A DNA stretch of 64,000 nt, taken from positions 372,001 to 436,000 of the forward strand of contig PNKZ01000003.1 in the NCBI GenBank assembly GCA_013822735.1, read 5' to 3'. The notes beneath the pieces are model-generated. The model did no database searches. It was given only the letters and a program-made list of their open reading frames with translations, and was not told the origin of the DNA. The DNA comes from Pirellula sp. Lineage in GTDB: Bacteria; Planctomycetota; Planctomycetia; Pirellulales; PNKZ01. Both the position numbers and the translations under genes were made by a program. Within the stretch, counting starts at the first letter, position 1. Each line of letters opens with the position of its first letter. Shown in pieces: positions 1 through 64,000 of this stretch.

Positions 1-212
1 TCGCCGTCGGGCAAGCTTAGCAAAACGACGTCACTCCCCTTTACCAGTTCGGCGGCATCGGCGACGACGGAGATGCCCGAGGCCTCGGCTTCGCTGCGCC
101 GTTCGGCATTCATATCGAATCCGGTCGGCGCGTATCCGGCTTCGCGCAGCTTGCGCGCGATCGCGCCCCCCAAGAGCCCGAGGCCGACGATTCCGATACG
201 CCGTGGGTTCAT
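1..212 (-). CDS. NAD(P)-dependent oxidoreductase, N-terminal fragment (6PGDH/3-hydroxyisobutyrate dehydrogenase type)
   Basis: Only the first ~70 residues are inside the window; the gene runs off the left edge. The protein begins MNPRRIGIVGLGLLGGAIA, a Rossmann dinucleotide-binding loop (GLGLLG), followed by KLREAGYAPTGFD, DAAELVKGSDVVLLSLPDG. This matches the NAD-binding domain of the beta-hydroxyacid dehydrogenase family, which oxidises 3-hydroxy acids in the cytoplasm. An alternative ATG lies five codons upstream (227). I chose 212 because family members start right before the first beta strand. It is divergent from the DUF6807-MFS pair, suggesting a shared catabolic locus. The substrate cannot be told from the fragment. 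Confidence 0.8.
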   Translation of the reverse strand, partial: MNPRRIGIVGLGLLGGAIARKLREAGYAPTGFDMNAERRSEAEASGISVVADAAELVKGSDVVLLSLPDG

Positions 213-337
213 CGCAGCAATTCTCATACAGAAGGCGCACCTATCGCGAAGCAGGGAAAACTTGGTTGCATCGGCCTCGCGCATCGCCGATAACCGCCTA
301 TGTTCCGCCCGCCCCGCCCGCTTCGCAAGAGTCGTTT

Positions 338-1327
338 ATGGCCGCTCGTCGGATGTTGCCGCGGTGTTGTTGCTTGGTCTGGTTGATCGGCGCGACTGCC
401 TTGCACGCGGCCGACGCGAAGCTGGGTGCCGAGTTCTCGCACGACGGCGACGAGATTGTGTTCACCGACCACGACCGCCCGATCGCACGACTGGTCCTGC
501 GCGACAAAGTCGTTCGCCGCCCCTATTTGGCCGATGTGAAAACGCCCGGCGGCATTCAAGTCACGCGCCGTCACCCGCCGGTCGTCGGCGAAGACGCCGT
601 CGATCACGACACGATGCACCCCGGCGTTTGGTTCGCGCTGGGCGACTTGAACGGCGAGGACTTTTGGCGCAACAAAGGGGAAATGCGCCCTGCGGACAAA
701 CGTCAGGCCATGGACGTCGTCGAGTCGGCCACCGTCAGCTTCAGCGACCACGGAACGCTGCAGCGCGCCGACGGCCGCACGCTGGGCAAGCAGTTGATCA
801 GAATTGATCTGCACCGCATTCCCGAGGGGTATCTGTACGCCTGGGAGTTTGTGTTGCAGGGCGATACGGAGCCCCTCGATTTCGGCGTCCAGGAAGAAAT
901 GGGCTTCGGCGCACGCATGGCGACGCCGCTCACGGAGAAGGCCGGCGGCATCGCCACCTCCGCCGACGGTCGCACCGGGGCCAAGAAAATCTGGGGCACG
1001 CGAGATCGCTGGTGCGACTACTCCGGCACGCTGGAAGGAAAGCAGGTCGGCATTACGCTCATGCCTCATCCGAGCAACCCGCGCCCGACGTGGTGGCACA
1101 CGCGCGACTACGGCGTGTTCGTCGCCAACGGCTTCGGGCCGCGTTCGGTCGACGAAGGTGCGGAGCCGCGGCTGAAGGTGCCCGCCGGAGAGACGATCAT
1201 GTTTCGCTATGCCGCGCTGGTGCATGAAAGTGATGCCGCCAAGAAGCCCGACCTGGAGCGCGTCTATCAGCATTATGTCAGCTCCGTGGCACCCGACGAC
1301 AAGCGGCGCGGAGCGAGTGCAAAATGA
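338..1327 (+). CDS. Secreted DUF6807 (PmoA-like) family protein
   Basis: 329 residues. The ATG at 338 gives a clean signal peptide (MAARRMLPRCCCLVWLIGA, cleavage near ALHAADA), so the long upstream in-frame extension is unlikely to be translated. The motif HDTMHPGVWFALGDLNGEDF is typical of the 'methane oxygenase PmoA' family (now DUF6807), a planctomycete-rich group of secreted beta-sandwich proteins of unknown reaction; despite the name they are unrelated to methane monooxygenase. The stop overlaps the start of the MFS transporter by 4 bp (ATGA), so the two are probably translationally coupled. I infer a role in uptake or processing of a sugar-like compound. Confidence 0.85.
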   Translation: MAARRMLPRCCCLVWLIGATALHAADAKLGAEFSHDGDEIVFTDHDRPIARLVLRDKVVRRPYLADVKTPGGIQVTRRHPPVVGEDAVDHDTMHPGVWFALGDLNGEDFWRNKGEMRPADKRQAMDVVESATVSFSDHGTLQRADGRTLGKQLIRIDLHRIPEGYLYAWEFVLQGDTEPLDFGVQEEMGFGARMATPLTEKAGGIATSADGRTGAKKIWGTRDRWCDYSGTLEGKQVGITLMPHPSNPRPTWWHTRDYGVFVANGFGPRSVDEGAEPRLKVPAGETIMFRYAALVHESDAAKKPDLERVYQHYVSSVAPDDKRRGASAK

Positions 1328-2613
1328 CGACCTCGATCGGCGAAGTTGCCGCCATCGAACATCCGCCGGCACTCACTCCCGCCCAGCGTCGCACGGTTTT
1401 GGCGGCTGCGTTTCTCTGTTGGCTCTGCGCCGGCGTCGAAATGGGGCTGACGCAGCTTTCGACGCGCCCTGCCCTCCTTAACATGTTCGCGACCACGGTC
1501 GCGTCGGGCACCGAGTCCGTCGGCGACTGGTTCGCCAAGCATCTTTGTGCGCTTCAGCTTGGTGCGGCCGTCGGCGGCGTGTTGTTCGGGCGAAGCGCCG
1601 ATCGACACGGCCGCGCCCGTGCCATGGGTCTGAGCGTCCTCTGCTACTCGCTCTTCACCGGACTCGGCTACTTCGCGCGCACGCCGGAAGAATTGCTTGC
1701 CGTGCGCTTTTTGTGCGGGCTCGGGATCGGCGGCGCGTGGCCCACGGCCGTGGCGCTTGCCGGCGAAGCATGGCCCGGCGCCGCCAAGCCGAAGGTTGCC
1801 GGCGTCATCGGCATGGCGGCGAACATCGGCATTCTCCTTGTCGGGCAATTGGCTACGCATCTGATGAAAATCGGTCCCGACACTTGGCGCAACGCGATGA
1901 TCGTCGGCGCCGTGCCGGGACTGCTTGGGCTCCTGATTTTTCTGTGGCTCCCTGAATCGCCGAGTTGGTTGGCGTTACGCAATCAACCTGCCACGGCACA
2001 AACGGCGGCTCCTGTTCGGGAACTGTTTCGACCGGCGTTGTTGCGATACACGTTGCTCGGCATCGGTTTGGCCACGGTGCCGCTCTTGGGCGCATGGGGC
2101 TCCAGCAAATGGATGTTTCCTTGGGCGGATGCCGTGGGGCAAAAGATCGGCGATCCCGGTTTGCAAGCTCGGACGCAAGCCGTTTGGGCCTACGGCGCCG
2201 TGCTGGCCAGCGCGAGCGGCGGCTGGTTGGCCGATCTTTGTGGACGTCGAGCCACGTACTTCGCCTTCAGTTTCCTAGCACTCGTGATCAATCTCTTCGT
2301 GTACGGCACTCTCCAGCCGGGCGATCCTTGGTTCATGCCGATGGTATTTCTCGTCGGCGTCACCGGCACGGTCTTCTTCGGCTGGCTTCCGCTTTATCTG
2401 CCGGAGCTGTACCCGACGGCCGTTCGCGCCACCGGCATCGGCCTCACTTACAATGCCGGCCGCATCCTCACGGCCGTCGGCATTCTTTACTTCGGCTCGC
2501 TGATGAAGCTCTTCAACGACGACTTCGCTCGCGTCGGCTCCATCAGCTCGTGGGTCTACTTCTTCGGCATGGTCATGATCTTGTTCGCCCCGCGTACGAT
2601 CAAGAAAAACTGA
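1324..2613 (+). CDS. MFS transporter, sugar/organic-acid type
   Basis: 429 residues with about 12 hydrophobic segments. The cytoplasmic loop between helices 2 and 3 carries GRSADRHGRARAMG, which fits MFS motif A (GxxxDRxGRR), and the mid-loop ends WLPESPSWLALRNQP, the PESPxWL signature of the sugar/metabolite:proton symporters. A second motif-A-like stretch, GGWLADLCGRRATYF, starts the C-terminal half. It overlaps the DUF6807 gene by 4 bp and is the second gene of that operon, so its substrate is probably what the secreted protein handles. A convergent gene begins 15 bp downstream. Confidence 0.93.
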   Translation: MTTSIGEVAAIEHPPALTPAQRRTVLAAAFLCWLCAGVEMGLTQLSTRPALLNMFATTVASGTESVGDWFAKHLCALQLGAAVGGVLFGRSADRHGRARAMGLSVLCYSLFTGLGYFARTPEELLAVRFLCGLGIGGAWPTAVALAGEAWPGAAKPKVAGVIGMAANIGILLVGQLATHLMKIGPDTWRNAMIVGAVPGLLGLLIFLWLPESPSWLALRNQPATAQTAAPVRELFRPALLRYTLLGIGLATVPLLGAWGSSKWMFPWADAVGQKIGDPGLQARTQAVWAYGAVLASASGGWLADLCGRRATYFAFSFLALVINLFVYGTLQPGDPWFMPMVFLVGVTGTVFFGWLPLYLPELYPTAVRATGIGLTYNAGRILTAVGILYFGSLMKLFNDDFARVGSISSWVYFFGMVMILFAPRTIKKN

Positions 2614-2628
2614 CGCTGCGTCGTTCGC

Positions 2629-3105
2629 CTACGGTTGCTTCTCATGCAAGGCGGCATGTTCCGCCTCGTCGTGCGGGCGATTGTCCTGTCCGCGCTCGCG
2701 CGTTAGTTCGATCCGATTCACAAACTTCACGTTCGCACATTCGTCGATTTCGTCCGTCTTGCAGGCGGCGAAATCGGGAATGAGAAACCGAAACGGCCCA
2801 CCGGCCTTCGCGGGAAGCGGGCCGCCGTCGAGGCGATAGATCAATACGCCCCGCTGCAAGACTTCGCTCAGCGGGATGCTCGCATGAAAGTCGTCGACCT
2901 CGGAGTGAAGCGTCAGCCATTGGGCCTCGGACTTGGCGCCTGCCGCGGCGAGCAATCCTGCCAATCGCACCGCTTGACCGGCGCGTTTTGGATCGAGCGT
3001 CGCTACATCGGCAATCTGATACTCGGCCGCGAGTTCGGCGAGGTCGGCGGCGCTCCAGCGCACGGGCTGCGTTACCTCGCCGTCGATCGTTAATGCTTCG
3101 CTCAT
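2629..3105 (-). CDS. Small molybdopterin-binding-domain-like protein (sulfite-oxidase fold)
   Basis: 158 residues, no signal peptide. The stretch VRWSAADLAELAAEY, then WLTLHSEVDDFHASIPLSEV and RGVLIYRLDGGPLPAKAGGP followed by FRFLIPDF resembles the oxidoreductase molybdopterin-binding domain of the SUOX/YedY superfamily, reduced to its core. In true enzymes a conserved cysteine ligates molybdenum early in this domain; here the corresponding stretch (AVRLAGLLAAAGAKSEAQWL) has none, and the only cysteines lie near the C-terminus. It may therefore be a non-catalytic relative. The start at 3105 gives MSEALTIDGEV. Single gene, 27 bp after the stop of the following minus-strand gene. Confidence 0.55.
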   Translation of the reverse strand: MSEALTIDGEVTQPVRWSAADLAELAAEYQIADVATLDPKRAGQAVRLAGLLAAAGAKSEAQWLTLHSEVDDFHASIPLSEVLQRGVLIYRLDGGPLPAKAGGPFRFLIPDFAACKTDEIDECANVKFVNRIELTRERGQDNRPHDEAEHAALHEKQP

Positions 3106-3132
3106 GAATCCGCGCGTCCTCGTGGAGTGTCC

Positions 3133-3519
3133 TTAGAATCGCTGGGCGTCATTAAAGCCGTCGCCTTGCGATTGCGAAAAATCGAAGCGGCTCGCATCAA
3201 AGCCAGCCGCTCGGAGATCGTCTTGCCAAACGTCGATGGCATTCGTAATGCGTTGTCGCGCCAAATCGACTTGCGTATTCATCATCTTCTTCTGCATCGA
3301 GATGATGGGCCAGAAAATCGGGATGATCGACATGCAGCCTTGCAATTGGCCAAAGCTTGCCATCGTCGATTCGAGCGCACGGAACTCGGCGATGGCGTTG
3401 CGGATATAAAGCAACTTCGCCTTCTGGATTTCTTGCGGCGGCAAATGCGCCAGCGTCGCCAAAAAGAGTTGCATCTTCTCGGGCGAGAGGCTGTCGGCGG
3501 GAGACTTATTGTCGTTCAT
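3133..3519 (-). CDS. Hypothetical protein
   Basis: 128 residues, not recognised. The N-terminal half (LSPEKMQLFLATLAHLPPQEIQ) looks helical. A central moderately hydrophobic stretch (GCMSIIPIFWPIISMQKKMM) could be a membrane-associated helix, and the rest is amphipathic and charged. Codon use fits the neighbourhood, and the gene sits in the same orientation as its neighbours with short gaps, which argues that it is real. No catalytic motif is visible. Confidence 0.6.
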   Translation of the reverse strand: MNDNKSPADSLSPEKMQLFLATLAHLPPQEIQKAKLLYIRNAIAEFRALESTMASFGQLQGCMSIIPIFWPIISMQKKMMNTQVDLARQRITNAIDVWQDDLRAAGFDASRFDFSQSQGDGFNDAQRF

Positions 3520-3602
3520 GCGAACGATTGTACCCCGCGGCCGCGGAGGATTGCACGGCTACTTTTGGCCGGCCTCGTAGGCGGCCAAGGCCCGCAAAAT
3601 CG

Positions 3603-4625
3603 CTATTCGCCGGCCCCGCGCACGAGCCCCGTGCGATGCCAGCGCCAAGCGATGACTCCGCAGAGTCCGAAGCCGACGGCATTGAGCGAGCCGTGCACGG
3701 CGCGCATGTGCGGAATGTCGAGAATGGGAACCTGCACGAACGACCGCAACGCGTAAAGCACGGCCAGAGCCATGCTGAAGAATAGCGACGCGCTGCAGAT
3801 GGTCCAAAGCGTGCGTACCGGCCGGGCCGCGTCGGTACGCCCCGTGGCGAGTCGGAGATGCAGCCAAGCGACCAGCCAGCCGGACAACGCCATGAACGTC
3901 GCGGCGAAAGCTTCCCAGCGAGCGTCCCATTTGAAGTGTGCCGCGAGGATGCCGAGCGCCGTCAACGGTACGCCGATCATCACTGCCAAGCAAGTTACGG
4001 ACGCGACTTTCGAAATCTCCAATTCGCGCGCCGCCCAACCGGTGATGATCAGTAGGAGAAAGCCCGCATAATGAAAGTGGACGGCCGTGAGCAGCGCGAT
4101 CACTTCGTCGAAGCCCCACAGTCGCATGCCGCTGCGATCGACAAAGGCCCACACGCCCCCCAAGGCCAAGAACAAGCAGCCGACGTCGATCATCATGGTC
4201 GACATGTCGCGGTAGACGCGTCGCGTCAGACCGATCACGCCGGCCCAACCGACGACCATCGTCAGCACGGTCCACGGCAGCGCCAACACGGCGGTTTGCG
4301 GCGCCGGAGCCATAAGGAACGAGCCGATGAGAATCGTGGCCGCGGAAAGCTCATATTGTTCGATCAGCTTCCAGGTCCCGATCGCCGCGTCCGGCGCCGA
4401 CTTTCGCATGACCACGAGAGTCAGCGGGATCAGGCACAACGGGCAAAGCAGTAGAATCGCTTCTCCCCAGGCCGATTGGAGCGGGTGCGGCTGCTTCAAG
4501 ATCGCGAAGGCGAGACAAAACACTCCACCGACCGCGGCGCGTACGACATCCAGCGACGGCGTGCCGATGATCACGGGTGCCTCGGTAGAAACGGTGGATG
4601 CCTGAGTCTCGGCCGCGGAAGCCAT
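3603..4625 (-). CDS. YndJ-like multi-spanning membrane protein
   Basis: 340 residues with roughly nine to ten hydrophobic segments. The conserved-looking core GFDEVIALLTAVHFHYAGFL, with its HFHYAG motif, is what I associate with the YndJ family (PF14158), integral membrane proteins of unknown function. The ATG at 4625 gives MASAAETQAS. A candidate sigma-54 promoter lies 48-64 bp upstream on the same strand (4673-4689), after a hairpin that closes the preceding operon, so the gene is probably an independent transcription unit under RpoN control. The two histidines in HFHYAG could bind a metal, but this is inference. Confidence 0.75.
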   Translation of the reverse strand: MASAAETQASTVSTEAPVIIGTPSLDVVRAAVGGVFCLAFAILKQPHPLQSAWGEAILLLCPLCLIPLTLVVMRKSAPDAAIGTWKLIEQYELSAATILIGSFLMAPAPQTAVLALPWTVLTMVVGWAGVIGLTRRVYRDMSTMMIDVGCLFLALGGVWAFVDRSGMRLWGFDEVIALLTAVHFHYAGFLLLIITGWAARELEISKVASVTCLAVMIGVPLTALGILAAHFKWDARWEAFAATFMALSGWLVAWLHLRLATGRTDAARPVRTLWTICSASLFFSMALAVLYALRSFVQVPILDIPHMRAVHGSLNAVGFGLCGVIAWRWHRTGLVRGAGE

Positions 4626-4672
4626 GGTCGTCGTCCGTAACTATCGTGAAGGAATCGGAATCGAATCCTGCT

Positions 4673-4689
4673 TCGCACATGCCGTGCCA
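4673..4689 (-). promoter_or_regulatory. Candidate sigma-54 (RpoN) -24/-12 promoter for the YndJ-like gene
   Basis: Read on the minus strand the site is TGGCACG-GCAT-GTGC. This keeps the invariant GG and GC dinucleotides exactly 10 nt apart and matches the RpoN consensus TGGCACG-N4-TTGC except for one base. It would start transcription about 38-40 nt before the ATG at 4625. The same TGGCACG-N4-GTGC form recurs at 40624-40639. Confidence 0.45.
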
Positions 4690-4690
4690 A

Positions 4691-4731
4691 GCCGAATTTG
4701 GCGGCTTGCGGCAAGCCCCGCCTCATTCGGC
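4691..4731 (-). terminator. Stem-loop directly after the three-gene envelope operon
   Basis: The arms GCCGAAT (4691-4697) and ATTCGGC (4725-4731) pair perfectly and enclose further pairing (GGCGG with CCGCC, CTTGC with GCAAG). The hairpin touches the stop codon of the 4731-5582 gene on the minus strand. There is no T-tract, so it may be an RNA-stabilising 3' hairpin rather than an intrinsic terminator. It separates that operon from the sigma-54 site of the next gene. Confidence 0.45.
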
Positions 4732-5582
4732 TAAGTCGACCGCCGCAACTCCGTGCGATGACGCCAATAGCTTCGCAAAACCGCCAGCAGCGCCAAGGCC
4801 GACACCAAACAAATTCCGAGCACGGTCCAATCGGCCCCTTGCCCGATGCCCGTGGCCAACGGCTTCACCAGATTCTCACCGGCGATCTGGGCCAAGTCTT
4901 TCGTACCGTCAATAAACGGCTGCGGGTTGGCGAGGAACGCCGCCAGTGTGGCGCTTACGGCGAGCGCCCCTTTGTTCTTCCAAATGAAGTTCATCCCGGC
5001 GTCGCCATAGCGCGCCACGACGTCGAGCAATTGCGGGTTTCGGGCAATCGCCGCCGTTGCCGGGTCGGAAGCGAGCATGGCCAGTTGGCGACCTTGCTGC
5101 GGCCCGATCTTAGCCAAGGCCTTCGCTCCTTGTTCGCCGAGTTCCTGCACGAGCGGTTCGGCGACTTCCTTGTGCTTCACCAAAGCCTCGACCGCGTCGT
5201 CGCCGTAGCGCGAAGCGAGTTCCAGATTCTTCGGCCGTTTGGCGATCCACTCGGCCCCGTCGTCGCCGAAGCGGGCCATGGCGCGAACGGCGTCGTCGCT
5301 ATGGGCCCCGGCCTTCTCGGCCAAGCCGAGCGCCTGCGGCCCCACCTTGCGCACGGCGGCCAGACCGTCGTCGCCATGTTTCACGGCGAGTTGTTCGATC
5401 TTCTTGGCCATGAGTTCCGTTCCCTCTGCGGCGGCCTCCTTGGAGAACTTCTTCGTGACGTACTCAATGGTCTCGCGTACGGCCGTTGTTTTCACATCGG
5501 CTCGCGCCGGGAAGTCGACGGATGCGATGCCGGCGAATGCCGTCGCGTAACAGATGGCTCGTTGAAGAAGCAGCCGGCTCAT
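4731..5582 (-). CDS. Envelope protein with GDDA-type repeats and C-terminal membrane anchor (unknown function)
   Basis: 283 residues. A signal peptide (MSRLLLQRAICYATAFAGIA, cleaved near PARADV) is followed by irregular repeats of a short helical unit with the core (H/F/Y)-G-D-D-(G/A), seen at about residues 69-72, 105-108, 126-129 and, as GDA, 192-194, plus SDDAV at 96-100. A hydrophobic helix follows at ~205-218 and a C-terminal transmembrane segment at ~252-271, ending in a positive tail (RSYWRHRTELRR). This suggests a periplasmic repeat domain tethered to the membrane. It is the last gene of a three-gene operon and overlaps the upstream lipoprotein gene by 4 bp. Such repeats recur in uncharacterised bacterial proteins; I cannot name a function. 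Confidence 0.75.
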   Translation of the reverse strand: MSRLLLQRAICYATAFAGIASVDFPARADVKTTAVRETIEYVTKKFSKEAAAEGTELMAKKIEQLAVKHGDDGLAAVRKVGPQALGLAEKAGAHSDDAVRAMARFGDDGAEWIAKRPKNLELASRYGDDAVEALVKHKEVAEPLVQELGEQGAKALAKIGPQQGRQLAMLASDPATAAIARNPQLLDVVARYGDAGMNFIWKNKGALAVSATLAAFLANPQPFIDGTKDLAQIAGENLVKPLATGIGQGADWTVLGICLVSALALLAVLRSYWRHRTELRRST

Positions 5583-5776
5583 GGTTTGGCTCCGTACTTT
5601 TCGGCAGCTTCGCGTGCCGCGGCGGCGCGCTCGGCAGGATCGGTCGAACTGAGTTTCGGGCCGGCGGAACCCGCCGTCGCGCTCGTCGGTTGCTTCGTCT
5701 CGCAGCCCTGCGAAACGAGCAGTGCGACGCTGAAGGCGGCAAGGAAGATCGAGCGAGCAAGGATCATACGCATCAC
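5579..5776 (-). CDS. Small putative lipoprotein
   Basis: 65 residues. A hydrophobic leader (MMRMILARSIFLAAFSVALL) ends in VSQGC, a slightly atypical lipobox, so the mature protein would be a ~40-residue lipid-anchored peptide beginning CETKQPTS and ending in an Ala/Glu-rich helix (DPAERAAAAREAAEKYG). It is the middle gene of the operon: its stop overlaps the start of the repeat protein by 4 bp, and it begins 2 bp after the 394-residue protein ends. This tight packing suggests all three products act together in the envelope. Confidence 0.7.
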   Translation of the reverse strand: MMRMILARSIFLAAFSVALLVSQGCETKQPTSATAGSAGPKLSSTDPAERAAAAREAAEKYGAKP

Positions 5777-5778
5777 GC

Positions 5779-6963
5779 TTAAATCTCCGGGGACGGTTCC
5801 AGCACTAATCGTCGCAAGGCTTCGCGTCGGAGTCGAGCCCGAACCTCGTGGAGTTTACGGAGTTCGTTTCGCAGCCCCAATTCATCGCCGGCTCCGACTT
5901 TGGCGACGGAATCTCGGCACGCTTTGCGAACTTCGGGGTCCGGATCGGTCGCTTCCATTTGGCGCATCTGTTCGTACAGGGCCCGCGCTTCGGGATTTCC
6001 GTCGATCAATAACGACCGTACATCGCGCAGCACGGCCTCGACCCGTTCCGAGACGCGGGCCACGGGGTCGTAGCCGGCCATCTTCGCAACGTGCGAAATG
6101 GCTACGTCGACGACCACGGCGGCGACGAGCCCGAGGCCGAACGTGGCCCAACCGGCCGCCGCTCCAGTCCCCAGGACGCCGGCCGAAACTCCGAGTCGGG
6201 CCGCAACGGCCGTCGCCACGCGCACCGCGACCTGCGCCGCCACTTCGCCGGCGACAAACGACACAACCTCGCGCGATACTGCGATTTGGAAATCGGCCGC
6301 CACTTCCGCTGCTGCGCCGGCGACCGCACGGTCGAACTCTGCGCGGAAGGTTTCGTCGTTCAGAAGAAACTTCGGCAAGCCGGCGGCCGCAAACTCGCCG
6401 TCGCTCAGATCGGCCCGCACGTCGACTAAGAGTTTTCCTTCGACGCCTTGCACGCGACTGACGAAGCCGCCGACGGCGTGCTCGACCGTTTGCTTGAGGT
6501 CGTCGATCTTGAAGACGTGGTCTTCGAACTTGGTGTTGAGATAGCGCAGGTGGGCGTCGTCGTCGGCCGTCGGCAGCTTGCTCTTGGCAAATTCCCACTT
6601 GCCGCGCAGCGAGAGCACCGCCTCGGCAAACGGTTTGACGCCGGCTTCGCGATGTTCGAAGAATTCTTCGACGCCGCGCAGCTGCTCGTCGAGCGCCGCT
6701 TGCGCGGCTTGATCGGCCGCATCGAGCCGCGGTTGAATGGCGCTCCATGCGCGGCGGCGGAGCGCCTCACGATCGATCGGAGCAACCGCAGGTTCCGTCG
6801 ACGCGACGGTGCCCGGCTGCGGCACTTTCGCCGGCGACGCGGGCGCGGCGAAATAGAAGCGCGCCCACCATGCGACGGCCGCCACGACGAAAATGGCCGC
6901 GACCGCCGCCGCGGTTTGCGGTCCGTTCAGGCCCGGCGTCGGCTTGTGGGTAGCGTCACTCAT
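5779..6963 (-). CDS. Membrane protein with N-terminal anchor and Gly/Ala-rich hydrophobic segment (unknown function)
   Basis: 394 residues from the ATG at 6963 (MSDATHKPTPG); the ATG four codons further upstream is also possible. An N-terminal transmembrane helix (~17-40) is followed by a Pro-rich linker, a long charged helical region, and then a very Ala/Val/Gly-rich stretch (~240-300, including GVLGTGAAAGWATFGLGLVA) that looks membrane-inserting. A charged helical C-terminus follows (EQMRQMEATDPDPEVRKACR). First gene of the three-gene operon; a palindromic repeat element (7015-7146) lies 52 bp upstream in its promoter region. No family recognised. A hairpin-insertion or pore-like role is speculation from composition only. 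Confidence 0.75.
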   Translation of the reverse strand: MSDATHKPTPGLNGPQTAAAVAAIFVVAAVAWWARFYFAAPASPAKVPQPGTVASTEPAVAPIDREALRRRAWSAIQPRLDAADQAAQAALDEQLRGVEEFFEHREAGVKPFAEAVLSLRGKWEFAKSKLPTADDDAHLRYLNTKFEDHVFKIDDLKQTVEHAVGGFVSRVQGVEGKLLVDVRADLSDGEFAAAGLPKFLLNDETFRAEFDRAVAGAAAEVAADFQIAVSREVVSFVAGEVAAQVAVRVATAVAARLGVSAGVLGTGAAAGWATFGLGLVAAVVVDVAISHVAKMAGYDPVARVSERVEAVLRDVRSLLIDGNPEARALYEQMRQMEATDPDPEVRKACRDSVAKVGAGDELGLRNELRKLHEVRARLRREALRRLVLEPSPEI

Positions 6964-7014
6964 TCGTAGCTTCACAAACTTGAAAAGCGTTCTAAGTCGA
7001 CTCGCGAAAACAGG

Positions 7015-7146
7015 ACTTACGTCAATTTCTCAATTCGGCGGTGCGCAGATAACTCGAGTTATCTGCGCACCCCTTGTGGGTTTTAGGGTTATGCGCAGTT
7101 AACTCCTGTTATCTGCGCAGCGACAATTCTAAAAGTCGACGTAAGT
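7015..7146 (+). repeat. Dual-palindrome repeat element, copy 1
   Basis: A 132-bp element bounded by inverted ACTTACGTC (7015-7023) and GACGTAAGT (7138-7146). Inside are a perfect 30-nt palindrome (7041-7070, centre AACTCGAGTT), a 22-nt GT-rich linker (7070-7091) containing CCCCTTGTGGGTTTT, and a second inverted repeat (7092-7119) with 12-nt arms differing at one base. A further partial motif ACTTACG occurs at 7164. The second copy is at 57131-57263. No open reading frame is present. It lies 52 bp upstream of a minus-strand gene. Confidence 0.85.
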
Positions 7147-7297
7147 GCTCACAGCAGAGTGGGACTTACGACACGAACAGACGGGAGACTTGAGACCGGA
7201 GACGCCGGACTGGGCCTCGCGTCATGAACACACGCATCCGAATTCTACCATAGTGGCCAAAAACCGCCGGAAAGGGACAATTCACGCGGTTCTAAAG
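7147..7297. other. Intergenic stretch without a recognisable gene
   Basis: Between the repeat element and the terminator of the DUF3500 gene I see no coding frame with plausible start and codon use, and no RNA gene. The sequence is less GC-rich than its surroundings. Confidence 0.6.
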
Positions 7298-7332
7298 AAA
7301 AAGGCACGAGCGGAATAGGTTCCGCCCGTGCC
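7298..7332 (-). terminator. Rho-independent terminator of the DUF3500 gene
   Basis: Read on the minus strand, two 13-nt arms (7320-7332 and 7303-7315; GGCACGGGCGGAA with TTCCGCTCGTGCC, one mismatch) enclose a CCTA loop and are followed directly by five T residues. It lies ~85 bp past the stop of the minus-strand gene at 7418. The remaining stretch 7333-7417 holds an imperfect inverted repeat around CTAGCT (7384-7410) and no gene. Confidence 0.8.
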
Positions 7333-7417
7333 TGATGAATGTCAAACCTGGAACGCCACACAGCGCGTTCCCACAGTCTCTTCACTAGCTACCAGCGACT
7401 GGCAACTAGCTACTTCC

Positions 7418-8479
7418 TCAAGCATTCAGCTTCACGCTCGGATCGTCCGCCACGTTGACCCAGACGTGCACGTGCGGCTTGCCCCGGAAGTACCAGACGA
7501 ACGTCGGACCTTCCAAGCGCCAGTTGTCCCATACTTTGTCGTTGCCGATATCGGAGTCTTGGTAGAACGCGAGGTTGCAGGCATCGAGTCCGCCGTGCTT
7601 CTTGAGCGCGGCCATCGCTTCGTCTTGATCGCTGGTGCGATACGGATCGAGCAGCATCTTGAGCACCCCTTGCATGTGCTCCTTCTGATCGCTCGACATA
7701 TCCGCGACCGGCAGCCCTTGGAACTCGCCCGAGCTGCGGAAGCCGGAGGCTTGCTCGCGCGGGGTCTTGGCGACCAGCGCCTGCTTCTGCTGCTTGCCGT
7801 CGAGCATTTGGTAGACCTTGTTCGCGGCCACGGCTTGCGGCCAGAACACGTTGCCCGTGTGGGCGGCGTCTTCGTTGAAATCGCTGGCGGCATGGCCGTA
7901 GAAGATCGGACCGCCGAACGCCACGTGGTCGGTCGAGTTGCCGTCGCACCGCAGCGTCATGTGCCGGCCGGTCATCACAAACTCGAACTTGCCGTCCCCC
8001 GGCTTGCCGAAGATGGCAATCGATTGCTCATGGCCGAAGCCGCCGGCGTCGTCTTCCAATTGCTTGTCGATCTTCGTTTGCCATTCCGGTTGGATGAGCC
8101 CTTCGAAGATCTTGCGGACGATGTCGCGCTGCTCGTCCGTGTAGAACGGATCCTTGTGCGTAATGAGCGACGGTTCGGTAATCTGCCAATTGTTGGCGAC
8201 GAACGTCCGCAGCAGGCCGCGCTTCGGGTCTTGATGGTCCCACGCGAAGCAGACGGTTTTCTTCTGCTTCTCGGTGAGCGTATCGTACAGCGTTTTGACG
8301 AGCGTCTCCGGCGCACCGGCCGAAGCCGAGGTGTCTTTCGCGACGGCCCACAGCGGCGCACCACTGAGAGCAACGGCCGCGGCGCCCGCGGCAGCTCCGG
8401 CCGCGCTGAAAAACTCACGACGGCTCACGCCCGTGGGCGCTTCACGACAATCGGGACAAGCGGGCGTTTTACGTTCCAT
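7418..8479 (-). CDS. Tat-exported DUF3500 family protein
   Basis: 353 residues. The N-terminus has CPDCREAPTGVSRREFFSAA followed by an Ala-rich hydrophobic core, i.e. a twin-arginine signal (SRREFF) preceded by a CxxC pair. The mature part contains FEFVMTGRHMTLRCDGNST, the conserved heart of DUF3500, and a histidine-rich C-terminal strand (GKPHVHVWVNVADD). DUF3500 proteins are secreted and uncharacterised. Tat export implies folding, possibly with a cofactor, before export. Single gene with its own intrinsic terminator; divergent from the esterase at 8689. Confidence 0.85.
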   Translation of the reverse strand: MERKTPACPDCREAPTGVSRREFFSAAGAAAGAAAVALSGAPLWAVAKDTSASAGAPETLVKTLYDTLTEKQKKTVCFAWDHQDPKRGLLRTFVANNWQITEPSLITHKDPFYTDEQRDIVRKIFEGLIQPEWQTKIDKQLEDDAGGFGHEQSIAIFGKPGDGKFEFVMTGRHMTLRCDGNSTDHVAFGGPIFYGHAASDFNEDAAHTGNVFWPQAVAANKVYQMLDGKQQKQALVAKTPREQASGFRSSGEFQGLPVADMSSDQKEHMQGVLKMLLDPYRTSDQDEAMAALKKHGGLDACNLAFYQDSDIGNDKVWDNWRLEGPTFVWYFRGKPHVHVWVNVADDPSVKLNA

Positions 8480-8688
8480 AGCGCGTTTCCTTCCAATTCG
8501 ACAATTGTTCGCGACCGGCGGGATGCGGGCAGACGGAGAAGTCTCATTCTGCAGTCGCCTGCATTAGAATGAACCCCGCTGCGCGGAGCAAGTTTTTCCG
8601 AGCGGCGATATTATCGGCGGCCCGAGCCGTGCGGCTGCTCTCCAACTTGCGATTCTTTCGACTTCGTCAACCGATCGACTCATAAACG

Positions 8689-9531
8689 ATGCGCCACCTA
8701 TTACTCTGGCTGGGTTTACTCACATCGGCGACCTTCGCACGCGCCGGCGAACCGCAATTCGGCTCTGCCGAGCAAACCGACGGCGGCGTGCTCGTGCATC
8801 GCGTCGTGAGCGAACTGCAATCCGCACCGACCGAGTTGCGGGTATTGCTGCCGAAGGAACTGCCGGCGGCGAAAAAACTGCCGGTGGTGTACCTCTTGCC
8901 GGTGGAGGCGGGACGCGAATCGCGCTTCGGCGACGGGATGGCGGAAGCCGCACGGCTCGATGCGGCGAATCGCTACGGCGCGATCTTCGTCGCCCCGACG
9001 TTCGCCGCGTTGCCGTGGTACGCCGATCATCCGACCGATCGGACGCTCGCTCAGGAAGCATACTTTCTAAACATCGTGATGCCGTTCGTCGAGCGCACTT
9101 ATCCCGCCTTGGCCGAACCGCGCGGACGCTTGCTCGTCGGCTTTTCCAAGTCGGGCTGGGGGGCTTGGTCGCTCTTGCTGCGGCATCCCGACCGCTTCGG
9201 CCGCGCCGCTTCGTGGGATGCTCCGCTCACGATGAGCTGGCCGAGTAAATACGGATCGCAACCGATCTTCGGCACGGCCGAGAACTTCGAGAAGTACCAC
9301 ATCGCGCGATTGCTAGACGAGCGAGCCGAGCTCCTCGCGCCGAATCCAGTAGCTCCGCTGCCGCCGCGTTTGATCTTGCTCGGCAAAGGCAACTTCCCCG
9401 ACCACGAGCCGATCCATGCCCAACTCGAAGCGCTCGGCATCCCGCACGTCTATCACGACGGCCCCCAGACGCCGCACGTTTGGGACCGTGCTTGGCTTGA
9501 GCCGGCGCTCGACGCGATCCTCCAGCCCTAA
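8689..9531 (+). CDS. Secreted alpha/beta-hydrolase (esterase family)
   Basis: 280 residues with a signal peptide (MRHLLLWLGLLTSATFARAG). The fold is visible from LPVVYLLPVEAG, the nucleophile elbow GFSKSGWGAW (catalytic Ser) and a C-terminal HVWDRAW carrying the likely catalytic His. It resembles the putative-esterase group related to FrmB/Esterase D and to enterochelin-esterase-like secreted enzymes. The substrate is unknown; its location suggests hydrolysis of acyl or acetyl esters in the periplasm. Confidence 0.82.
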   Translation: MRHLLLWLGLLTSATFARAGEPQFGSAEQTDGGVLVHRVVSELQSAPTELRVLLPKELPAAKKLPVVYLLPVEAGRESRFGDGMAEAARLDAANRYGAIFVAPTFAALPWYADHPTDRTLAQEAYFLNIVMPFVERTYPALAEPRGRLLVGFSKSGWGAWSLLLRHPDRFGRAASWDAPLTMSWPSKYGSQPIFGTAENFEKYHIARLLDERAELLAPNPVAPLPPRLILLGKGNFPDHEPIHAQLEALGIPHVYHDGPQTPHVWDRAWLEPALDAILQP

Positions 9532-9585
9532 CACATCCTGATATGCATCAGCTCGTGCCGCGAACAGCTCTCCGAATTGTCCCGC

Positions 9586-9614
9586 TTGCGAACGCTTCGG
9601 CGGCGGCGTAACAT
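9586..9614 (+). promoter_or_regulatory. Possible sigma-70-type promoter of the PVC cytochrome gene
   Basis: TTGCGA (9586-9591) and TAACAT (9609-9614) are separated by 17 bp and lie ~95 bp before the ATG at 9709. Planctomycete promoters are poorly conserved, so this is a weak prediction. Confidence 0.3.
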
Positions 9615-9708
9615 AAGTGCATTCACTTTCCGGTGAACCCGCCCCAACCTCCCACCTTCGCACGCCCTTCCTCTGCCCTGTTTCCCGCACCTACCGGAGC
9701 CTGCGCTC

Positions 9709-12700
9709 ATGGCCTCTTCGCGTTCGTCGCTTCTTCTCGCTGCGCTACTCGTCTCGGCGTGCGGCTGGTTCGCGGCTCGTGCGGCGGAGCCGGTCGCCGC
9801 GCCGGCGACGGCTACCAACCATTCCGCGACGCCCAACCCCGCAGACCTCCTCAAGCAAGACTTCAAAGCCAATCTGCCGCGCGTCGCGCCGACGGAGCCC
9901 GGCGATGTCATGAAAGATTTCACGGTCGCCCCCGGCTTCCAGCTCGAGCAAGTCGCCGCCGAGCCGCTCGTGAATAGCCCCGTGGCCATGGAGTGGGACG
10001 AAAACGGCCGGCTCTTCGTTTGCGAGATGCGCGGCTACAGCGAAAATCGCGACGACGGCATCTCGCGCGTCAGCATGCTCGAAGACCTCGACGGCGACGG
10101 CCGCTACGACAAGAGCACCGTCTTCGTGGACAAGCTCCTCTGGCCCACCGCGGTCTTCTGTTACGACGGCGGCGTCTTCATCGGCGACGCCCCCGACGTT
10201 CGCTACTACAAAGACGTCGACGGCGACGGCCGCGCCGACGTTGTGCAAAACGTCTTCACCGGCTTCGGCACCTCCAACGTGCAAGGCCTCCTCAATTGCT
10301 TCCGCTGGGGCCTCGACAATCGGATCCATCTCGCCACGAGCAGCATCGGCGGCGATATCCGCCGCGCCGATCCCGCGAAAGCGAAGTTCTGGCCCGTCGA
10401 CGACAAGGATCGCGCCGCCCATCACGAAGCCGATTTCAAAGACTCCAAGCCGGTCAACGTTCGCGGGCGCGACATCGCCTTCAACCCCAAGACCTACGAA
10501 TTCCTGCTCACCAGCGGAGCGTCGCAGCACGGCATGTCGTTCGACGATTGGGGCCATAAGTTCGTCTCGTCGAATTCGAACCACATCCAGCAAGTGATGT
10601 ACGAAGATCGCTACGTGGCCCGTAATCCTTATCTCTCGGCTCCCGACGCTCGGCTCACCATCGCCGCCGACGGCCCGCAAGCCGAGGTCTTTCGCACCAG
10701 CCCCGTCGAGCCGTGGCGCGTCATCCGCACGCAGCTCCGCGTGTCGGGCGCAGTGAAAGGTTCCGTCGAAGGAGGAGGTCGGGCTGCCGGCTACTTCACC
10801 GGCGCCGGCGGCGTCACCATCTATCGCGGCGACGCCTGGCCCGCCAAGTGGCACGGCATCGCCGTCGTCGGCGACGTCGGCAGCAACCTCGTCCATCGCA
10901 AACGGCTGGAGCGCAACCCGGCGAGCCCGCTGGAATTCATCGCCCGCCGAATAGACACCGAGAGCGAGTTCGTTTCGTCCAAGGACCTCTGGTTCCGCCC
11001 CTGCCAATACGCCAACGGCCCCGACGGCACGCTCCACATTCTCGACGTCTACCGCGAAGTAATCGAGCACCCGGCGAGCATCCCGCCGATGATCAAACAA
11101 CACCTCGACCTCACGGCCGGCAAAGACCGCGGCCGCCTCTATCGCATTCTCCCCGACGGTTATAAACACCGCCCCTGCCCGAAGCTCGGTAGCGCCACCA
11201 CGCCGGAACTCGTCGCACTCTTAGAACACCCGAACTCCTGGCACCGCGAAACGGCGGCGCGGTTGCTGTATCAAAAGCAAGATAAGGCGGCGGTTGAACC
11301 GTTGAAGAAACTCGTAGCGGAATCGAAGCTTCCGCAAGGTCGAATCCATGCGCTCTATGCACTTGACGGTACTGGCATGTCGGCATTCGACGAAAGCACG
11401 ATTTCTCGCGGTTTGGCCGATGAACATCCACAAGTTCGTAAGCATGCGATATGGCTTTCGGAGAAATGGGCGCTCACCGATCTGACTTATTATCAATTGA
11501 CGCAACTGAGCAACGATTTGAATTTGGAAGTGCGTTATCAGTTGGCGTTTTCACTCGGTGATCGTCGGGCCTGCAAGCTCCGTGACACCGACAATTGGGT
11601 CGCGAAAAGACAGCGAAGCATCGACGCCTCGAAAGCTTTGATCAAAGTGCTGACTCACGATTCCGACGACCGTTGGATGCAACTTGCCGTGCAGAGTTCA
11701 CTCACGGACAACTTATCCTACGAATTCCAACAACTGACTGAGGATGCTTCGTATCGTAGTTCGGTAGGGGGTCGGCAGGTGATTGAGAGGCTGGCGGCGC
11801 AAATCGGTCTCCAGAACAATCCGGACGATATTGCAACCGTTGTCGAGACGCTGGACGAATTACCGTTGACCGAGACAAGTCTGTCGCTCGCGATCACGCG
11901 CGGCCTGATGCAAGGCTTGAAGAAATCGAACAGCGAAATCTCCAAGCTCGCCGCGGCCGGCAAGCTCGCCAAGATGCAATCCATCGTCGATACGATGCTC
12001 GCCAAAAGCACGGCAACCGCCGTCGATGAGAAGGCCGCGGTCAAAGCACGTCTTGCGGCCATCGATACGCTCGGCATGGGCAAATTCGCCGATCTGCAAC
12101 CGACGCTGAAAAAACTCATCGACAATCGCCAGCCGACGGAAGTGCAACTCGCGGCGCTGGCCACGCTGGGAAAATTTCCTGATGTCGGCACCGCCGACGT
12201 CGTGCTCGCCGCGTGGCCGGGCCTGAGCCCGCAAGTGCGCGAGCCTGCCTTGGAAGTGTTGTTCGCCCGGCCGGAGCGGATCGTCAAATTGCTCGATGCG
12301 GTCGAAGCGAAAAAGTTCGCCCCCGGCGATATCCCGCCGGCTCGCGTGCAAGCGCTCACGCGCGGCGGCGGCAGCGCGGCGACAAAAGAACGGGTCGCAA
12401 AGTTGCTCGGCAGCCAAATGCTCGGCCGTCGCGCCGATGTGATCGCCGCCTATCGCGAGGCGCTCACGATCAAAGGCGACGTCGAGATGGGCCGGCTCCA
12501 CTTCAAGAAAAATTGCAGCTCCTGCCACAAAGCGGAAGGCTTCGGCCACGAGATCGGCCCGAACTTAGCGAGCATCAAGACGCGCGGCCCGGATGCGATT
12601 CTCACCAACGTCTTGGACCCGAGCCGCGAAGTGAACCCGCAGTTCGTCAACTACACGGCCGTCACCGACGACGGTCGCACAATCACCGGCCTGATCGGCG

Positions 12701-12879
12701 CCGAAAGCGCCACGGCCGTCACGCTCCGCCGGGCCGAAGGACAACAAGACACGATCCTCCGCGTGAACCTCGAAGAACTCGCGAGCACCGGCCTCTCGCT
12801 GATGCCCGAAGGCCTCGAAAAACAACTCGACAAACAAGCCCTGGCCGACGTAATCGCCTACCTCATGCAATTGCAATAA
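9709..12879 (+). CDS. PVC-type haem-binding CxxCH protein (beta-propeller / HEAT-like / cytochrome c)
   Basis: 1056 residues. Signal peptide (MASSRSSLLLAALLVSACGW, then AARA); N-terminal propeller of the 'membrane-bound dehydrogenase' type (FQLEQVAAEPLVNSPVAMEW, then DLDGDGRYDKST); a helical HEAT-like middle (about 500-900); and a C-terminal cytochrome domain with one haem site CSSCH at 936-940 and the family tail ASTGLSLMPEGLEKQ. Such proteins are a hallmark of Planctomycetes and are thought to act as periplasmic redox proteins in carbohydrate breakdown, but their substrate is unknown. Codon use changes inside the ORF: bases ~11221-11900 (helical part) are visibly less GC-rich than either side. 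A repeat unit starts 1 bp after the stop. Confidence 0.92.
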   Translation: MASSRSSLLLAALLVSACGWFAARAAEPVAAPATATNHSATPNPADLLKQDFKANLPRVAPTEPGDVMKDFTVAPGFQLEQVAAEPLVNSPVAMEWDENGRLFVCEMRGYSENRDDGISRVSMLEDLDGDGRYDKSTVFVDKLLWPTAVFCYDGGVFIGDAPDVRYYKDVDGDGRADVVQNVFTGFGTSNVQGLLNCFRWGLDNRIHLATSSIGGDIRRADPAKAKFWPVDDKDRAAHHEADFKDSKPVNVRGRDIAFNPKTYEFLLTSGASQHGMSFDDWGHKFVSSNSNHIQQVMYEDRYVARNPYLSAPDARLTIAADGPQAEVFRTSPVEPWRVIRTQLRVSGAVKGSVEGGGRAAGYFTGAGGVTIYRGDAWPAKWHGIAVVGDVGSNLVHRKRLERNPASPLEFIARRIDTESEFVSSKDLWFRPCQYANGPDGTLHILDVYREVIEHPASIPPMIKQHLDLTAGKDRGRLYRILPDGYKHRPCPKLGSATTPELVALLEHPNSWHRETAARLLYQKQDKAAVEPLKKLVAESKLPQGRIHALYALDGTGMSAFDESTISRGLADEHPQVRKHAIWLSEKWALTDLTYYQLTQLSNDLNLEVRYQLAFSLGDRRACKLRDTDNWVAKRQRSIDASKALIKVLTHDSDDRWMQLAVQSSLTDNLSYEFQQLTEDASYRSSVGGRQVIERLAAQIGLQNNPDDIATVVETLDELPLTETSLSLAITRGLMQGLKKSNSEISKLAAAGKLAKMQSIVDTMLAKSTATAVDEKAAVKARLAAIDTLGMGKFADLQPTLKKLIDNRQPTEVQLAALATLGKFPDVGTADVVLAAWPGLSPQVREPALEVLFARPERIVKLLDAVEAKKFAPGDIPPARVQALTRGGGSAATKERVAKLLGSQMLGRRADVIAAYREALTIKGDVEMGRLHFKKNCSSCHKAEGFGHEIGPNLASIKTRGPDAILTNVLDPSREVNPQFVNYTAVTDDGRTITGLIGAESATAVTLRRAEGQQDTILRVNLEELASTGLSLMPEGLEKQLDKQALADVIAYLMQLQ

Positions 12880-12880
12880 A

Positions 12881-13103
12881 CTCCTCTCCCACTGGGAGAG
12901 GATGCCCGCAGGGCAGGTGAGGGTGACGTTGCGGAACGCTTGGTAATGGAGATGAGAAGACGTGGCGAAATAATTCGTTTCTAAAGGTGCTCTCTTTTAA
13001 AGTATGCCAAGCCCAGCGTCATGCTGCGCGACCCTCATCCGGCCTTCGGCCACCTTCTCCCAGTGGGAGAAGGGTTAAACGCAGCTCCCAGTGGGAGAAG
13101 GGT
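12881..13103. repeat. Long inverted-repeat unit, copy A (CTCCTCTCCCACTGGGAGAG family)
   Basis: The left half opens CTCCTCTCCCACTGGGAGAG and includes a second small stem (GCCCGCAGGGC). About 100 bp later its near reverse complement appears (CCTCATCCGGCCTTCGGCC, then CTTCTCCCAGTGGGAGAAGG), followed by one extra AGCTCCCAGTGGGAGAAGGG tail. Related units are at 22964, 23181 and 24406. The remaining bases to 13162 hold a pyrimidine-rich stretch (TTCTCATCCCCCTTATCTCC) like one at 15848, and no gene. Confidence 0.9.
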
Positions 13104-13162
13104 TCATCCCCAATATCTCCTTCTCATCCCCCTTATCTCCCTTTCTTCGTATCCAACTCGCG

Positions 13163-14530
13163 ATGAACAATATGAAGACCTTGCTATCTCTCGCGGTCGT
13201 TCTTCTTGGGACATGTTGCGCACAAGCTGCCGAATCGTGGCAGGCCGGTGCGGCTCAGGAGAAGATCACGCCTAAAGAAATGATGTGGATGTCCGGCTAC
13301 GGCGCGCGGACGGCGCCGGCCGAAGGCAAAGCCGATGAGCTAATGGCCCGGGCGCTCGTGCTCGAAGGTTCGGGCAAGTCGCGCGTCGTGCTGATCACGC
13401 TCGACTTGGTCGGCATCGATCGCGAACTCTCGCAAGCCGTCTGCAAGCGGCTCGAAGAAAAGTACGGCTTGAAGCGCGAGCAGATCGCCATCAATTGCTC
13501 GCACACGCATTGCGGCCCGGTGGTGAGCCGAAACCTCGGCACGATGTACGACATCACGCCGGCGCAATGGAAGCAGGTCGACGCCTACGCGAAGTATCTG
13601 AAGGATAAAATCGTCACGGTCGTCGGCAAAGCGATCGAGAAGTTGCAGCCGGTCGAAGTGCGCTGGGGGAGCGGCGTCTGTACGTTTGCCGTGAATCGTC
13701 GCGAAAACAAGGAAGCCGACGTACCGAAGCTGCGGGCCGAACAGAAATCGCTCAAAGGTCCGAGCGATCACGACGTACCGGTCTTGGCCGTGTACGACCT
13801 GAAAGGGAACCTCGTCTCGGTCGCCTTCGGCTATGCCTGCCATGCGACGACCATGAGCTTCAACAATTGGTCGGCCGACTACTGCGGCTTCGCTTGCTTG
13901 GAGCTCACGCGACGGCATCCGGACGTGATCCCGCTGTTTTGGGCCGGCTGCGGAGCCGATCAAAATCCGATCCCGCGTCGCGAGTACGCGCTGGCCGAGG
14001 CCTATGGTCGCCGCCTCGCCGCCGCCGTGCACGAAGCGACGCAGAAGCGGGGCGAAGGGGAACTCAAGGTACTGTCGGGCACCATTAAGCCGGCGTACGC
14101 CGAGATCGACTTGAAGTTTGCGCAAGTGCCTACGAAGCAAGAATGGGAAGCGCAGCTCGCCAAGGGAAACAAGTACGAACAAGGCCGCGCGAAGGCGATG
14201 CTCGCGAAGCTGGCCGCCGGCGAAACCATCGCCGATCAATATCCGTATCCCGTGCAAACCTGGCGCCTCGGCGACGGCCCCCGTTGGGTGATTCTCGGCG
14301 GCGAAGTCGTGGTCGACTACGCGCTGCGCCTCAAGCAAGAACACGGCCCGGAGCGCACCTGGGTCGCCGGCTATTCGAACGACGTGATGGCCTACATCCC
14401 CTCGCGCCGCGTCCTCACCGAAGGGGGCTACGAAGGGGCCAGCTCGATGATCGTCTACGGCCAACCCAGCCCCTGGCATCCGATGCTGGAAGAAGCGATC
14501 GTGGAGAAGGTCCGCGAGCAGGGGAAGTAG
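13163..14530 (+). CDS. Secreted neutral/alkaline ceramidase-like hydrolase
   Basis: 455 residues from the ATG at 13163, which gives a proper signal peptide (MNNMKTLLSLAVVLLGTCC, cleaved after AQAA). After the start, WQAGAAQEKITPKEMMWMSG and the zinc-ligand motifs NCSHTHCGP and GYACHATT match the N-terminal domain of the neutral/alkaline non-lysosomal ceramidase family. In planctomycetes such proteins are numerous and need not act on ceramide; amide or ester hydrolysis of a surface lipid is likely. The C-terminal ceramidase domain is reduced, so specificity is uncertain. It is followed by a strong hairpin. Confidence 0.88.
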   Translation: MNNMKTLLSLAVVLLGTCCAQAAESWQAGAAQEKITPKEMMWMSGYGARTAPAEGKADELMARALVLEGSGKSRVVLITLDLVGIDRELSQAVCKRLEEKYGLKREQIAINCSHTHCGPVVSRNLGTMYDITPAQWKQVDAYAKYLKDKIVTVVGKAIEKLQPVEVRWGSGVCTFAVNRRENKEADVPKLRAEQKSLKGPSDHDVPVLAVYDLKGNLVSVAFGYACHATTMSFNNWSADYCGFACLELTRRHPDVIPLFWAGCGADQNPIPRREYALAEAYGRRLAAAVHEATQKRGEGELKVLSGTIKPAYAEIDLKFAQVPTKQEWEAQLAKGNKYEQGRAKAMLAKLAAGETIADQYPYPVQTWRLGDGPRWVILGGEVVVDYALRLKQEHGPERTWVAGYSNDVMAYIPSRRVLTEGGYEGASSMIVYGQPSPWHPMLEEAIVEKVREQGK

Positions 14531-14568
14531 GCGGAGATCACATCGGAGCGCGGACTGCGCGTCGATTG

Positions 14569-14641
14569 GCGAGCGGCGGGGTTTATCCCCGCCGTCCGGA
14601 AAGCGCTCAGACGGCGGGGATAAACCCCGCCGCTCGCTTTT
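14569..14641 (+). repeat. Perfect 28-bp inverted repeat (REP doublet), possible terminator
   Basis: Arms 14569-14596 and 14610-14637 are perfect reverse complements with a 13-nt loop and four T residues after the second arm. Each arm is itself a small hairpin (CGGCGGGG and CCCCGCCG around a TTTAT loop), i.e. two REP units facing each other. It sits between the ceramidase-like gene and the small membrane protein gene and could terminate transcription from the former. Confidence 0.85.
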
Positions 14642-14673
14642 CGTAAGGGCATCCGCTGCGTATTCTAGCGGGC

Positions 14674-14817
14674 ATGTCGAGTTTCCCCCTCCACATCCTC
14701 GCCTCCGTCGCCGTTCCCATTCTTTGGGGCACGGTCGTGCATTTGCTGTTTCATCACGGCGTGGCGAAGCGGCGTACGGTGAAAGTGCCTGACGAGCAGG
14801 TTGAGCGGCGACAATGA
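14674..14817 (+). CDS. 47-residue membrane micro-protein coupled to the TSUP gene
   Basis: ATG at 14674 encodes 47 residues: one hydrophobic helix (FPLHILASVAVPILWGTVVH) followed by a charged tail (KRRTVKVPDEQVERRQ). The stop overlaps the start of the TauE/SafE-family gene by 4 bp (ATGA), the arrangement of translationally coupled partners. I infer a small accessory subunit or regulator of the transporter. No family recognised; the main support is the overlap and the clean helix-plus-basic-tail pattern. Confidence 0.6.
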   Translation: MSSFPLHILASVAVPILWGTVVHLLFHHGVAKRRTVKVPDEQVERRQ

Positions 14818-15701
14818 CGTTCGTCGCTATTGTCACGGCCGTGGCGATCGGCCTCGTCGTCGGCGTCATTCCCGGCATCTTCGGCGTCGGAGGCGGGTTT
14901 CTCATGGTGCCGCTGTTGCACGTGTTGGCCGGCGTGCCGATTCCGATCGCCGTCGGTTGCTGCTCGGCGCAATCGCTCGGCACCGTGACGACCGGCATGC
15001 TCCATCGTCGCGCCGCCGGCGAGCGCAGTTTGCGACTGGCGTGGCTGTTGTTCCCCGGTACGCTCGTCGGGCTCGAGCTCGGCATCGCCTTGCTCGAATG
15101 GACCAAACACTCCACGGCCCTGCTCACGATCGCCGGGCGCACGCTGCCGCTGATGGAAACGGTGCAGCTCGTTTGCTACTTGGCGATCATGCTCGTCCTG
15201 GCGGCCGTCGTCGGACTGGAAACGATCTACAACGTCGACGAACAAGACGCGCATCGCCGCGGCGCGCTCGACGCAATTGCCTTACCGCCGCGCATCATGC
15301 TGCCGGAGCTCGACGGGCGCTCCGTCTCCTTGCCGCTGGTGACGCTGCTCGGGCTCTTCGTCGGCATCCTGAACGGCGGCTTCGGCATGGGGGGCGCACT
15401 GTTGCAGGTGCCCGCACTGGTGTATCTGTTCGGCGTCGGCACGCATCGGGCCGTGGCTGTGACGCTCGCCTCGTCGTTTCTTACCGGCATCTGCAGCACG
15501 GCGTCGCACGCGTATCGGGGCAACGTCGACCTGCCGCTCGTCTGCTGGCTGCTGCTCGGCGGCACGCTCGGGGCGCAGGCCGGGTCGCTCCTTGCCGTAC
15601 GTCTCTCCGGTCGCAAACTGCGCCGCTGGTTCGCGCTGGTGATCCTCGCTTCGACCGGAATCATCGTGGCCCGGCTGGGTCACCTATTATTCGGCGAATG
15701 A
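14814..15701 (+). CDS. TauE/SafE (TSUP) family anion permease
   Basis: 295 residues, about eight membrane segments in two repeated halves. Each half starts with the family signature: GVIPGIFGVGGGFLMVPLLH and GILNGGFGMGGALLQVPALV. TSUP proteins export or import sulfite, sulfonates or other organic anions across the inner membrane. A soluble loop between the halves (DEQDAHRRGALDAIALPPRI) is longer than in minimal members. Translationally coupled to the preceding 47-residue protein. Confidence 0.92.
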   Translation: MTFVAIVTAVAIGLVVGVIPGIFGVGGGFLMVPLLHVLAGVPIPIAVGCCSAQSLGTVTTGMLHRRAAGERSLRLAWLLFPGTLVGLELGIALLEWTKHSTALLTIAGRTLPLMETVQLVCYLAIMLVLAAVVGLETIYNVDEQDAHRRGALDAIALPPRIMLPELDGRSVSLPLVTLLGLFVGILNGGFGMGGALLQVPALVYLFGVGTHRAVAVTLASSFLTGICSTASHAYRGNVDLPLVCWLLLGGTLGAQAGSLLAVRLSGRKLRRWFALVILASTGIIVARLGHLLFGE

Positions 15702-15720
15702 CGGATTAATGTCTGCGAGA

Positions 15721-15880
15721 AGGAACAGGAGAAGAAAAGGGGATCAGGGGGATGAGAAGGGGATGAAGAGAAAGAAGAAGGGGGAAGCTCAAATGAAGGT
15801 TCCGCTTGTCTTCATCAACCTCATCTGAATTCCCATCCCCTGATCCCCTTCACATCCCCCTATCTCCCATTCTTCAAAAA
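15721..15880. repeat. Purine/pyrimidine-asymmetric imperfect inverted repeat
   Basis: A purine-only run (GGGGATCAGGGGGATGAGAA and following) is mirrored ~110 bp later by its imperfect complement (CATCCCCTGATCCCCTTCAC and following). The pyrimidine half resembles the stretch upstream of the ceramidase-like gene (13115-13147), so this is probably a dispersed repeat family. No gene found between 15702 and 15998. Confidence 0.6.
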
Positions 15881-15929
15881 TACGCCGCCAATCCGCCGTG
15901 AACGGCCGCTCCCGGCCGCTGATTCCTGC

Positions 15930-15959
15930 TTGCAGGCTGTTAGGGCGATTCGCTAGAAT
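15930..15959 (+). promoter_or_regulatory. Candidate sigma-70-type promoter of infA
   Basis: TTGCAG (15930-15935) and TAGAAT (15954-15959) with an 18-bp spacer, ending 39 bp before the infA start codon. The spacing and -10 box are good; the -35 box matches TTGACA at four of six positions. Confidence 0.42.
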
Positions 15960-15998
15960 GCGTGCTTATTCCCATCTTGAGAGGTCGCCCGTTTTTGC

Positions 15999-16223
15999 AT
16001 GGCTGAAGAAAAAGAAGAGTCGATCGAAGTCGAAGGCGTTGTGACGCAGGCCTTGGCCAACACGCGCTTTCGCGTGAAAATCGAAGGAGGGCATGAAGTG
16101 ATTGCCCACGTCGCCGGCCGGATGCGCAAGAACTTCATCCGCATCGTCCCGGGCGACAAAGTGAAGGTCGAGCTTTCTCCCTACGACCTGACCAAGGGTC
16201 GGATCACGTTTCGCGAACGTTAA
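15999..16223 (+). CDS. infA: Translation initiation factor IF-1
   Basis: 74 residues, the usual length for IF-1. The S1-like OB fold is recognisable: [58 protein letters not shown] and the terminal FRER. IF-1 binds the ribosomal A site together with IF-2 and IF-3 during initiation. It stands alone here, not next to secY, rpmJ or rps genes as in many bacteria. A short acidic leader (MAEEKEESI) precedes the fold. A candidate promoter lies directly upstream. Confidence 0.97.
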
Positions 16224-16593
16224 ACGGCCGGAGCCGGATTCTTTAAGGATCCCGTACGGAGCGCCAGGTACCGCGAGTAACTAGATACCGAGTACTCGCT
16301 GCTCCCGCGGCGACCGCATTCTTGGACCGCTGGTCGATTCGCAACCGCCCTATCTTTCGCAGTTGCACGCCTCCGTCGGCCCGTCGGAATTGCGGCGAAA
16401 ATTTCATCGAGGCTGCTGTGGCCGACCTCGCGCGAATCTCTTACAACGATTGACGTTGCCGTTGGCGGCAGAGCGCGCGACAAAATGGCGCGTTCGGCGC
16501 CGCGTGCGACAAGTTTTTCGAAACTCAACCTTCGGCCGGCGGGTATATCGCCGAGGACCGGTAGGTTTTTTCCCTCGCTTAGGAGAGCAAGTA
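16224..16593. other. 370-bp intergenic leader region without a gene
   Basis: No convincing coding frame on either strand. It contains a hairpin with 7-bp arms GCGAGTA and TACTCGC (16273-16299) after infA. Near the right end a short stem (CGGCG around GGTATAT) precedes a six-T run (16565-16571), which could act as a weak attenuator upstream of the next gene. The long frame reading through to 18270 lacks family-like sequence before 16594. Confidence 0.5.
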
Positions 16594-18270
16594 GTGAACA
16601 GGTTTTCGTTTGTCGTTGCGATCGCCGCGCTATTGGCGCCGCTCGTCGCCCTTCCCTCGACCACGGTCGTTGCGAAGGAATTGAAGCCCGTCGTCGTAGT
16701 GTCGCTTGCCGGCTACGACGCCTTGTTGGCCGACGTCGACTTGATCGGCGAGCTCGCCGGCGCTCCGGAATTGAAGCAAGGCGTGGAAGGCCTGCTCGGT
16801 ATGGTCACGCGCTTCCAAGGCCTCGCCGGCTTGTCGAAAGATAAGCCGCTCGGCGCCGCGTTGCTGCTGAGCGACGCGCAAGAGCCCGCCGGCTTCGTCT
16901 TCTTGCCGGTGACCGATCTCGACAAGTTGCTCGACGTGTTTCAAGACACGCTGATCACGGAAACGGAAGAGCTCGAAGACGGCTACATCAAGCTGAAGCT
17001 CAAAAACGGTCCGCCGATGATCGCCAAGAAGAAGGGGGATTGGGCCTTCCTCAGCGTGAAGCACGACTTCCTGAGCGACCTACCGGAAGACCCGAGCGCG
17101 CTGCTCGGCGACTTGCCGAAGAAGTACGACCTGGCGATCAAGGTGAACGTGGCCAACGTGCCGGAGCCGCTGATGGACATGGCGATCAACCAGATGCGCC
17201 AAGGGGCCGAGATGGCCATGAAGAAGGCCGCCGAAGAAAACCCGGAGGCCGCCGAAATCCAAAAGCAGCTCACCGAAGGCTACTTGGAAACGATGACCGA
17301 AGCGATTCGCGACCTCGACAACTACACCGTCGGCGTGGCGATCGACAACAAGACGAAGAGCGCCTACCTCGACGTGGAAGCGACGATGAAGGAAGGCAGC
17401 AAGCTTGCCGAACAAGTGACCGCTTCCGCCAAGAGCGGCAAGCCGAGCAAGCTCCCCGGCCTCGCCGATGCGGCTCGCGTCTTCAATTTCCATTTCAACG
17501 CTCCCGTGATGGAAAGCGAAATTGAAATGGCGGTCGACATGCTCGAGCAGGCTCGCGAAAAGGTCGAAGAGAAGATCAAGGAAGAAATCGCCGATGCGGA
17601 AGGCCAAAAGGTCGTCATCGGCATGGTGAAGGAATTGTTCGACGTGGCCGAAGCCACGATCGAAGAAGGCCAGCTCAACGGCGGCGCCGTGGTCACCGGC
17701 GAAGGTCCGTTTTCGGTGGTCATCGGCGCGCATGTCGTCGACGGGGAGAAGCTCGACGCCGTGCTGAAGAAGGCCGCGAAGTTGGGCGAAAACGAAGCCG
17801 ATTTCCCGGAAATTGAATTCGACGCCGATGAAAAGGCCGGGCTCACCTTCCACACGCTCCAGATTCCGATTGAAGAAGACGACGCGGAAGAGGTGGAGAA
17901 GTTCTTCGGCACCGCCGAACTGATGATGGCCATCGGCATTTCCGACGACACCGTTACGCTGTCGTTCGGTGAAGACCCGGTCGCCGCCGCCGCCGAAGTG
18001 CTCGGCAAGAAGTCGGGCGCCGCGAAGTTGCCGCTGATGCAGGCGCAGCTCAAGGTCGGCCCGATCGTGAAGGCCGTCGCCGCGCAAGTGGAAGAAGACC
18101 AGCCGATGGTCGGAGAGTTTGCCAAGATCCTCGCCGAGACCGACAAGGATCACGTGAACCTCACCGCCACGTTCATCAAGAACGGCGAGCGCGTTCGCCT
18201 CGAGATCGAGCCGGGCCTCATCAGCTCGCTCGGCAAGCTCGCCATGATGGCCAGCAAGCAAAAGAAGTAA
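16594..18270 (+). CDS. Secreted Glu/Lys-rich protein of unknown function
   Basis: 558 residues from the GTG at 16594, chosen because AGGAGA lies 8-13 bp upstream and the start gives a signal peptide (MNRFSFVVAIAALLAPLVAL). The mature protein is rich in Glu, Lys and Ala. It looks duplicated: segments such as GLAGLSKDKPLGAALLLSD and later DDTVTLSFGEDPVAAAAEVL sit in an alternating helix/strand pattern, which resembles large secreted planctomycete proteins with no assigned role. No catalytic motif or metal site is obvious. The GAG/AAG-heavy codon use reflects the composition. It ends at a strong terminator and stands alone. Confidence 0.82.
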   Translation: MNRFSFVVAIAALLAPLVALPSTTVVAKELKPVVVVSLAGYDALLADVDLIGELAGAPELKQGVEGLLGMVTRFQGLAGLSKDKPLGAALLLSDAQEPAGFVFLPVTDLDKLLDVFQDTLITETEELEDGYIKLKLKNGPPMIAKKKGDWAFLSVKHDFLSDLPEDPSALLGDLPKKYDLAIKVNVANVPEPLMDMAINQMRQGAEMAMKKAAEENPEAAEIQKQLTEGYLETMTEAIRDLDNYTVGVAIDNKTKSAYLDVEATMKEGSKLAEQVTASAKSGKPSKLPGLADAARVFNFHFNAPVMESEIEMAVDMLEQAREKVEEKIKEEIADAEGQKVVIGMVKELFDVAEATIEEGQLNGGAVVTGEGPFSVVIGAHVVDGEKLDAVLKKAAKLGENEADFPEIEFDADEKAGLTFHTLQIPIEEDDAEEVEKFFGTAELMMAIGISDDTVTLSFGEDPVAAAAEVLGKKSGAAKLPLMQAQLKVGPIVKAVAAQVEEDQPMVGEFAKILAETDKDHVNLTATFIKNGERVRLEIEPGLISSLGKLAMMASKQKK

Positions 18271-18306
18271 CGGCGACTTAAGTTGCTCGTTTCGCGATCG
18301 ATACGA

Positions 18307-18342
18307 CCACGCTCGGCGACCTCCGCCGGGCGTGGTTTTTTT
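18307..18342 (+). terminator. Rho-independent terminator
   Basis: A GC-rich stem (CCACGCTCGGCG pairing with CGCCGGGCGTGG around a short loop, one bulge) is followed by seven T residues (18335-18342 region). It lies ~40 bp after the stop of the gene ending at 18270 and just before the convergent VWA gene. Confidence 0.88.
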
Positions 18343-18383
18343 ATGCGCCGCGGCCGAACGACGCGGCGGCCGACATGCGCCGC

Positions 18384-20696
18384 TTAGACCAGGCCCCACT
18401 TCTTGCGCAGGAACCACTCCGTGCAGAGCAGCCCGGCGAACAACACCAGAAACTCCCAACGGTCCCAGAGCGATTGCAGTTCGGGGGTTTCCGTACGGCG
18501 CTCGATCGACAGATCCCGCAGCTCGCGCACGACCGAGGCAAAGTCCTTGATCTCGATCTGACGACCGCCGACGGTCATTTCCGCCAAGCTCTTCAACAGG
18601 CCGGGATACGCGTTGGGATTGTCGAGTTCCAAGTCTTGCCCAAACACATGGAACCGGGCCTGCGCCTTGCCGAGCGGCTTCTTCGCGGCGTCGTCGGCCG
18701 AAACCTCGACGAGATAATCTCCCGACGGCCCCGGCGGCAACGTCAGCTCTCCGTACGTCTCCGCCCCGCGTCGCCGCACCGAAGTTTTGTACTTCTGTCC
18801 GTCGGGACCGGTCACGACCGCCGCAAACACCGCATCGGGTATCGGCACGGCGTCGCTCGTCTGCGCGCCGACTTCAAACTCCAACTGCGCTCCGGGACTG
18901 AACGAACGCTGTGCGAGCCGGAGCCAAACGTTCTCGCCGGCCTGATCTTCCTTATGCGCCAGCCAGAGGATGGTGCGCCGCCAGAAACGCTTGTGGGCCG
19001 CGTCGAATCCGCGCATTCGCCAACGCCAGGAAGAATCAAAGGCGATGGCCAAGACGCGGCCCCGATCGAAATCGCGCGAAACAATCAGCGGCTGGGGATC
19101 GGCTGCATTGTCGGTCGTCGCCAACACCAGCGCTCCCTCGGCAAGGGCCGAAAAGCGGTTCGCCCCTTCCAGCGGGGGCAAGGCGCGCCAAGCCGCGAGA
19201 TTCGCTTCGCTGCCGGCCGCGAGTTGTAGCAGCGACTGCGTGCCGCCGGCCTGTGTGGGCACCATGCGAAACGGCCCCGGCAGCTGCAGATCGGCGCGGA
19301 CCGCCTCGCCGAAGTTTTGGCGTTCGAGGCGCCCCATGGAGATCGGGAGCAGCTCGGCCAACGGCGTGGCGCCATATCCGCCGGGGGCGAAACTATGGAT
19401 GCCGCCGAGCATCGCAAAGCCCGCCCCGCCCCGCACCGCCGTGGCGAGCGACTTCAGTTCTTCGGCGGTAAACGCGGCCGAATCGACGTCGCCGAAGAGG
19501 TACACGTTGTACGCACCCGGAGCGAACCGCTTCAGCAAGTCGCCGGGCCGAGCCTCGGGACGGCGCGCGTCGAGCTCCAAATAATCGACATGGATATCCG
19601 GCGACGCATCGAGCGAGCGCCGTAGAAAGGTCTGCTCGACCCGGGCCGTTCCTTCGACGTAAAGCACGTTCAACCCTTCGGCGAACACGGTGACGTACGT
19701 CGTGATTTCGTTGTTCGTGGTCTTCAGCTCCCCTTGCTGTACCGCGGCGCGCAGCATGACCTTGTATTCACCGGGCACGGTCGGCGTGTATTCAAATTCC
19801 AGCCGTTCGCCGAGTTCGCCCGCGGCCCGCGTTCCCTGCACGCGCTTCGTGGCGACCACTTCCATCTTGCCGCTCTGCGGCGCGGTCTCGACCAGCAACT
19901 GCACCTCGACCGCCTGATTCTCAAACCCTTCGACGACGGCGGTCCCTTCCACGGTGAGCGGGTTCTTCACGAACACCGGCTCGCTGGTCAGCAAGTTGCG
20001 CATCTCGATATCGCGCGCTTGGCCGCCGGCCCGTTCTTTGCCGATGCGAAACGTAAAGAGCGGAAAGCCCCGATCGGCCAACCACTGCTTCACCGGCGTC
20101 TCGGGCAGAAGCGGATTTGCGCCGAGCGTGCGCTGGGCGCCGTCCGTCGCCAGAAACACGCCGGCGAGCCGCTTACCGGCCTCGGGTCGCAATACTTGCT
20201 CGAGCGCAGCGCCGATCGCCGTCTCGTTTCCTTCGGGCGGACCGGCGAAGGCGTACTTCCCCTCTTTCGCCGGAAGCCGTCGGGCCGAAGAATCGAAGAC
20301 ATACACCTGCGGATCGATGTCTTCTTGGGTTTCGTCAAACACCGCTTGGGCTTCGGCAAGCAACTCCGCCGTGGCGTCGCGTCGGGTCTGGCCGCCGTCC
20401 ATGTCGTCGGTCAGCATGCTGCGCGAATCGTCGATCAGCAGCAGCAACGTCTCCGGCCGCTTCTCCACCTTAGGCACCATCATCGCCGGGCGGAGCATCG
20501 CAATGAGCACCAGCGCGATCACGCCTAATCGCAAAACGACGAGCGTCGTGCGACGGCGCGAAGTCGTGCGATTGCGCCCCGGCCCGAGCCAGAGCAACAC
20601 GAGCAACAGCGCAATCATCCCCGCGACGAACCCGTAGCTATGTACGGGATCGAGCACGAGCGTGCCGGCGTCGAGCGTGGTTTCGGTTGGTGTCAT
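18384..20696 (-). CDS. VWA-domain membrane protein with glutamine-amidotransferase-like region
   Basis: 770 residues from the ATG at 20696 (MTPTETTLDAGTL). Two N-terminal membrane helices (~18-75) are followed by a von Willebrand A domain with a complete MIDAS start (LLLIDDSRSMLTDDM, DxSxS), beta-sandwich stretches, a GATase1-like segment (GAYNVYLFGDVDSAAFTAEE, then GGAGFAMLGGIHSFAPGG) and a C-terminal membrane helix (WEFLVLFAGLLCTEWFLRKK). This is the large partner commonly found next to DUF58 and BatA genes in Planctomycetes. It likely acts at the inner membrane with a large periplasmic portion; its role is unknown. It is 87 bp downstream of the BatA gene. Confidence 0.87.
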   Translation of the reverse strand: MTPTETTLDAGTLVLDPVHSYGFVAGMIALLLVLLWLGPGRNRTTSRRRTTLVVLRLGVIALVLIAMLRPAMMVPKVEKRPETLLLLIDDSRSMLTDDMDGGQTRRDATAELLAEAQAVFDETQEDIDPQVYVFDSSARRLPAKEGKYAFAGPPEGNETAIGAALEQVLRPEAGKRLAGVFLATDGAQRTLGANPLLPETPVKQWLADRGFPLFTFRIGKERAGGQARDIEMRNLLTSEPVFVKNPLTVEGTAVVEGFENQAVEVQLLVETAPQSGKMEVVATKRVQGTRAAGELGERLEFEYTPTVPGEYKVMLRAAVQQGELKTTNNEITTYVTVFAEGLNVLYVEGTARVEQTFLRRSLDASPDIHVDYLELDARRPEARPGDLLKRFAPGAYNVYLFGDVDSAAFTAEELKSLATAVRGGAGFAMLGGIHSFAPGGYGATPLAELLPISMGRLERQNFGEAVRADLQLPGPFRMVPTQAGGTQSLLQLAAGSEANLAAWRALPPLEGANRFSALAEGALVLATTDNAADPQPLIVSRDFDRGRVLAIAFDSSWRWRMRGFDAAHKRFWRRTILWLAHKEDQAGENVWLRLAQRSFSPGAQLEFEVGAQTSDAVPIPDAVFAAVVTGPDGQKYKTSVRRRGAETYGELTLPPGPSGDYLVEVSADDAAKKPLGKAQARFHVFGQDLELDNPNAYPGLLKSLAEMTVGGRQIEIKDFASVVRELRDLSIERRTETPELQSLWDRWEFLVLFAGLLCTEWFLRKKWGLV

Positions 20697-20783
20697 GAAC
20701 GCGTTGCAAACGCGCGTCGACAAGCGACGCGGCTAAATGAAAGACTCTTTCTTTACTGACCCCTGACCCCTCACCCCTTCTTC

Positions 20784-22928
20784 TCACCCCTTATAAAACC
20801 GATTCGCCAGCACTTGCTCCGTCCCCAGCACCACGGCGACGATGCAAATCAAAATCGGAAACAGCTCCCGTCCCCGGCGATCAGGATTCGTTTCCCGTTT
20901 CAATTCGCCGAACTGTTTCGAAATCTCATACGGCACGTCGCCGAGCAGTTCCTTGATACGCTCGTCTCCCAGCCGGCGAATCGCCTCGCCGGAGGCCGGC
21001 AAGTTGACGCTGAAGCCGACGTCGACGCCGTCGGTCGCGCCGCCGGCTTGCACGCGGTAGTTCCCCGCCGCATCGGCGATCGGCACGCTGAGTTGATTCC
21101 GTTCCAAGTCGGCCGCGATCCGCAGCGGCGAACCTTCCGCATTGCGACGCACGATTAAGTACGTCTCAAAGCGCTTCGTCGGGTCGAGCTTCACCACGGC
21201 AGTTTCCTCCGCTAAGTAATTGAGCGGAGTCTCGCGGCCGATGAGGTACGTCGTAATGCCGTTGGCCAGCACCACAAACGGCCAGGGCTGCGGGCCGATC
21301 GGCAGCAGGTTCCAGCGGTCGCTCTCGCGCACGCCCGTGAGTTCGGAAATCGGCGTGGCGATGGTTAGGGCCCGACCGATGCCGATCGGCCGTTCGAGAA
21401 TCGCCGGCGCGTCATTGTTAAACGGCGCAACCAGCACGGTTCCTTCGTCGGGCGTGAGTTGCCAGTAGCGGTACACCGGGAAATCTTCCCACGGCGTCGT
21501 ATTCTTCACCGGTTTGAAGTCGATGAGCAGCGGATGCTGATCGGCGTCGGGCCAAAGGCAAAGGTCTCCTTGCGGATACCGCGCCTGAATCCCGAGTTTG
21601 CCCGCCAGCACACTCTGCGGCAGCGCGGCATTCATGGCCGAAGGTTGTGCCGCGGCACCGAGAAACACGGCCACGCCGCCGCCGGCCCGTGCGTAGGCTT
21701 CGAGCTGTTGCCAAGCAGCGTCGGCAAGCGCGGGCGGATCGAGCAGAATTACCGCGCCGTAGTTGCCGAGTTCTTCCGTGGCAAGCTTGTCGAACGTTTG
21801 CGTGAATATTTCATAGGGAGCAATGCCGTTGATCTGCAACTCGCGACCGGCGACGGCCTGCGTGTAATACGCGGCGTGCGCGGCGATCGGCTCGGCGGCG
21901 GCCACAAGTATCCGCGGCGACGGCCGTACGCGAACCGTGAAGTACCGCACGTTGTCGTCGGGCAGATTGTCGACGTCGTCAATCCGCAACTCCCCCTGAT
22001 GGAAGCCGACCTCGAGGCCGGCGAGCGTAAAGCTCACTTCCTTCGTTTCATCGGCGGCCAGCGAAACTTCTTGGACTCCGCGTTCGACGAGCTTGCCGGT
22101 CTCCGGGTTGATCGTGGCGATGCGCACCAAGCGCTTGGCCGGGGCTCCCACGCTGGTAATGGCGCACGACGCGATCAACGGCCGATTCTTCACCAGCGTC
22201 TGGTCGGAAAGTGCGAGATTGCCGAGGCTGTAGTTCACCGGCTGTGCGGCGCCGACGTCCACCAATTGGATCTTTTCCACACCCGCTTCGCGCGCCCGTT
22301 CGACCCAATCGCCGGCGCGATTTCCTGCCCAAGCACCCGCGGAGAAGTCGGTAAAGACGTAGAGTTCCTTCCGTTCGTATTGAGCCTGCGTGAGCAACTC
22401 GACCGCACTTTCGCAGGCTTGCGAAAGCGTCATGCCTCGGCCGCCGGTTTTAAGCTTAGCAATCCGCTGTCGGGCCACGACCGGGTCGGCTTCGTAGACG
22501 TGCGTCGATGTGGAAGTTTCGACGATGCCGATCTCGCTCCGCAGCGGCAATGCGGCCAGGAGTTGCTCGGCGAAGTCGCGGGCCGCATCGAGCCGTGTGC
22601 GCTTCTCGGCCGTGTAGCTCATCCTGGTCGACGTATCAAACACTAGCACGGCGGTGACCGGCCCTTCTTGGTCGCCGAGCATACCGAACAACTTCGCACT
22701 CGGCCGAGCCAGCGCAAACGCCAACAGCGCGAGCGCCGCCATCCGTAGGGCAAGCAGCAGTAAGTGACGCAGCCGCAACGTGCGACGATTCGACGCCTGC
22801 CGCGCCTGCACAAAACGGAGCGCCGGAAATTCCAACACCTTCGGCCGTTGGCGCATCATCAGATGCAGCACGACGGGAACCGCCGCGAGCAACGCTCCCG
22901 CCAAAAGCCCAGGGTGTAGGAAGTCCAT
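20784..22928 (-). CDS. BatA-domain VWA membrane protein
   Basis: 714 residues. It opens with the aerotolerance-regulator N-terminal (BatA) signature: MDFLHPGLLAGALLAAVPVV then LHLMMRQRPKVLEFPALRFV and a second helix (~56-77). A VWA domain follows, with FDTSTRM in place of a full DxSxS MIDAS, suggesting weakened metal binding. The rest is a GATase1-like and beta-rich periplasmic part, with a final membrane helix (ELFPILICIVAVVLGTEQVL). It belongs with the DUF58 and VWA genes; the DUF58 gene is separated from it by two inverted-repeat units. Confidence 0.88.
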   Translation of the reverse strand: MDFLHPGLLAGALLAAVPVVLHLMMRQRPKVLEFPALRFVQARQASNRRTLRLRHLLLLALRMAALALLAFALARPSAKLFGMLGDQEGPVTAVLVFDTSTRMSYTAEKRTRLDAARDFAEQLLAALPLRSEIGIVETSTSTHVYEADPVVARQRIAKLKTGGRGMTLSQACESAVELLTQAQYERKELYVFTDFSAGAWAGNRAGDWVERAREAGVEKIQLVDVGAAQPVNYSLGNLALSDQTLVKNRPLIASCAITSVGAPAKRLVRIATINPETGKLVERGVQEVSLAADETKEVSFTLAGLEVGFHQGELRIDDVDNLPDDNVRYFTVRVRPSPRILVAAAEPIAAHAAYYTQAVAGRELQINGIAPYEIFTQTFDKLATEELGNYGAVILLDPPALADAAWQQLEAYARAGGGVAVFLGAAAQPSAMNAALPQSVLAGKLGIQARYPQGDLCLWPDADQHPLLIDFKPVKNTTPWEDFPVYRYWQLTPDEGTVLVAPFNNDAPAILERPIGIGRALTIATPISELTGVRESDRWNLLPIGPQPWPFVVLANGITTYLIGRETPLNYLAEETAVVKLDPTKRFETYLIVRRNAEGSPLRIAADLERNQLSVPIADAAGNYRVQAGGATDGVDVGFSVNLPASGEAIRRLGDERIKELLGDVPYEISKQFGELKRETNPDRRGRELFPILICIVAVVLGTEQVLANRFYKG

Positions 22929-22963
22929 AAAGCGCGATCGTGGTTTAGCGGCGTACTATCAAA

Positions 22964-23170
22964 CTCCTCTCCCACTGGGAGAGGATGCCCGTAGGGCAGG
23001 TGAGGGTGGCGTGGCGAGACGCTTGGTAATGGTGATGGAAAGACTCAACGATGATTCACGGTTGGGAAAGTATGCGTGGTCCAGCTTCATTCAACGCGAC
23101 CCTCATCCGGCCTTCGGCCACCTTCTCCCAGTGGGAGTAGGGATTAAACACAGCTCCCAGTGGGAGAAGG
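22964..23170. repeat. Long inverted-repeat unit, copy B
   Basis: Same architecture as copy A (12881): CTCCTCTCCC left arm, ~95-bp spacer, complementary right arm CCTCATCCGG...CTCCCAGTGGGAG, and one extra AGCTCCCAGTGGGAGAAGG tail. Its spacer is almost the same as that of copy C ten bp away, differing at only a handful of positions. Confidence 0.92.
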
Positions 23171-23180
23171 CTTTCGGAAA

Positions 23181-23360
23181 CTCCTCTCCCACTGGGAGAG
23201 GATGCCCGTAGGGCAGGTGAGGGTGGCGTGGCAAGACGTTTGGTAGTGGTGATGGAAAGACTCAACGGTGATTCACGGTTGGAAAAGTATGCGTGGTCCA
23301 ACTTCATTTAACGCGACCCTCATCCGGCCTTCGGCCACCTTCTCCCAGTGGGAGAAGGGT
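23181..23360. repeat. Long inverted-repeat unit, copy C
   Basis: Direct repeat of copy B, including the central spacer (GACTCAACG and GATTCACGGTTGG are shared). This points to a recent tandem duplication. It lies between the DUF58 gene and the BatA gene on the transcribed strand, so a transcript through both genes would contain four strong hairpins. Confidence 0.92.
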
Positions 23361-23389
23361 TATGGACACGCCGAGCAAAAAAAGGTCCG

Positions 23390-24286
23390 TCAGCATCGCG
23401 CCCTCCGGCTTACCAAGTATTCCGTGAGCGCCTTGTCGAACGGCATGCCGGTGTGCAGCGGCACATATTCGACGCCGTTCAGCGCACATTCCCGTTTGTA
23501 GTTGGCGCGAAACTTCGCGATCTCGTCCAGATAGTCGGTCCGGTATGCGTCGGCGTCGACCAGCATCTTGTCGTGCGATTCCGGCTCTTCAAACTCGCAG
23601 ATGCCGTGGAACGGAAACTCCACTTCGGCTTCGTCGAGCACATGGAAGAGGATGACGTCGTGCCCGCCGTGGCGGAGCCGTTGTAGCGATTTAATCACCG
23701 GCTCGACGTCGCACAGCAGGTCGCTGAAGATCATCACCAAGCTGCGGTGCTTGAGCATCGCGGCCGTTTGAATCAGGCACTTCGCGACGTCGGTCTTGCC
23801 GGTCGGCTTCAAGTTGGCCAAGAGCGAGAGCACGGCGCCGAATTGCGTCCGCTTCGAGCGGGGCGGCACGCTGGCCCTGATCCGTTCGTCGAACGTCACC
23901 AAGCCCACCGGGTCTTGCTGGTGGACCATCAGATAACAAAGCGCCGCGGCCAAGCAGACGGAGTATTCGAACTTTGTCGTCTCTTTCGCGTATGTGTAGC
24001 CCATCGATCGGCTCAGATCGATCGTCAGGTAGCCGGTGATGTTCGTTTCGGCTTCGTACTTCCGAACGTAGTACTTGTCGGTCTTCGCGTAGACGAGCCA
24101 GTCGATATCGTGCGGGTCGTCGCCGGGAGCGTATTTCCGATGCTCGCTGAACTCGACCGAGAAGCCCTGGAACGGGCTGGCATGCAGACCCTGCAGAAAG
24201 CCCTTCACAATGAACTGCGCACGCAGGTCCAGCCGCGCAATCTGCCGCGCAACCTCCGGCTTCAGATATTTTTCCGCGGCAGACAT
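23390..24286 (-). CDS. DUF58 domain-containing protein
   Basis: 298 residues, soluble. It has the DUF58 hallmark DPHDIDWLVYAKTDKYYVRK followed by a MIDAS-like DLSRSMGY inside a VWA-type fold. DUF58 proteins normally pair with a MoxR AAA+ ATPase and BatA/VWA membrane proteins to mature or assemble an unknown target. Here the cluster starts with DUF58: immediately upstream is serC, and no moxR gene is present in the window. The start at 24286 gives MSAAEKYLKPEVARQIARLD, the usual start for the family. Confidence 0.92.
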   Translation of the reverse strand: MSAAEKYLKPEVARQIARLDLRAQFIVKGFLQGLHASPFQGFSVEFSEHRKYAPGDDPHDIDWLVYAKTDKYYVRKYEAETNITGYLTIDLSRSMGYTYAKETTKFEYSVCLAAALCYLMVHQQDPVGLVTFDERIRASVPPRSKRTQFGAVLSLLANLKPTGKTDVAKCLIQTAAMLKHRSLVMIFSDLLCDVEPVIKSLQRLRHGGHDVILFHVLDEAEVEFPFHGICEFEEPESHDKMLVDADAYRTDYLDEIAKFRANYKRECALNGVEYVPLHTGMPFDKALTEYLVSRRARC

Positions 24287-24405
24287 ATTGTCATTCTACC
24301 GCGGCAGGGAACCATCGGGAGTGCGGGCGACGAAAGTCACTGCCGTTGGTGCCCCGCAAACTCTCCGCATCTCCCCTCTCCCCTTGCAGGAGAGGGGCTC
24401 TGAAA

Positions 24406-24670
24406 CTCCTCTCCCACTGGGAGAGGATGCCCGTAGGGCAGGTGAGGGTAACGCGGCTCGACGCTTGGCGGTGGTGATCGCAGGGCACGGAAGCAGAGTT
24501 AAGCGTCGGTACCGAGGCGCAGTCAACCTGGATGCATCCCGGCCCTCATCCGGCCTTCGGCCACCTTCTCCCAGTGGGAGAAGGGAGTAAACACAGCTCC
24601 CAGTGGGAGAAGGGTTAAACGCAGCTCCCAGTGAGAGAAGGGTTAAACGCAGCTCCCAGTGAGAGAAGGG
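24406..24670. repeat. Long inverted-repeat unit, copy D, with 28-bp tandem tail
   Basis: Same left and right arms as copies A-C, with a different central spacer. The tail is amplified: a 28-bp unit beginning AGCTCCCAGTG and ending GGGTTAAACGC occurs about three times in a row (24595-24670). A shorter, related GC-box (CTCCCCTCTCCCCTTGCAGG) lies just before it (24371-24398). No gene occurs between 24287 and 24681. Confidence 0.9.
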
Positions 24671-24681
24671 ATTGGCGCCAA

Positions 24682-25770
24682 TTACGCCTTCTTCTGAAAT
24701 TCCTTCATCCAGCCGGCGAGCTTCTCTACGCCTTCGATCGGCATGGCGTTGTAGATCGAAGCGCGGATGCCGCCGACCGAGCGGTGGCCCGGCAAGTAGT
24801 GCAGGTCGAGAGCTTCGGCACCCTTGATGAAGGCCTTTTGCTTCTCGTCGTCCGGAAGCTTGAACGTGACGTTCATCAGAGAGCGGTCGGCCTTTTGGGC
24901 ATGGCCCGTGTAGAAGCCTTCCGAGGCGTCGATCACGTCGTAGAGCAGCTTGGCCTTCTTCTTGTTGTGCTCGAGCATCTTGTCGAGCCCGCCGATGTCG
25001 TTCTTCAGCCAGCGCGTGACCAGCATCATGATGTAGATCGAGAACACGGGGGGCGTGTTCAAGAGCGACTTCTCTTTTGCGTAGAGCGAGTAGTTCATCA
25101 TGGTCGGCAGTTTGTCGGTCGAGCGGCCGAGCAAATCGTCGCGAATGATCACCGTGGTCACGCCGGCGGGACCGGAATTCTTCTGAGCGCAGGAGTAGAT
25201 GAGGCCGTAACGATCCATCGGCAGCGGCCGGCAGAGGAAATCGCTCGAAGCGTCGCAGACCAGCGGCAGGTTGCCGGTCTTCGGTTCGTCGAGGAATTGC
25301 ACCCCTTGGATCGTTTCGTTCGACGTGAAGTAGGCATAGCTCGCGCCTGCGTCGACCTTCAGGTCGGCGGCGGTCGGCAACCGATCGTAATTCGTGGCCT
25401 TGGCATCGTAGGTCGCCTTCGCGGCGCCGAACTTTTTGGCTTCATCCAAAGCCATTTTGCTCCAGCTTCCGGTCACCAGGTATTCGGCCGCGTGCCCTTC
25501 TTGGAGCAGGTTCATCGGCACCATGGAGAACTGGAGCCGGCTCCCGCCCTGCAGAAACAGCACCTTGAAGTTGGCCGGAATCTTCAGCAATTCGCGGAGA
25601 TTGGCTTCCGTTTCTTCCAGCACCTTGTCGAACCAAGGACAGCGATGGCTAATCTCCAGGGCCGACACGCCGAGGCCCGGCAGGCTCAGCAAATCGCGCT
25701 GGGCTTCCTTGAGCACGGACAGGGGCAAGGTCGCGGGACCGGGCGAAAAGTTGTAGACTCGCTTTTCCAT
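24682..25770 (-). CDS. serC: Phosphoserine aminotransferase
   Basis: 362 residues, the usual length. The start at 25770 gives MEKRVYNFSPGPATLPLSVL, the canonical SerC N-terminus; ten extra upstream codons were rejected. LGVSALEISHRC, VLFLQGGSRLQFSMVPMNLL and the PLP-lysine region YSCAQKNSGPAGVT are characteristic. SerC is a class V PLP-dependent aminotransferase converting 3-phosphohydroxypyruvate and glutamate to phosphoserine and 2-oxoglutarate (serine synthesis), and also acts in the deoxyxylulose-dependent pyridoxine pathway. It is divergent from the TIGR01777 gene; serA and serB are not adjacent. Confidence 0.97.
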   Translation of the reverse strand: MEKRVYNFSPGPATLPLSVLKEAQRDLLSLPGLGVSALEISHRCPWFDKVLEETEANLRELLKIPANFKVLFLQGGSRLQFSMVPMNLLQEGHAAEYLVTGSWSKMALDEAKKFGAAKATYDAKATNYDRLPTAADLKVDAGASYAYFTSNETIQGVQFLDEPKTGNLPLVCDASSDFLCRPLPMDRYGLIYSCAQKNSGPAGVTTVIIRDDLLGRSTDKLPTMMNYSLYAKEKSLLNTPPVFSIYIMMLVTRWLKNDIGGLDKMLEHNKKKAKLLYDVIDASEGFYTGHAQKADRSLMNVTFKLPDDEKQKAFIKGAEALDLHYLPGHRSVGGIRASIYNAMPIEGVEKLAGWMKEFQKKA

Positions 25771-25889
25771 GATGCGGGGAGACTCGCTACTGAGGAACAA
25801 ATTATCGGGCGACGGTGTTACCGACGACGCAAACGATTGACTGCAAGCGGTTTAGGATACACTCTCCCGCCCGACATTGAACAGACCCT

Positions 25890-27266
25890 ATGAAATACCG
25901 GCAATTCTCACGATCTTGCCCCGTCGACGCATCTGCCGCCGAGCTCTTCGCTTGGCATGCGCGACCCGGCGCCTTTCAACGGCTGCTCCCTCCTTGGGAG
26001 AATGCCGAAGTGGTCGAGCAGAAGGGAACGATCCGTGACGGCGATAAGCTCGTGCTCAAGATGCGCATCGGGCCCATTCCGCAACGGTGGGTAGCGGAAC
26101 ATGTCGACTACATCGAGGGACACCAATTCTGTGACAAGCAAACGTCCGGCCCGTTCGCGCATTGGGAACATTTTCATCAGTTCTATGCGGCGGGCGCTGA
26201 AAGCTCGCGCCTGACCGATCGCATTGAATACTCTCTGCCGGTCGGAGTCGTGACGAATCCGCTCTTGGGATGGAGCGTCGAACGCCAGCTCGCACGGATG
26301 TTTAAGTTTCGGCATCGGGTTACGAGCGACGATCTCGCGGCCCACCATCGCTTCGTGGGCCGACCCCCCTTGCGCGTGCTCATCACCGGCAGCGGCGGAC
26401 TTGTCGGCAGCGCGCTGACTCCCTTCCTGCAAACCGGCGGGCACACCATTTCCCGCCTGACGCGCACACAGAGCAAGCGCGGCGGCATTCGCTGGGACCC
26501 GGAAGCCGGCGAAATTGATCCCGCCACGCTCGAAGGTTTTGACGCGGTCGTGCATCTGGCCGGCGAGAGCATCGCGAGCGGCCGGTGGAGCGAAGCTCGG
26601 AAGCAGCGCATCTTGGAGAGTCGCGTCAAGGGAACGCAGCTCCTGGCCGGCGCGCTGGCCAAGCTCAAGAACCCGCCGAAGGTGTTCGCGTGTGCGTCGG
26701 CCGTCGGCTTTTACGGCAACCGGGGGGATGAAACGCTCGACGAATCGTCGGCGCCGGGCCAAGGTTTTTTGGCCGATGTATGCCAGGCCTGGGAAGCGGC
26801 GACCAAGCCCGCGAGCGCGGCGGGCATCCGCACCGTGAACTTGCGCTTTGGCGTGATACTTTCCGGCCGCGGCGGCGCACTCGGCAAGATGCTGCTGCCG
26901 TTTCAACTAGGGGCCGGCGGACGCATCGGCAGCGGCAAGCAATGGATGAGCTGGGTCGCGCTCGACGACGTGATCGGAGCGATCCACCACAGTTTGCTGA
27001 CGGACTCGGTCGCCGGGCCGGTGAATGTCGTGAGCCCGACGCCGGTGACCAACGCGGAGTTCACCAAAACGCTCGGTCGCGTTCTCATGCGCCCGACGAT
27101 CTTCCCGATGCCTGCGTTTGCTGCGAAGCTGGCGCTGGGGGAAATGGCCGACGAATTGCTACTCGCCGGCCAACGCGTGTTGCCTAAGGCGCTCGAAGCG
27201 GCCGACTACCGATTTCGATTCGCGCAGCTTGAGGATGCACTGCGACACGTGCTGGGACGTGTGTAG
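25890..27266 (+). CDS. SRPBCC-TIGR01777 fusion: NAD-dependent epimerase-family protein
   Basis: 458 residues. Residues ~1-150 form an SRPBCC (START-like) ligand-binding domain (WHARPGAFQRLLPPWENAEV, GPFAHWEHFHQF). Residues ~160-458 are a TIGR01777/YfcH-type extended short-chain dehydrogenase with the cofactor loop VLITGSGGLVGSAL, VHLAGESIASGRWSEARKQ and SAVGFYGNRGDETLDE. Fusion of the two is known in several bacteria and suggests a hydrophobic ligand is presented to the reductase. A weak promoter-like TTGACT/TACACT pair lies at 25837-25863. The stop codon overlaps a 34-bp inverted repeat that brackets the following SUKH gene. Confidence 0.93.
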   Translation: MKYRQFSRSCPVDASAAELFAWHARPGAFQRLLPPWENAEVVEQKGTIRDGDKLVLKMRIGPIPQRWVAEHVDYIEGHQFCDKQTSGPFAHWEHFHQFYAAGAESSRLTDRIEYSLPVGVVTNPLLGWSVERQLARMFKFRHRVTSDDLAAHHRFVGRPPLRVLITGSGGLVGSALTPFLQTGGHTISRLTRTQSKRGGIRWDPEAGEIDPATLEGFDAVVHLAGESIASGRWSEARKQRILESRVKGTQLLAGALAKLKNPPKVFACASAVGFYGNRGDETLDESSAPGQGFLADVCQAWEAATKPASAAGIRTVNLRFGVILSGRGGALGKMLLPFQLGAGGRIGSGKQWMSWVALDDVIGAIHHSLLTDSVAGPVNVVSPTPVTNAEFTKTLGRVLMRPTIFPMPAFAAKLALGEMADELLLAGQRVLPKALEAADYRFRFAQLEDALRHVLGRV

Positions 27267-27296
27267 GGTGGGTCGAGCAAAGCGAGGCCCACGCGG
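27263..27296 (+). repeat. 34-bp inverted repeat, left copy, flanking the SUKH gene
   Basis: Begins GTAGGGTGGGTCGAGC and ends CGAGGCCCACGCGG. It is the reverse complement of 27918-27951 except for two central bases (AA versus GC). It starts inside the final codon of the epimerase gene and supplies its TAG stop. Confidence 0.88.
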
Positions 27297-27302
27297 AAGA
27301 CT

Positions 27303-27767
27303 ATGACATCTCCCGATGCTATTCAAAAGGCCATTGCGAAGTTTGCCACGATCCTCATCGAGCGTGGCGTTGCGACCGAATCGGACATCCGTGGCTGCAC
27401 GCCCGCCGAGATCAAAGCCGTCGAACACGATGTTGGATCGCCACTTCCGCAAGCCTATCGCGAGTTCCTTGCTCGAATGGGGCGCGAGGCAGGCCGATTG
27501 TACGTCGGTACGGACGTTTTCTATCCCGCGATTCTTGGCGTTACTAGCGGTGCCAAGCAGCTTGTCGACGAAGACAAGACGGGTGTCGCGTTTCCTGATG
27601 ATGCAATCGCCTTCTCAATGCATCAGGGCTACCAATTCCTGTTTATCCGAACCGGCGAAGGTAACGATCCGCCCGTATACCATTACATGGAGCAAAGCGG
27701 AGTCTTCGAAAAGAAGTCGGAGAACTTCACAAAGTTTCTGTTGGGTATCGCGCACGACGAATGGTAA
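27303..27767 (+). CDS. SMI1/KNR4 (SUKH) family protein
   Basis: 154 residues. The SUKH core is recognisable: TPAEIKAVEHDVGSPLPQAY followed by REFLARMG, then DAIAFSMHQGYQFLFIRTGE and DPPVYHYMEQ. SUKH proteins are best known as immunity proteins to polymorphic toxins, though many are lone housekeeping or defence-related proteins. No toxin gene is next to it. Its DNA is less GC-rich than its neighbours, and it is bracketed by 34-bp inverted repeats, so acquisition by transfer is plausible. The start at 27303 follows the left repeat by six bases. Bases 27768-27917 hold no convincing gene. Confidence 0.85.
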   Translation: MTSPDAIQKAIAKFATILIERGVATESDIRGCTPAEIKAVEHDVGSPLPQAYREFLARMGREAGRLYVGTDVFYPAILGVTSGAKQLVDEDKTGVAFPDDAIAFSMHQGYQFLFIRTGEGNDPPVYHYMEQSGVFEKKSENFTKFLLGIAHDEW

Positions 27768-27917
27768 GGTTCCGTTCGATTCCGCAAGCCTCAGAATTCA
27801 AACGTCTCCCCATTCCGGCGCATCAAATCCCGGCGTCGGATCATCGCGGCCCCAATCCGGGGAATACTCGCCCTGCGTCACGAATCGAAGTGCGTCATCG
27901 GAAGGCGAAGAAGAGAA

Positions 27918-27951
27918 CCGCGTGGGCCTCGCTGCGCTCGACCCACCCTAC
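27918..27951 (-). repeat. 34-bp inverted repeat, right copy, flanking the SUKH gene
   Basis: Reverse complement of the copy at 27263-27296 with two central differences. It ends exactly one base before the stop codon of the convergent PfkB-family gene. Confidence 0.88.
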
Positions 27952-28854
27952 TTAGAAGCTCAGCATCTGCTTGTACTGCAGCATGCGCTTGTCGATGTCG
28001 GAGCGGTCGATCTTTTTCATCCGCTCGAGGCTGAAGTCTTCCACGTTGAAGCTGGCCACGAGCGTGCCGTAGGCCAAGGCTTCCTTGAGCGTCTTCGGTT
28101 CGAAGTTGCCTTGCGAGGCGAGGTAGCCCATCATGCCGCCTGCAAAACTATCGCCGGCGCCGGTCGGGTCGACGACGTCGGGCGTCGGGTAGGCCGGCAT
28201 GACGTAGGTTTCGTGTTCGCTGAAGAACATCGCCCCGTGTTCCCCCTTCTTGATGACGACGAACTTCGGACCGAGCTTCCGCACGGCATGGCCGGCGCGG
28301 ACGAGGTTTTCGTCGCCGGTGAGCAGCTTCGCTTCGCTGTCGTTCATCACCAGGCCGTCGATGCGCTTGAGCAGCTTGAGCAGTTCGTCGCGCTGGATGT
28401 TGATCCAAAGGTCCATCGTGTCGCAGACGGAGAGGACCGGATTGGCGACTTGCTCCAACACGCCGAGTTGCATGATCGGCGAACCGTTGGCGAGAAATAC
28501 GAACTTGCTGCGGCGTTGTTCGTCCGTGAGCTTCGGGTTGAAGCTTTCGAAGACGTTGAGATGCACTTCCAGCGTCTCGCGGTCGTTCATGTTCGGCTGG
28601 TACTTGCCGCGCCAGCGAAAGGTTTTGGCGCCGGGCACGACGCGCAGGCCGCTGGTGTCGATCTGTCGCGATTGAAGCAGCTTGGTATGCTCGGCCGGCC
28701 AATCTTCGCCGACTTCGCCGACGAGCTTGACCTGCGTGAAGTAGCTGGCCGCGTACGAGAAGAAAGTTGCGGAGCCGCCGAGCACGTTATCGCGCTTGGC
28801 CGTCGGAGTTTCCACGCTATCCAACGCCACAGAACCGACGACGAGCAACGACAT
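27952..28854 (-). CDS. PfkB family sugar/nucleoside kinase
   Basis: 300 residues from the ATG at 28854 (MSLLVVGSVALDSVETP), the normal ribokinase-family start; a longer upstream frame was rejected. The family's C-terminal signature is intact: VVDPTGAGDSFAGGMMGYL with the catalytic Asp. Other landmarks are DNVLGGSATFFSYAA and VMNDSEAKLLTG. It transfers phosphate from ATP to a hydroxymethyl group of a sugar or nucleoside; the sugar cannot be named. It is convergent with the SUKH gene and divergent from the acyltransferase. Confidence 0.93.
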   Translation of the reverse strand: MSLLVVGSVALDSVETPTAKRDNVLGGSATFFSYAASYFTQVKLVGEVGEDWPAEHTKLLQSRQIDTSGLRVVPGAKTFRWRGKYQPNMNDRETLEVHLNVFESFNPKLTDEQRRSKFVFLANGSPIMQLGVLEQVANPVLSVCDTMDLWINIQRDELLKLLKRIDGLVMNDSEAKLLTGDENLVRAGHAVRKLGPKFVVIKKGEHGAMFFSEHETYVMPAYPTPDVVDPTGAGDSFAGGMMGYLASQGNFEPKTLKEALAYGTLVASFNVEDFSLERMKKIDRSDIDKRMLQYKQMLSF

Positions 28855-29016
28855 ACGACAAATCTCCGTTGGCAAACCGAATGGGACGGCCGCGTCGCCG
28901 GCGACGCGCGCACACCATGAACGAACGGAAATTATCCCTGCTGAGCATCGTTTCGCAAGCGGTGTCGGCATGGTCGCGCCGCGAGATGTCCCGTAAAATG
29001 CCCCGATTGCACTGCC

Positions 29017-29973
29017 ATGTCGCTTGTTTCCGAAGAACCGCTCGTGAATCTCCTTACCGTCCGACATCTCCTGGAATACTTGGCCGTGCGGGTGTTCGTC
29101 TGCATCGTGCAGATGCTCCGGCTCGAAACGTGCCAGGCGATGGCCGTGCGTTTGGCTTGGCTGTTTACCGACGTGTTCCCGGTTCGCAAGGCCGTGGTCG
29201 AGGAGAACTTCGGCATCGCGTTTCCCGAGTGGGACGCCCGGCGGCGGCATGCCTGCCGGCTAGCGATGTGGGAGCATTTGTTTCTCTTCATCGCCGAGAT
29301 CGCGCACGCGCCGCGCCGGATTCACATCACTAACTATCGAGAGTACATCGACTTTCAAAACCGCGACATCTTCGCGCAAGTCATGTTCGACAAGCGCGGC
29401 GTGGTGTTCGTCACGGCCCACTTCGGCGTCTTCGAGATCCTCGGCTTCAACTCGGGGCTCACCGGGTTTCCGACGTATTCCGTGGCGCGGACTTTGGACA
29501 ATCCGTACCTCGAGGCGTTCATCGGCCGTTTTCGAGGCGCCACCGGGCAGCACCTGATTCCTAAAGACGGCGGCTCGGAGCGCTTGCTCGAAGTGTTGAG
29601 CCACGGAGGAATCGTCGGCGTGTTGGCCGATCAACATGGGGGCAAGAAAGGGTGCTGGATTGAATTCTTCGGGAAGCCGGCGAGCGCCCATAAGGCGATT
29701 GCGCTGTTGTCGCTGACGAACGACGTGCCGCTCTGCGTCGTTTCGTGTCGCCGCACGACCGGACCGCTGCGGTTCTTGCAACAGGCGCACGCCGTGTTCG
29801 ACCCTCGCACGGCGCCGCCGGAAATGCTGACGGTGCCGGCCGTGACGCAATGGTTCACGAGCGAATTCGAAAAGTTTATCCGGGAAACGCCGGAGCAGTA
29901 TTGGTGGCTCCACAAGCGCTGGAAGGATCACCGGAAGAAGAAGCCGGCGGCCGAGCCCGCGGCTACGGCTTAA
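29017..29973 (+). CDS. Lipid A biosynthesis lauroyl/myristoyl acyltransferase-like protein (LpxL/HtrB family)
   Basis: 318 residues. A membrane-associated N-terminus (~11-50) and the typical VRKAVVEENFGIAFPEWDA precede the acyltransferase HX4E motif VTAHFGVFE (His135, Glu140). ADQHGGKKGCWIEFFG and the end motif QYWWLHKRWKDHRKK are also standard for the LpxL/HtrB family. It likely adds a secondary acyl chain to lipid A or a related lipid at the inner membrane. With lpxI at the right end of the window it supports an LPS-type outer membrane. The 3' end overlaps the convergent cutA by 11 bp. Confidence 0.9.
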   Translation: MSLVSEEPLVNLLTVRHLLEYLAVRVFVCIVQMLRLETCQAMAVRLAWLFTDVFPVRKAVVEENFGIAFPEWDARRRHACRLAMWEHLFLFIAEIAHAPRRIHITNYREYIDFQNRDIFAQVMFDKRGVVFVTAHFGVFEILGFNSGLTGFPTYSVARTLDNPYLEAFIGRFRGATGQHLIPKDGGSERLLEVLSHGGIVGVLADQHGGKKGCWIEFFGKPASAHKAIALLSLTNDVPLCVVSCRRTTGPLRFLQQAHAVFDPRTAPPEMLTVPAVTQWFTSEFEKFIRETPEQYWWLHKRWKDHRKKKPAAEPAATA

Positions 29974-30283
29974 GACTTTCGTCGATCCATCGCAGGTACG
30001 CCGCGCTTCCCGCGACGATCGGCACGGCGACGATTTCCGGCGTGTCGTACGGATGCAACTGTAAGAGCGCCGCTTCGACCTCAGGCCACTTCTCACTGCG
30101 CGTTTTGAGCGTCAGTGTCGTTTCTTCCGTCCGCTCCGTGTTTCCTTGCCAACGGTAGACGCTCAACACAGGCGCCGAAACTTGGGCACAAGCGACCAGC
30201 CGACGGTCGACTAGTTCGGCGGCCACCGCTTCGGCTTCTGCGCGATTCGAGAACGTGCTGAACACGAATAGGTAGTCGGCCAT
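29963..30283 (-). CDS. cutA: Divalent-cation tolerance protein CutA
   Basis: 106 residues, the usual length. The ferredoxin-like trimeric fold is recognisable from VDRRLVACAQVSAPVLSVYR followed by WQGNTERTEETTLTLKTRS, and from LHPYDTPEIVAVPI before the C-terminal Y-x-x-W-I. CutA has been linked to copper tolerance, but its exact role is unsettled. It may be co-transcribed with the UbiD-family gene located 18 bp downstream on the same strand. Confidence 0.95.
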   Translation of the reverse strand: MADYLFVFSTFSNRAEAEAVAAELVDRRLVACAQVSAPVLSVYRWQGNTERTEETTLTLKTRSEKWPEVEAALLQLHPYDTPEIVAVPIVAGSAAYLRWIDESLKP

Positions 30284-30301
30284 GACGGCACCTCTTGGCT
30301 A

Positions 30302-32152
30302 CTAGATGATTCCATGCAGCGGCCCGCCGCGCTCGGCGAGGCGATTCACGCGCTCGGTGACTTGCGGATCTTCGACGAGCGGCGGCGCGTGGTGCGGTTT
30401 GCGTCGGGCATCGATCACTAAGCTGCCGCGGCAGCCCCAATGTTTGTCGGTCGTGAACTCGCCGATGCCGTAAACGTCGGCCGCCGGATTCGAGCGGGTG
30501 AACGTCGTCCAAAGGAAGTTGTTCAACGAGCGGGCCGCGAATTCCGCGTCGTCGACCACGACGATCAGCGGCCAACGGTTCATGGCGTCCGTCGGCGTGA
30601 ATCGCTCGCAGTAGCGGCGCACCGCGTGATCGCGGCCCGTTGCATCGGCCGAGAATGCCGGCCCGCGAACCATGAGCACGCCCGGGAGTGCGACACGGGC
30701 ATCGCTGAAGCCGTCGCCGAAGCGCAGGTCGTCGGTGTTCGCGGAAAGCTCCGTCGGCAAATCACGTTGCTTCGGGCCGACTGCGGCGATGACGACCTTC
30801 GAACCTTCGTTCAGGCCGGAGCCGCTGTAGTCGAGCGTATCCATCGTGGTTTGCGTTTGGAAATGGAGGTCGCGTCGCCAATCGACGCGCTCGAGCACGT
30901 GGCGCAGAAACGCGCCGATGTCGTGCAGGTCGAGCGACGGCGCGTCGTCCTTCGCCGCGATGACGAGATATTTCGCCAGCGACATTTGCCCTTGGCCGAG
31001 AATCGCGTTGGCCTGCGTCAGCAGTTCTTGCGGCCGACGCGTTTCGGCATACGGCGTATAGCGTTCGCTCCCTAGGGCCAAGAGCAGCGGATGGACGCCG
31101 GCCGCATCGACGGCGTTGACCCCGTGCACGCCGGGAATCACGGTCGGGATGATCGGGCCGGTGAGCTCGTGAATGAACGCGCCGAAGCTCGTGTCTTCTT
31201 GCGGCGGGCGGCCGACGACCGTGAACGGCCAGATCGCATCGGTACGGTGGTATACCTTGTCGACTTGCAGCACGGGAAAGTTGTGGGCCCGGGCGTAGTA
31301 GCCGAGGTGATCGCCGAAGGGGCCTTCGGGAAGCGTGCGGTTCGGGTCGATGGTGCCGGTGATGATGAAGTCGGCTTCGGCGTAAAGCGCCGGACCGGCG
31401 GGTTGAGCGATTATGGGAATCCGTCGGCCCCCGAGCGCGCCGGCGAAGGAAAGCTCCGGCACCGTTTCGGGCAACGGCATCACGGCCGAGACGGTCATCG
31501 CCGGCGGTCCGCCGATGAAGATGGCCGCGCGCAACGCTTCGCCGCGCCGCTTAGCAATGGTGTGATGCACGCCGATGCCGCGGTGGATCTGATAGTGCAG
31601 GCCGATCTCACGATTTGCCGCGTACTGGTTGCCGCCGAGTTGAATGCGGTACATCCCGAGGTTGGATCGTTGCCAGCCCGGGCGCTCGGGATGCTCCGTA
31701 TAGACCTGCGGTAGCGTCACGAACGGTCCGCCGTCGTCGGGCCAGCTGACGATCTGCGGGAGTTGATCGATCGTGGTTTCATGCGCGAGCGCCGGACCCG
31801 TGCGGACGCGCTTCGGCAACATGTGTAATGCGGCCGGGATCGCGGAAAGATACTTCCACGGTTTGGCCATGTAGCGCGCGGGATCGGTCTTCAGCGCGAT
31901 CAAGCTTTCGACGGCCGCGAGCGAATCACGGAAGAGATAGCGCGTGCGCTCGATCGTGCCGAAAAGGTTGCTCACCGCCGGGAAACGGCACCCTTTGAGC
32001 CGCGCGAAGTAAATCGCCGGCCCGCCGGCTTGGTAGACGCGGCGTTGAATCTCGGCCGCTTCCAAGTGCGGGTCGATCTCGTTCTCGAGGCGGACCAGTT
32101 GCTTGGTCGCCGCGAGGTCGTCGACACATTGGCGAAGCGTGCGGTAGCCCAT
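30302..32152 (-). CDS. UbiD family decarboxylase
   Basis: 616 residues from the ATG at 32152 (MGYRTLRQCVDDLAATKQLV), the canonical start. Family landmarks include MYRIQLGGNQYAANREIGLH followed by YQIHRGIGVHH, the prFMN-binding TVSAVMPLPETVPELSFAGA, PEGPFGDHLGYY and FTVVGRPPQEDTSFG. UbiD enzymes use prenylated FMN, made by UbiX, to reversibly decarboxylate aromatic or unsaturated acids, including the ubiquinone/menaquinone precursor. It is somewhat longer than E. coli UbiD. No ubiX is visible nearby. Confidence 0.94.
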   Translation of the reverse strand: MGYRTLRQCVDDLAATKQLVRLENEIDPHLEAAEIQRRVYQAGGPAIYFARLKGCRFPAVSNLFGTIERTRYLFRDSLAAVESLIALKTDPARYMAKPWKYLSAIPAALHMLPKRVRTGPALAHETTIDQLPQIVSWPDDGGPFVTLPQVYTEHPERPGWQRSNLGMYRIQLGGNQYAANREIGLHYQIHRGIGVHHTIAKRRGEALRAAIFIGGPPAMTVSAVMPLPETVPELSFAGALGGRRIPIIAQPAGPALYAEADFIITGTIDPNRTLPEGPFGDHLGYYARAHNFPVLQVDKVYHRTDAIWPFTVVGRPPQEDTSFGAFIHELTGPIIPTVIPGVHGVNAVDAAGVHPLLLALGSERYTPYAETRRPQELLTQANAILGQGQMSLAKYLVIAAKDDAPSLDLHDIGAFLRHVLERVDWRRDLHFQTQTTMDTLDYSGSGLNEGSKVVIAAVGPKQRDLPTELSANTDDLRFGDGFSDARVALPGVLMVRGPAFSADATGRDHAVRRYCERFTPTDAMNRWPLIVVVDDAEFAARSLNNFLWTTFTRSNPAADVYGIGEFTTDKHWGCRGSLVIDARRKPHHAPPLVEDPQVTERVNRLAERGGPLHGII

Positions 32153-32347
32153 GAGCGAAATGTGTTCGACGAAGGAATCCGATGCGGAACGGCGACGCGA
32201 AAAACTGTACCACGACGCCGAGTTTCCACCCAGGGGCCGTGCGAGCATTGCCGAAGAGCGGGCGACTGCCGCTGTCTCGGTCGGGGGTGCTTGCTATGAT
32301 TCTGGTCGCAACGTAGCGTTCGGCAAGTCGGAACGGAGGGGTTTGTT

Positions 32348-33301
32348 TTGGGCATACTTCGAGCAGTGTGGCAGATCGTCTGGACGGCGTCGCTCGATTT
32401 TGTGCGGCATGAGGCTTCGCGGATGGGGGCCTCCTTGGCGTTCTACAGCGTGCTTTCGCTCGCCCCGTTGCTCGTGCTGACGCTTGTCGTCGGCGGCATG
32501 TTTTTCGACGAGCAAGAGATTCGCGACCAGCTCATTTCGCAGATGCAGCAGACCGTCGGGCGGGAAGGCTCCGAAGCGCTGGCCGACATGTTGACGAAGC
32601 GCAAGAACGGCGGCGGCCTCACCGCGACTTTGCTGGGCATTGCGACGTTGCTCTTCGGCGCGTCGGGCGTATTCGGCGAACTGCAGTACGCCATGAATAC
32701 GATTTGGGGCGTCGAAGCACAGGCCAATGCCGGCTGGATGCGGCTGATTCGCGATCGCTTTTTGGCGTTTCTGCTCGTCGCCGGCACGGGACTCTTGTTG
32801 TTGGTGACCTTGGTCGTGAGCACGTTCGTCGCCGGAGCGGGCGAATATCTTACGGAGCGCTGGCCTCGACTGGAGCCTTTGGGGAACGTGCCGACGATGC
32901 TCGCGACGTTCAGCGTGATTACGTTTCTCTTCGGCATGATGTTTAAGATTCTGCCCGACGTGCGCGTGCCGTGGCGCGATGTGTGGTTTGGCGCCGTGCT
33001 CACCAGCTTGCTCTTCGCCGCCGGGAAATACCTGATCGGGCTCTATCTCGGACGCAGCAGCTACAACTCCGCGTATGGAGCCGCCGGTTCGCTGGTCGTG
33101 CTCGTCGTGTGGATTTATTACTCGTCGCAAATCATCTTCTTCGGCGCGGAACTCACGCAGGCCTATTCGCGCTGGCGCGGCTCGCGCGTTGCGCCGCAAC
33201 ATGGAGCGGTGGCGAAGACGGAAGACGCGAAACGTCGCGCGGCGGGGACCTTGTCGCAAACGCCGGAGAGTCCGCCGCCGCCGAAGCCTGCGGAGGGGTG
33301 A
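32348..33301 (+). CDS. YihY/BrkB family inner-membrane protein
   Basis: 317 residues. The TTG at 32348 is preceded by GGAGGGG at suitable distance, giving MGILRAVWQIVWTASLDFV; no ATG is better placed. The family pattern DFVRHEASRMGASLAFYSVL, then LAPLLVLTLVVGG, and six membrane helices ending in YGAAGSLVVLVVWIYYSSQI followed by IFFGAELTQAYSR is clear. Once annotated as RNase BN, these proteins are probably transporters or flippases. The C-terminus is a Pro/Lys-rich cytoplasmic tail. Immediately followed by the DUF3445 gene. Confidence 0.93.
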   Translation: MGILRAVWQIVWTASLDFVRHEASRMGASLAFYSVLSLAPLLVLTLVVGGMFFDEQEIRDQLISQMQQTVGREGSEALADMLTKRKNGGGLTATLLGIATLLFGASGVFGELQYAMNTIWGVEAQANAGWMRLIRDRFLAFLLVAGTGLLLLVTLVVSTFVAGAGEYLTERWPRLEPLGNVPTMLATFSVITFLFGMMFKILPDVRVPWRDVWFGAVLTSLLFAAGKYLIGLYLGRSSYNSAYGAAGSLVVLVVWIYYSSQIIFFGAELTQAYSRWRGSRVAPQHGAVAKTEDAKRRAAGTLSQTPESPPPPKPAEG

Positions 33302-33303
33302 AC

Positions 33304-34134
33304 GTGCCCGACTGGTCGCGGATTTTTCCCGAGGGAGATCATCGCTGGTCGATGGGATTGCGCCCCGCCGATCCGGCAAACTTCTTTGCACCATGCGACC
33401 CGACGGGCGACGTCGTGCGCGAACGCGCGCATTGGTTGGCGGACGAACCGGAGAAGTATGTGGCGCTGCTGCCCGAAGCGCACGGGTGCCTCGCTGAAAC
33501 GATCGATCTGGCGAATCGCTGGGCCGCGGCAAACGGCACGTCGCCGATCGCCCGAGATTTCGTACCGGCCGACACGGCGGCGCAGCTCAAGGACTTGGGC
33601 TGCACGTGGGAGGCCGACGTCGTTTGGCTCGCCCCTCATGCCGACGGCGAATTACGCGTGGTCGGCGGTATCGTCTGTTTTCCGAGCTCCTGGGCTTTGA
33701 CGGAAAAGCTCGGCTTACCGATGCGCGACGTGCATGGGCCGGTGCCGGGGCTTAATCTCGCGCTCGGCGGGCAGATCGAACGATTTCTCGCGAAGCTCGC
33801 GTCAAGTTCGGCATGGTCGCGCGAGAATTGGAGCTTGAGCCGTTGCGCCGAGAGAAATCAACACACGTCGCGTCCCCGTGCCGCATTCGACGAGCGCACT
33901 CCGCTCGAAGAGGTCTGGATCCGCTTGGAGCATCAACTTCTCATGCGCCTGCCGACAAGCGGGGCCGTGTTGTTCGGGATTCGCATCGAACTCGTGCCGC
34001 TCGCAGAGCTGAAAAGCGATCCGGCGGCTGCGACCAACTTTGCACGTATTCTGAAGACGATGTCGCCTGAAGCCGCGGCGTACAAAAACTTCGCCGTCGC
34101 GAGGGAGCATTTGCTGGAGCAACTATCGCGCTAG
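33304..34134 (+). CDS. Haem-dependent oxidative N-demethylase-like protein (DUF3445)
   Basis: 276 residues. The start chosen is the GTG at 33304 because GGAGGGG lies 6-12 bp upstream; a GTG at 33298, overlapping the BrkB stop, is possible. LRPADPANFFAPC, LGCTWEADVVWLAPHADGEL and VCFPSSWALTEKLGLPMRDV, then HGPVPGLNLALGGQIERFL and EVWIRLEHQLLMRLP match DUF3445, whose characterised members oxidatively N-demethylate dimethylamine-type substrates with haem b. The coupling with BrkB is probably only operonic. Substrate not determinable. Confidence 0.85.
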   Translation: MPDWSRIFPEGDHRWSMGLRPADPANFFAPCDPTGDVVRERAHWLADEPEKYVALLPEAHGCLAETIDLANRWAAANGTSPIARDFVPADTAAQLKDLGCTWEADVVWLAPHADGELRVVGGIVCFPSSWALTEKLGLPMRDVHGPVPGLNLALGGQIERFLAKLASSSAWSRENWSLSRCAERNQHTSRPRAAFDERTPLEEVWIRLEHQLLMRLPTSGAVLFGIRIELVPLAELKSDPAAATNFARILKTMSPEAAAYKNFAVAREHLLEQLSR

Positions 34135-34178
34135 CGCACGCTCACGGCGAATTCGCCGCGCCGTCGCCTTGGGGCGGC

Positions 34179-35711
34179 TCAATCGGTCTTGAAGTCGAGC
34201 CAGGAGGATTCTTCATCCTCTTCGTCATCGTCCGAATGATCGCCGTGCGGAGTATGAAAGAAGTCCGAAGGTTCGTCGTCCGGTTCGTCGTTTTTGAGGT
34301 TTACCTTGCGCGCGGCGAGGATCTCCTCGGCGGCATGGTAGCGCGAAATAATTCCGGGCTGCGGAAAAAGCCCGCCGAGCAGAATGAGCACGGCGAGCGA
34401 GAGCATGGAGAGCCGCTCGCGCGGAACGATGCCGAGCGCTACGCTCGATTGATAACGGGTGCCGGTAAAGATGAGAAAGTATGCGCGGACGAGCGCAATA
34501 CCGTTGAGCGCGGCGGCGGCCACGACGCCCAGCCCGATGGACGGATAAGTTTGCACGGCGCCGTCGACTAAGAGTTCGCTGCCGATGAAACCTACCGTGC
34601 CGGGAAAGCCGACGCTCGCTAAACCGGTGAGCAAGAAGCACACGGCCAGCGACGGGGTGTGCTCGTAGAGCCCTTGATAGGCGCTCAAGAGGATGCGCCC
34701 GCGACGGGCTTCCAAGGCGCGGATCGTGAGGCCGAATGCGCCCAGCGAAATACCGACGGAGATCCAGACGCAGAGCGCGCCGGTGAGCCCGACGGGTCGC
34801 ACCATTTCCAGACCGACGAAGACCAACGCCGAGTGGCTGAGCAAAATATAGCAGAAGAAGCGCCGCGCCTCGCGTTGCACCAGCGCCATGGCGGCGGCAT
34901 AGACGGCCGTGATCAACGAGATGATTCCCAGGCTGCGCAACAACTCGCTCGATGCGAACGGCAGCACGATCCGCACGGCGCCGTAAGCGCCGACCATCGG
35001 CGTGACGAAGAGCAGCGCCGTGCCGAAGCTGGCCCGTTCGTAAAGATCGACCATCCAGGTGTGGAACGGAAACACGCCGCCGCGAATCAGCATGGCGGCC
35101 AGCAGCGCCATGGCGGCGAAGCGCCCCGGGATTTCTCCCTCCGGCGTCACGCGCACCAGGGTCCAGCCGACGACGACCAGGGCGGTGAATAGTGCCATGT
35201 GAATCGCGTAAACGCGCCCCGTCGACCCGCGCGCGCGCAGCTCCAGATAGGGGGGCGCCATGCCGACGATCATCAGCCCGAGGATGACCTCGGGAATTCG
35301 GCAGCTAAAAGTTGCGAGCAGCACCCCTTCGGAGAAGAGCATCCAGGCAAACGAGAAGCGGCGCACCTTGGTGCGGAGCGTCGCAATGGTCGTCACGAAA
35401 TAAAGCAGCGCTCCCAACGGCAGCAGCGGCGAGCTCAATTGATCGATCGTGAAAATCTCGCGGCCGATGAGGTTTTGCATCAGGTGCCAGCGATCGTCGG
35501 CCTCCATGACGTGCTCGCCCGCCGGGAGCAGCTGCGCCTGAAGAATGCCGTAGTCTTGCCACGCCGCGACCGCGCAGAGAAACGCCGCTCCCGTGATCCA
35601 GGCAGACCAACTGCGCGCTTGATGGGCGTTGCGCAGCTTCGAGACGGCGATGGCGCCGACGAACGGGATGAGAATCGAGATTTCAATGAAGGGGAAATGC
35701 AGCTCTTTCAT
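34179..35711 (-). CDS. Second proton-conducting (NuoM/ND4-like) subunit of the DAB locus
   Basis: 510 residues, about 13-14 membrane helices. Antiporter-type core: [40 protein letters not shown] and [20 protein letters not shown], with conserved Lys/Glu/His positions in place of the usual NuoM pattern. The C-terminal ~35 residues form an unusual acidic, His-containing tail ([12 protein letters not shown], then [12 protein letters not shown]). It starts 4 bp inside the dabB-like gene, so the two are translationally coupled. Standard DAB systems need only DabA and one DabB; this is an extra antiporter-like subunit, probably in the same complex. Confidence 0.85.
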
Positions 35712-37144
35712 ACCAGCTCCTCCAGCGGCGTTGCGGGAGCCGATTCAAGATCGGGAGCCAGGGGATCGCGCTCGCCGGCAAGCCAATCGATCCAGCGCCG
35801 CTCCATATCGTCGCACCAGTGCATGGTGCGCAAGAACGGACGGACGATGACGTTGGCGAGCAGAGCGTCGAGGTAGCCGCGTTCGATCGCCCAGCGATAG
35901 AACCAAGTGCGCGTCGTCGTGGGCAGCATCCGTTCGCCGATCGTCGCGACATGCGGTAAGTGTCGCCCCAACGCATTTTCCAAGATGCGATAATCGTGCA
36001 GCAAGGAAGGAGCCCGCACAAACTGCAGCGTTCGCAGGCAGCCGTGGCCGAGAATGTGAACGAGCGTGAGATAGCGCAGGAAGTCGCCCGCTTCGGGGCT
36101 GACAAACTGATGAACCAGCGACGCGACGCCGATTTCCGAGGTGATCAGGCCGACTTGGGTCATCGAGGCGAAGGAGAGGGCGCTCTTAATGTCGGTTTGC
36201 ACCCGGCACGCGAAGGCCGCAAACATGGCCGAACCGAGGCCCAGAACCACCACGACGGCGCTCAACCCCAACGACTGATCCAGCAGCGGGGAACAGCGCA
36301 ACAGCAGAAACGCGCCGAGATGTACCGACAAGGCGCCGTAGAAGACGGCACTGGACGGGGTGGGCCCTTCCATGGCGCGCGGCAACCAGCCGGAGAACGG
36401 GACGAGCGCCGATTTGCCCGCGGCGGCGATCACTAAGAGCGACCCGACCAGCAAGGCCTGATTCCCTTTGATTTCCGCCACACCTTCCGGCCAGGACGCG
36501 CTGCCGAGGAACAAATCGAAATCGCCGCCGCCGGTCATGTGGTGCAAAGCGACGGAGGCGAACAACAGCGCAGCGTCGGAAACGCGATACACGACCCATA
36601 CGCTGAGTCCGTTGCGCACGGGATTCTGCCGCTCATGATAAAACGCGACGAGCAAGGCCGACGACAGACCGACGAGTTCCCAACCGGCGAACAGCGTTTC
36701 AATTGTGCCGGCGAGCGACGTGACGATCATGCCGAGCATGAACAAGGCGTAGAGCGAGAAAAAACGATTGAAGCCCGGCTCGCGGTGCATGTACTTGATG
36801 CCGAACTGCGCGATGGTGCCGCAGAGCACGAACGTCAGAACGGCGAACGGTACGGAAAGCCGATCGAAGAGGAACTTAATGGCGAAATGATAGTCGAGGT
36901 CGTGCGCATGGATTTTGACCCAATTGCCGAGCTCGACGGATACGTGTCGATTGTCGGTCGCGACCATGATCGCCAACATCGCGATCGATGCGGTGAGTCC
37001 CACCGCCACGGCGAGATGAACCATGCGGCCGATCACGCGCTCGCGGAACGGTCGGCCGACGATTGTCGCCGTTCCCAAGAGCGCGACGAGCAGGAGCGGT
37101 GCCGCGACGATCACCTCTCCCAGCGTTTGAGTAATTTTGTCCAT
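35708..37144 (-). CDS. dabB: DabB-like proton-conducting (NuoL/ND5-type) subunit
   Basis: 478 residues from the ATG at 37144 ([20 protein letters not shown]). It is a PF00361-type membrane protein: [40 protein letters not shown] followed by [20 protein letters not shown], and [19 protein letters not shown] are the NuoL/DabB signatures, with the C-terminal lateral helix of NuoL missing. In DAB systems this subunit is thought to use the proton gradient to power vectorial CO2 hydration by DabA. It is 62 bp after dabA (a hairpin lies between) and overlaps the next subunit by 4 bp. Confidence 0.88.
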
Positions 37145-37174
37145 GAATGCTAAATCAAGTCGGTTCGTTGTGCG

Positions 37175-37210
37175 GTAGAAAGCCTGAAACGGAGCGCTTT
37201 CAGGCTCTAC
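37175..37210 (-). promoter_or_regulatory. Intercistronic hairpin between dabA and dabB
   Basis: AGAGCCTGAAAG and CTTTCAGGCTTTCT, read on the minus strand, pair around a 7-nt loop, with one bulge. The stem begins at the dabA stop codon. No T-tract follows, so it more likely stabilises or processes the transcript than ends it; it could set DabA above DabB. Confidence 0.5.
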
Positions 37211-40200
37211 GGATCGATGACGGCAAAGTCGAGATGATCGCGCCAGCCTCGATACCAATCGGTCGACGTGGCCGCGCGGGGCAACTCGTCCTTCTCCGGT
37301 ACGTGCTCTTCGAACTCGCCGTTGCGAAAGTAGAGCATGCGCGACGACTTCGGGTCGAGCAGCGCGAGCTGCGCCCAACCGTTGCGCAGAATGCGGCCGA
37401 TGACCGGGTTGCGATCCATGATGCCGAGAATGCCTTGCGGCGTGGTTTCCAGCACGAACAAGAGGCGAACCGGTTCGTGGATCTCCACGCCTTGCCAAGG
37501 GAGCCCGGTGCGCATATCGCTCGCCGCGCCGTCCATCACGCCTAACAGCGAAGTGACGTTGTGCGGCAGCTTCGTGCCGGAGCCCCAGCCGGGCGAATCG
37601 ACGTAAGAGAAAAAGTATTGCAGGTTGATCCCTTCGCACACCGGCACGGCCGCCGCAAGGATGCGGGCCAAGATCGAGCACTCGGCGTCGTCTTGTTCCG
37701 GGTCGTAGGAATTCATGAAACAGCGACGGTCGAGATACAGCCCGCGGTTGCGACTGCGCCGGCCGACGTAGCACATGGCGTTCGTCGCATTGCCGAACTC
37801 GGGGCGCGTTTGTGCCAGGTCCTCCGAGCGATTTTCGACATGCCGCCGCGCGGCTTGGAAGGAAATGCTCAGCGGGGCCGAATCAAACCGTCGGCAGCGT
37901 TCGTGCGCGTTGCGCTCGCAAACGCGGTCGAGCGTACTGACGGCCGATTCGAAGTCGGCCCGATGCGAACGGGGCAGCAGGTCGAGATCGAAGAACGTGA
38001 GTGCGTCGGCGCAGGTGTTGTGCAGGCCGCCGACGAACACGGTCGTGTCGGGAATTGGTAAGCCGCGTTGCACGAGAATCTCGCGCACGCGCCGATCGTT
38101 CAGAAACGCCGCCAAGGCGCGAGCGTTCGGAGCGCCGGCCCCGCCCGAGCATGCTCCGCAATCGTAGGCCGACTTATGCGGATTGTTCAAGCAGAACGAA
38201 CCGTGGCCGAAGAAGAATACCAGCCGCGCAAAGTTGTGCGTGAGACCGATGTCGCGCAGCAGTCGTTCGCCGCGATCGGCCATCTCGGGCACCGTGAAGC
38301 CGACGTGATTTTCTTCCGGTCCCGCCGGGTCTTGATGACGTTCGAGCACCAGCCGCGTGACGACCGGCGGCTGCACGAAGGCCCCCGCCCCTTTGCGGAT
38401 GCGGGCCGTGAGACGAGGAAATAGCACGCGCGCCACGAGCGGAATGGACGCCAGCACGCCCAACCCGGCCGTGAGCAACGCCCCGCGCGCCAAACTCCGG
38501 CTACCGGTATGCACCTGCAACGACGCCGTACCCAGGGCGCGGCGCGTTTTGGCGCGGCGGCGATTTGTTTCTTCGAGCGAGTAAACGACCTCTTCCGTCA
38601 CCCAGTGCTGCGGCTTGACGACGATCGGGCAGAGCGTCGAAAAGTGGGCATCGGCCGCGCCGCGGTAGTACATGGCCACGCCGTAGAAGCCCGGGGCTCC
38701 GAACGTTTCCGCGTCGGGTTCGATCTCTTCCAGATGCCGTCGAAACGATTCTTCGCGCGTGTCGATGCAGTATACGGATTGGAACTTCGGCTTTTCCACC
38801 GTGCGCGCCGGGCTGCGGGTGTGCAACGAAAACGCATCGAGGGCCTGCACGCGCAACCGGCGCTCGAACGCCTGATGCAGCAGCCGTCGGCGTTCGAGTC
38901 CGTTGAAGGCTTCGATTTCGCCGGAGAGCGTGCCCCAAGACTCGCGGGAGAGCTTGGCGAGCTCTTGCGGCGTCCAGCCGAGCATCTGAGCAATTTGAAA
39001 GACGTGGAAGGCGCGTTGATCGTCGTCGCAAACGGCGCGGCGATCCATGCGAATGAGCGCGGCCTCGCGGAGGTCGGTGAGCGGTCCGCTGAAGCCGAGC
39101 GAATTTTGGGCGACATAACGCAGCGCCCAGCGTTCGAGAATCAAACGCACGGCGACGAATTCCAGAACGGTGCCTTGCGGTACCGGCACGGCGACGCGAT
39201 CGCCGCGAACTTCGTTTTGACGGATGAGTCCGGCCCAGCCGCGCAGCGCGACGAGCGATTCGGTAAGGAAGGCGTCCCACTCCGATTCGGCCACGCCCAG
39301 ATCGCGCAGCGATTCCAGAATCGATTCGCGCGGCCCGATGTCGGCCTTATCGAGCCGGGCCAGTTCGGCGGCGAGGCCCGCTTGCCAAGGCGTCGGGGGT
39401 CCGCCGGCCTGGCCGTAGACGACGCAGAACGATTTGAAGAAGCCGTTGTTGCGCGACGGCAACGACCAGTCGGCAAAGCCCTGATCGACGAAGGCGGCAC
39501 AAAAGCGGATGAGGATCTCGTGAACGAGGCGATCCGAGTCGATCTCGCAGGCTTCGAGCAGGAAGTCGCGATGGCGCACGGCGTGAAAGATCGGCGGCGC
39601 GGTCGAAGACTGCCCCGCCACGCCATGTCGACAGATTCTCCACAGCAAATGCAAAGCGGCCGCTTCCCACTGTTGGGCATCCCAGCGCTCGATGGCGGCT
39701 TGCGGGAAACGTTCAAACAGGTCGTGCAAGACGTTGCGTTCACCGACGTCCTCCGCCGTGTGCTTCGCCGCGGCAGGTGAACGGATGTCGCGCATGATCC
39801 AGTGCTTCGTGTCGTCGACGAAATGCTCTCGAATCTCCGGCGAAACCTCGGGACGAAGGCGCGAAAGGGCGTCGGTCTCGGCGACGAACCAGCGCAGCTC
39901 TTCCGCCGGACCGGTGCGGAGCGGATGCTCAAGCATGCCCAGTCGCAAATCGAAGCGAGTCGTGGCATGACAAATCCGCTCATCGCCCGCCTCGCCAAGA
40001 TCTTCGCGCAACGAAGCGGCAAGATCCGAGCGACGAATCCGGCCGTGTTGCATTCGTTCGCGATACTGATCTTCACCCAAATAGGGCCGGCAGCCGAACA
40101 GCCGAGCCCCCTTCTTGAGCCCCTCGGCAAACGGCAGGTCTTCCAGCGCCTGAAGCGTGTTCAGGAACACGAACGCCGTGATCGGACCTTGCGCTGGAAG

Positions 40201-40335
40201 CAGTTCGCCTGCGCGATCGATAATCTCCGTGATCTGCGCAAATGCGGTCGCATTGGCGTCGAGTTGTCCGTCGTCGCGGGATTCGTCTTCGGCGGAACTT
40301 TCGAGTGAGCCGGCAGAAGTGACGTCGATAGGCAT
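37207..40335 (-). CDS. dabA: DabA-like (DUF2309/UPF0753) carbonic-anhydrase-like subunit of a DAB inorganic-carbon accumulation complex
   Basis: 1042 residues, a DUF2309 protein. It has the zinc and catalytic residues of a beta-carbonic-anhydrase-like site with the spacing known for DabA: Cys523 and Asp525 ([10 protein letters not shown]), His711 (FFGHGSFC) and Cys726 (YDCGACSGG), i.e. C-x-D and H-x14-C. In the characterised complex DabA hydrates CO2 to bicarbonate, coupled to the proton-conducting DabB. No membrane anchor other than a short hydrophobic patch (~600-620) is seen. First gene of the three-gene operon. A heterotroph could use it to supply bicarbonate for anaplerotic carboxylation; that role is inferred. 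Confidence 0.93.
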
Positions 40336-40623
40336 GGAGTTCCACTGGTAGTTCGCGACGCCGCAAACAAGGCAGGGCGGGCGAGCATGGATTCTAGCTT
40401 CGTTCGAGCGTTTTGCATGAGCGGAAACCGAACAATTCCGCCGGCCAAACTGCCGGAGGTGAACGCCGCCGAAGCATAGAGGTGTTTCACTAAGTATTTA
40501 CGTCTCAGCGTTCGAAGTCGCCAATCGCAGGAGATTACAACTCGTTTAAGTGAGACATTTTTCGAAGTTTTTCGCTCGATTGTCCTTCGCATCACGGCGC
40601 GATTCGACCGCTGCCGTGCGACA

Positions 40624-40639
40624 TGGCACGGTTCGTGCA
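40624..40639 (+). promoter_or_regulatory. Candidate sigma-54 (RpoN) promoter of the DUF4112 gene
   Basis: TGGCACG-GTTC-GTGCA keeps GG and GC ten bases apart and differs from the consensus TGGCACG-N4-TTGCA at one base. Transcription would start near 40650, leaving a ~60-nt leader with a GGAGGAG ribosome-binding site (40694-40700). The stretch 40336-40623, between dabA and this site, shows no gene. Confidence 0.5.
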
Positions 40640-40710
40640 TCGTGTGTCCACTGAGAGCTGTTGAAAGATGCCGGTTTGGCACCGGCCGCCCCCGGAGGAG
40701 GATTGTGACG

Positions 40711-41232
40711 ATGGATGCTGCTTGGAACCCACGTCGACCTGGCGATTCATGGAAACAACCCGCGTGGAGGGGGCCCGTCGAAGATGAACGGCTCGTCCAC
40801 ATCCAGCGGCTGGCCCGCTTGATGGATAGCGAGTATCAAATCCCCGGCACGAAGTTCCGCTTCGGACTCGACCCGATCGTCGGGCTAATCCCGGGCGTGG
40901 GCAACGTCGCGACGTCGCTCGTCTCCTGCGCGCTCGTTTGGACGATGTTGCGCTACGGCGCCAGCGGCAACGTCACGGCCCGCATGGCGCTGAACATCGC
41001 CGTCGATTCCTTAATCGGCGCGGTGCCGATCGTCGGAAACCTCTTCGACTTCGCGTTCCGCTCCAACCAGCGCAACGTGGAACTGCTTCGTCGCCACTAC
41101 CATGAAGGCGCATACCAAGGGAGCGGCCGTGGCATCGTCGCCGGATTGGCCGTTCTGCTGTTCGTCGTGCTCGGCCTCGCCGCCTGGGGGCTCTTCGCGA
41201 TGATCGCTTGGCTATGGCATCTGATGACTTAG
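40711..41232 (+). CDS. DUF4112 domain membrane protein
   Basis: 173 residues from the ATG at 40711, supported by GGAGGAG 10-16 bp upstream. FGLDPIVGLIPGVGNVATSL and AVDSLIGAVPIVGNLFDFAF then RSNQRNVELLRRHY are the DUF4112 hallmark: two short hydrophobic hairpins with GLIPG/GAVPI turns. A third membrane helix is at the C-terminus (VAGLAVLLFVVLGLAAWGLF). Function unknown. Its likely sigma-54 promoter suggests conditional expression. Convergent with the oxidoreductase gene. Confidence 0.88.
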   Translation: MDAAWNPRRPGDSWKQPAWRGPVEDERLVHIQRLARLMDSEYQIPGTKFRFGLDPIVGLIPGVGNVATSLVSCALVWTMLRYGASGNVTARMALNIAVDSLIGAVPIVGNLFDFAFRSNQRNVELLRRHYHEGAYQGSGRGIVAGLAVLLFVVLGLAAWGLFAMIAWLWHLMT

Positions 41233-41254
41233 CGCGGCGCGCTTAAGCGTCGAT

Positions 41255-42538
41255 CTAGCCCAGCTTCCAAGGTGCCCGAAGTTCGCGCGTCACTAAGGCG
41301 TTGGCCTCGGCGTCGTCGATGAACTTCTCTTCCTGAGGATTCCACTTCAGCGTTCGCTTCAATTGGTAGCCGATGTTGCCGAGTTCGCAGACGCTCGCCG
41401 AGCGGTGGCCGATTTCAACGTCGCAAATCGGCTTCTTGCGAGCCTTCACCGCTTCGATCCAGTTGCGATGGTGATTGTCCGACGGCTCGCAGCGCCATTC
41501 CGAATCGTTCGTCTTGTGGCTGATGATGCCGGCCGGGGTGCTTTCGATCTTGCTCCGGTCGACGTAAAGCGTCCCCTTGGTTCCTTCGAACGTACAGCCG
41601 CTTGGGCCGCCGTGGAACATTTCGACGCCGTCGGCGTACGTGAATTTCAGGCCGGTCTTGGCGCCATCGGCGGGCGGCTCGATCTTCACCGGGCCGGAAT
41701 CGTCTTTATTCAGAGCCCATTGCGCGATGTCGAAATGATGGGCTCCCATGTCGGCCAGGGCGCCGCCCGCATATTCCCGGTACTTGCGCCAGGCCGGGAA
41801 GTGATTGTGTAGTCCTTGCGGGCAGAGAATCGCGTTGTAGCCTCGCTCCGGCGCGTAGCCGAGCCACATGTTCCAATCGGTCCCCGCCGGCACCGGCTCC
41901 GTAGGAAGATCACAAGGAATCGCCGCTTCACCGACGCCGACGCGCACCTTTTGTACTTCGCCGATGTGACCGTTGCGAACCAATTCGACCGCTTGACGGA
42001 ACTTGCCGCCGAATTCGCTCCGCTGTTGGCTGCCGGTTTGGAAGACGATGTTCTTTTCGCGCGCCGCCGCGACCATGGCGCGCCCTTCGGCGATGAATAC
42101 CGACAGCGGCTTTTCGCAGTAGACGTCTTTGCCGGAGTGCGCCGCCATGATGGCCGGAATCGCGTGCCAATGGTCGGGCGTGCTGATCACCACGGCGTCG
42201 ATATCGTCGCGGGCCAAGAGCTCGCGGAAGTCGGCATAGGCCGCGCAGCCTGAGTAGCTGCCGCCGGTTTGTTTCGCGTAACCCTTCTCCACCGTTTGCT
42301 TGGCGTCTGCCAATCGGGCAGGTTCGACATCACTCACGGCCAGGATTTGCACGTCGGGCATGCCGAGGAAACGTCCGACATGTCCGCGTGCCTGCTTGCC
42401 CATGCCGATGAAGCCGAGCGTGATGCGCTCGCTCGCCGGAGCCGCCGCGCCCGCCATACGGCTTGCGGCCCAGGGACCCACAGCGGCCAGCAAGGCCGAG
42501 CTTTGCACGAAGCGGCGACGAGTAATGCGCTGCGACAT
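41255..42538 (-). CDS. Tat-exported Gfo/Idh/MocA family oxidoreductase
   Basis: 427 residues. A twin-arginine signal (RITRRRFVQSSALLAAVG) is followed by the Rossmann fold (LGFIGMGKQARGHVGRFLG) and the family's catalytic EKP motif (GKDVYCEKPLSV) and DHWHAIP. A C-terminal domain of the alpha/beta type holds GALADMGAHHFDIAQWALN. These exported enzymes act on sugars or sugar derivatives in the periplasm and presumably bind NAD(P) before export. They are strongly expanded in Planctomycetes. Single gene; the next gene upstream is a lipase 27 bp away in the same direction. Confidence 0.94.
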   Translation of the reverse strand: MSQRITRRRFVQSSALLAAVGPWAASRMAGAAAPASERITLGFIGMGKQARGHVGRFLGMPDVQILAVSDVEPARLADAKQTVEKGYAKQTGGSYSGCAAYADFRELLARDDIDAVVISTPDHWHAIPAIMAAHSGKDVYCEKPLSVFIAEGRAMVAAAREKNIVFQTGSQQRSEFGGKFRQAVELVRNGHIGEVQKVRVGVGEAAIPCDLPTEPVPAGTDWNMWLGYAPERGYNAILCPQGLHNHFPAWRKYREYAGGALADMGAHHFDIAQWALNKDDSGPVKIEPPADGAKTGLKFTYADGVEMFHGGPSGCTFEGTKGTLYVDRSKIESTPAGIISHKTNDSEWRCEPSDNHHRNWIEAVKARKKPICDVEIGHRSASVCELGNIGYQLKRTLKWNPQEEKFIDDAEANALVTRELRAPWKLG

Positions 42539-42565
42539 AACGGACGTACTCCGAGTAAAATGGAA

Positions 42566-43438
42566 TCAACGCGCCTGGAGCAGGGCGTCGACAAAGTGGC
42601 GATATCTTTCCATGGCGTGGGCTCCGACGCGCTGCTGCACGTTGTTCCACAGGTCGTCGAGCAAGGTACCTTTTAACACGCCGTCGACCGTTTTGCCGGC
42701 GAGTTGTTGAAACATCGCCGGCGACGCGCCCGCCACTGACGCGGCTGCGGCCCCGAGCAGAATCTCTTTCTCACAATGGCCGTAAGCGTTCGCGAGCAGG
42801 CTCACCGTCGGCAAGTGCGGCACCGGATCTTGGTCGTTTACGTAGCGATATATCTTCTTGCCAAACTCCCGATCGACGACTTTGGCCGCCTCCGTGTTGC
42901 CGACCATCGGTGCGCCGAACGTGTAGACCTGATGCACGTTGACGAACTTCCGTTTAAATCGCCACGCGGCCAGCAGCGCCAACGCCCCGCCGAGACTATG
43001 CCCCGTGATCCAAAACGGCCGGTCGCTCTTCTTCCGCTCGACATCGACGGCCGCAAATACCGGAGCCCAGATTTCGTCGAGAGCGCGGATGAACCCTTGA
43101 TGCCAGCGGGTGCCGACTCCCGCCGCCGCGAAATCGGTGCCGAGATCTCCTTCCGGCTGGATCAGCAGATTCACGGCGTCGGTTAGCAGCCAATCTTTCA
43201 AGCCCTCGATGCTTGTGGGAGCTTCCGTGCCGCGAAAGGCGACCAGCAGATGGTCGTCGTTATGCGCGATGTAGGCCTGCGTGTTGCCGGAACTCACGAG
43301 CTCGGCCTTCATGGCGAACTGCTCTTGGAACGCCGCGATCCCCTGCTCGGCCGGCAAGTAGGCAAGGTCGGCAGCCAGCGCCAGGGCACGAGCATTACGC
43401 GGGTCGCCGAATTCATCCTCAAACAGTTCGAGCGGCAT
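42566..43438 (-). CDS. Class 3 lipase-family protein
   Basis: 290 residues with no signal peptide. The lipase class 3 core is visible: HLLVAFRGTEAPTSIEG, the nucleophile elbow WITGHSLGGALALLAAW (catalytic Ser), VYTFGAPMVGNTEAAKVVDR and YRYVNDQDPVPHLPT (catalytic Asp and following His region). It hydrolyses acylglycerols or similar esters. Lack of an export signal suggests a cytoplasmic location, unless a non-classical path is used. The C-terminus (VGAHAMERYRHFVDALLQ) resembles the terminal helix in this family. Likely co-oriented with the oxidoreductase gene but not tightly coupled. Confidence 0.88.
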   Translation of the reverse strand: MPLELFEDEFGDPRNARALALAADLAYLPAEQGIAAFQEQFAMKAELVSSGNTQAYIAHNDDHLLVAFRGTEAPTSIEGLKDWLLTDAVNLLIQPEGDLGTDFAAAGVGTRWHQGFIRALDEIWAPVFAAVDVERKKSDRPFWITGHSLGGALALLAAWRFKRKFVNVHQVYTFGAPMVGNTEAAKVVDREFGKKIYRYVNDQDPVPHLPTVSLLANAYGHCEKEILLGAAAASVAGASPAMFQQLAGKTVDGVLKGTLLDDLWNNVQQRVGAHAMERYRHFVDALLQAR

Positions 43439-43480
43439 GGCGAACTCCTTTGTAGATCGAAAACCGATAAGGCGCCGGTT

Positions 43481-43527
43481 CCCCTCGCCCCTTGCGGGAG
43501 AGGGGCCAGGGGTGAGGGGTGAAGGGG
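43481..43527. repeat. Short G/C-box repeat (CCCCTCGCCCCTTGCGGGAG family)
   Basis: An inverted repeat (CCCCTCGCCCCTTGCGGGAG then AGGGGCC) followed by GGTGAGGGG. It is related in design to the CTCCCCTCTCCCCTTGCAGG element at 24371 and resembles dispersed intergenic repeats seen in many bacteria. Confidence 0.6.
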
Positions 43528-43529
43528 AA

Positions 43530-44129
43530 TTAGTCGACGTAGTCGCGTTGGTCGGGTTGCTTGTTCTTCCAGTCGCGCTTCGTTTTCCCTTTAACTTCGG
43601 TCGCCGTCAGATCGAGCCTGCGGAGCGAAGCTTTCGGCGCGAGATGTTGCTGGAAGCCGGCGTCGGTGATCTTCGTATGACCGACGTTCAGCTCTTCGAG
43701 CGCGGGTAGTGCGGCGATGGTTGCCAGTCCGGCGTCAGTCACTTGCGAATTGCCGACGTCGAGACGGCGCAGCTTGGCGAGACCGCGCAAATGTTCGAGC
43801 GTCGCGTCGGTCACGTCGGAGTTCGCCATCTGCAAGACGACCACCTCGGGCCGGCGGGCGAGTGTCGCGTAGTCGAAGCCAGGCAGGCCGGTGAGCGTAA
43901 TGCGAAGTTCGCCGTCGACGATTTGCTCATACGGTTGCAGCGGCACGAAGTTGCGTTCGTAGAAGGCGAGTCCGTACGGCACGGCGATCAGCACCGCGCC
44001 GGCAAGCAATAGCCGAATCGGGCCGACCGTCGGGCGATTGCGCACGGTGCGAACCATCATCCAGACCAGCGCGATCACTGCCGCGAGGCCGCCGGCGACG
44101 ATCATGTAGAAGCCGTATTTTTCGAGCAT
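43530..44129 (-). CDS. Membrane-anchored leucine-rich repeat protein
   Basis: 199 residues. Two N-terminal membrane helices (~6-26 and ~38-55) precede a stretch of about five leucine-rich repeats of the type DATLEHLRGLAKLRRLDVGN, SQVTDAGLATIAALPALEEL then NVGHTKITDAGF. The repeats have the planctomycete 'T(D)AGL' form. It ends in a short charged tail. Such proteins are probably scaffolds; no ligand known. A 63-bp gap separates it from the CehA/McbA-type gene upstream, with which it may be co-transcribed. Confidence 0.82.
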   Translation of the reverse strand: MLEKYGFYMIVAGGLAAVIALVWMMVRTVRNRPTVGPIRLLLAGAVLIAVPYGLAFYERNFVPLQPYEQIVDGELRITLTGLPGFDYATLARRPEVVVLQMANSDVTDATLEHLRGLAKLRRLDVGNSQVTDAGLATIAALPALEELNVGHTKITDAGFQQHLAPKASLRRLDLTATEVKGKTKRDWKNKQPDQRDYVD

Positions 44130-44192
44130 CCGTTCTCCTCGCGCCGGTTCCGTCTTAAACGCCGTGAGTTACTGCGCTGCGAATCGCCTTCG

Positions 44193-45539
44193 CTAAGGCT
44201 TCGACTTCCGCAGCTCCCAGCCGACCGGCTGCGTCCAGGCCTGCATCTTCTGCTCTTCCCAAGAGGGATTCGTCGGCGCACGGGTCGAAGTGACGACGGC
44301 CCGGACGTAGAGCTCTTCGCCGGTGAATGTGTATTCGGCGGTCGTCCCTTGCACGGTCTTCAAGGTCTCGCCGATTCGGTCGGAATACTTGTGCTTGTGA
44401 CGGCCCAGCGCTTTCGCGTCTTCTGCCGAAAGCTTCGTCGTGTCGATGGGATCGCCCGCGGTTTCCACCCCTTTCATCGAACCGATGAACTGCGTCGTGA
44501 ACACGGCATCTCCATCAGGCTCGATCTCAACGCGAAGCGTCTTCGACTTCGCATCGAAGCGCACGTCGCGAAGTACGATGCCGGACGAGGAATAGGAATC
44601 GCCGGCCTTGAGAGCCCGCAAAATGTACTCGGGCGAAAGATGCGTGCTGCGGACCATCACCCAACCGCGGCCTGGGCTCGCACCTTTCGGCTTGCCGTGG
44701 TAGTTGTGGCTGTCGTCCGTGGCGACTCCGAACAGCGGGGGAGCGTTCAACTCGACGAGGCGGATCGTGTTGGCGATGTCCCAGACGCGCTCCATGCTCG
44801 GATGATGATGGTCGCCGCGCTGGTTGACGCCCGGATGGCCGTTGTGGATTTCGAAATGCCGCTCGAGTACGGCATGCGCCAGGTCGTGCGCGGTGACGGC
44901 GTAGTGATAGTTCGGGTGATTGAGATGCGCGAGAATCTCACGGCCGGCGCGCTCCGCTTGGTCGTGCACGGCACGCAGGTTGTTCGTGATTGCCTCGGTG
45001 ACCGTCGCTCCGCTGAGGGGGTGGATCGGCTCTTTGAGATTCGCGGCATTGATGTGAATCGGTACCCCTTCCGCCTTATCGCTGATTTCCTCGGACGGAA
45101 TCATCAGAAACCGGCCGCGCTCTTCGACGAGCGTGCGGAACTCCTCCAGCGGCTTCAGGCGTATTTCGGCATCGGCTCCCTCGCCGCGTCGCTGGACCCA
45201 CGCATCGCCGAAGCGAGCCACATACTTGGAAACGACGTCGGCGCCCCCTTTCTTCGTCAGCTTGCTTTCCTTTTCCCAGCGAATGCCTTGGCTCAGCACG
45301 TTGTGGTCGGAAAGTGCGAGGAAGTTGTAGTCGTGCGCGCGGTACCAATCGGCGACCATGTCGGGAAAGTCGTCGCCGTCGCTCCAGAACGTGTGCGTGT
45401 GCAGGTTTCCTTTCCACCAGCGCGGAGCGGCATCGGCGGAAACGGCGTCGTCGGCTGCGTGAATGTGCGATCCGGCGAGAAACAGCAAGGCAGCGACAAG
45501 CAAACCGGAATGGGCGCGGAGCGATGGCAAGGTCGTCAT
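44193..45539 (-). CDS. Secreted CehA/McbA-type metallohydrolase (PHP superfamily)
   Basis: 448 residues with a signal peptide (LRAHSGLLVAALLFLAGSHI, cleavage near HAADD). The metal-binding PHP motif WWKGNLHTHTFWSDGDDFPD and LALSDHNVL are followed by IPSEEISDK, further His residues (HLNHPNY, EIHNGHPG) and GVATDDSHNYHG, all fitting a polynuclear metal site. PHP-family CehA/McbA proteins hydrolyse phosphoester or carbamate-like bonds (carbaryl in McbA), but in planctomycetes the substrate is unknown. Located between the LRR and ThuA genes, same strand. Confidence 0.88.
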   Translation of the reverse strand: MTTLPSLRAHSGLLVAALLFLAGSHIHAADDAVSADAAPRWWKGNLHTHTFWSDGDDFPDMVADWYRAHDYNFLALSDHNVLSQGIRWEKESKLTKKGGADVVSKYVARFGDAWVQRRGEGADAEIRLKPLEEFRTLVEERGRFLMIPSEEISDKAEGVPIHINAANLKEPIHPLSGATVTEAITNNLRAVHDQAERAGREILAHLNHPNYHYAVTAHDLAHAVLERHFEIHNGHPGVNQRGDHHHPSMERVWDIANTIRLVELNAPPLFGVATDDSHNYHGKPKGASPGRGWVMVRSTHLSPEYILRALKAGDSYSSSGIVLRDVRFDAKSKTLRVEIEPDGDAVFTTQFIGSMKGVETAGDPIDTTKLSAEDAKALGRHKHKYSDRIGETLKTVQGTTAEYTFTGEELYVRAVVTSTRAPTNPSWEEQKMQAWTQPVGWELRKSKP

Positions 45540-45591
45540 ATTTCAGATCACGGAAAGAGAAGGGAGAGGCGGGCGGATGTAACCGGCGAAA

Positions 45592-46521
45592 CTACTTCTT
45601 CGCGGCGGGTTTCGGCTCGCGCGGTTTCGGTTCGATGGAGCCCGGCGCGAACGCCGCGAGGTCTGGCGCGGCGGTGCGCACGCCTTCTTTCGGCACCTCG
45701 ACTTTGGCAGACCAGACGACGCCGTTCAGAATAAACGTGCGCAGATCGTCGAGCGCCCAGTTTTTGTAGAAATGCGGCATCACGATGCCGAACCCGCGAC
45801 CGCCGTCGGGCCGCTCGACGCCCCAGGCGACAATCTCTGTTTGGGGATCTTCCGGCGGCAGTTGCGAAGTGGCGAAGGCCGTGACGCCGGCGGCGAGTTT
45901 GTTGCCGTCGGGCCCGAAGTAGTTGTTGATATACGGCTCGTCGTGCAGCGTGAACTCCTTCCAGCCCCGCGACACCGGATGATCGGGAGCGGCGGGAGTG
46001 ATCGTCGCCGCCGGAAAGATTTTGGCGATCGATTTGTGATGGTTGCAGCGTGTCGCGAAGTAGCCTCCCATCCAATGTAGTAGCGGATGTTCGCCGTCGG
46101 CCGCGACGTCTTCCGCCCTCAGGCCCGTGGCGTAGTGCAGGCAGACGATGCCGCAACCGCGGGCCGTCATCGCGGCCAGCTCTTGCATGATCTTCTCGGA
46201 TTGCGGCATCCGCATCGGCGGAAACGTGTCGCCGATGAAGACGACCGTTGCGACCTGTTCCAAACGCTTGCGATCCTGCGGCCACTCAGTGACGACTTCG
46301 GCCTGCACTCCGCGGAGGTTTTCGGAATGCTCGAGCGCGTGCGCGAGCAACCGTCCGCCGGCCGCCACTTCGTGCGAACCGGGCGGGTGACTGCTGGGGC
46401 CGATGACGATGAGGACCTGGGCCGCTTGCTGCGTACTCGACTTGGACGACGGCTCGGCCGCCGATGCGAAGGAGGCGAGGCAGATCAATGCGGCGACTGC
46501 GAGCGACAAAAGTTTGAGCAT
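45592..46521 (-). CDS. Secreted ThuA domain protein
   Basis: 309 residues from the ATG at 46521, which gives MLKLLSLAVAALICLASFAS and cleavage before AEPSSK; an upstream extension is not signal-like. The ThuA (GATase1-like) fold is seen in AQVLIVIGPSSHPPGSHEVA, VATVVFIGDTFPP, GCGIVCLHYATGL and HDEPYINNYFGPDG. ThuA proteins act in trehalose/sugar-derivative use; the exported planctomycete ones are uncharacterised. Downstream of the amino-acid permease with a 34-bp gap, so they could be one operon, although the functions look unrelated. Confidence 0.88.
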   Translation of the reverse strand: MLKLLSLAVAALICLASFASAAEPSSKSSTQQAAQVLIVIGPSSHPPGSHEVAAGGRLLAHALEHSENLRGVQAEVVTEWPQDRKRLEQVATVVFIGDTFPPMRMPQSEKIMQELAAMTARGCGIVCLHYATGLRAEDVAADGEHPLLHWMGGYFATRCNHHKSIAKIFPAATITPAAPDHPVSRGWKEFTLHDEPYINNYFGPDGNKLAAGVTAFATSQLPPEDPQTEIVAWGVERPDGGRGFGIVMPHFYKNWALDDLRTFILNGVVWSAKVEVPKEGVRTAAPDLAAFAPGSIEPKPREPKPAAKK

Positions 46522-46555
46522 GGGCGTGCGCAACTTTCTGAAAGGCGAACCGGAT

Positions 46556-48103
46556 CTACCGCTCATCAAACGGGCTACCCGCCGGCGTTGCGCCGTGAAT
46601 GGCCAACTCACCCCGGAGTTCCTTTCCGAGCGTGCTATGATATCGGCTGTAGCCGAAGTAAATGCAAAGCCCCAAGCCCAACCAGACGATGAGCCGCCAC
46701 CAATTGCCGGCCGGCAACGAGAGCATGAGCATCAAGCATGCGGCGATACCAAGAATCGGCACGAGAGGCACGAGCGGGCAGCGGAACGGCCTCGGTAGGT
46801 CAGGCTCGATTTTACGCATGATGAGAACCGCCGTGCACACGATGACGAACGCGAACAACGTGCCGATGTTCGTCATTTCTAGAAGTGCCGTGATCGGTAG
46901 CAGTCCGGTCAACAAGGAAACGAACACTCCGACGCCGATCGTACTCTTCCAAGGCGTGCGAAATCTCGGGTGTACGTCTGCGAAGAACTTAGTGGGAAGT
47001 AAGCCGTCGCGAGCCATCGCCAGAAACACGCGAGGTGCGCTGAGCATCATCACAAGCAACACGGAAGTAATGCCCGCCACGCCCGCGGCCGAAATAATGA
47101 AATCGGCCCACGGCAAATGTTTCGCGGCAAACGCCGATGAGACACCCGCATCTTGATCGATGGTTGAATACGGAACCATGCCGGTCAGCACGGCGACGAC
47201 GCCGATGTACAGAATCGTGCAGATCACGAGTGAAGCAATAATGCCGATGGGGACGTCACGTTGCGGGTTCTTCGCTTCTTCGGCGTGCGTGGAGACGCTG
47301 TCGAACCCGATATACGCGAAAAAGATGATCGCCGCACCGGCCAACATGCCGACGGGCTTACCGGCCTGATTCAACTCGGTACCCGGTATCGGATGACCGA
47401 AAAACGTCACGCCTCCCCAGCCAAAGGGAGCAAACGGCTGCCAGTTTTCAGGGTTTACGTAGAACGCGCCGACCAAGATCACGAACAACACCGCCGCAAC
47501 CTTGATGAAGACCATCAGAGCATTAAATCCAGCGCTTTCGCGGATGCCTTTCACCAGCACGGCCGTCATAATCGCCGTGATGACCACGGCCGGTAGGTTC
47601 ACGTATGAACCGGTCAGCGCCAAGGTGCCGTCTTCGGTGTAGAGCCAGGGCGACTTGTTGATAAGCGGACTGAGCTCGATGCCGAACTTTTTTAGTACGC
47701 TTTGAAAGTATCCGGACCAACTATTAGCGACCGTTGCCGCGCCGACGGCGTATTCTAAGACCAAATCCCAGCCGATGATCCACGCGAAGAGTTCGCCGAG
47801 CGTCGTGTAGGCGTAGGTGTACGCGCTGCCAGCCACTGGTGCCATGCTCGCGAACTCCGCATAGCACAGCGCCGCGAAAACACAGGTAATTCCGGCCACG
47901 GCGTACGACACCATGAGCGCGGGACCGGCCGTACCGCTGGCCGCCGCTCCGGTGGCGGCGAAAATGCCTGCCCCGATCACCGCCCCGACGCCGAGCGCCG
48001 TGAGCGTAACGGGCCCGAGCACGCGGTGGAGCCGGTCTTCGCCGGCCATCTCATCCAAGAGCCGGCGGAGCGATTTCTTCGCAAACATCTGCTTTTTCAA
48101 CAT
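46556..48103 (-). CDS. APC-superfamily amino-acid permease (cationic amino-acid transporter type)
   Basis: 515 residues, about 12-14 helices. The APC start LGVGAVIGAGIFAATGAAAS (the substrate-binding GAGIF segment), CYAEFASMAPVAGSAYTYAY, and FFAYIGFDSVSTHAEEAKNP then QRDVPIGIIASLVI are diagnostic of the cationic amino-acid transporter branch. It imports amino acids by proton symport or exchange. Its DNA is less GC-rich than adjacent genes, and codon choice differs, hinting at a different history or lower expression. A response-regulator gene ends 103 bp upstream. Confidence 0.93.
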   Translation of the reverse strand: MLKKQMFAKKSLRRLLDEMAGEDRLHRVLGPVTLTALGVGAVIGAGIFAATGAAASGTAGPALMVSYAVAGITCVFAALCYAEFASMAPVAGSAYTYAYTTLGELFAWIIGWDLVLEYAVGAATVANSWSGYFQSVLKKFGIELSPLINKSPWLYTEDGTLALTGSYVNLPAVVITAIMTAVLVKGIRESAGFNALMVFIKVAAVLFVILVGAFYVNPENWQPFAPFGWGGVTFFGHPIPGTELNQAGKPVGMLAGAAIIFFAYIGFDSVSTHAEEAKNPQRDVPIGIIASLVICTILYIGVVAVLTGMVPYSTIDQDAGVSSAFAAKHLPWADFIISAAGVAGITSVLLVMMLSAPRVFLAMARDGLLPTKFFADVHPRFRTPWKSTIGVGVFVSLLTGLLPITALLEMTNIGTLFAFVIVCTAVLIMRKIEPDLPRPFRCPLVPLVPILGIAACLMLMLSLPAGNWWRLIVWLGLGLCIYFGYSRYHSTLGKELRGELAIHGATPAGSPFDER

Positions 48104-48206
48104 GGAGCAATCTCAAGTCGGTCGAGTAAATCCACGGAACGGCAATGCCTTCTTGGCGTCGCCATCATACGTTGTTCGCGACATATTGCCACGAAGTTTT
48201 GGCCGG

Positions 48207-48971
48207 CTACGCTTCGGGTGCGGCCTCGTCGGGCGTTTCGGCGGCGTCGCCCGCGGCGACGAAGCGATAGCCCGCCCCGCGTACGCTCAGGAAGTGTCGC
48301 GGCTCGGCAGGGTCGGGCTCGAAGGTCTTACGCAGCCGCATCACGAAGTTGTCGACCGTGCGCGTGGTGAGGTCCGCGGGCTGGTCCCAAACGCCCGTGA
48401 GTAGGGCCGCGCGAGAGAGCACCTTTCCTTCATGCTCGATGAAGTAGCGCAGGAGCTTCATATCCATCGCCGTGAGCCGCACCGGCTTGCCGTCGACCGA
48501 CACTTCGAACGTCGTGAAGTTGACGTGCGCCTTGCCGAATTGATAAACGTCGAATTCTCCCTGACGTAGCGAGGCCGGCGTGAACCGTCGGCTGCGGGCC
48601 AATAAGTTGCGCACGCGGCTGAGGAGCTCGTCGAGGTCGAACGGCTTCTGCAAGTACTGATCGGCACCGACGTCGAACCCGCGAATGCGGTCTTCGGCCA
48701 ATGTACGGGCGCTGAGGATCATCACGGGCATATCGTGCCCTTGCTCGCGGATCGTTTCGCAAAACGTGTAGCCGCTCATGCCGGGGAGCATCAGATCGAG
48801 GATGATTAGGTCGACGGGTCGCGCCGTTTCGTCGACTAGTTTGAGCGCCGCGGGAGCGTCGCCGACGGCCGAAACGTCGTACCCTTCGGCCTCGAGGTTG
48901 TATTTAATGCCGGTGCGGAGATGCTCTTCATCTTCCACGACGAGGATATGCTTCAGGTTTTCCGTGCTCAC
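48207..48971 (-). CDS. OmpR/PhoB-family response regulator
   Basis: 254 residues from the GTG at 48971, which overlaps the kinase stop by 4 bp (GTGA); the much longer open frame is Arg-rich out-of-frame noise. The receiver domain has EDE (13-15), the phospho-acceptor Asp59 (LIILDLMLPGMSG), ILSAR and the switch Lys in QKPFDLDELL. The C-terminal winged helix has MDMKLLRYFIEHEGKVLSRA and the tail SVRGAGYRF. A short Ala/Glu tail ends the protein. Downstream of its kinase in a three-gene operon. Confidence 0.94.
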   Translation of the reverse strand: MSTENLKHILVVEDEEHLRTGIKYNLEAEGYDVSAVGDAPAALKLVDETARPVDLIILDLMLPGMSGYTFCETIREQGHDMPVMILSARTLAEDRIRGFDVGADQYLQKPFDLDELLSRVRNLLARSRRFTPASLRQGEFDVYQFGKAHVNFTTFEVSVDGKPVRLTAMDMKLLRYFIEHEGKVLSRAALLTGVWDQPADLTTRTVDNFVMRLRKTFEPDPAEPRHFLSVRGAGYRFVAAGDAAETPDEAAPEA

Positions 48972-49972
48972 GACGCACCTGGCACGGAGGCGGGAGTTTG
49001 CGACATTCCGGCGGCACCGGTTGCGGCGGCACCGGTTGCAGAGGCATCGGACGTGCGAACCTCGAAGGGATCGCCGGGGAGCTCGACTTCGAACACCGTG
49101 CCCGAGCGTGCGCCGCGCCCTTGCACGGTGATCTTGCCTTTGAGTCGTTTGACGAGCGTGCGGACGATGAAGAGCCCGAGGCCGGTGCCGGTCTTGGCGC
49201 GCGTGAGTTCGCTGCCGAGCCGCACGAAGCGACCGAAGATTTTGCGACGGAGCTGCAGCGGAATGCCGGCGCCGTTGTCGGCGACGCGCGTGATGACGCG
49301 GCCGCGACCGTCGGGCCACATCTCGATTTGCACTTGCGGGGGAGTGCCGCCGTATTTGATGGCGTTATCGAGCAGGTTGCGAAAGATCATATCGACGTCG
49401 ATGGCTCGGGCTCGCACGATCGCGGGGCGTACGTCGAGCGTGATGGTCTCGGGCGGCACGGAATGCCGTTGGCACGCGGCCGTGGCGCACTCCTGCAACA
49501 CGCGGGCGAGTTCGACGTCGACGATTTCCTTCTCGTCGTCTTTGTTGACGTGTTCGACCCGAGCCGCATCGAGCATGTGGTTGATGAGCGTGTCGAGCCG
49601 TTCCAGGTCGTCGAGCATGAAGCGATAAAAGTCGGCCTGTTGCTTCTCGGAAACCTGCCGCCGGGTGAGCGTCTGCAGATAGAGCTTCATCGAGGCAATG
49701 GGCGACTTGAGCTCATGCGTGACGCTGTCGATAAAGTTGGATTGCCGTTGGTTGAGGTTAATCTCTTTGATGGAGATGAGGAGATAAAGCACCACGCCGA
49801 CGAGGACGATGCCGAGAAAGGTCGTCCCTACGACGAGGATCACCCACCAATAGGCCGCGGTCTGCGCGGCGACCGCTGCCGCGAATACCCATCCGATGAT
49901 GAGCATCACGAGCAACACGATCATGACCACGCCGAGCGTGATCGGCCAGCCGAGAGAACGACGTGGGAACAT
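48968..49972 (-). CDS. Sensor histidine kinase
   Basis: 334 residues. Two adjacent N-terminal membrane helices (~10-32 and ~41-66) have practically no periplasmic loop, so sensing may occur in the membrane or through a partner. HisKA dimerisation domain with phospho-accepting His86 (FIDSVTHELKSPIASM); HATPase with N box FRNLLDNAIKYGG, G1 VADNGAGIP and G2 TGTGLGLFIV. The C-terminus has a tandem duplication of a 15-bp unit (49011-49042), giving ATGAAATGAA. The PQQ-propeller gene precedes it by 3 bp; the regulator follows with overlap. Confidence 0.94.
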   Translation of the reverse strand: MFPRRSLGWPITLGVVMIVLLVMLIIGWVFAAAVAAQTAAYWWVILVVGTTFLGIVLVGVVLYLLISIKEINLNQRQSNFIDSVTHELKSPIASMKLYLQTLTRRQVSEKQQADFYRFMLDDLERLDTLINHMLDAARVEHVNKDDEKEIVDVELARVLQECATAACQRHSVPPETITLDVRPAIVRARAIDVDMIFRNLLDNAIKYGGTPPQVQIEMWPDGRGRVITRVADNGAGIPLQLRRKIFGRFVRLGSELTRAKTGTGLGLFIVRTLVKRLKGKITVQGRGARSGTVFEVELPGDPFEVRTSDASATGAAATGAAGMSQTPASVPGAS

Positions 49973-49975
49973 CGT

Positions 49976-51259
49976 TTACTTTCCGATGCAGTACAAGTGC
50001 CCGAGCCCGCGGAGGTAGAGTTTTCCGTCGCTTACGGCCGGCGACGCAAAGCAATCTTCCCCGAGTTCGCACACCGCGACTTCATCATAGTCCGGACCGG
50101 GCTTCACGATTTTGGTCGTACCGCGATCGGATGTGAAATACACCAGGCCGCCGGCCGTGAGGAGCGAAGCGCTATGGCCGGGGCCGATACGCTTGAGCCA
50201 CATGCGCTCGCCGTCGGCGCAGCGGAAGCAGCTGGCGATGCCGTTGTCGGCGACTACGAGGAAGTAACCGTCGCACACGATCGGCGACGGCACGTACGAG
50301 CAGTTGTCTTTCGAACGCCAAGCGATGTGCGAGTCGGTGACGTTCCCCTTGCCGTCGGGCTTGATGGCCAAGATGTGCCGCTCGGGAAAGCCGCACGTCA
50401 TGAAGAGGAGCTTACCGTCGTCGACCAGCGACGCCACGAATTGTTCGGTCGGCCCGTCGATGTTCCAAATGCGCTCGCCCGTGCGCGGGTTGTAACTGCA
50501 AACGCTTTTACTGCCGGAGAGAATTAGTTGAGGTGCGCCGCCGAAGGTGCGAATGATCGGCGTGCAGTAGCTGCGTGTCTTATGTTCGCGCGGGGTCTTC
50601 CAAACGGTCGAGCCGTCGGATTGTTTTAGCGCCACGATGTAGGAGTCGCCGTCGTGGTCGCCGTTGACGATGAGAAGCTCTTCGAAGAGCACCGGCGAAC
50701 TGCAATAGCCGTGCGTGCTGGAGAATTGCCCCGGCCGCACGGTCCAGAGCAGGTTGCCGGCAAAGTCGTACGCCGCCACCACCATTTGGCCGTGGTTCTT
50801 CTTTTCGTCCTCGCTGTCGCTTTCGAGGAACGTGACGAAGACGCGTTGGCCGTCGGTGGTCGGGGTGCTCGAGGCGAAACTATTCAGCGTGTGCTTCTTT
50901 TCGAGCGGGGCCTTGCAGACGGTCTTCCGCCAACGTTCTTTGCCCGAGGCCTTGTCGAGGCAGAGAAGCAGTCGGTCGGTCGGCGTTTTGCCGTCGCCGG
51001 CGTCGACGAGGCACGTGGTCACGAAGATCGTGTCGCCCCAAATAATGGGAGACGAATGGCCGATACCGGGGAGCGGTACTTTCCAGGCGATGTTTTCCTG
51101 CTTGCCCGCTTGGTCGTCATTCCATGCGGTCGGCAGCTTTGCTTCGGTCGAGGTTCCGTCACCGCGCGGACCCCGCCAGCAGGGCCAATTTTCAGCGGCG
51201 GCCGAGCATGCGAAAAGCAGCGGGAACAGCAGGCCGAGCGAAAGCGGAAGGCGGGGCAT
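49976..51259 (-). CDS. Secreted PQQ-like beta-propeller repeat protein
   Basis: 427 residues. The start at 51259 gives a signal peptide (MPRLPLSLGLLFPLLFACSA) followed by the planctomycete motif ENWPCWRGPRGDGTSTE. Beta-propeller blades of the PQQ type follow (TDRLLLCLDKASGKERW, GSTVWKTPREHKTR, NPRTGERIWNIDGP, FRCADGERMWLKRIG). No PQQ-dependent dehydrogenase active site is evident, so it may bind a ligand or protein rather than catalyse. It is the first gene of an operon with the histidine kinase (3-bp gap), which suggests it could be the sensory partner. Confidence 0.87.
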   Translation of the reverse strand: MPRLPLSLGLLFPLLFACSAAAENWPCWRGPRGDGTSTEAKLPTAWNDDQAGKQENIAWKVPLPGIGHSSPIIWGDTIFVTTCLVDAGDGKTPTDRLLLCLDKASGKERWRKTVCKAPLEKKHTLNSFASSTPTTDGQRVFVTFLESDSEDEKKNHGQMVVAAYDFAGNLLWTVRPGQFSSTHGYCSSPVLFEELLIVNGDHDGDSYIVALKQSDGSTVWKTPREHKTRSYCTPIIRTFGGAPQLILSGSKSVCSYNPRTGERIWNIDGPTEQFVASLVDDGKLLFMTCGFPERHILAIKPDGKGNVTDSHIAWRSKDNCSYVPSPIVCDGYFLVVADNGIASCFRCADGERMWLKRIGPGHSASLLTAGGLVYFTSDRGTTKIVKPGPDYDEVAVCELGEDCFASPAVSDGKLYLRGLGHLYCIGK

Positions 51260-51411
51260 GGCAGGACTCTCGCAGCACGCGGATAGGCGGGAAATTGGGC
51301 GGAAAACACCATCTAACAGACACGCAAAGCCGGCCAAGGTCAAGTAGAATGCCGAGGCCCAAAACTGCCGCCGCGACGAACACAGCCGCGACGAATACCG
51401 TGGAGCCCGCC

Positions 51412-52713
51412 ATGCGCATCGCCGTTTGCCTCGCACTCTTCACACTTACCACGGCCATGAACGACGACGACTTCGCTTTTGCCGCCGACGACCTGCCCCC
51501 GCCGAATTATGACGAAGCGAAGGTTCCTGCTTACACGCTTCCCGATCCATTGAAATGCGCCGACGGTAAACAGGTCGACGACGACAAAGCGTGGCGCGCC
51601 AAGCGACGGCCGGAATTGCTCGAGTTGTACCGCACGGAGATGTTTGGCCGTGCGCCGACGAAGCCTGCCGAACTTTCGTTCGAAGTGGAGAACGTCGACC
51701 CCAAGGCGCTCGGCGGTTTGGCGACGCGTAAGGAAGTGGTGATCCTCGTCGCGCCCGACGCGCCGCCGATTCGCATGGTGCTCTATGTGCCCAACGCCGC
51801 GAAGAAGCCGGTGCCGGTATTTCTCGGCATGAACTTCGACGGCAATCACACGATCGACGCCGACCCGGGCATTACGCTGGTCGACGCTTGGACGTGGGAC
51901 CCGAAGACGAAGACCGAGTCGCTCGTGAAGGCCGATCCGGCGAAGCGCGGCGCGAGTGCGAGTCGTTGGCAACTGCCGCTGGTGCTCGGCCGCGGCTACG
52001 CCGTGGCGACGTTCCCGCGGAGCGACGTCGAGCCCGACTATGCGGAAGGTTGGAAGCATGGGCTGCGCGGCTACTACTTGGCGAAGTCGGGGCGTAAAGA
52101 TTTCAAGCCCGACGATTGGGGCTGCATCGCGGCTTGGGCCTGGGCCACGAGTCGGGCGATCGACTACTTGGAAACCGATCCCGATATCGAAGAGCGGCAG
52201 ATCGCCGTGCACGGCCATTCGCGGCTGGGCAAGACTTCGCTTTGGACCGGCGCTACCGACGGCCGTGCGCGAATCGTCATCTCGAATAACTCCGGCGAAG
52301 GTGGCGCGGCGATCGCGCGACGGAAGATCGGCGAGACCACGGTCGTCCTGAATACGCGCTTCCCGCATTGGTTCTGCGGCAACTTCAAGAAGTACAGCGA
52401 ACGTGAAGCCGACCTGCCGTTCGATGCCCATGAACTCGTGGCCCTCAGCGCGCCTCGGCCCGTCTATGTGGCGAGCGCCACGCTCGATACTTGGGCTGAT
52501 CCGCGCGGCGAGTTCCTCGCGGCGCTGCACGCCGGTCCGGTGTACGGGCTCTTCGGCAAGGCCGGCGTCGGCGTCACCGACATGCCTCCGGCGGAGTCGC
52601 CCGTCGGAGACTTCGTCGCTTACCACCTGCGCACCGGCAAGCACGACATCACCGAGTACGACTGGATGCAATATCTCGCGTTCGCCGATCGGCACTTCGG
52701 CAAGAAGAAGTAA
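51412..52713 (+). CDS. CE15-like (glucuronoyl esterase family) secreted hydrolase
   Basis: 433 residues from the ATG at 51412 (MRIAVCLALFTLTTAMNDDD, then AFAAD), a usable signal peptide; an ATG 21 codons upstream exists but gives no leader. The serine nucleophile lies in HGHSRLGKTSLWTGA, the GxSRxGK form of the CE15 glucuronoyl methylesterases and relatives, and WFCGNFKKY plus VASATLDTWADP fit the rest of the fold. CE15 enzymes cut ester links between glucuronoxylan and lignin; planctomycete members may act on algal or plant polysaccharides. It is divergent from the PQQ-propeller gene (152 bp between). Confidence 0.83.
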   Translation: MRIAVCLALFTLTTAMNDDDFAFAADDLPPPNYDEAKVPAYTLPDPLKCADGKQVDDDKAWRAKRRPELLELYRTEMFGRAPTKPAELSFEVENVDPKALGGLATRKEVVILVAPDAPPIRMVLYVPNAAKKPVPVFLGMNFDGNHTIDADPGITLVDAWTWDPKTKTESLVKADPAKRGASASRWQLPLVLGRGYAVATFPRSDVEPDYAEGWKHGLRGYYLAKSGRKDFKPDDWGCIAAWAWATSRAIDYLETDPDIEERQIAVHGHSRLGKTSLWTGATDGRARIVISNNSGEGGAAIARRKIGETTVVLNTRFPHWFCGNFKKYSEREADLPFDAHELVALSAPRPVYVASATLDTWADPRGEFLAALHAGPVYGLFGKAGVGVTDMPPAESPVGDFVAYHLRTGKHDITEYDWMQYLAFADRHFGKKK

Positions 52714-52716
52714 GCG

Positions 52717-53937
52717 TTAGAGCCTGCCCGACTTCAAGAAGTCGTGGCGCACGGACACCTTCACTTCGTGCCCTGCCCCGTCGACGAACTTCGCAGAGCC
52801 CGGAGCAAATTCGATGTGCTCGACTTTGCCGAACCCTTCCGGCACCGGCACGGCTCCTTGGATGTAGCGAATCTCGGTCGGCTTATCGGAGCGCAGTTCG
52901 ATGGTCGTCGGAACGCCGAGCTTCGTAAACGTATTCTCGCGCGCCGAAGGAGCAACTCCGTCGGCGAAGAACGTGCAGACGTCCTCGAGGCCGAGGCAGT
53001 TGTTGCGGCCGTTCCACGGCGCGCCGTGGCGCCCGCGGTTCTCGACCCAAAACAGCAAGCTCGGCAACACGGCCGGGTCTTTCAGCGCGAACCACAGATA
53101 CTTGGCTTCGGTGTTCACCGCTGCAACCCAAGCCGGTTCGCCGGCAACATTGCTTTGATTCAGCACGCAAAGCAAATCGGCGTACCCTTGCCGCGCCGGA
53201 AACTTCGTGCAATCGGCGTCGGGCGCGTCTTTGAAAATCTGCGGCACCTTCGCGAGGTCGTCGAACTTGGCGTTGATCGCGAGCGACTGATATTCACCAT
53301 TGGCCGGGTTGCTAAACTGCGTCGGGTTCGTGAGCCCGTGGGTAAACTTGCTGGTCGAAACGCGCAAGGCCCCTTCGGTCTTCGGCATCGCGAGGGTCGC
53401 ATGGTGCCCGAGCGGCGCGGGGCCGGCAAAGCCTTCGATCGTATGCTTCGAGTAAATCACCGACTCCGTTTCGACGATCGTCAGTTCTTTGGTCACGCGC
53501 CCGGGCCGCGCCTGCGTTTCCAAAGTGAGCACGAGCCGCGACTTGCCGGCTTGCTCATCGTTGGAAACCAGCGACCATGCGGAGTTGGCGGTTTCGCCAT
53601 GCGGCGGATGCTGCTCGTTGTGAAACGCTTCGGCATTGCCGCCGAACGGCAGACAGAAAAAGTCGCCGCGCAAGACGCCCAAGATCGGCGGTTCCACTTT
53701 TCCCGGTTCGTCTTGCCACGGCGAAACGTGATACGGTTCGATCCGCGGGCGGTCCTTGCCTGCCGGAAACGAAGCGGTCATGTGGCCGCCGGTTTGCGTG
53801 ACGAAGACACGCGCCGAACCGTTGTCCAATACGAAGCCCGGCTTGCCGTGCTCGACGACGAGCTCCTGCGCGCCGCCTGCGCTCGTGAAGAGCGACAGCG
53901 CTACGGCAAATGCGAGGATCGGTATGCGCTGCGTCAT
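52717..53937 (-). CDS. Secreted galactose-mutarotase-fold-like protein of unknown function
   Basis: 406 residues from the ATG at 53937 (MTQRIPILAFAVALSLFTSA; cleavage after GGAQ). The middle holds LRGDFFCLPFGGNAEAFHNE and QHPPHGETANSAWSLVS, which recall the aldose-epimerase/galactose-mutarotase fold (a HGE-type loop), and later FWVENRGRHGAPWNGR. Reaction unproven. It ends 3 bp after the convergent CE15-like gene and begins 1 bp after the PVC cytochrome gene's stop, so it is likely the second gene of an operon with it. A role in modifying carbohydrates released by the neighbouring enzymes is plausible. Confidence 0.72.
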   Translation of the reverse strand: MTQRIPILAFAVALSLFTSAGGAQELVVEHGKPGFVLDNGSARVFVTQTGGHMTASFPAGKDRPRIEPYHVSPWQDEPGKVEPPILGVLRGDFFCLPFGGNAEAFHNEQHPPHGETANSAWSLVSNDEQAGKSRLVLTLETQARPGRVTKELTIVETESVIYSKHTIEGFAGPAPLGHHATLAMPKTEGALRVSTSKFTHGLTNPTQFSNPANGEYQSLAINAKFDDLAKVPQIFKDAPDADCTKFPARQGYADLLCVLNQSNVAGEPAWVAAVNTEAKYLWFALKDPAVLPSLLFWVENRGRHGAPWNGRNNCLGLEDVCTFFADGVAPSARENTFTKLGVPTTIELRSDKPTEIRYIQGAVPVPEGFGKVEHIEFAPGSAKFVDGAGHEVKVSVRHDFLKSGRL

Positions 53938-53938
53938 G

Positions 53939-56900
53939 CTATTGGGCCCCGCTCTTCTGAAACATCGCATTGTTCCGATCGCCGCGCGAGAGGAGATACG
54001 CCATGAGGTCGAGGATCTCGTCTTCCTTGAGCGTGTTGAGCAGGCCGGTGGGCATCATCGAGAGCTTCGACGGCCCCTGCTCTTCGATCTGCTTCCGGTC
54101 GACCCCTTCGATCGCGTTCGGGTCGAGCATGTTCGTGTTGATCATCATCGAATCGCCGGCGAGGTTGATGATTCGGCCGGTGATGGTGCGACCGTCGGCC
54201 GTGACGATCGTGACCGCCGCGTATTGATCGCTGATCACCTTGCTCGGGTCGACGATCGATTCCAAGATGTCGCGCGAGCTAAAGCGGCCTGCGAGTCCGG
54301 AAAGATCGGGCCCTACCGCGCCGCCTGCGTTGTCGAATCGATGGCACGCGAAGCAATTGGCCGCGCCGAACAGTTGCCGGCCGCGATCGAAGTCGCGTCC
54401 CTTCAAGCCGTCCTGCGTCAGCGCCAGCAACTCGTCGAACTTGTATTCCTTCACGACCGGACGCGGCTTGGCGACGATCATCGGAGCGGTCGATTCCGGC
54501 TTCGCTTCGAGCAGTTCCTTGAGCGAGGCCTTCTCGCTTTCGCTCAGCGTGGCGACGGCGTCGTTCTTGATGTTCTGCACGAAGAGGCCGAAGCTCGCGC
54601 CGCCGCGGTAGCTCATCGCTCTCAAGCACCACTGGAAATACGCCTTCCTCAGCTCGGGCGTCCAGCCGGTCTTGAGCACGCGCAGGGCGCGGGCATAGTC
54701 GATTTGCTCTTCTTGCGTCGGGGCCGATTCCAGCAAAGCCATTGTCTTGGCGGCGGCCGACGACGCCTCCAAGTACACCAGCACATTGCAAAGCAGCACG
54801 TTCAATTCCGGCGATTCCGCCGGCACGGCCCGCTCCATCCAGGCGATCGTCCGCTTTTCGGCCGCTTCGTCAGGCTTGCCGAAGCGATTGAAGAGCACAT
54901 GATACACGCGGACGTAGTCGAGCTTCTGCACGGGCGAAAGGCTCGCGAAATCGATTGCTTCCAGCGCCGCGAGAATCTTTGCGCCGAGCTCGAGGCTCGG
55001 AGTCGGATCGGTCGGCTTGCGATGGAACGGGTCGGTCGCCGTAGCCCGGGTCAGTGCGAGTAACGCGTAGATGGCGGCGGCCGGGTCTTTCTCGGCCAAC
55101 GCCTTCTCTTGCCACTCGGCCGGCGGCTGATGTTCGATCGCCGCGCGGGCCGCGAAGCGAATCGCCCGATCGGCGTGCCCAAGATACGGCCATGCGGATG
55201 CCACCGCGGTCGGGTCGGGTTTGTGCAGCGCTTCCAGTTTGTGCCGCAGCTCGCGAGCTGCGACGAACTTGTCCGCTGCCGGCTTACTCGGCGCGGTCGA
55301 ATCGTCGCCGACGTAAGTCACGCGATACAGGCCCGACTGCGTCTTGCGACCGCCGATGGCGAAATAAAGCGCCCCGTCTTTCGGATTCACGATGAGATCC
55401 GTCAGCGGCAGCGGCGTGCCGGTGATGAACTCTTCCAGTTGCGCGGTATACGTGGCGCCGATCGGCTCCATGTGTACGGCGTAGAGCTTGCCGTAGCTCC
55501 AGTCGCAGATGTAGAGCGCGTCTTGATACTTGGCCGGGAACTTTGCGCCATACCCGAAGGTGACGCCGGTCGGCGAGCCGGGCCCGACGTTGACCACTGC
55601 GCCGAAGCTGTCGGCATAGAAGGCGGGCCATTTGCCGGCGCCGTTGCGCCAGCCGAACTCCGCGCCGCTGATCGCATGATTCACGCGCGTCGGCCGGTAC
55701 CAAGGAGTATTCAGATCCCATTCCATGTCGGCGTCGAATGAGAAGAGTTCGCCGTCGCGATTGAACGCGGCGTCATACTCGTTGCGAAAGCCGGTGGCGA
55801 CCAGTTCCCAACGCTTTCCTTCCGGATCGATCTTGTAAATGCAGCCGCCGGGGCCGAGTACGCCGCGCATAAAGCCGCGGCCGTCGGGCATGCGCGGCAG
55901 TAGGTGATCTTCGCCCCACAACTTCGGCACGCGCGAGTCGTCGAGCGGGTCCATCATTTTTGTACCGTTGCCGCAGACGATGTAGAGCGACTTGCCGTCG
56001 GGCCCGAGCAACACGGCATGGGGACCATGCTCGCCGCCGCCGTTGATCTTGCGAAGTTGTTCCACCTTGTCGAGTTTGTCGTCTTTGTTGGTGTCGGTCA
56101 CGCGGTAGAGGCCGCTCTCGTATTTGCCTCCCCGATTGACGACGACGTAGAGCGCGTCGAAGGCCCACAAGAGCCCTTGCGCTTCGCCGAGGTCGACCTC
56201 GATCTTCTCGATGATTGGCTTGGTCTTTTCACCCAGAGCCGGCGGCGTCACGCGGAAGAGCCCGCCGTATTGATCGCAGACGATCAGCCGGCCTTGCGGA
56301 TCAACGCACATGCTGACCCAGGAGCCCTCGACGTCTTTCGGAACCGTGTGCAGCAGTTCGACCTGGAAGCCCTTGGCGATCTTCATCGCTTCGGGGCGCG
56401 TGGCGGTCGGGTCTTTCAAGTTCGAAGCCTTCGCGAGGCGTTCGGCGCTGACGTTCTTCCAAGGTCCGCCGCCGAGCGGTGCAAGAATCTTCGCGGGCGA
56501 CCATTCGCCGACGGTGGTGAAACCCGGAGTGTTCCAGCCCCCTTGCAGCGTGCGCGAACCTTTCCAAGAGGCATCCGTCGCGATCACGGTTTCTTTGCGC
56601 CCTTGTTCGACGACGAGCTTCACGAGCACGGCGCCGGCCGATTTGCCGTCGTTGCGGCCTTCGACGGCGATCACATGCCGGCCGGCCGCGGAGCCTTTGA
56701 CCTGCGTGAGCAGCGTGCCGACTTCCTTGAATTGCGGCGATTGCCACGCGTCGTGCTTGATTGCTTCCTTACCGTCGATGAAGACGGTCAGGCCGTCGTC
56801 GCCCGTGGCGTAGAGCTTCGCCGAGGTGACTTCGCGATCGACCGTGAACTCTTTGCGGAAGTAGATCTTTTCCGGCGCGGCGGGGCCGGTCGCTTTCTCG

Positions 56901-57007
56901 AGCCAGATCCAATTCGGTTCGGCGACGACCGCTTGCTTATCGGCGGCCGAAAGTAAGGCGGTTTGTGCGGCCAGGGCGAAAGCGACGGCCAAACGAAGAC
57001 GAATCAC
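53939..57007 (-). CDS. PVC-type haem-binding CxxCH protein (second, with N-terminal carbohydrate-binding-like domain)
   Basis: 1022 residues from the GTG at 57007; AAGGAG lies 8-13 bp upstream and the start gives a signal peptide ([20 protein letters not shown]). Domains: an N-terminal beta-sandwich ([20 protein letters not shown]), a six-bladed propeller ([39 protein letters not shown]), a helical segment, and a C-terminal cytochrome domain with CFACH at 885-889. The tail [19 protein letters not shown] is standard for these proteins. It differs from the one at 9709 in the N-terminal domain. The palindromic repeat element copy 2 lies 124 bp upstream. Confidence 0.92.
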
Positions 57008-57130
57008 GCGCAACTCCTTCAAAGCAAACCAGCAAAAAAACGGTTGAGAATTTCGGGCGGTCGGGGACCAGTTTAATTGGTCGGACCAACGGTCGCCACG
57101 CGCTGCCGACGTGAAACGACCGGTACGCCC

Positions 57131-57263
57131 ACTTACGTCGATGCATCGATTTCCGCTTGCGCACATAACTCGAGTTATGTGCGCACCCCTTGTGGGTTTT
57201 GGGGTTGTGCGCAGATAACCCCAAGTTATCTGCGCAGCGGCGCGGAGGCGACGCGACGTAAGT
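57131..57263 (+). repeat. Dual-palindrome repeat element, copy 2
   Basis: 133 bp with the same plan as 7015-7146: outer ACTTACGTC (57131-57139) and GACGTAAGT (57255-57263), a perfect 28-nt palindrome (57158-57185), the 22-nt linker differing at two bases, and a second inverted repeat with perfect 12-nt arms (57208-57236). Relative to copy 1 the first palindrome has C in the left arm and G in the right arm where copy 1 has G and C, so pairing is kept. A further ACTTACGTC with its own hairpin (GTCTAC/GTAGAC) follows at 57292-57316. Bases 57317-57429 hold no gene. Confidence 0.87.
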
Positions 57264-57429
57264 CGGCAAAACCGACGATCGACGAATCAGGACTTACGTC
57301 TACTTTGAGAGTAGACGAAGAGTCGCTGATTCGCCTCGTTTTCGGTGCTCGACCGACAGTCCGCCGCATTGTAGCAAACGGTCGATCGCGGATTTGGCCG
57401 GCCCAAAAACAGGCTGGACAGATCGTGGT

Positions 57430-57609
57430 TCACTTTGAACGTGACAAACGACGCGCGATGAAGAACCGAATGGCTAGCCAGACGGCGAACAATGGGAGGG
57501 ACGTCATCAGGCGACTAAGCGGATCGGCGGGTGCGATTGCCCATGCGATAACGTAGCAGCCAACAGCATCCACGTACCAGAATCGCAATGACTTGAAGTA
57601 GTTTCTCAT
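57430..57609 (-). CDS. 59-residue two-helix membrane protein
   Basis: ATG at 57609 to TGA at 57430. It encodes a basic start (MRNYFKSLRFWYVD), a hydrophobic helix (AVGCYVIAWAIAPA), a turn (DPLSRLM), a second helix (TSLPLFAVWLAIRFFIA) and a basic end (RRLSRSK), a clean two-helix pattern. The DNA is less GC-rich than that of neighbours. No ribosome-binding site stands out and I recognise no family, so the gene is probable rather than certain. It sits between the palindromic repeat and the sulfatase. Confidence 0.45.
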   Translation of the reverse strand: MRNYFKSLRFWYVDAVGCYVIAWAIAPADPLSRLMTSLPLFAVWLAIRFFIARRLSRSK

Positions 57610-57681
57610 CCCGTCATCCCGCCAAGCAGCGTGATCGGAAATAGAAGACGGAATGCCGCGGAGGGCGTTTCCTACAGAACC

Positions 57682-58998
57682 CTACGGCTTCCACCAGGCG
57701 TCGAGTTGCTTGGTCATTTCCGCCACGCGGGCCGGTTCGGCCGAGGCGAGGTTTTTGGTTTCCGTCGGGTCGGCGGCGAGATCGTACAGTTCCACTTCAC
57801 CGCTCGGCTCATTGGCCGCGGTCGGCACGATCAGCTTCCAATCGCCCGAGCGGGTCCAGCGGAAGCGCACGCTCGAGGCCGGTTCGTCCACGTCGACCGC
57901 GTTGTGCGTAAAGACCTCGCCGAAGAGTTGCTTGCGGGCCGCCGTGGCAGCGTCGTCGAGCAGATCAACGCCCGGCATGTCTTTGTCGGCGGGGAGGCCG
58001 CACGCTTTGAGCAGCGTCGGAGCGATGTCGATCGACGAGACGAGGGCGTCGCTCGTGCGCGGGGCGACATGGCCCGGATAGCGGACGATGATCGGCGAGC
58101 GGAGGCCGCCGTCGTATTGCGACTGTTTTGATTTCGGCGCGTACTTCTGGGCATTCGGGTCTTGAATCCAGCCGTTGTCGACGACGAACACGACGATCGT
58201 GTTGTCGCGGAGTTTGCGGTCGTCGAGGAAGTCGAGGAGTTGGCCGCAGGTTTCGTCGCACCATTCACACATGGCCCAATACTTGGCGACGTGCTCCGTG
58301 GGGGCGAGCGGAAGATACTTATCGAGCAAACGTTGCGGCGGCGTGTGGGGCGTGTGGGGCATGAACGGGGCGTACCAAACGAAGAACGGCTTCTTGTCGG
58401 CGACCGAGCGATCGACGAAGTCGTAGATCGGCTGCATGGTCTCGCGGCCGATGGTGAGGCCGGCGTCGCCGTGGCGAGTTCCTTGCGTCATGCCGTGGGT
58501 GAAGCCGCCCCGTTTGAAATTGCCTTCCCACCATTTGCCGGTTTGGAAGCTGGCATATCCCTCGGCCCCCAAGAGGCGCGGCAGCGTCGGCGCGGTGTCG
58601 ACGTGGGCAATTTGTCGATCGCGTAAGCGGGCGAACTCTTGGGCCGCTTCCTGGTTTTTTCCTTTCCCCTTTTTCTTTCCATTCATTGCGGCGAGCGGCG
58701 GGTCGTTCGAGAAGATTTTGTGTTGGTGCGGGTAGAGGCCGGTAAGAATTGTCGCGAGACTCGGTCGGCAAAGGCTCGAAGGGACGTAGCCGCGCGTAAA
58801 AGTGAGCGACTCGGCGGCGAGCCGATCGAGCCGGGGGGTTTGAATTTGCTTGTGCCCCATGAAGCCGAAATCGCCGTAGGCCTGATCGTCGGCGACGATC
58901 AGCACGATGTTCGGGCGCTCGGCGGCGAGCGTCCGCGACGCCGTGTCGGCGAGGAGGAGGGCGCAAAATACGACAAACCATCGAGACGGGGCGCGCAT
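57682..58998 (-). CDS. Sulfatase-family protein with variant active-site motif
   Basis: 438 residues, signal peptide (MRAPSRWFVVFCALLLADTA, cleaved near TLAAE). PNIVLIVADDQAYGDFGFMG with the Asp-Asp metal pair, GKWWEGNF, HTPHTPP, VVFVVDNG and FRWTRSGDWKLI are standard alkaline-phosphatase/sulfatase landmarks. The formylglycine motif reads CRPSLATILTG (Cys77): the normally invariant Arg of C-x-P-S-R is Leu81. That Arg is part of the recognition site of formylglycine-generating enzyme and helps hold the hydrated formylglycine, so activity or maturation may be altered. Single gene. Confidence 0.92.
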   Translation of the reverse strand: MRAPSRWFVVFCALLLADTASRTLAAERPNIVLIVADDQAYGDFGFMGHKQIQTPRLDRLAAESLTFTRGYVPSSLCRPSLATILTGLYPHQHKIFSNDPPLAAMNGKKKGKGKNQEAAQEFARLRDRQIAHVDTAPTLPRLLGAEGYASFQTGKWWEGNFKRGGFTHGMTQGTRHGDAGLTIGRETMQPIYDFVDRSVADKKPFFVWYAPFMPHTPHTPPQRLLDKYLPLAPTEHVAKYWAMCEWCDETCGQLLDFLDDRKLRDNTIVVFVVDNGWIQDPNAQKYAPKSKQSQYDGGLRSPIIVRYPGHVAPRTSDALVSSIDIAPTLLKACGLPADKDMPGVDLLDDAATAARKQLFGEVFTHNAVDVDEPASSVRFRWTRSGDWKLIVPTAANEPSGEVELYDLAADPTETKNLASAEPARVAEMTKQLDAWWKP

Positions 58999-59153
58999 GG
59001 CTAAGTTCCGCAGAGGAAGACAGATCGTGCCGCGATCTAGAGGATTTCGCGGCGGCAGGCGACTATCTTCGTCGGGGAAACGGCGACGGTCAAATGCGGC
59101 CCGACCGATATGCGGACGATGCGTCGCGCGGAACGTGCCGGTTTGCCGGGGCG

Positions 59154-60383
59154 TTAGGAACTGCGGGAGAAGGTCGTGTCGAAGTTGTAGCCGGGGGGGA
59201 GGCTCATCAGCGGCGACGGGTTGCGCCGCGGTTCGCTACGGCGCCGGCGCGGCGCGGGAAAATGGTCCTTCAGCATCGGGAAGAACAAAGTGACCGCCGT
59301 GGCGACGACGCCGTCGGGCTGGAAGGGAGCGGTATCTTCACGACGGACGGCCTGTTCGAGGAGTTTGCCGACGAGCAGTTCGCCGCGCGGCCAACGTGCG
59401 GCAACCATCGCCGAAACTTCCGTAAGGATGCCGAAGCGATGGGCCCGCGAGATCCCTTGCAAGCGGAGACGCGTGTGTGGCGACAGTTCGCCGGGGTCAA
59501 GGCCGAGGCGTTCGGCGATGAGGGCGCAGGTCGTCGGCTCGGCGTCGGCTTGCAGCTGCCGCCAGATGCCGCGCACGACCACGGCCTCAAACCATTCGGC
59601 GCGCCATGCATATCGGCCTGCCACGACGTCGGACACGGCCGCATCGACGGCGGAGATTTCTGCCGGAGCGATGTTGAGTCGAGCGGGCCCCGTAAGTTCG
59701 GCGTCGTCGCCGTCTAACGTCCGTGTTTGCTTGGTGAGTTCGCCGGCCGTGATCGCCGCGTCGAGCGCGCGAAACACTTCCACGATGGCCGCCACGCGTT
59801 TCACGCCGAAGCCGCGCAGGCGTAGCAGTTCGCCGTACGGGAGAAAGAGAAAGTCTTGCACGGGGACGAACCAGAGGCTGCGCGGCAGGTCGCGCAAATG
59901 GGCGACGCAATGGCCGAGTGTTTCCGTCGCCAGCCCTTGCTGCCGGATGCGTACGCACCAATGTTCCCACTGCAGTTCGTCGACTTGTGCGTAGGTGTCC
60001 GACGGCGCGGCGAGCGAGGATGCCGGCGGGGCGACTTCGGATGCACTCGTCCAAAGCGACGTCGCCGCGTCGGGGACTTCAGAGGTCGCGTCCATCGCCG
60101 GCGGCTTGATCGATTCGGAGAGCGTGCGTTCGAGAATTTGGGCGAGGTTCGTCACCTTTTTCGGTCCGACGCCCGGCATGCGCAGCAAATCGTCGTGCGA
60201 GTAGCGGGCGAGTTCGTCGAGCGACAGCGACAGCACGCTCTTGGGAACGCACGGGTCGCTGGGGCGAATAAAGTGCGAAACGGGACGGAATCGCAAGTCG
60301 GCGGCCAGCGCGGGAATTGCGGCGCGCGCACGTTCGTAAGGGCCGAGATGCGCGGACGTGGTCGAAAGGAAGCCTTGATTCAT
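59154..60383 (-). CDS. Protein with two helix-hairpin-helix motifs (RpoA C-terminal-domain-like), unknown function
   Basis: 409 residues from the ATG at 60383 (MNQGFLSTTSAHLGPYERAR). The first motif, LARYSHDDLLRMPGVGPKKV then TNLAQILER (~58-86), and a second, FLPYGELLRLRGFGVKRVAA (~180-200), have the G-(V/F)-G-x-K/R hairpin of helix-hairpin-helix or RpoA C-terminal DNA-binding domains. An unstructured Ala/Pro/Ser linker separates them. A helical part ~250-360 follows, and an Arg-rich tail (PRRRRSEPRRNPS) closes the protein. DNA or RNAP binding is a fair inference; no enzyme motif seen. Confidence 0.7.
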   Translation of the reverse strand: MNQGFLSTTSAHLGPYERARAAIPALAADLRFRPVSHFIRPSDPCVPKSVLSLSLDELARYSHDDLLRMPGVGPKKVTNLAQILERTLSESIKPPAMDATSEVPDAATSLWTSASEVAPPASSLAAPSDTYAQVDELQWEHWCVRIRQQGLATETLGHCVAHLRDLPRSLWFVPVQDFLFLPYGELLRLRGFGVKRVAAIVEVFRALDAAITAGELTKQTRTLDGDDAELTGPARLNIAPAEISAVDAAVSDVVAGRYAWRAEWFEAVVVRGIWRQLQADAEPTTCALIAERLGLDPGELSPHTRLRLQGISRAHRFGILTEVSAMVAARWPRGELLVGKLLEQAVRREDTAPFQPDGVVATAVTLFFPMLKDHFPAPRRRRSEPRRNPSPLMSLPPGYNFDTTFSRSS

Positions 60384-60785
60384 ACCTAAATGTTGCCGAC
60401 ATCCCCGGAGGTCTTGTCGGCGCGCCAGATTTTTTCCGAAGGAACTTGTTGCGACGTCCTTGTCATTCTTGGAAGCAAGCGGCGTGCCGGCTATGCGACA
60501 ATCGAGGGGCAAGGCGAAATGCGGCCGCTTATCAGCGTTTTTTTATGCCATGGAATCGGGGTGCGGCGCTGATCGGGAGTACGCCGCGACAATTCGACGC
60601 GAATGCCGGAAACAACCGACACATTGACGCCGACTTTCGGAGGGTGTCCGAAGACATTTTCCACTACATCAAGCGGTGGCTTGCGATGGTTGCGCCCCCT
60701 ATATTGGCCCGCGGCGAATCGCGGCGCATTCCTGAAATCGTTGCGGCGCGGTTGCTCACCTTCCCTCCTGAACGGACTTCCTGAC
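60384..60785. other. 400-bp intergenic region between divergent genes
   Basis: I see no convincing gene. A seven-T run (60538-60545) lies between TATCAGCG and CGCTGATC, which pair imperfectly. The SGNH gene's open frame extends to 60603, but the sequence before 60786 lacks a signal peptide and a ribosome-binding site. Confidence 0.5.
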
Positions 60786-61613
60786 ATGACCACGCGCCTG
60801 CTGCTTCGCGAAATGACTTTAGTGCTGACCGCCGTCGTTGCTCTCGTGGCGATGAGCCCGCCGCACGCGCAGGCCGAGCATGAGGGGAAGGTGCAAGTGC
60901 TGTTGCTGGGCGACAGCACGACGATCGGCAGCGTTTGTCGCCGCAGCGAACCTGATGGTCCGCACTTGGAAGACGTGATCCGCACTTTGTTGGCGACCGA
61001 GTCGGACTTGCCGGCGGTGAACGTGATCAACCAAGGACGCGACGGCGAATTCATCCACGGCTTGCTGACCGGCAAACGCTACGACGAGCAGATCGCCAAG
61101 CTTCCCGGAATCGACTACATCTTCATTCGCTACGGCCTCAACGACCAACGGAAGCGTGAGAACTTCGCGGAGAATTTTCCTAAGGACTTCCACGAGTTGA
61201 TCGTGCGGCTCAAGCAAGACTTTCCGCAGGCGGTGATCATCCCGACGACCACGATCCCGTACTTGGCGCCGGAAGCCGACGCCGCGGTGCTGAAGGCGAT
61301 CAGCGAAGTGGGCGCGGCGGAGGGGTTGCCGGTGTTCGACGTCTACACGCGCTACGCGGCCGAGCTGAAGCACGGGCCTGATATGCTCAACTACCGTCGC
61401 TATCCGCTGACGAGTATTCCCGAGCAGCATCGCGCGTGGTTGAAGCCCTATGTACAGTCGGACTCCGTGGTAGTGATGGATAATCGGCTCGATGCCCATT
61501 TTCGCACACTGCCGAATTGGACGGCCGACCGGCATCCGAACCTCGCAGGGTATGCGGTGATCGGCGACGAAACCGCCAAGTATTTGGCGAAACTGCTGCG
61601 CGCGCGGAAGTAG
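60786..61613 (+). CDS. Secreted SGNH/GDSL-family hydrolase
   Basis: 275 residues from the ATG at 60786, giving MTTRLLLREMTLVLTAVVAL and cleavage after AQAE. Block I VLLLGDSTTIGSV (catalytic Ser), block III YGLNDQRKREN (Asn) and block V DRHPNLAGYAVIGDE (Asp and His) define the SGNH hydrolase family. Many secreted planctomycete members are carbohydrate esterases that remove acetyl or other acyl groups. It shares the neighbourhood with the sulfatase, consistent with polysaccharide breakdown, though no operon link is visible. Confidence 0.9.
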   Translation: MTTRLLLREMTLVLTAVVALVAMSPPHAQAEHEGKVQVLLLGDSTTIGSVCRRSEPDGPHLEDVIRTLLATESDLPAVNVINQGRDGEFIHGLLTGKRYDEQIAKLPGIDYIFIRYGLNDQRKRENFAENFPKDFHELIVRLKQDFPQAVIIPTTTIPYLAPEADAAVLKAISEVGAAEGLPVFDVYTRYAAELKHGPDMLNYRRYPLTSIPEQHRAWLKPYVQSDSVVVMDNRLDAHFRTLPNWTADRHPNLAGYAVIGDETAKYLAKLLRARK

Positions 61614-61710
61614 GTGACGAGAGAAACGTTGCGAGCGACAGTATGCGGCCCTTAGAATCGGCGGGCCGCGACTATCGCATTCCTCGTTTATCGCAGAGCA
61701 GAGGCAACCT

Positions 61711-62343
61711 ATGATGTGCCGCATCCGCCTTTCGTCTTGGGCCGTGACCATTGCTTGTCTGGTTTTCACCGCCACGCACACGTCGGCGGATGAGCCGAAG
61801 AGCGGGTTCGCGTTCGATGTGAAAGCGGGCGAGGCGAAGTTTAAGGCGCTCGACGGCAACGAAGACGACCGCCTCTCCGGCACGGAGATGCGCGGCATCG
61901 AACGCTACGACGTGAACGGCGACGCGCGAATCACGCGCGAAGAATTCCTCGGCGGATTATCGACCGAGCAAATGCGGGCTGCCGGAGTAAGCGACGAGGC
62001 CGCGAGTTCCGCGGACGAACCGTCGTCGATCGTCGTGCCGAGCGACACGAACCCGTTTGAAGTGATGGAAGGGGATTCGGTGCGGCTCGTCGGACAAGGA
62101 ATTGCCGGCTCTGAAATCACGGCCGATATCCGCGGTCCGGGAAAGCTCGTGCGCAAGGCGTATATCGCGCACGTAACCGAAGGGCAGATGATGATCGGCG
62201 GGGCGACCGAAGAATTCGAAATCAAACCGACGGGACCGGGCCCGATCACGGTCGTCATCACGGTGACGTACCCGACGGGAGGTCCGCCGAAGAAGACGAC
62301 CTACAAGTTCAGCCTGCGTAAGATTTCGAGCGACCCGCAATAG
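61711..62343 (+). CDS. Secreted EF-hand-containing protein
   Basis: 210 residues with a signal peptide (SSWAVTIACLVFTATHTSAD). Two EF-hand-like calcium loops follow: ALDGNEDDRLSGTEM and YDVNGDARITREEF; the second has the D-x-N-x-D-x-R-I-x-x-E-E pattern. The C-terminal half (~95-205) is a beta-rich domain (SIVVPSDTNPFEVMEGDSVR, GPITVVITVTYPTGGPPKK) of immunoglobulin-like appearance. Probable calcium-binding envelope or extracellular protein; partner unknown. No operon. Confidence 0.87.
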   Translation: MMCRIRLSSWAVTIACLVFTATHTSADEPKSGFAFDVKAGEAKFKALDGNEDDRLSGTEMRGIERYDVNGDARITREEFLGGLSTEQMRAAGVSDEAASSADEPSSIVVPSDTNPFEVMEGDSVRLVGQGIAGSEITADIRGPGKLVRKAYIAHVTEGQMMIGGATEEFEIKPTGPGPITVVITVTYPTGGPPKKTTYKFSLRKISSDPQ

Positions 62344-62381
62344 CGGTGCCCGTGAGGTGCGACGGTTTTTCTATTCGTGCT

Positions 62382-63041
62382 CTATTCCTGGCCACGGATA
62401 AACCGGCAGGTCGGCACGGCGGCGACCGCGCCCAGCACCGGCGCGGTGAGGTAGATCCAGAGCGTGCTGAGCTTATCGGCCATCAGCGCCGGCCCGAGCG
62501 ATCGGGCCGGGTTCATCGAAGCGCCGCAGACCGGGCCGGCGAAGAGCGCTTCGAGGCCGACGACCGCGCCGATCGCCAAGCCCGCGGTGATCCCCTTCTC
62601 TTTCGCGCCCGACGAGACGCTCAATACGACGTACATCAGCCCAGCCGTGAGCAGAAATTCGTAGACCCACGATTGCAGATTGGTACCGGAAGGAATCGTG
62701 GCGCCGAGATTGCCGGATTCGACGAAGAGCGCCTTGAGCGTGGCGCTGGCCGCGATGGCGCCGAGGCATTGGGCCGCGATGTACGGCAGTGCCGCGGCGG
62801 CGGCGAACCGTTTGGCGACGACGAAAGCGATGGTCACCGCCGGATTCAGATGCGCCCCGGAGACGTCGCCGAAGGCCGCGATGAGCGCAAAGACGACGAG
62901 GCCGAACACCAGCGAAACGCCGACGTGCGTGACCGAGCCGTTCATCTGATTAGCGACGACGGCGCCGGTGCCGGAGAACACCAGGGCATAAGTGCCGATG
63001 AACTCGGCGAGGCATTTACGACTGAGCGAAGGTTCGGTCAC
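62382..63041 (-). CDS. Aquaporin (MIP family)
   Basis: 219 residues, six helices and two half-helices. Both NPA boxes are intact: GAHLNPAVTIAF and GASMNPARSLGP. NPARS rather than NPARD is typical of water-selective aquaporins rather than glycerol facilitators. The N-terminus CLAEFIGTYALVFSGTGAV is standard. It transports water (perhaps CO2 or small solutes) across the inner membrane. Convergent with the EF-hand gene; an inverted-repeat hairpin and lpxI lie upstream. Confidence 0.95.
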   Translation of the reverse strand: MTEPSLSRKCLAEFIGTYALVFSGTGAVVANQMNGSVTHVGVSLVFGLVVFALIAAFGDVSGAHLNPAVTIAFVVAKRFAAAAALPYIAAQCLGAIAASATLKALFVESGNLGATIPSGTNLQSWVYEFLLTAGLMYVVLSVSSGAKEKGITAGLAIGAVVGLEALFAGPVCGASMNPARSLGPALMADKLSTLWIYLTAPVLGAVAAVPTCRFIRGQE

Positions 63042-63132
63042 GGCGAGCGGCTCCGAAAGCGAGGCGACGATGCGACGCGATTATCTGCGCCCGAAGCAGC
63101 CCGCACAAGCAGGCGACTCTTTTGGAAAGGAT

Positions 63133-63208
63133 GGCTGGGGCAGAGCATCGCGATGCCCCGGTTGCAAAGTCGGCCATCACTGGGGCATCACTTTGTTCTG
63201 CCCCAGCC
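63133..63208. repeat. Nested inverted repeat (GGCTGGGGCAGA family)
   Basis: A perfect 12-bp outer stem (GGCTGGGGCAGA at 63133 with TCTGCCCCAGCC at 63197) and a perfect 8-bp inner stem (GATGCCCC with GGGGCATC). It lies between the lpxI stop (63238) and the aquaporin start (63041), both on the minus strand. No T-tract. Possibly a REP-type dispersed element or a 3' RNA hairpin of lpxI. Confidence 0.72.
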
Positions 63209-63237
63209 GCCCGATGTCTCGGGCACACGGTGATCGT

Positions 63238-64000
63238 CTAGGCCGCAAGATTCGCGTCGCCCGGCAACGCCTGCTCGGCGCTGTCGAGCGCTACGATGGC
63301 GATGCCGTGGCGATCCGCGAAGCGGACCACTTCCGCGTGGTCGATGATGATCGTCTTGCCGGCCTCGATCGCCAGGCAAGTTGCACCGGCCGCGACCATT
63401 TGCTCGAGCGTGCCGACGCCGATGGTCGGCACGTCGAACCGCATGTCTTGCTGCGGCTTGGCCACTTTGACGATGGTGAAATTGCCCGAGCGGCAGAGTT
63501 CGCCGGCCCGACGAATGCAGGCGTCGGTTCCTTCGATGGCTTCGACCGCCAACGCGTTGCGTCCTTTCACGACGACGCTTTGTCCGATATCGAGCCGGCC
63601 CATCTCTTTGGCGAGTCGCCAGCCGAACTCGATGTCTTTGCTCTCCAGCGCCGAAGGCGCCCGGCGTCCCAAGGGGCCGAACTTCACGAGCAGCTCCGGC
63701 GCGAAGTTCGTCGCCGGGGCAAACTCGATTCCTTCACTCGCGAACTCGTCGACGATGGTCCCGAGCAGCGTGTCGTCGCGACGATCTCCCTGCGTGAACC
63801 CGAAGTTGCGGTAGAACATCTTGATCGCGCGGAGGTCGGGCACATGATGCAGCCAAACCCAGGGGCGATAAAGCGTCGTCTTGTGAATCTTGCCGGCCAT
63901 CGTGGCGCTGCGAACGCCGTGGCGTTGCAAGAAGCGGATGCTCGCGCTATAGCGGGCCACGCCGTTCCAGAGAAACTCTTTACAGAGGGGCCGGAGCGCC
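63238..64000 (-). CDS. lpxI: LpxI-type UDP-2,3-diacylglucosamine diphosphatase, C-terminal part
   Basis: About 254 residues lie within the window; the N-terminal beginning is beyond position 64000. FLWNGVARYSASIRFLQRHG, VRSATMAGKIHKTTLYRP and the C-terminal EAIEGTDACIRRAGELCR, VAKPQQDMRFDVPTIGVGTL and QMVAAGATCLAIEAGKTIII are LpxI (DUF1009) landmarks, including the conserved Asp in FDVPTIG. LpxI splits UDP-2,3-diacylglucosamine into lipid X and UMP in lipid A synthesis, replacing LpxH. It fits with the LpxL-like acyltransferase at 29017. Confidence 0.92.
   Translation of the reverse strand, partial: ALRPLCKEFLWNGVARYSASIRFLQRHGVRSATMAGKIHKTTLYRPWVWLHHVPDLRAIKMFYRNFGFTQGDRRDDTLLGTIVDEFASEGIEFAPATNFAPELLVKFGPLGRRAPSALESKDIEFGWRLAKEMGRLDIGQSVVVKGRNALAVEAIEGTDACIRRAGELCRSGNFTIVKVAKPQQDMRFDVPTIGVGTLEQMVAAGATCLAIEAGKTIIIDHAEVVRFADRHGIAIVALDSAEQALPGDANLAA

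Follow-up and report, generated by a model that had tools for sequence, protein, structure and literature searches.

What two copies of one palindromic element do in the same stretch of a planctomycete chromosome is the question that this locus raises. The window, meaning the whole stretch of 64,000 nucleotides analysed here, corresponds to C3:372001-436000 of a Pirellula sp. draft genome (G000; 6.88 Mb, 38 contigs, 99% complete) and holds copies at 7015-7146 and 57131-57263, exactly where a preliminary description had placed them. That description proposed a small mobile element, a structured RNA or an array of binding sites. It had listed outer 9-bp inverted repeats, a perfect first palindrome and a linker with two differences between the copies, all of which we have recovered, as well as a second inverted repeat of 12 bp, which is perfect in copy 2 but matches at only 11 of 12 positions in copy 1. 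The core stretch of the ~132-bp element is present in both copies, but the unit is longer, with outer ACTTACGTC-like sites beyond both copies and a further module, B, beside copy 2. Likewise, the reported setting upstream of a minus-strand gene applies to one flank, the other flank of both copies being the 3' end of the next minus-strand gene.

In copy 1, the left inner site ACTTACGTC (7015-7023, plus strand) lies in orientation X, with its CGTC end facing the core. It is followed by palindrome 1 (7042-7069; TGCGCAGATA, 8 nt, TATCTGCGCA), the 22-nt linker CCCCTTGTGGGTTTTAGGGTTA (7070-7091, plus strand), which sets the polarity of the element, palindrome 2 (7092-7119; one mismatch between the arms) and the right inner site GACGTAAGT (7138-7146, minus strand). 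Further out are a right outer site ACTTACGAC (7164-7172, plus strand; 8 of 9 matches, 17 nt from the inner site) and a weak and doubtful left outer site (6989-6997, minus strand; 6 of 9 matches, at 17 nt). Copy 2 comprises a left inner site ACTTACGTC (57131-57139, plus strand), palindrome 1 (57158-57185) with the C/G pair to which attention had been drawn, the linker CCCCTTGTGGGTTTTGGGGTTG (57186-57207, plus strand), palindrome 2 (57208-57236; perfect arms of 12 bp), a right inner site GACGTAAGT (57255-57263, minus strand) and a right outer site ACTTACGTC (57292-57300, plus strand; 28 nt from the inner site). Its module B (CCGCATTGTAGCAAA ... ATTTGGCCGGCC) occupies 57364-57403 on the plus strand, the left limit being approximate; copy 1 has no recognisable module B on its right. 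The window contains six occurrences of ACTTACGTC against 0.21 expected, one of them isolated, at 55310.

The element is indeed multi-copy, and we have placed at least 85 dispersed intergenic copies in G000, 33 with a type-3 core and 52 with type 1 or another core type. Genome-wide searches of G000 returned 70 sites for the palindrome pattern and 45 copies of the linker (each with up to 3 mismatches; both reversed controls, 0). Exact-ended copies, of which G000 has 42 (control for exact paired ends, 0), were also found in G005 (17) and G004 (4), both of the same genus, and in G001 (1), of another genus; G006, G002 and G003 gave none. The type-3 linker CTTGTTGGTAAGCGCTCCGACGCGCAC was found in 32 copies in G000, 21 in G005 and 1 in G004 by linker search, and in none of four other genomes of the same family. 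A stringent pattern applied to a GTDB collection of one genome per species (84,980 species, contigs of at least 3 kb, the window genome's own records being possibly absent) matched 18 stretches, all in UWPOB_PLAC3 or 'new MAG-44'; the former is assigned by its authors to Pirellulales in the available part of the source (PMC8103865). Judged by these patterns, the range of the family is narrow, and diverged relatives with other site sequences would escape the GTDB search. Both orientations relative to the contigs are common.

The core runs from palindrome 1 through the linker (22 nt in the window copies, beginning CCCCTTGT) to palindrome 2, both being TGCGCA palindromes. Around it the ACTTACGTC sites follow three plans: inner sites only, inner and outer sites, or two flipped sites, the last being the plan of 13 of the 14 type-3 G000 copies read and of L029. 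A script split 52 G000 copies into parts. Three of these copies (L054, L084 and L087) have type-3 cores; three others (L082, L048 and L080) were also read back to front in the scripts other than the spacer comparison below. Measured to the palindrome edge, sites in orientation X lie at 17-19 nt (49 left and 50 right sites in 51 copies) or at 29-30 nt (13/13 type-3 G005 copies read). Sites in the flipped orientation, Y, lie at 22 nt on both sides (13/14 type-3 G000 copies read and one other copy), at 43 nt (25 left, 15 right) or at 54-56 nt (7 left and 7 right, plus 13/13 in G005). Distances within one orientation step by 10-13, 21 or 32-34 nt, approximately one, two and three helical turns, and the two orientations are about half a helical turn out of step. 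For outer sites that match at 7 or more of the 9 positions, the distance to the inner site is 17 nt in 28/37 cases on the left and 18/29 on the right, and 28 nt in 7/37 and 9/29, respectively; no copy mixes 17 nt on one side with 28 nt on the other.

Between copies, the spacers have a mean identity of only 0.46 and vary little in length, with 98% of the arms and 98% of the sites intact. The sites are thus kept while the spacers drift, which argues for selection on the sites and not on the spacers; the 4 site changes of L029, misregistered in this comparison, are an artefact. Copies with near-random spacers still have their arms and linker almost intact. The means of this low-identity set are inflated by L082 and L087, which were turned the wrong way or carry a different core; without them, by our own reading of the rows, the other 11 copies show 4/440 changes in the arms and 0/132 in the linker. 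The type-3 linker goes with the two-site plan in G000 and with four sites in G005, which makes core and sites modules that can be separated. Among the options first proposed, a binding-site array is supported.

ACTTACGTC and GACGTAAGT delimit array A, and the polar module B usually lies beyond. Ending in TTTTGGCCGGCC, module B is found to the right of array A, with fixed polarity, in 39 of 52 copies, 7 of the 13 misses being cut by contig ends; in these 39 copies, where B lies inside 1 kb, the distance from A to B is at most ~0.5 kb. It is on the left in L021, as well as in L048, L080 and L087, whose parsed orientation is unclear, and none was found near L082 or near L004 (window copy 1). Module B is not an inverted repeat of array A, and the two have no site in common. 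In many copies, GTAG-type REP families (GTAGTCCGCCRCTCCGYGGCGG, GTAGGCACACTCCGTGTGCC and GTAGGGAACGCCCTCYGTGGCGTTC) are nested between A and B and to the left of A, and they often begin straight after a ACTTACGTC site (L001-L093 flanks, e.g. L003, L043 and L085).

The compensatory change that the preliminary description had noted in the first palindrome is real in copy 2, but it is an exception in the family. Among 98 type-1 palindromes (6 of 104 were of another kind and were excluded), 89 are G/G at this position, 8 are changed in one arm and a single one, that of window copy 2, in both. At the two positions nearest the loop, both-arm changes numbered 1 and 1 against 7.7 and 6.1 expected if the arms varied independently. 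Arm changes are therefore unpaired across the family, which speaks against the suggested selection on a folded structure and indicates that the arms behave as half-sites read by a protein; on the counts of 8 one-arm against 1 two-arm changes, we have rejected RNA or cruciform selection. Arms varying without covariation and inconsistent ends had been named as observations that would count against the original proposal: the former is what we found as regards folding, but the ends and copies of the element are consistent. Positions 11-12 of the type-1 palindrome form an asymmetric centre in which one arm often varies and almost never both. Going by these positions, the palindromes behave as if at least one consensus half-centre were required.

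Copies also keep apart from one another. The 85 G000 copies have 1 gap below 15 kb against 15.1 expected, with 0 of 1500 randomisations as low; a few close pairs could have gone missing with lost contigs shorter than 18 kb, but scarcely as many as 14. Among the 52 copies of type 1 or the third linker (the 52 'type 1' positions include five third-linker copies) there is no such gap against 5.7 expected (P 0.0013), and type-3 copies have 1 close gap to these 52 against 7.5 (P 0.0007); within type 3 alone the result (0 against 2.4) is not significant (P 0.07). In a first test, on 82 copies and with counts fixed per contig, 1 such gap was seen where 12.6 were expected, and the gap variation was 0.67 compared with 0.98 (P 0.0004), four type-3 copies being omitted (three on C17, included in the 85-copy test, and one on C29, absent from both). 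In all these tests some positions were rounded, the length of C17 was guessed and the randomisation assumes uniform placement. No avoidance was seen in a control set of 65 G000 loci of a GTAG REP, found by exact match (11 gaps below 15 kb against 9.0). The 38 G005 copies listed (17 exact-ended, 21 type-3) are all on separate contigs, that assembly being too fragmented for a gap test. We know of no described bacterial repeat that keeps its copies apart from each other.

Using gene calls from a codon-GC heuristic and not annotation, neighbours were called for 41 of the 52 parsed copies: 16 are convergent, 23 tandem and 2 divergent (convergent versus divergent, P 0.0013), the tandem pairs running both ways relative to the element (15 and 8). 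The type-3 G000 copies (17 loci) have no 3'-end bias, with 4 convergent, 3 divergent and 5 tandem pairs. Of the 36 copies with B and a called gene beyond it, 28 have this gene on the minus strand; in 18 of the 28, its stop lies at most 60 bp from B.

We have then sought the genes adjoining 14 G000 copies in three genomes of the same genus. Among the 30 loci fetched, some of them paralogues, the element was present in 3/10 from G005 and in 0/20 from G004 and G006. The cleanest empty sites are the G004 counterparts of L043, in which only 35 bp separate two convergent stops and the complete A-REP-B composite of G000 is absent, and of L006, in which the orthologous gap measures 24 bp (these gaps are L130 and L135, and there are others besides). 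Such orthologous gaps without the element indicate that copies have been gained or lost. No offset pair at the A-left/B-right limits was enriched for direct repeats of 4-8 bp (51 copies), and a search next to A by itself, at 51 inner and 21 outer ends, likewise gave no target duplication. The element is probably a small non-autonomous mobile one, as had been suggested, but no autonomous copy of it was seen in the loci read.

Some positions are shared between species. Of 31 fetched G005 loci (from 38 found by pattern, with duplicates removed by hand), 7 share a neighbour gene with one of 72 G000 loci, against a rough chance expectation of one to two; together with L142/L001 and the G004 pair L062/L235, this makes nine shared positions. 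Side and orientation are kept at 8/9 and opposite at 1/9, and the core types differ at 9/9. The far-side gene matched at none of the nine, two pairs having too little flank; given this mismatch, the arrays may sit at points of rearrangement. The shared positions are puzzling, and could have arisen either by inheritance, with the core replaced, or by insertion more than once into gaps that the element favours.

The reading that we prefer, at a probability of roughly 0.48, is that these are non-autonomous dispersed elements, preformed as protein-binding arrays on double-stranded DNA, gained by insertion in trans and subject to target immunity. One dimeric protein would bind each TGCGCA palindrome (10-bp arms around a free centre of 8-9 bp) and a second protein would bind the ACTTACGTCGATT sites, with the linker binding a third partner or setting the geometry. 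Contacts across the array would need sites on defined helix faces, so that a displaced site would have to move by approximately a whole number of turns or, if flipped, by approximately half a turn. The unit, array A followed by module B ending in TTTTGGCCGGCC, would have entered intergenic gaps, mostly beside gene 3' ends, inserted by a recombinase acting in trans, and bound copies would repel new ones over distances of some 15-25 kb, in the manner of target immunity in transposons. The copies themselves show the anatomy, the spacing classes, the unpaired arm changes, the empty orthologous gaps, the polarity and the avoidance; the acting proteins, the recombinase and immunity as the cause of avoidance are what we infer. 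Several observations count against this reading: the near-intact arms of old-looking copies suit a maintained function as well, the constancy of side and orientation at 8/9 shared positions suits inheritance better than fresh insertion, no acting protein or target duplication was found, and not every copy has B in its usual place (on the left in L021, none on the right in window copy 1). The lack of a 3'-end bias in the type-3 G000 copies, and of significant avoidance within type 3 alone, counts against it as well.

In the search for partners and carriers, no neighbour gene recurred in more than 2 of the 52 loci (flanks of ~1.5 kb). A Tn7/TniAB partner was rejected for G000, as its sole strong TniB locus has no exact ACTTACGTC site in 19.9 kb. 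By our own reading of the neighbours, that locus (L268:8142-13165, on C5) has a TniA-like ORF before the strong TniB gene and a 638-aa ORF after it. In G004 and G005 there are weak TniB matches, and the top one in either genome lies in a frame of 870-888 aa; G001, with its one exact-ended copy, has a strong TniB match on a 10.0-kb contig that contains no exact site. An autonomous copy between A and B was seen neither in the loci read nor in the outermost 400 bases of 49 contig starts and ends. The G000 assembly breaks inside the A-REP-B composite at C4, C10, C14, C15, C18, C19, C22, C25, C28, C31, C33 and C37; four of these contigs, C4, C14, C18 and C31, stop at A's right outer site. As contigs end at this site, a multi-copy insertion may be missing from the draft. 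The copy-1 stretch had no match among phages or plasmids, and two pattern matches in viral contigs were discarded as unrelated, being AT-rich and having no TGCGCA in the matched stretch.

The array resembles several known systems in part. MITEs are short and non-autonomous, with an inverted terminal motif, and the array is likewise short and non-autonomous, with the inverted motif ACTTACGTCGA...TCGACGTAAGT at the limits of A, beyond which module B usually follows; it differs in its polar module B and in free spacers between fixed sites, and neither a target site duplication nor, in the loci read, an autonomous relative was found. Phage-integrase attP and plasmid partition sites combine core palindromes with distant arm sites at fixed helical phase. 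The array does the same, but in at least 85 dispersed copies and with no partner gene beside them. The ends of Tn7-like transposons are also arrays of protein-binding sites whose spacing matters, with end polarity and immunity to a nearby second copy, and resident copies of Tn7 and some other transposons block nearby insertion, according to the part of the source available (PMC11406308). As to pattern, cause apart, the array copies likewise avoid each other over many kb. In contrast to Tn7-like ends, no target duplication was found for them, A and B share no site, TniA and TniB were not found between matching ends (TniA being our own reading of a neighbouring ORF), and the G000 TniB locus has no such array.

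The main rival to the trans-inserted, target-immune element is a chromosome-organising site, which we consider doubtful. Here, the array would load or anchor a nucleoid protein (as a loop anchor, a loader of condensin or partition type, or a topoisomerase site), selection would keep one per domain and remove near-duplicates, and any mobility would be past. Avoidance also between core types with different palindromes and linkers is compatible with this, as are the near-intact arms and linkers of copies with random-like spacers, the positions held in common with G005 or G004 (8/9 in the same orientation) and the preference for convergent over divergent gene pairs (16 against 2 in the 52 parsed copies). 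Against it, the family is lineage-limited, exact-ended copies being absent from G006, G002 and G003 and the stringent GTDB pattern being restricted to two other genomes; the change of core type at 9/9 shared positions is unexpected for a fixed essential role, and both orientations relative to the contigs are common.

A site-specific recombination end or attachment site, which excised or integrated cassettes would have left behind and which would have core and arm sites for an integrase, seems improbable. The palindromes, with 10-bp arms and an asymmetric centre of 8-9 bp, do resemble recombinase core sites, the outer pairs are equally spaced on both sides, and in the type-3 G005 copies the direct motif CTTGCGCG is common to both outer pairs. 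However, no recurrent gene lies beside the copies, the left and right outer spacers of G000 show no likeness by eye, and A and B are at most ~0.5 kb apart in the 39 copies with B within 1 kb.

We give little credence to the idea that the element is a repeat of REP/BIME type, simple or composite, that a RAYT has spread. REPs of GTAG or CGTC type have the tetranucleotide tag directly at one end of a 20-40 bp stem-loop, and such REPs have been reported from Planctomycetes, in the part of the source available (PMC3733652). The same source portrays them as short intergenic palindromes in tens to hundreds of copies, mostly downstream of genes, forming mosaic composites and lineage-specific families, all of which the array resembles; GTAG REPs are moreover nested in and beside the composite, and G000 has 8 Y1 transposase matches. 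The array differs in pairing two palindromes around a conserved linker, with no GTAG or CGTC tag directly at the stem (the CGTC inside ACTTACGTC is 17-19 or 29-30 nt from the palindrome edge in orientation X and further out in Y), in its separate, helically phased sites, in arms devoid of covariation, and in copies that avoid each other at 15-25 kb, the control REP family not being spaced out. No RAYT gene flanked by the repeats was found, and we have rejected a RAYT partner, as none of the 8 Y1_Tnp matches has an exact ACTTACGTC site within 1.5 kb. One array (C15:125183-125319) lies 1.7 kb from a Y1 match, about what chance would give by our own estimate.

Structured RNA, as processed hairpins or 3'-UTR stability elements, is very unlikely, since the palindromes, their position mostly at gene 3' ends and the fixed polarity with module B are set against absent covariation (8 one-arm against 1 two-arm change, and two-arm changes near the loop below chance), tandem gene pairs in both directions, no Rfam match to the element (nothing in the window, and only a separate tmRNA in 18 fetched loci) and spacings that step by about one helical turn, a property of double-stranded DNA. 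The tmRNA gene lies at L042:2052-2415, ~0.5 kb from one copy.

In the parts of the literature on planctomycete repeats available to us, and by motif strings, no described element with this plan was found, in line with the preliminary description; four motif strings occurred only in unrelated papers. Dispersed bacterial repeats are usually explained as hairpins (REP) or transposase relics. The evidence here favours helically phased protein arrays on double-stranded DNA whose copies keep their distance, a new family of dispersed intergenic repeat with an open chance of being a new kind of chromosomal site. A bolder and rather unlikely proposal is that these modular nucleoprotein arrays would be the first family of chromosomal sites described in bacteria that space themselves, coming in several core types, one every 80 kb or so, and mutually exclusive across types over 15-25 kb. 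They would be chromosome-domain organisers derived from a once-mobile element, whose palindrome and linker code turns over between species and whose ACTTACGTC code stays. The organisation of the planctomycete nucleoid is an open question. If target immunity is the cause of the avoidance, the copies would be a natural record of the range of immunity in a genome; if function is the cause, they would be sequence-defined domain markers in planctomycetes. In both cases, a DNA-binding protein of unknown kind, or more than one, is predicted to recognise the arrays by an exact code.
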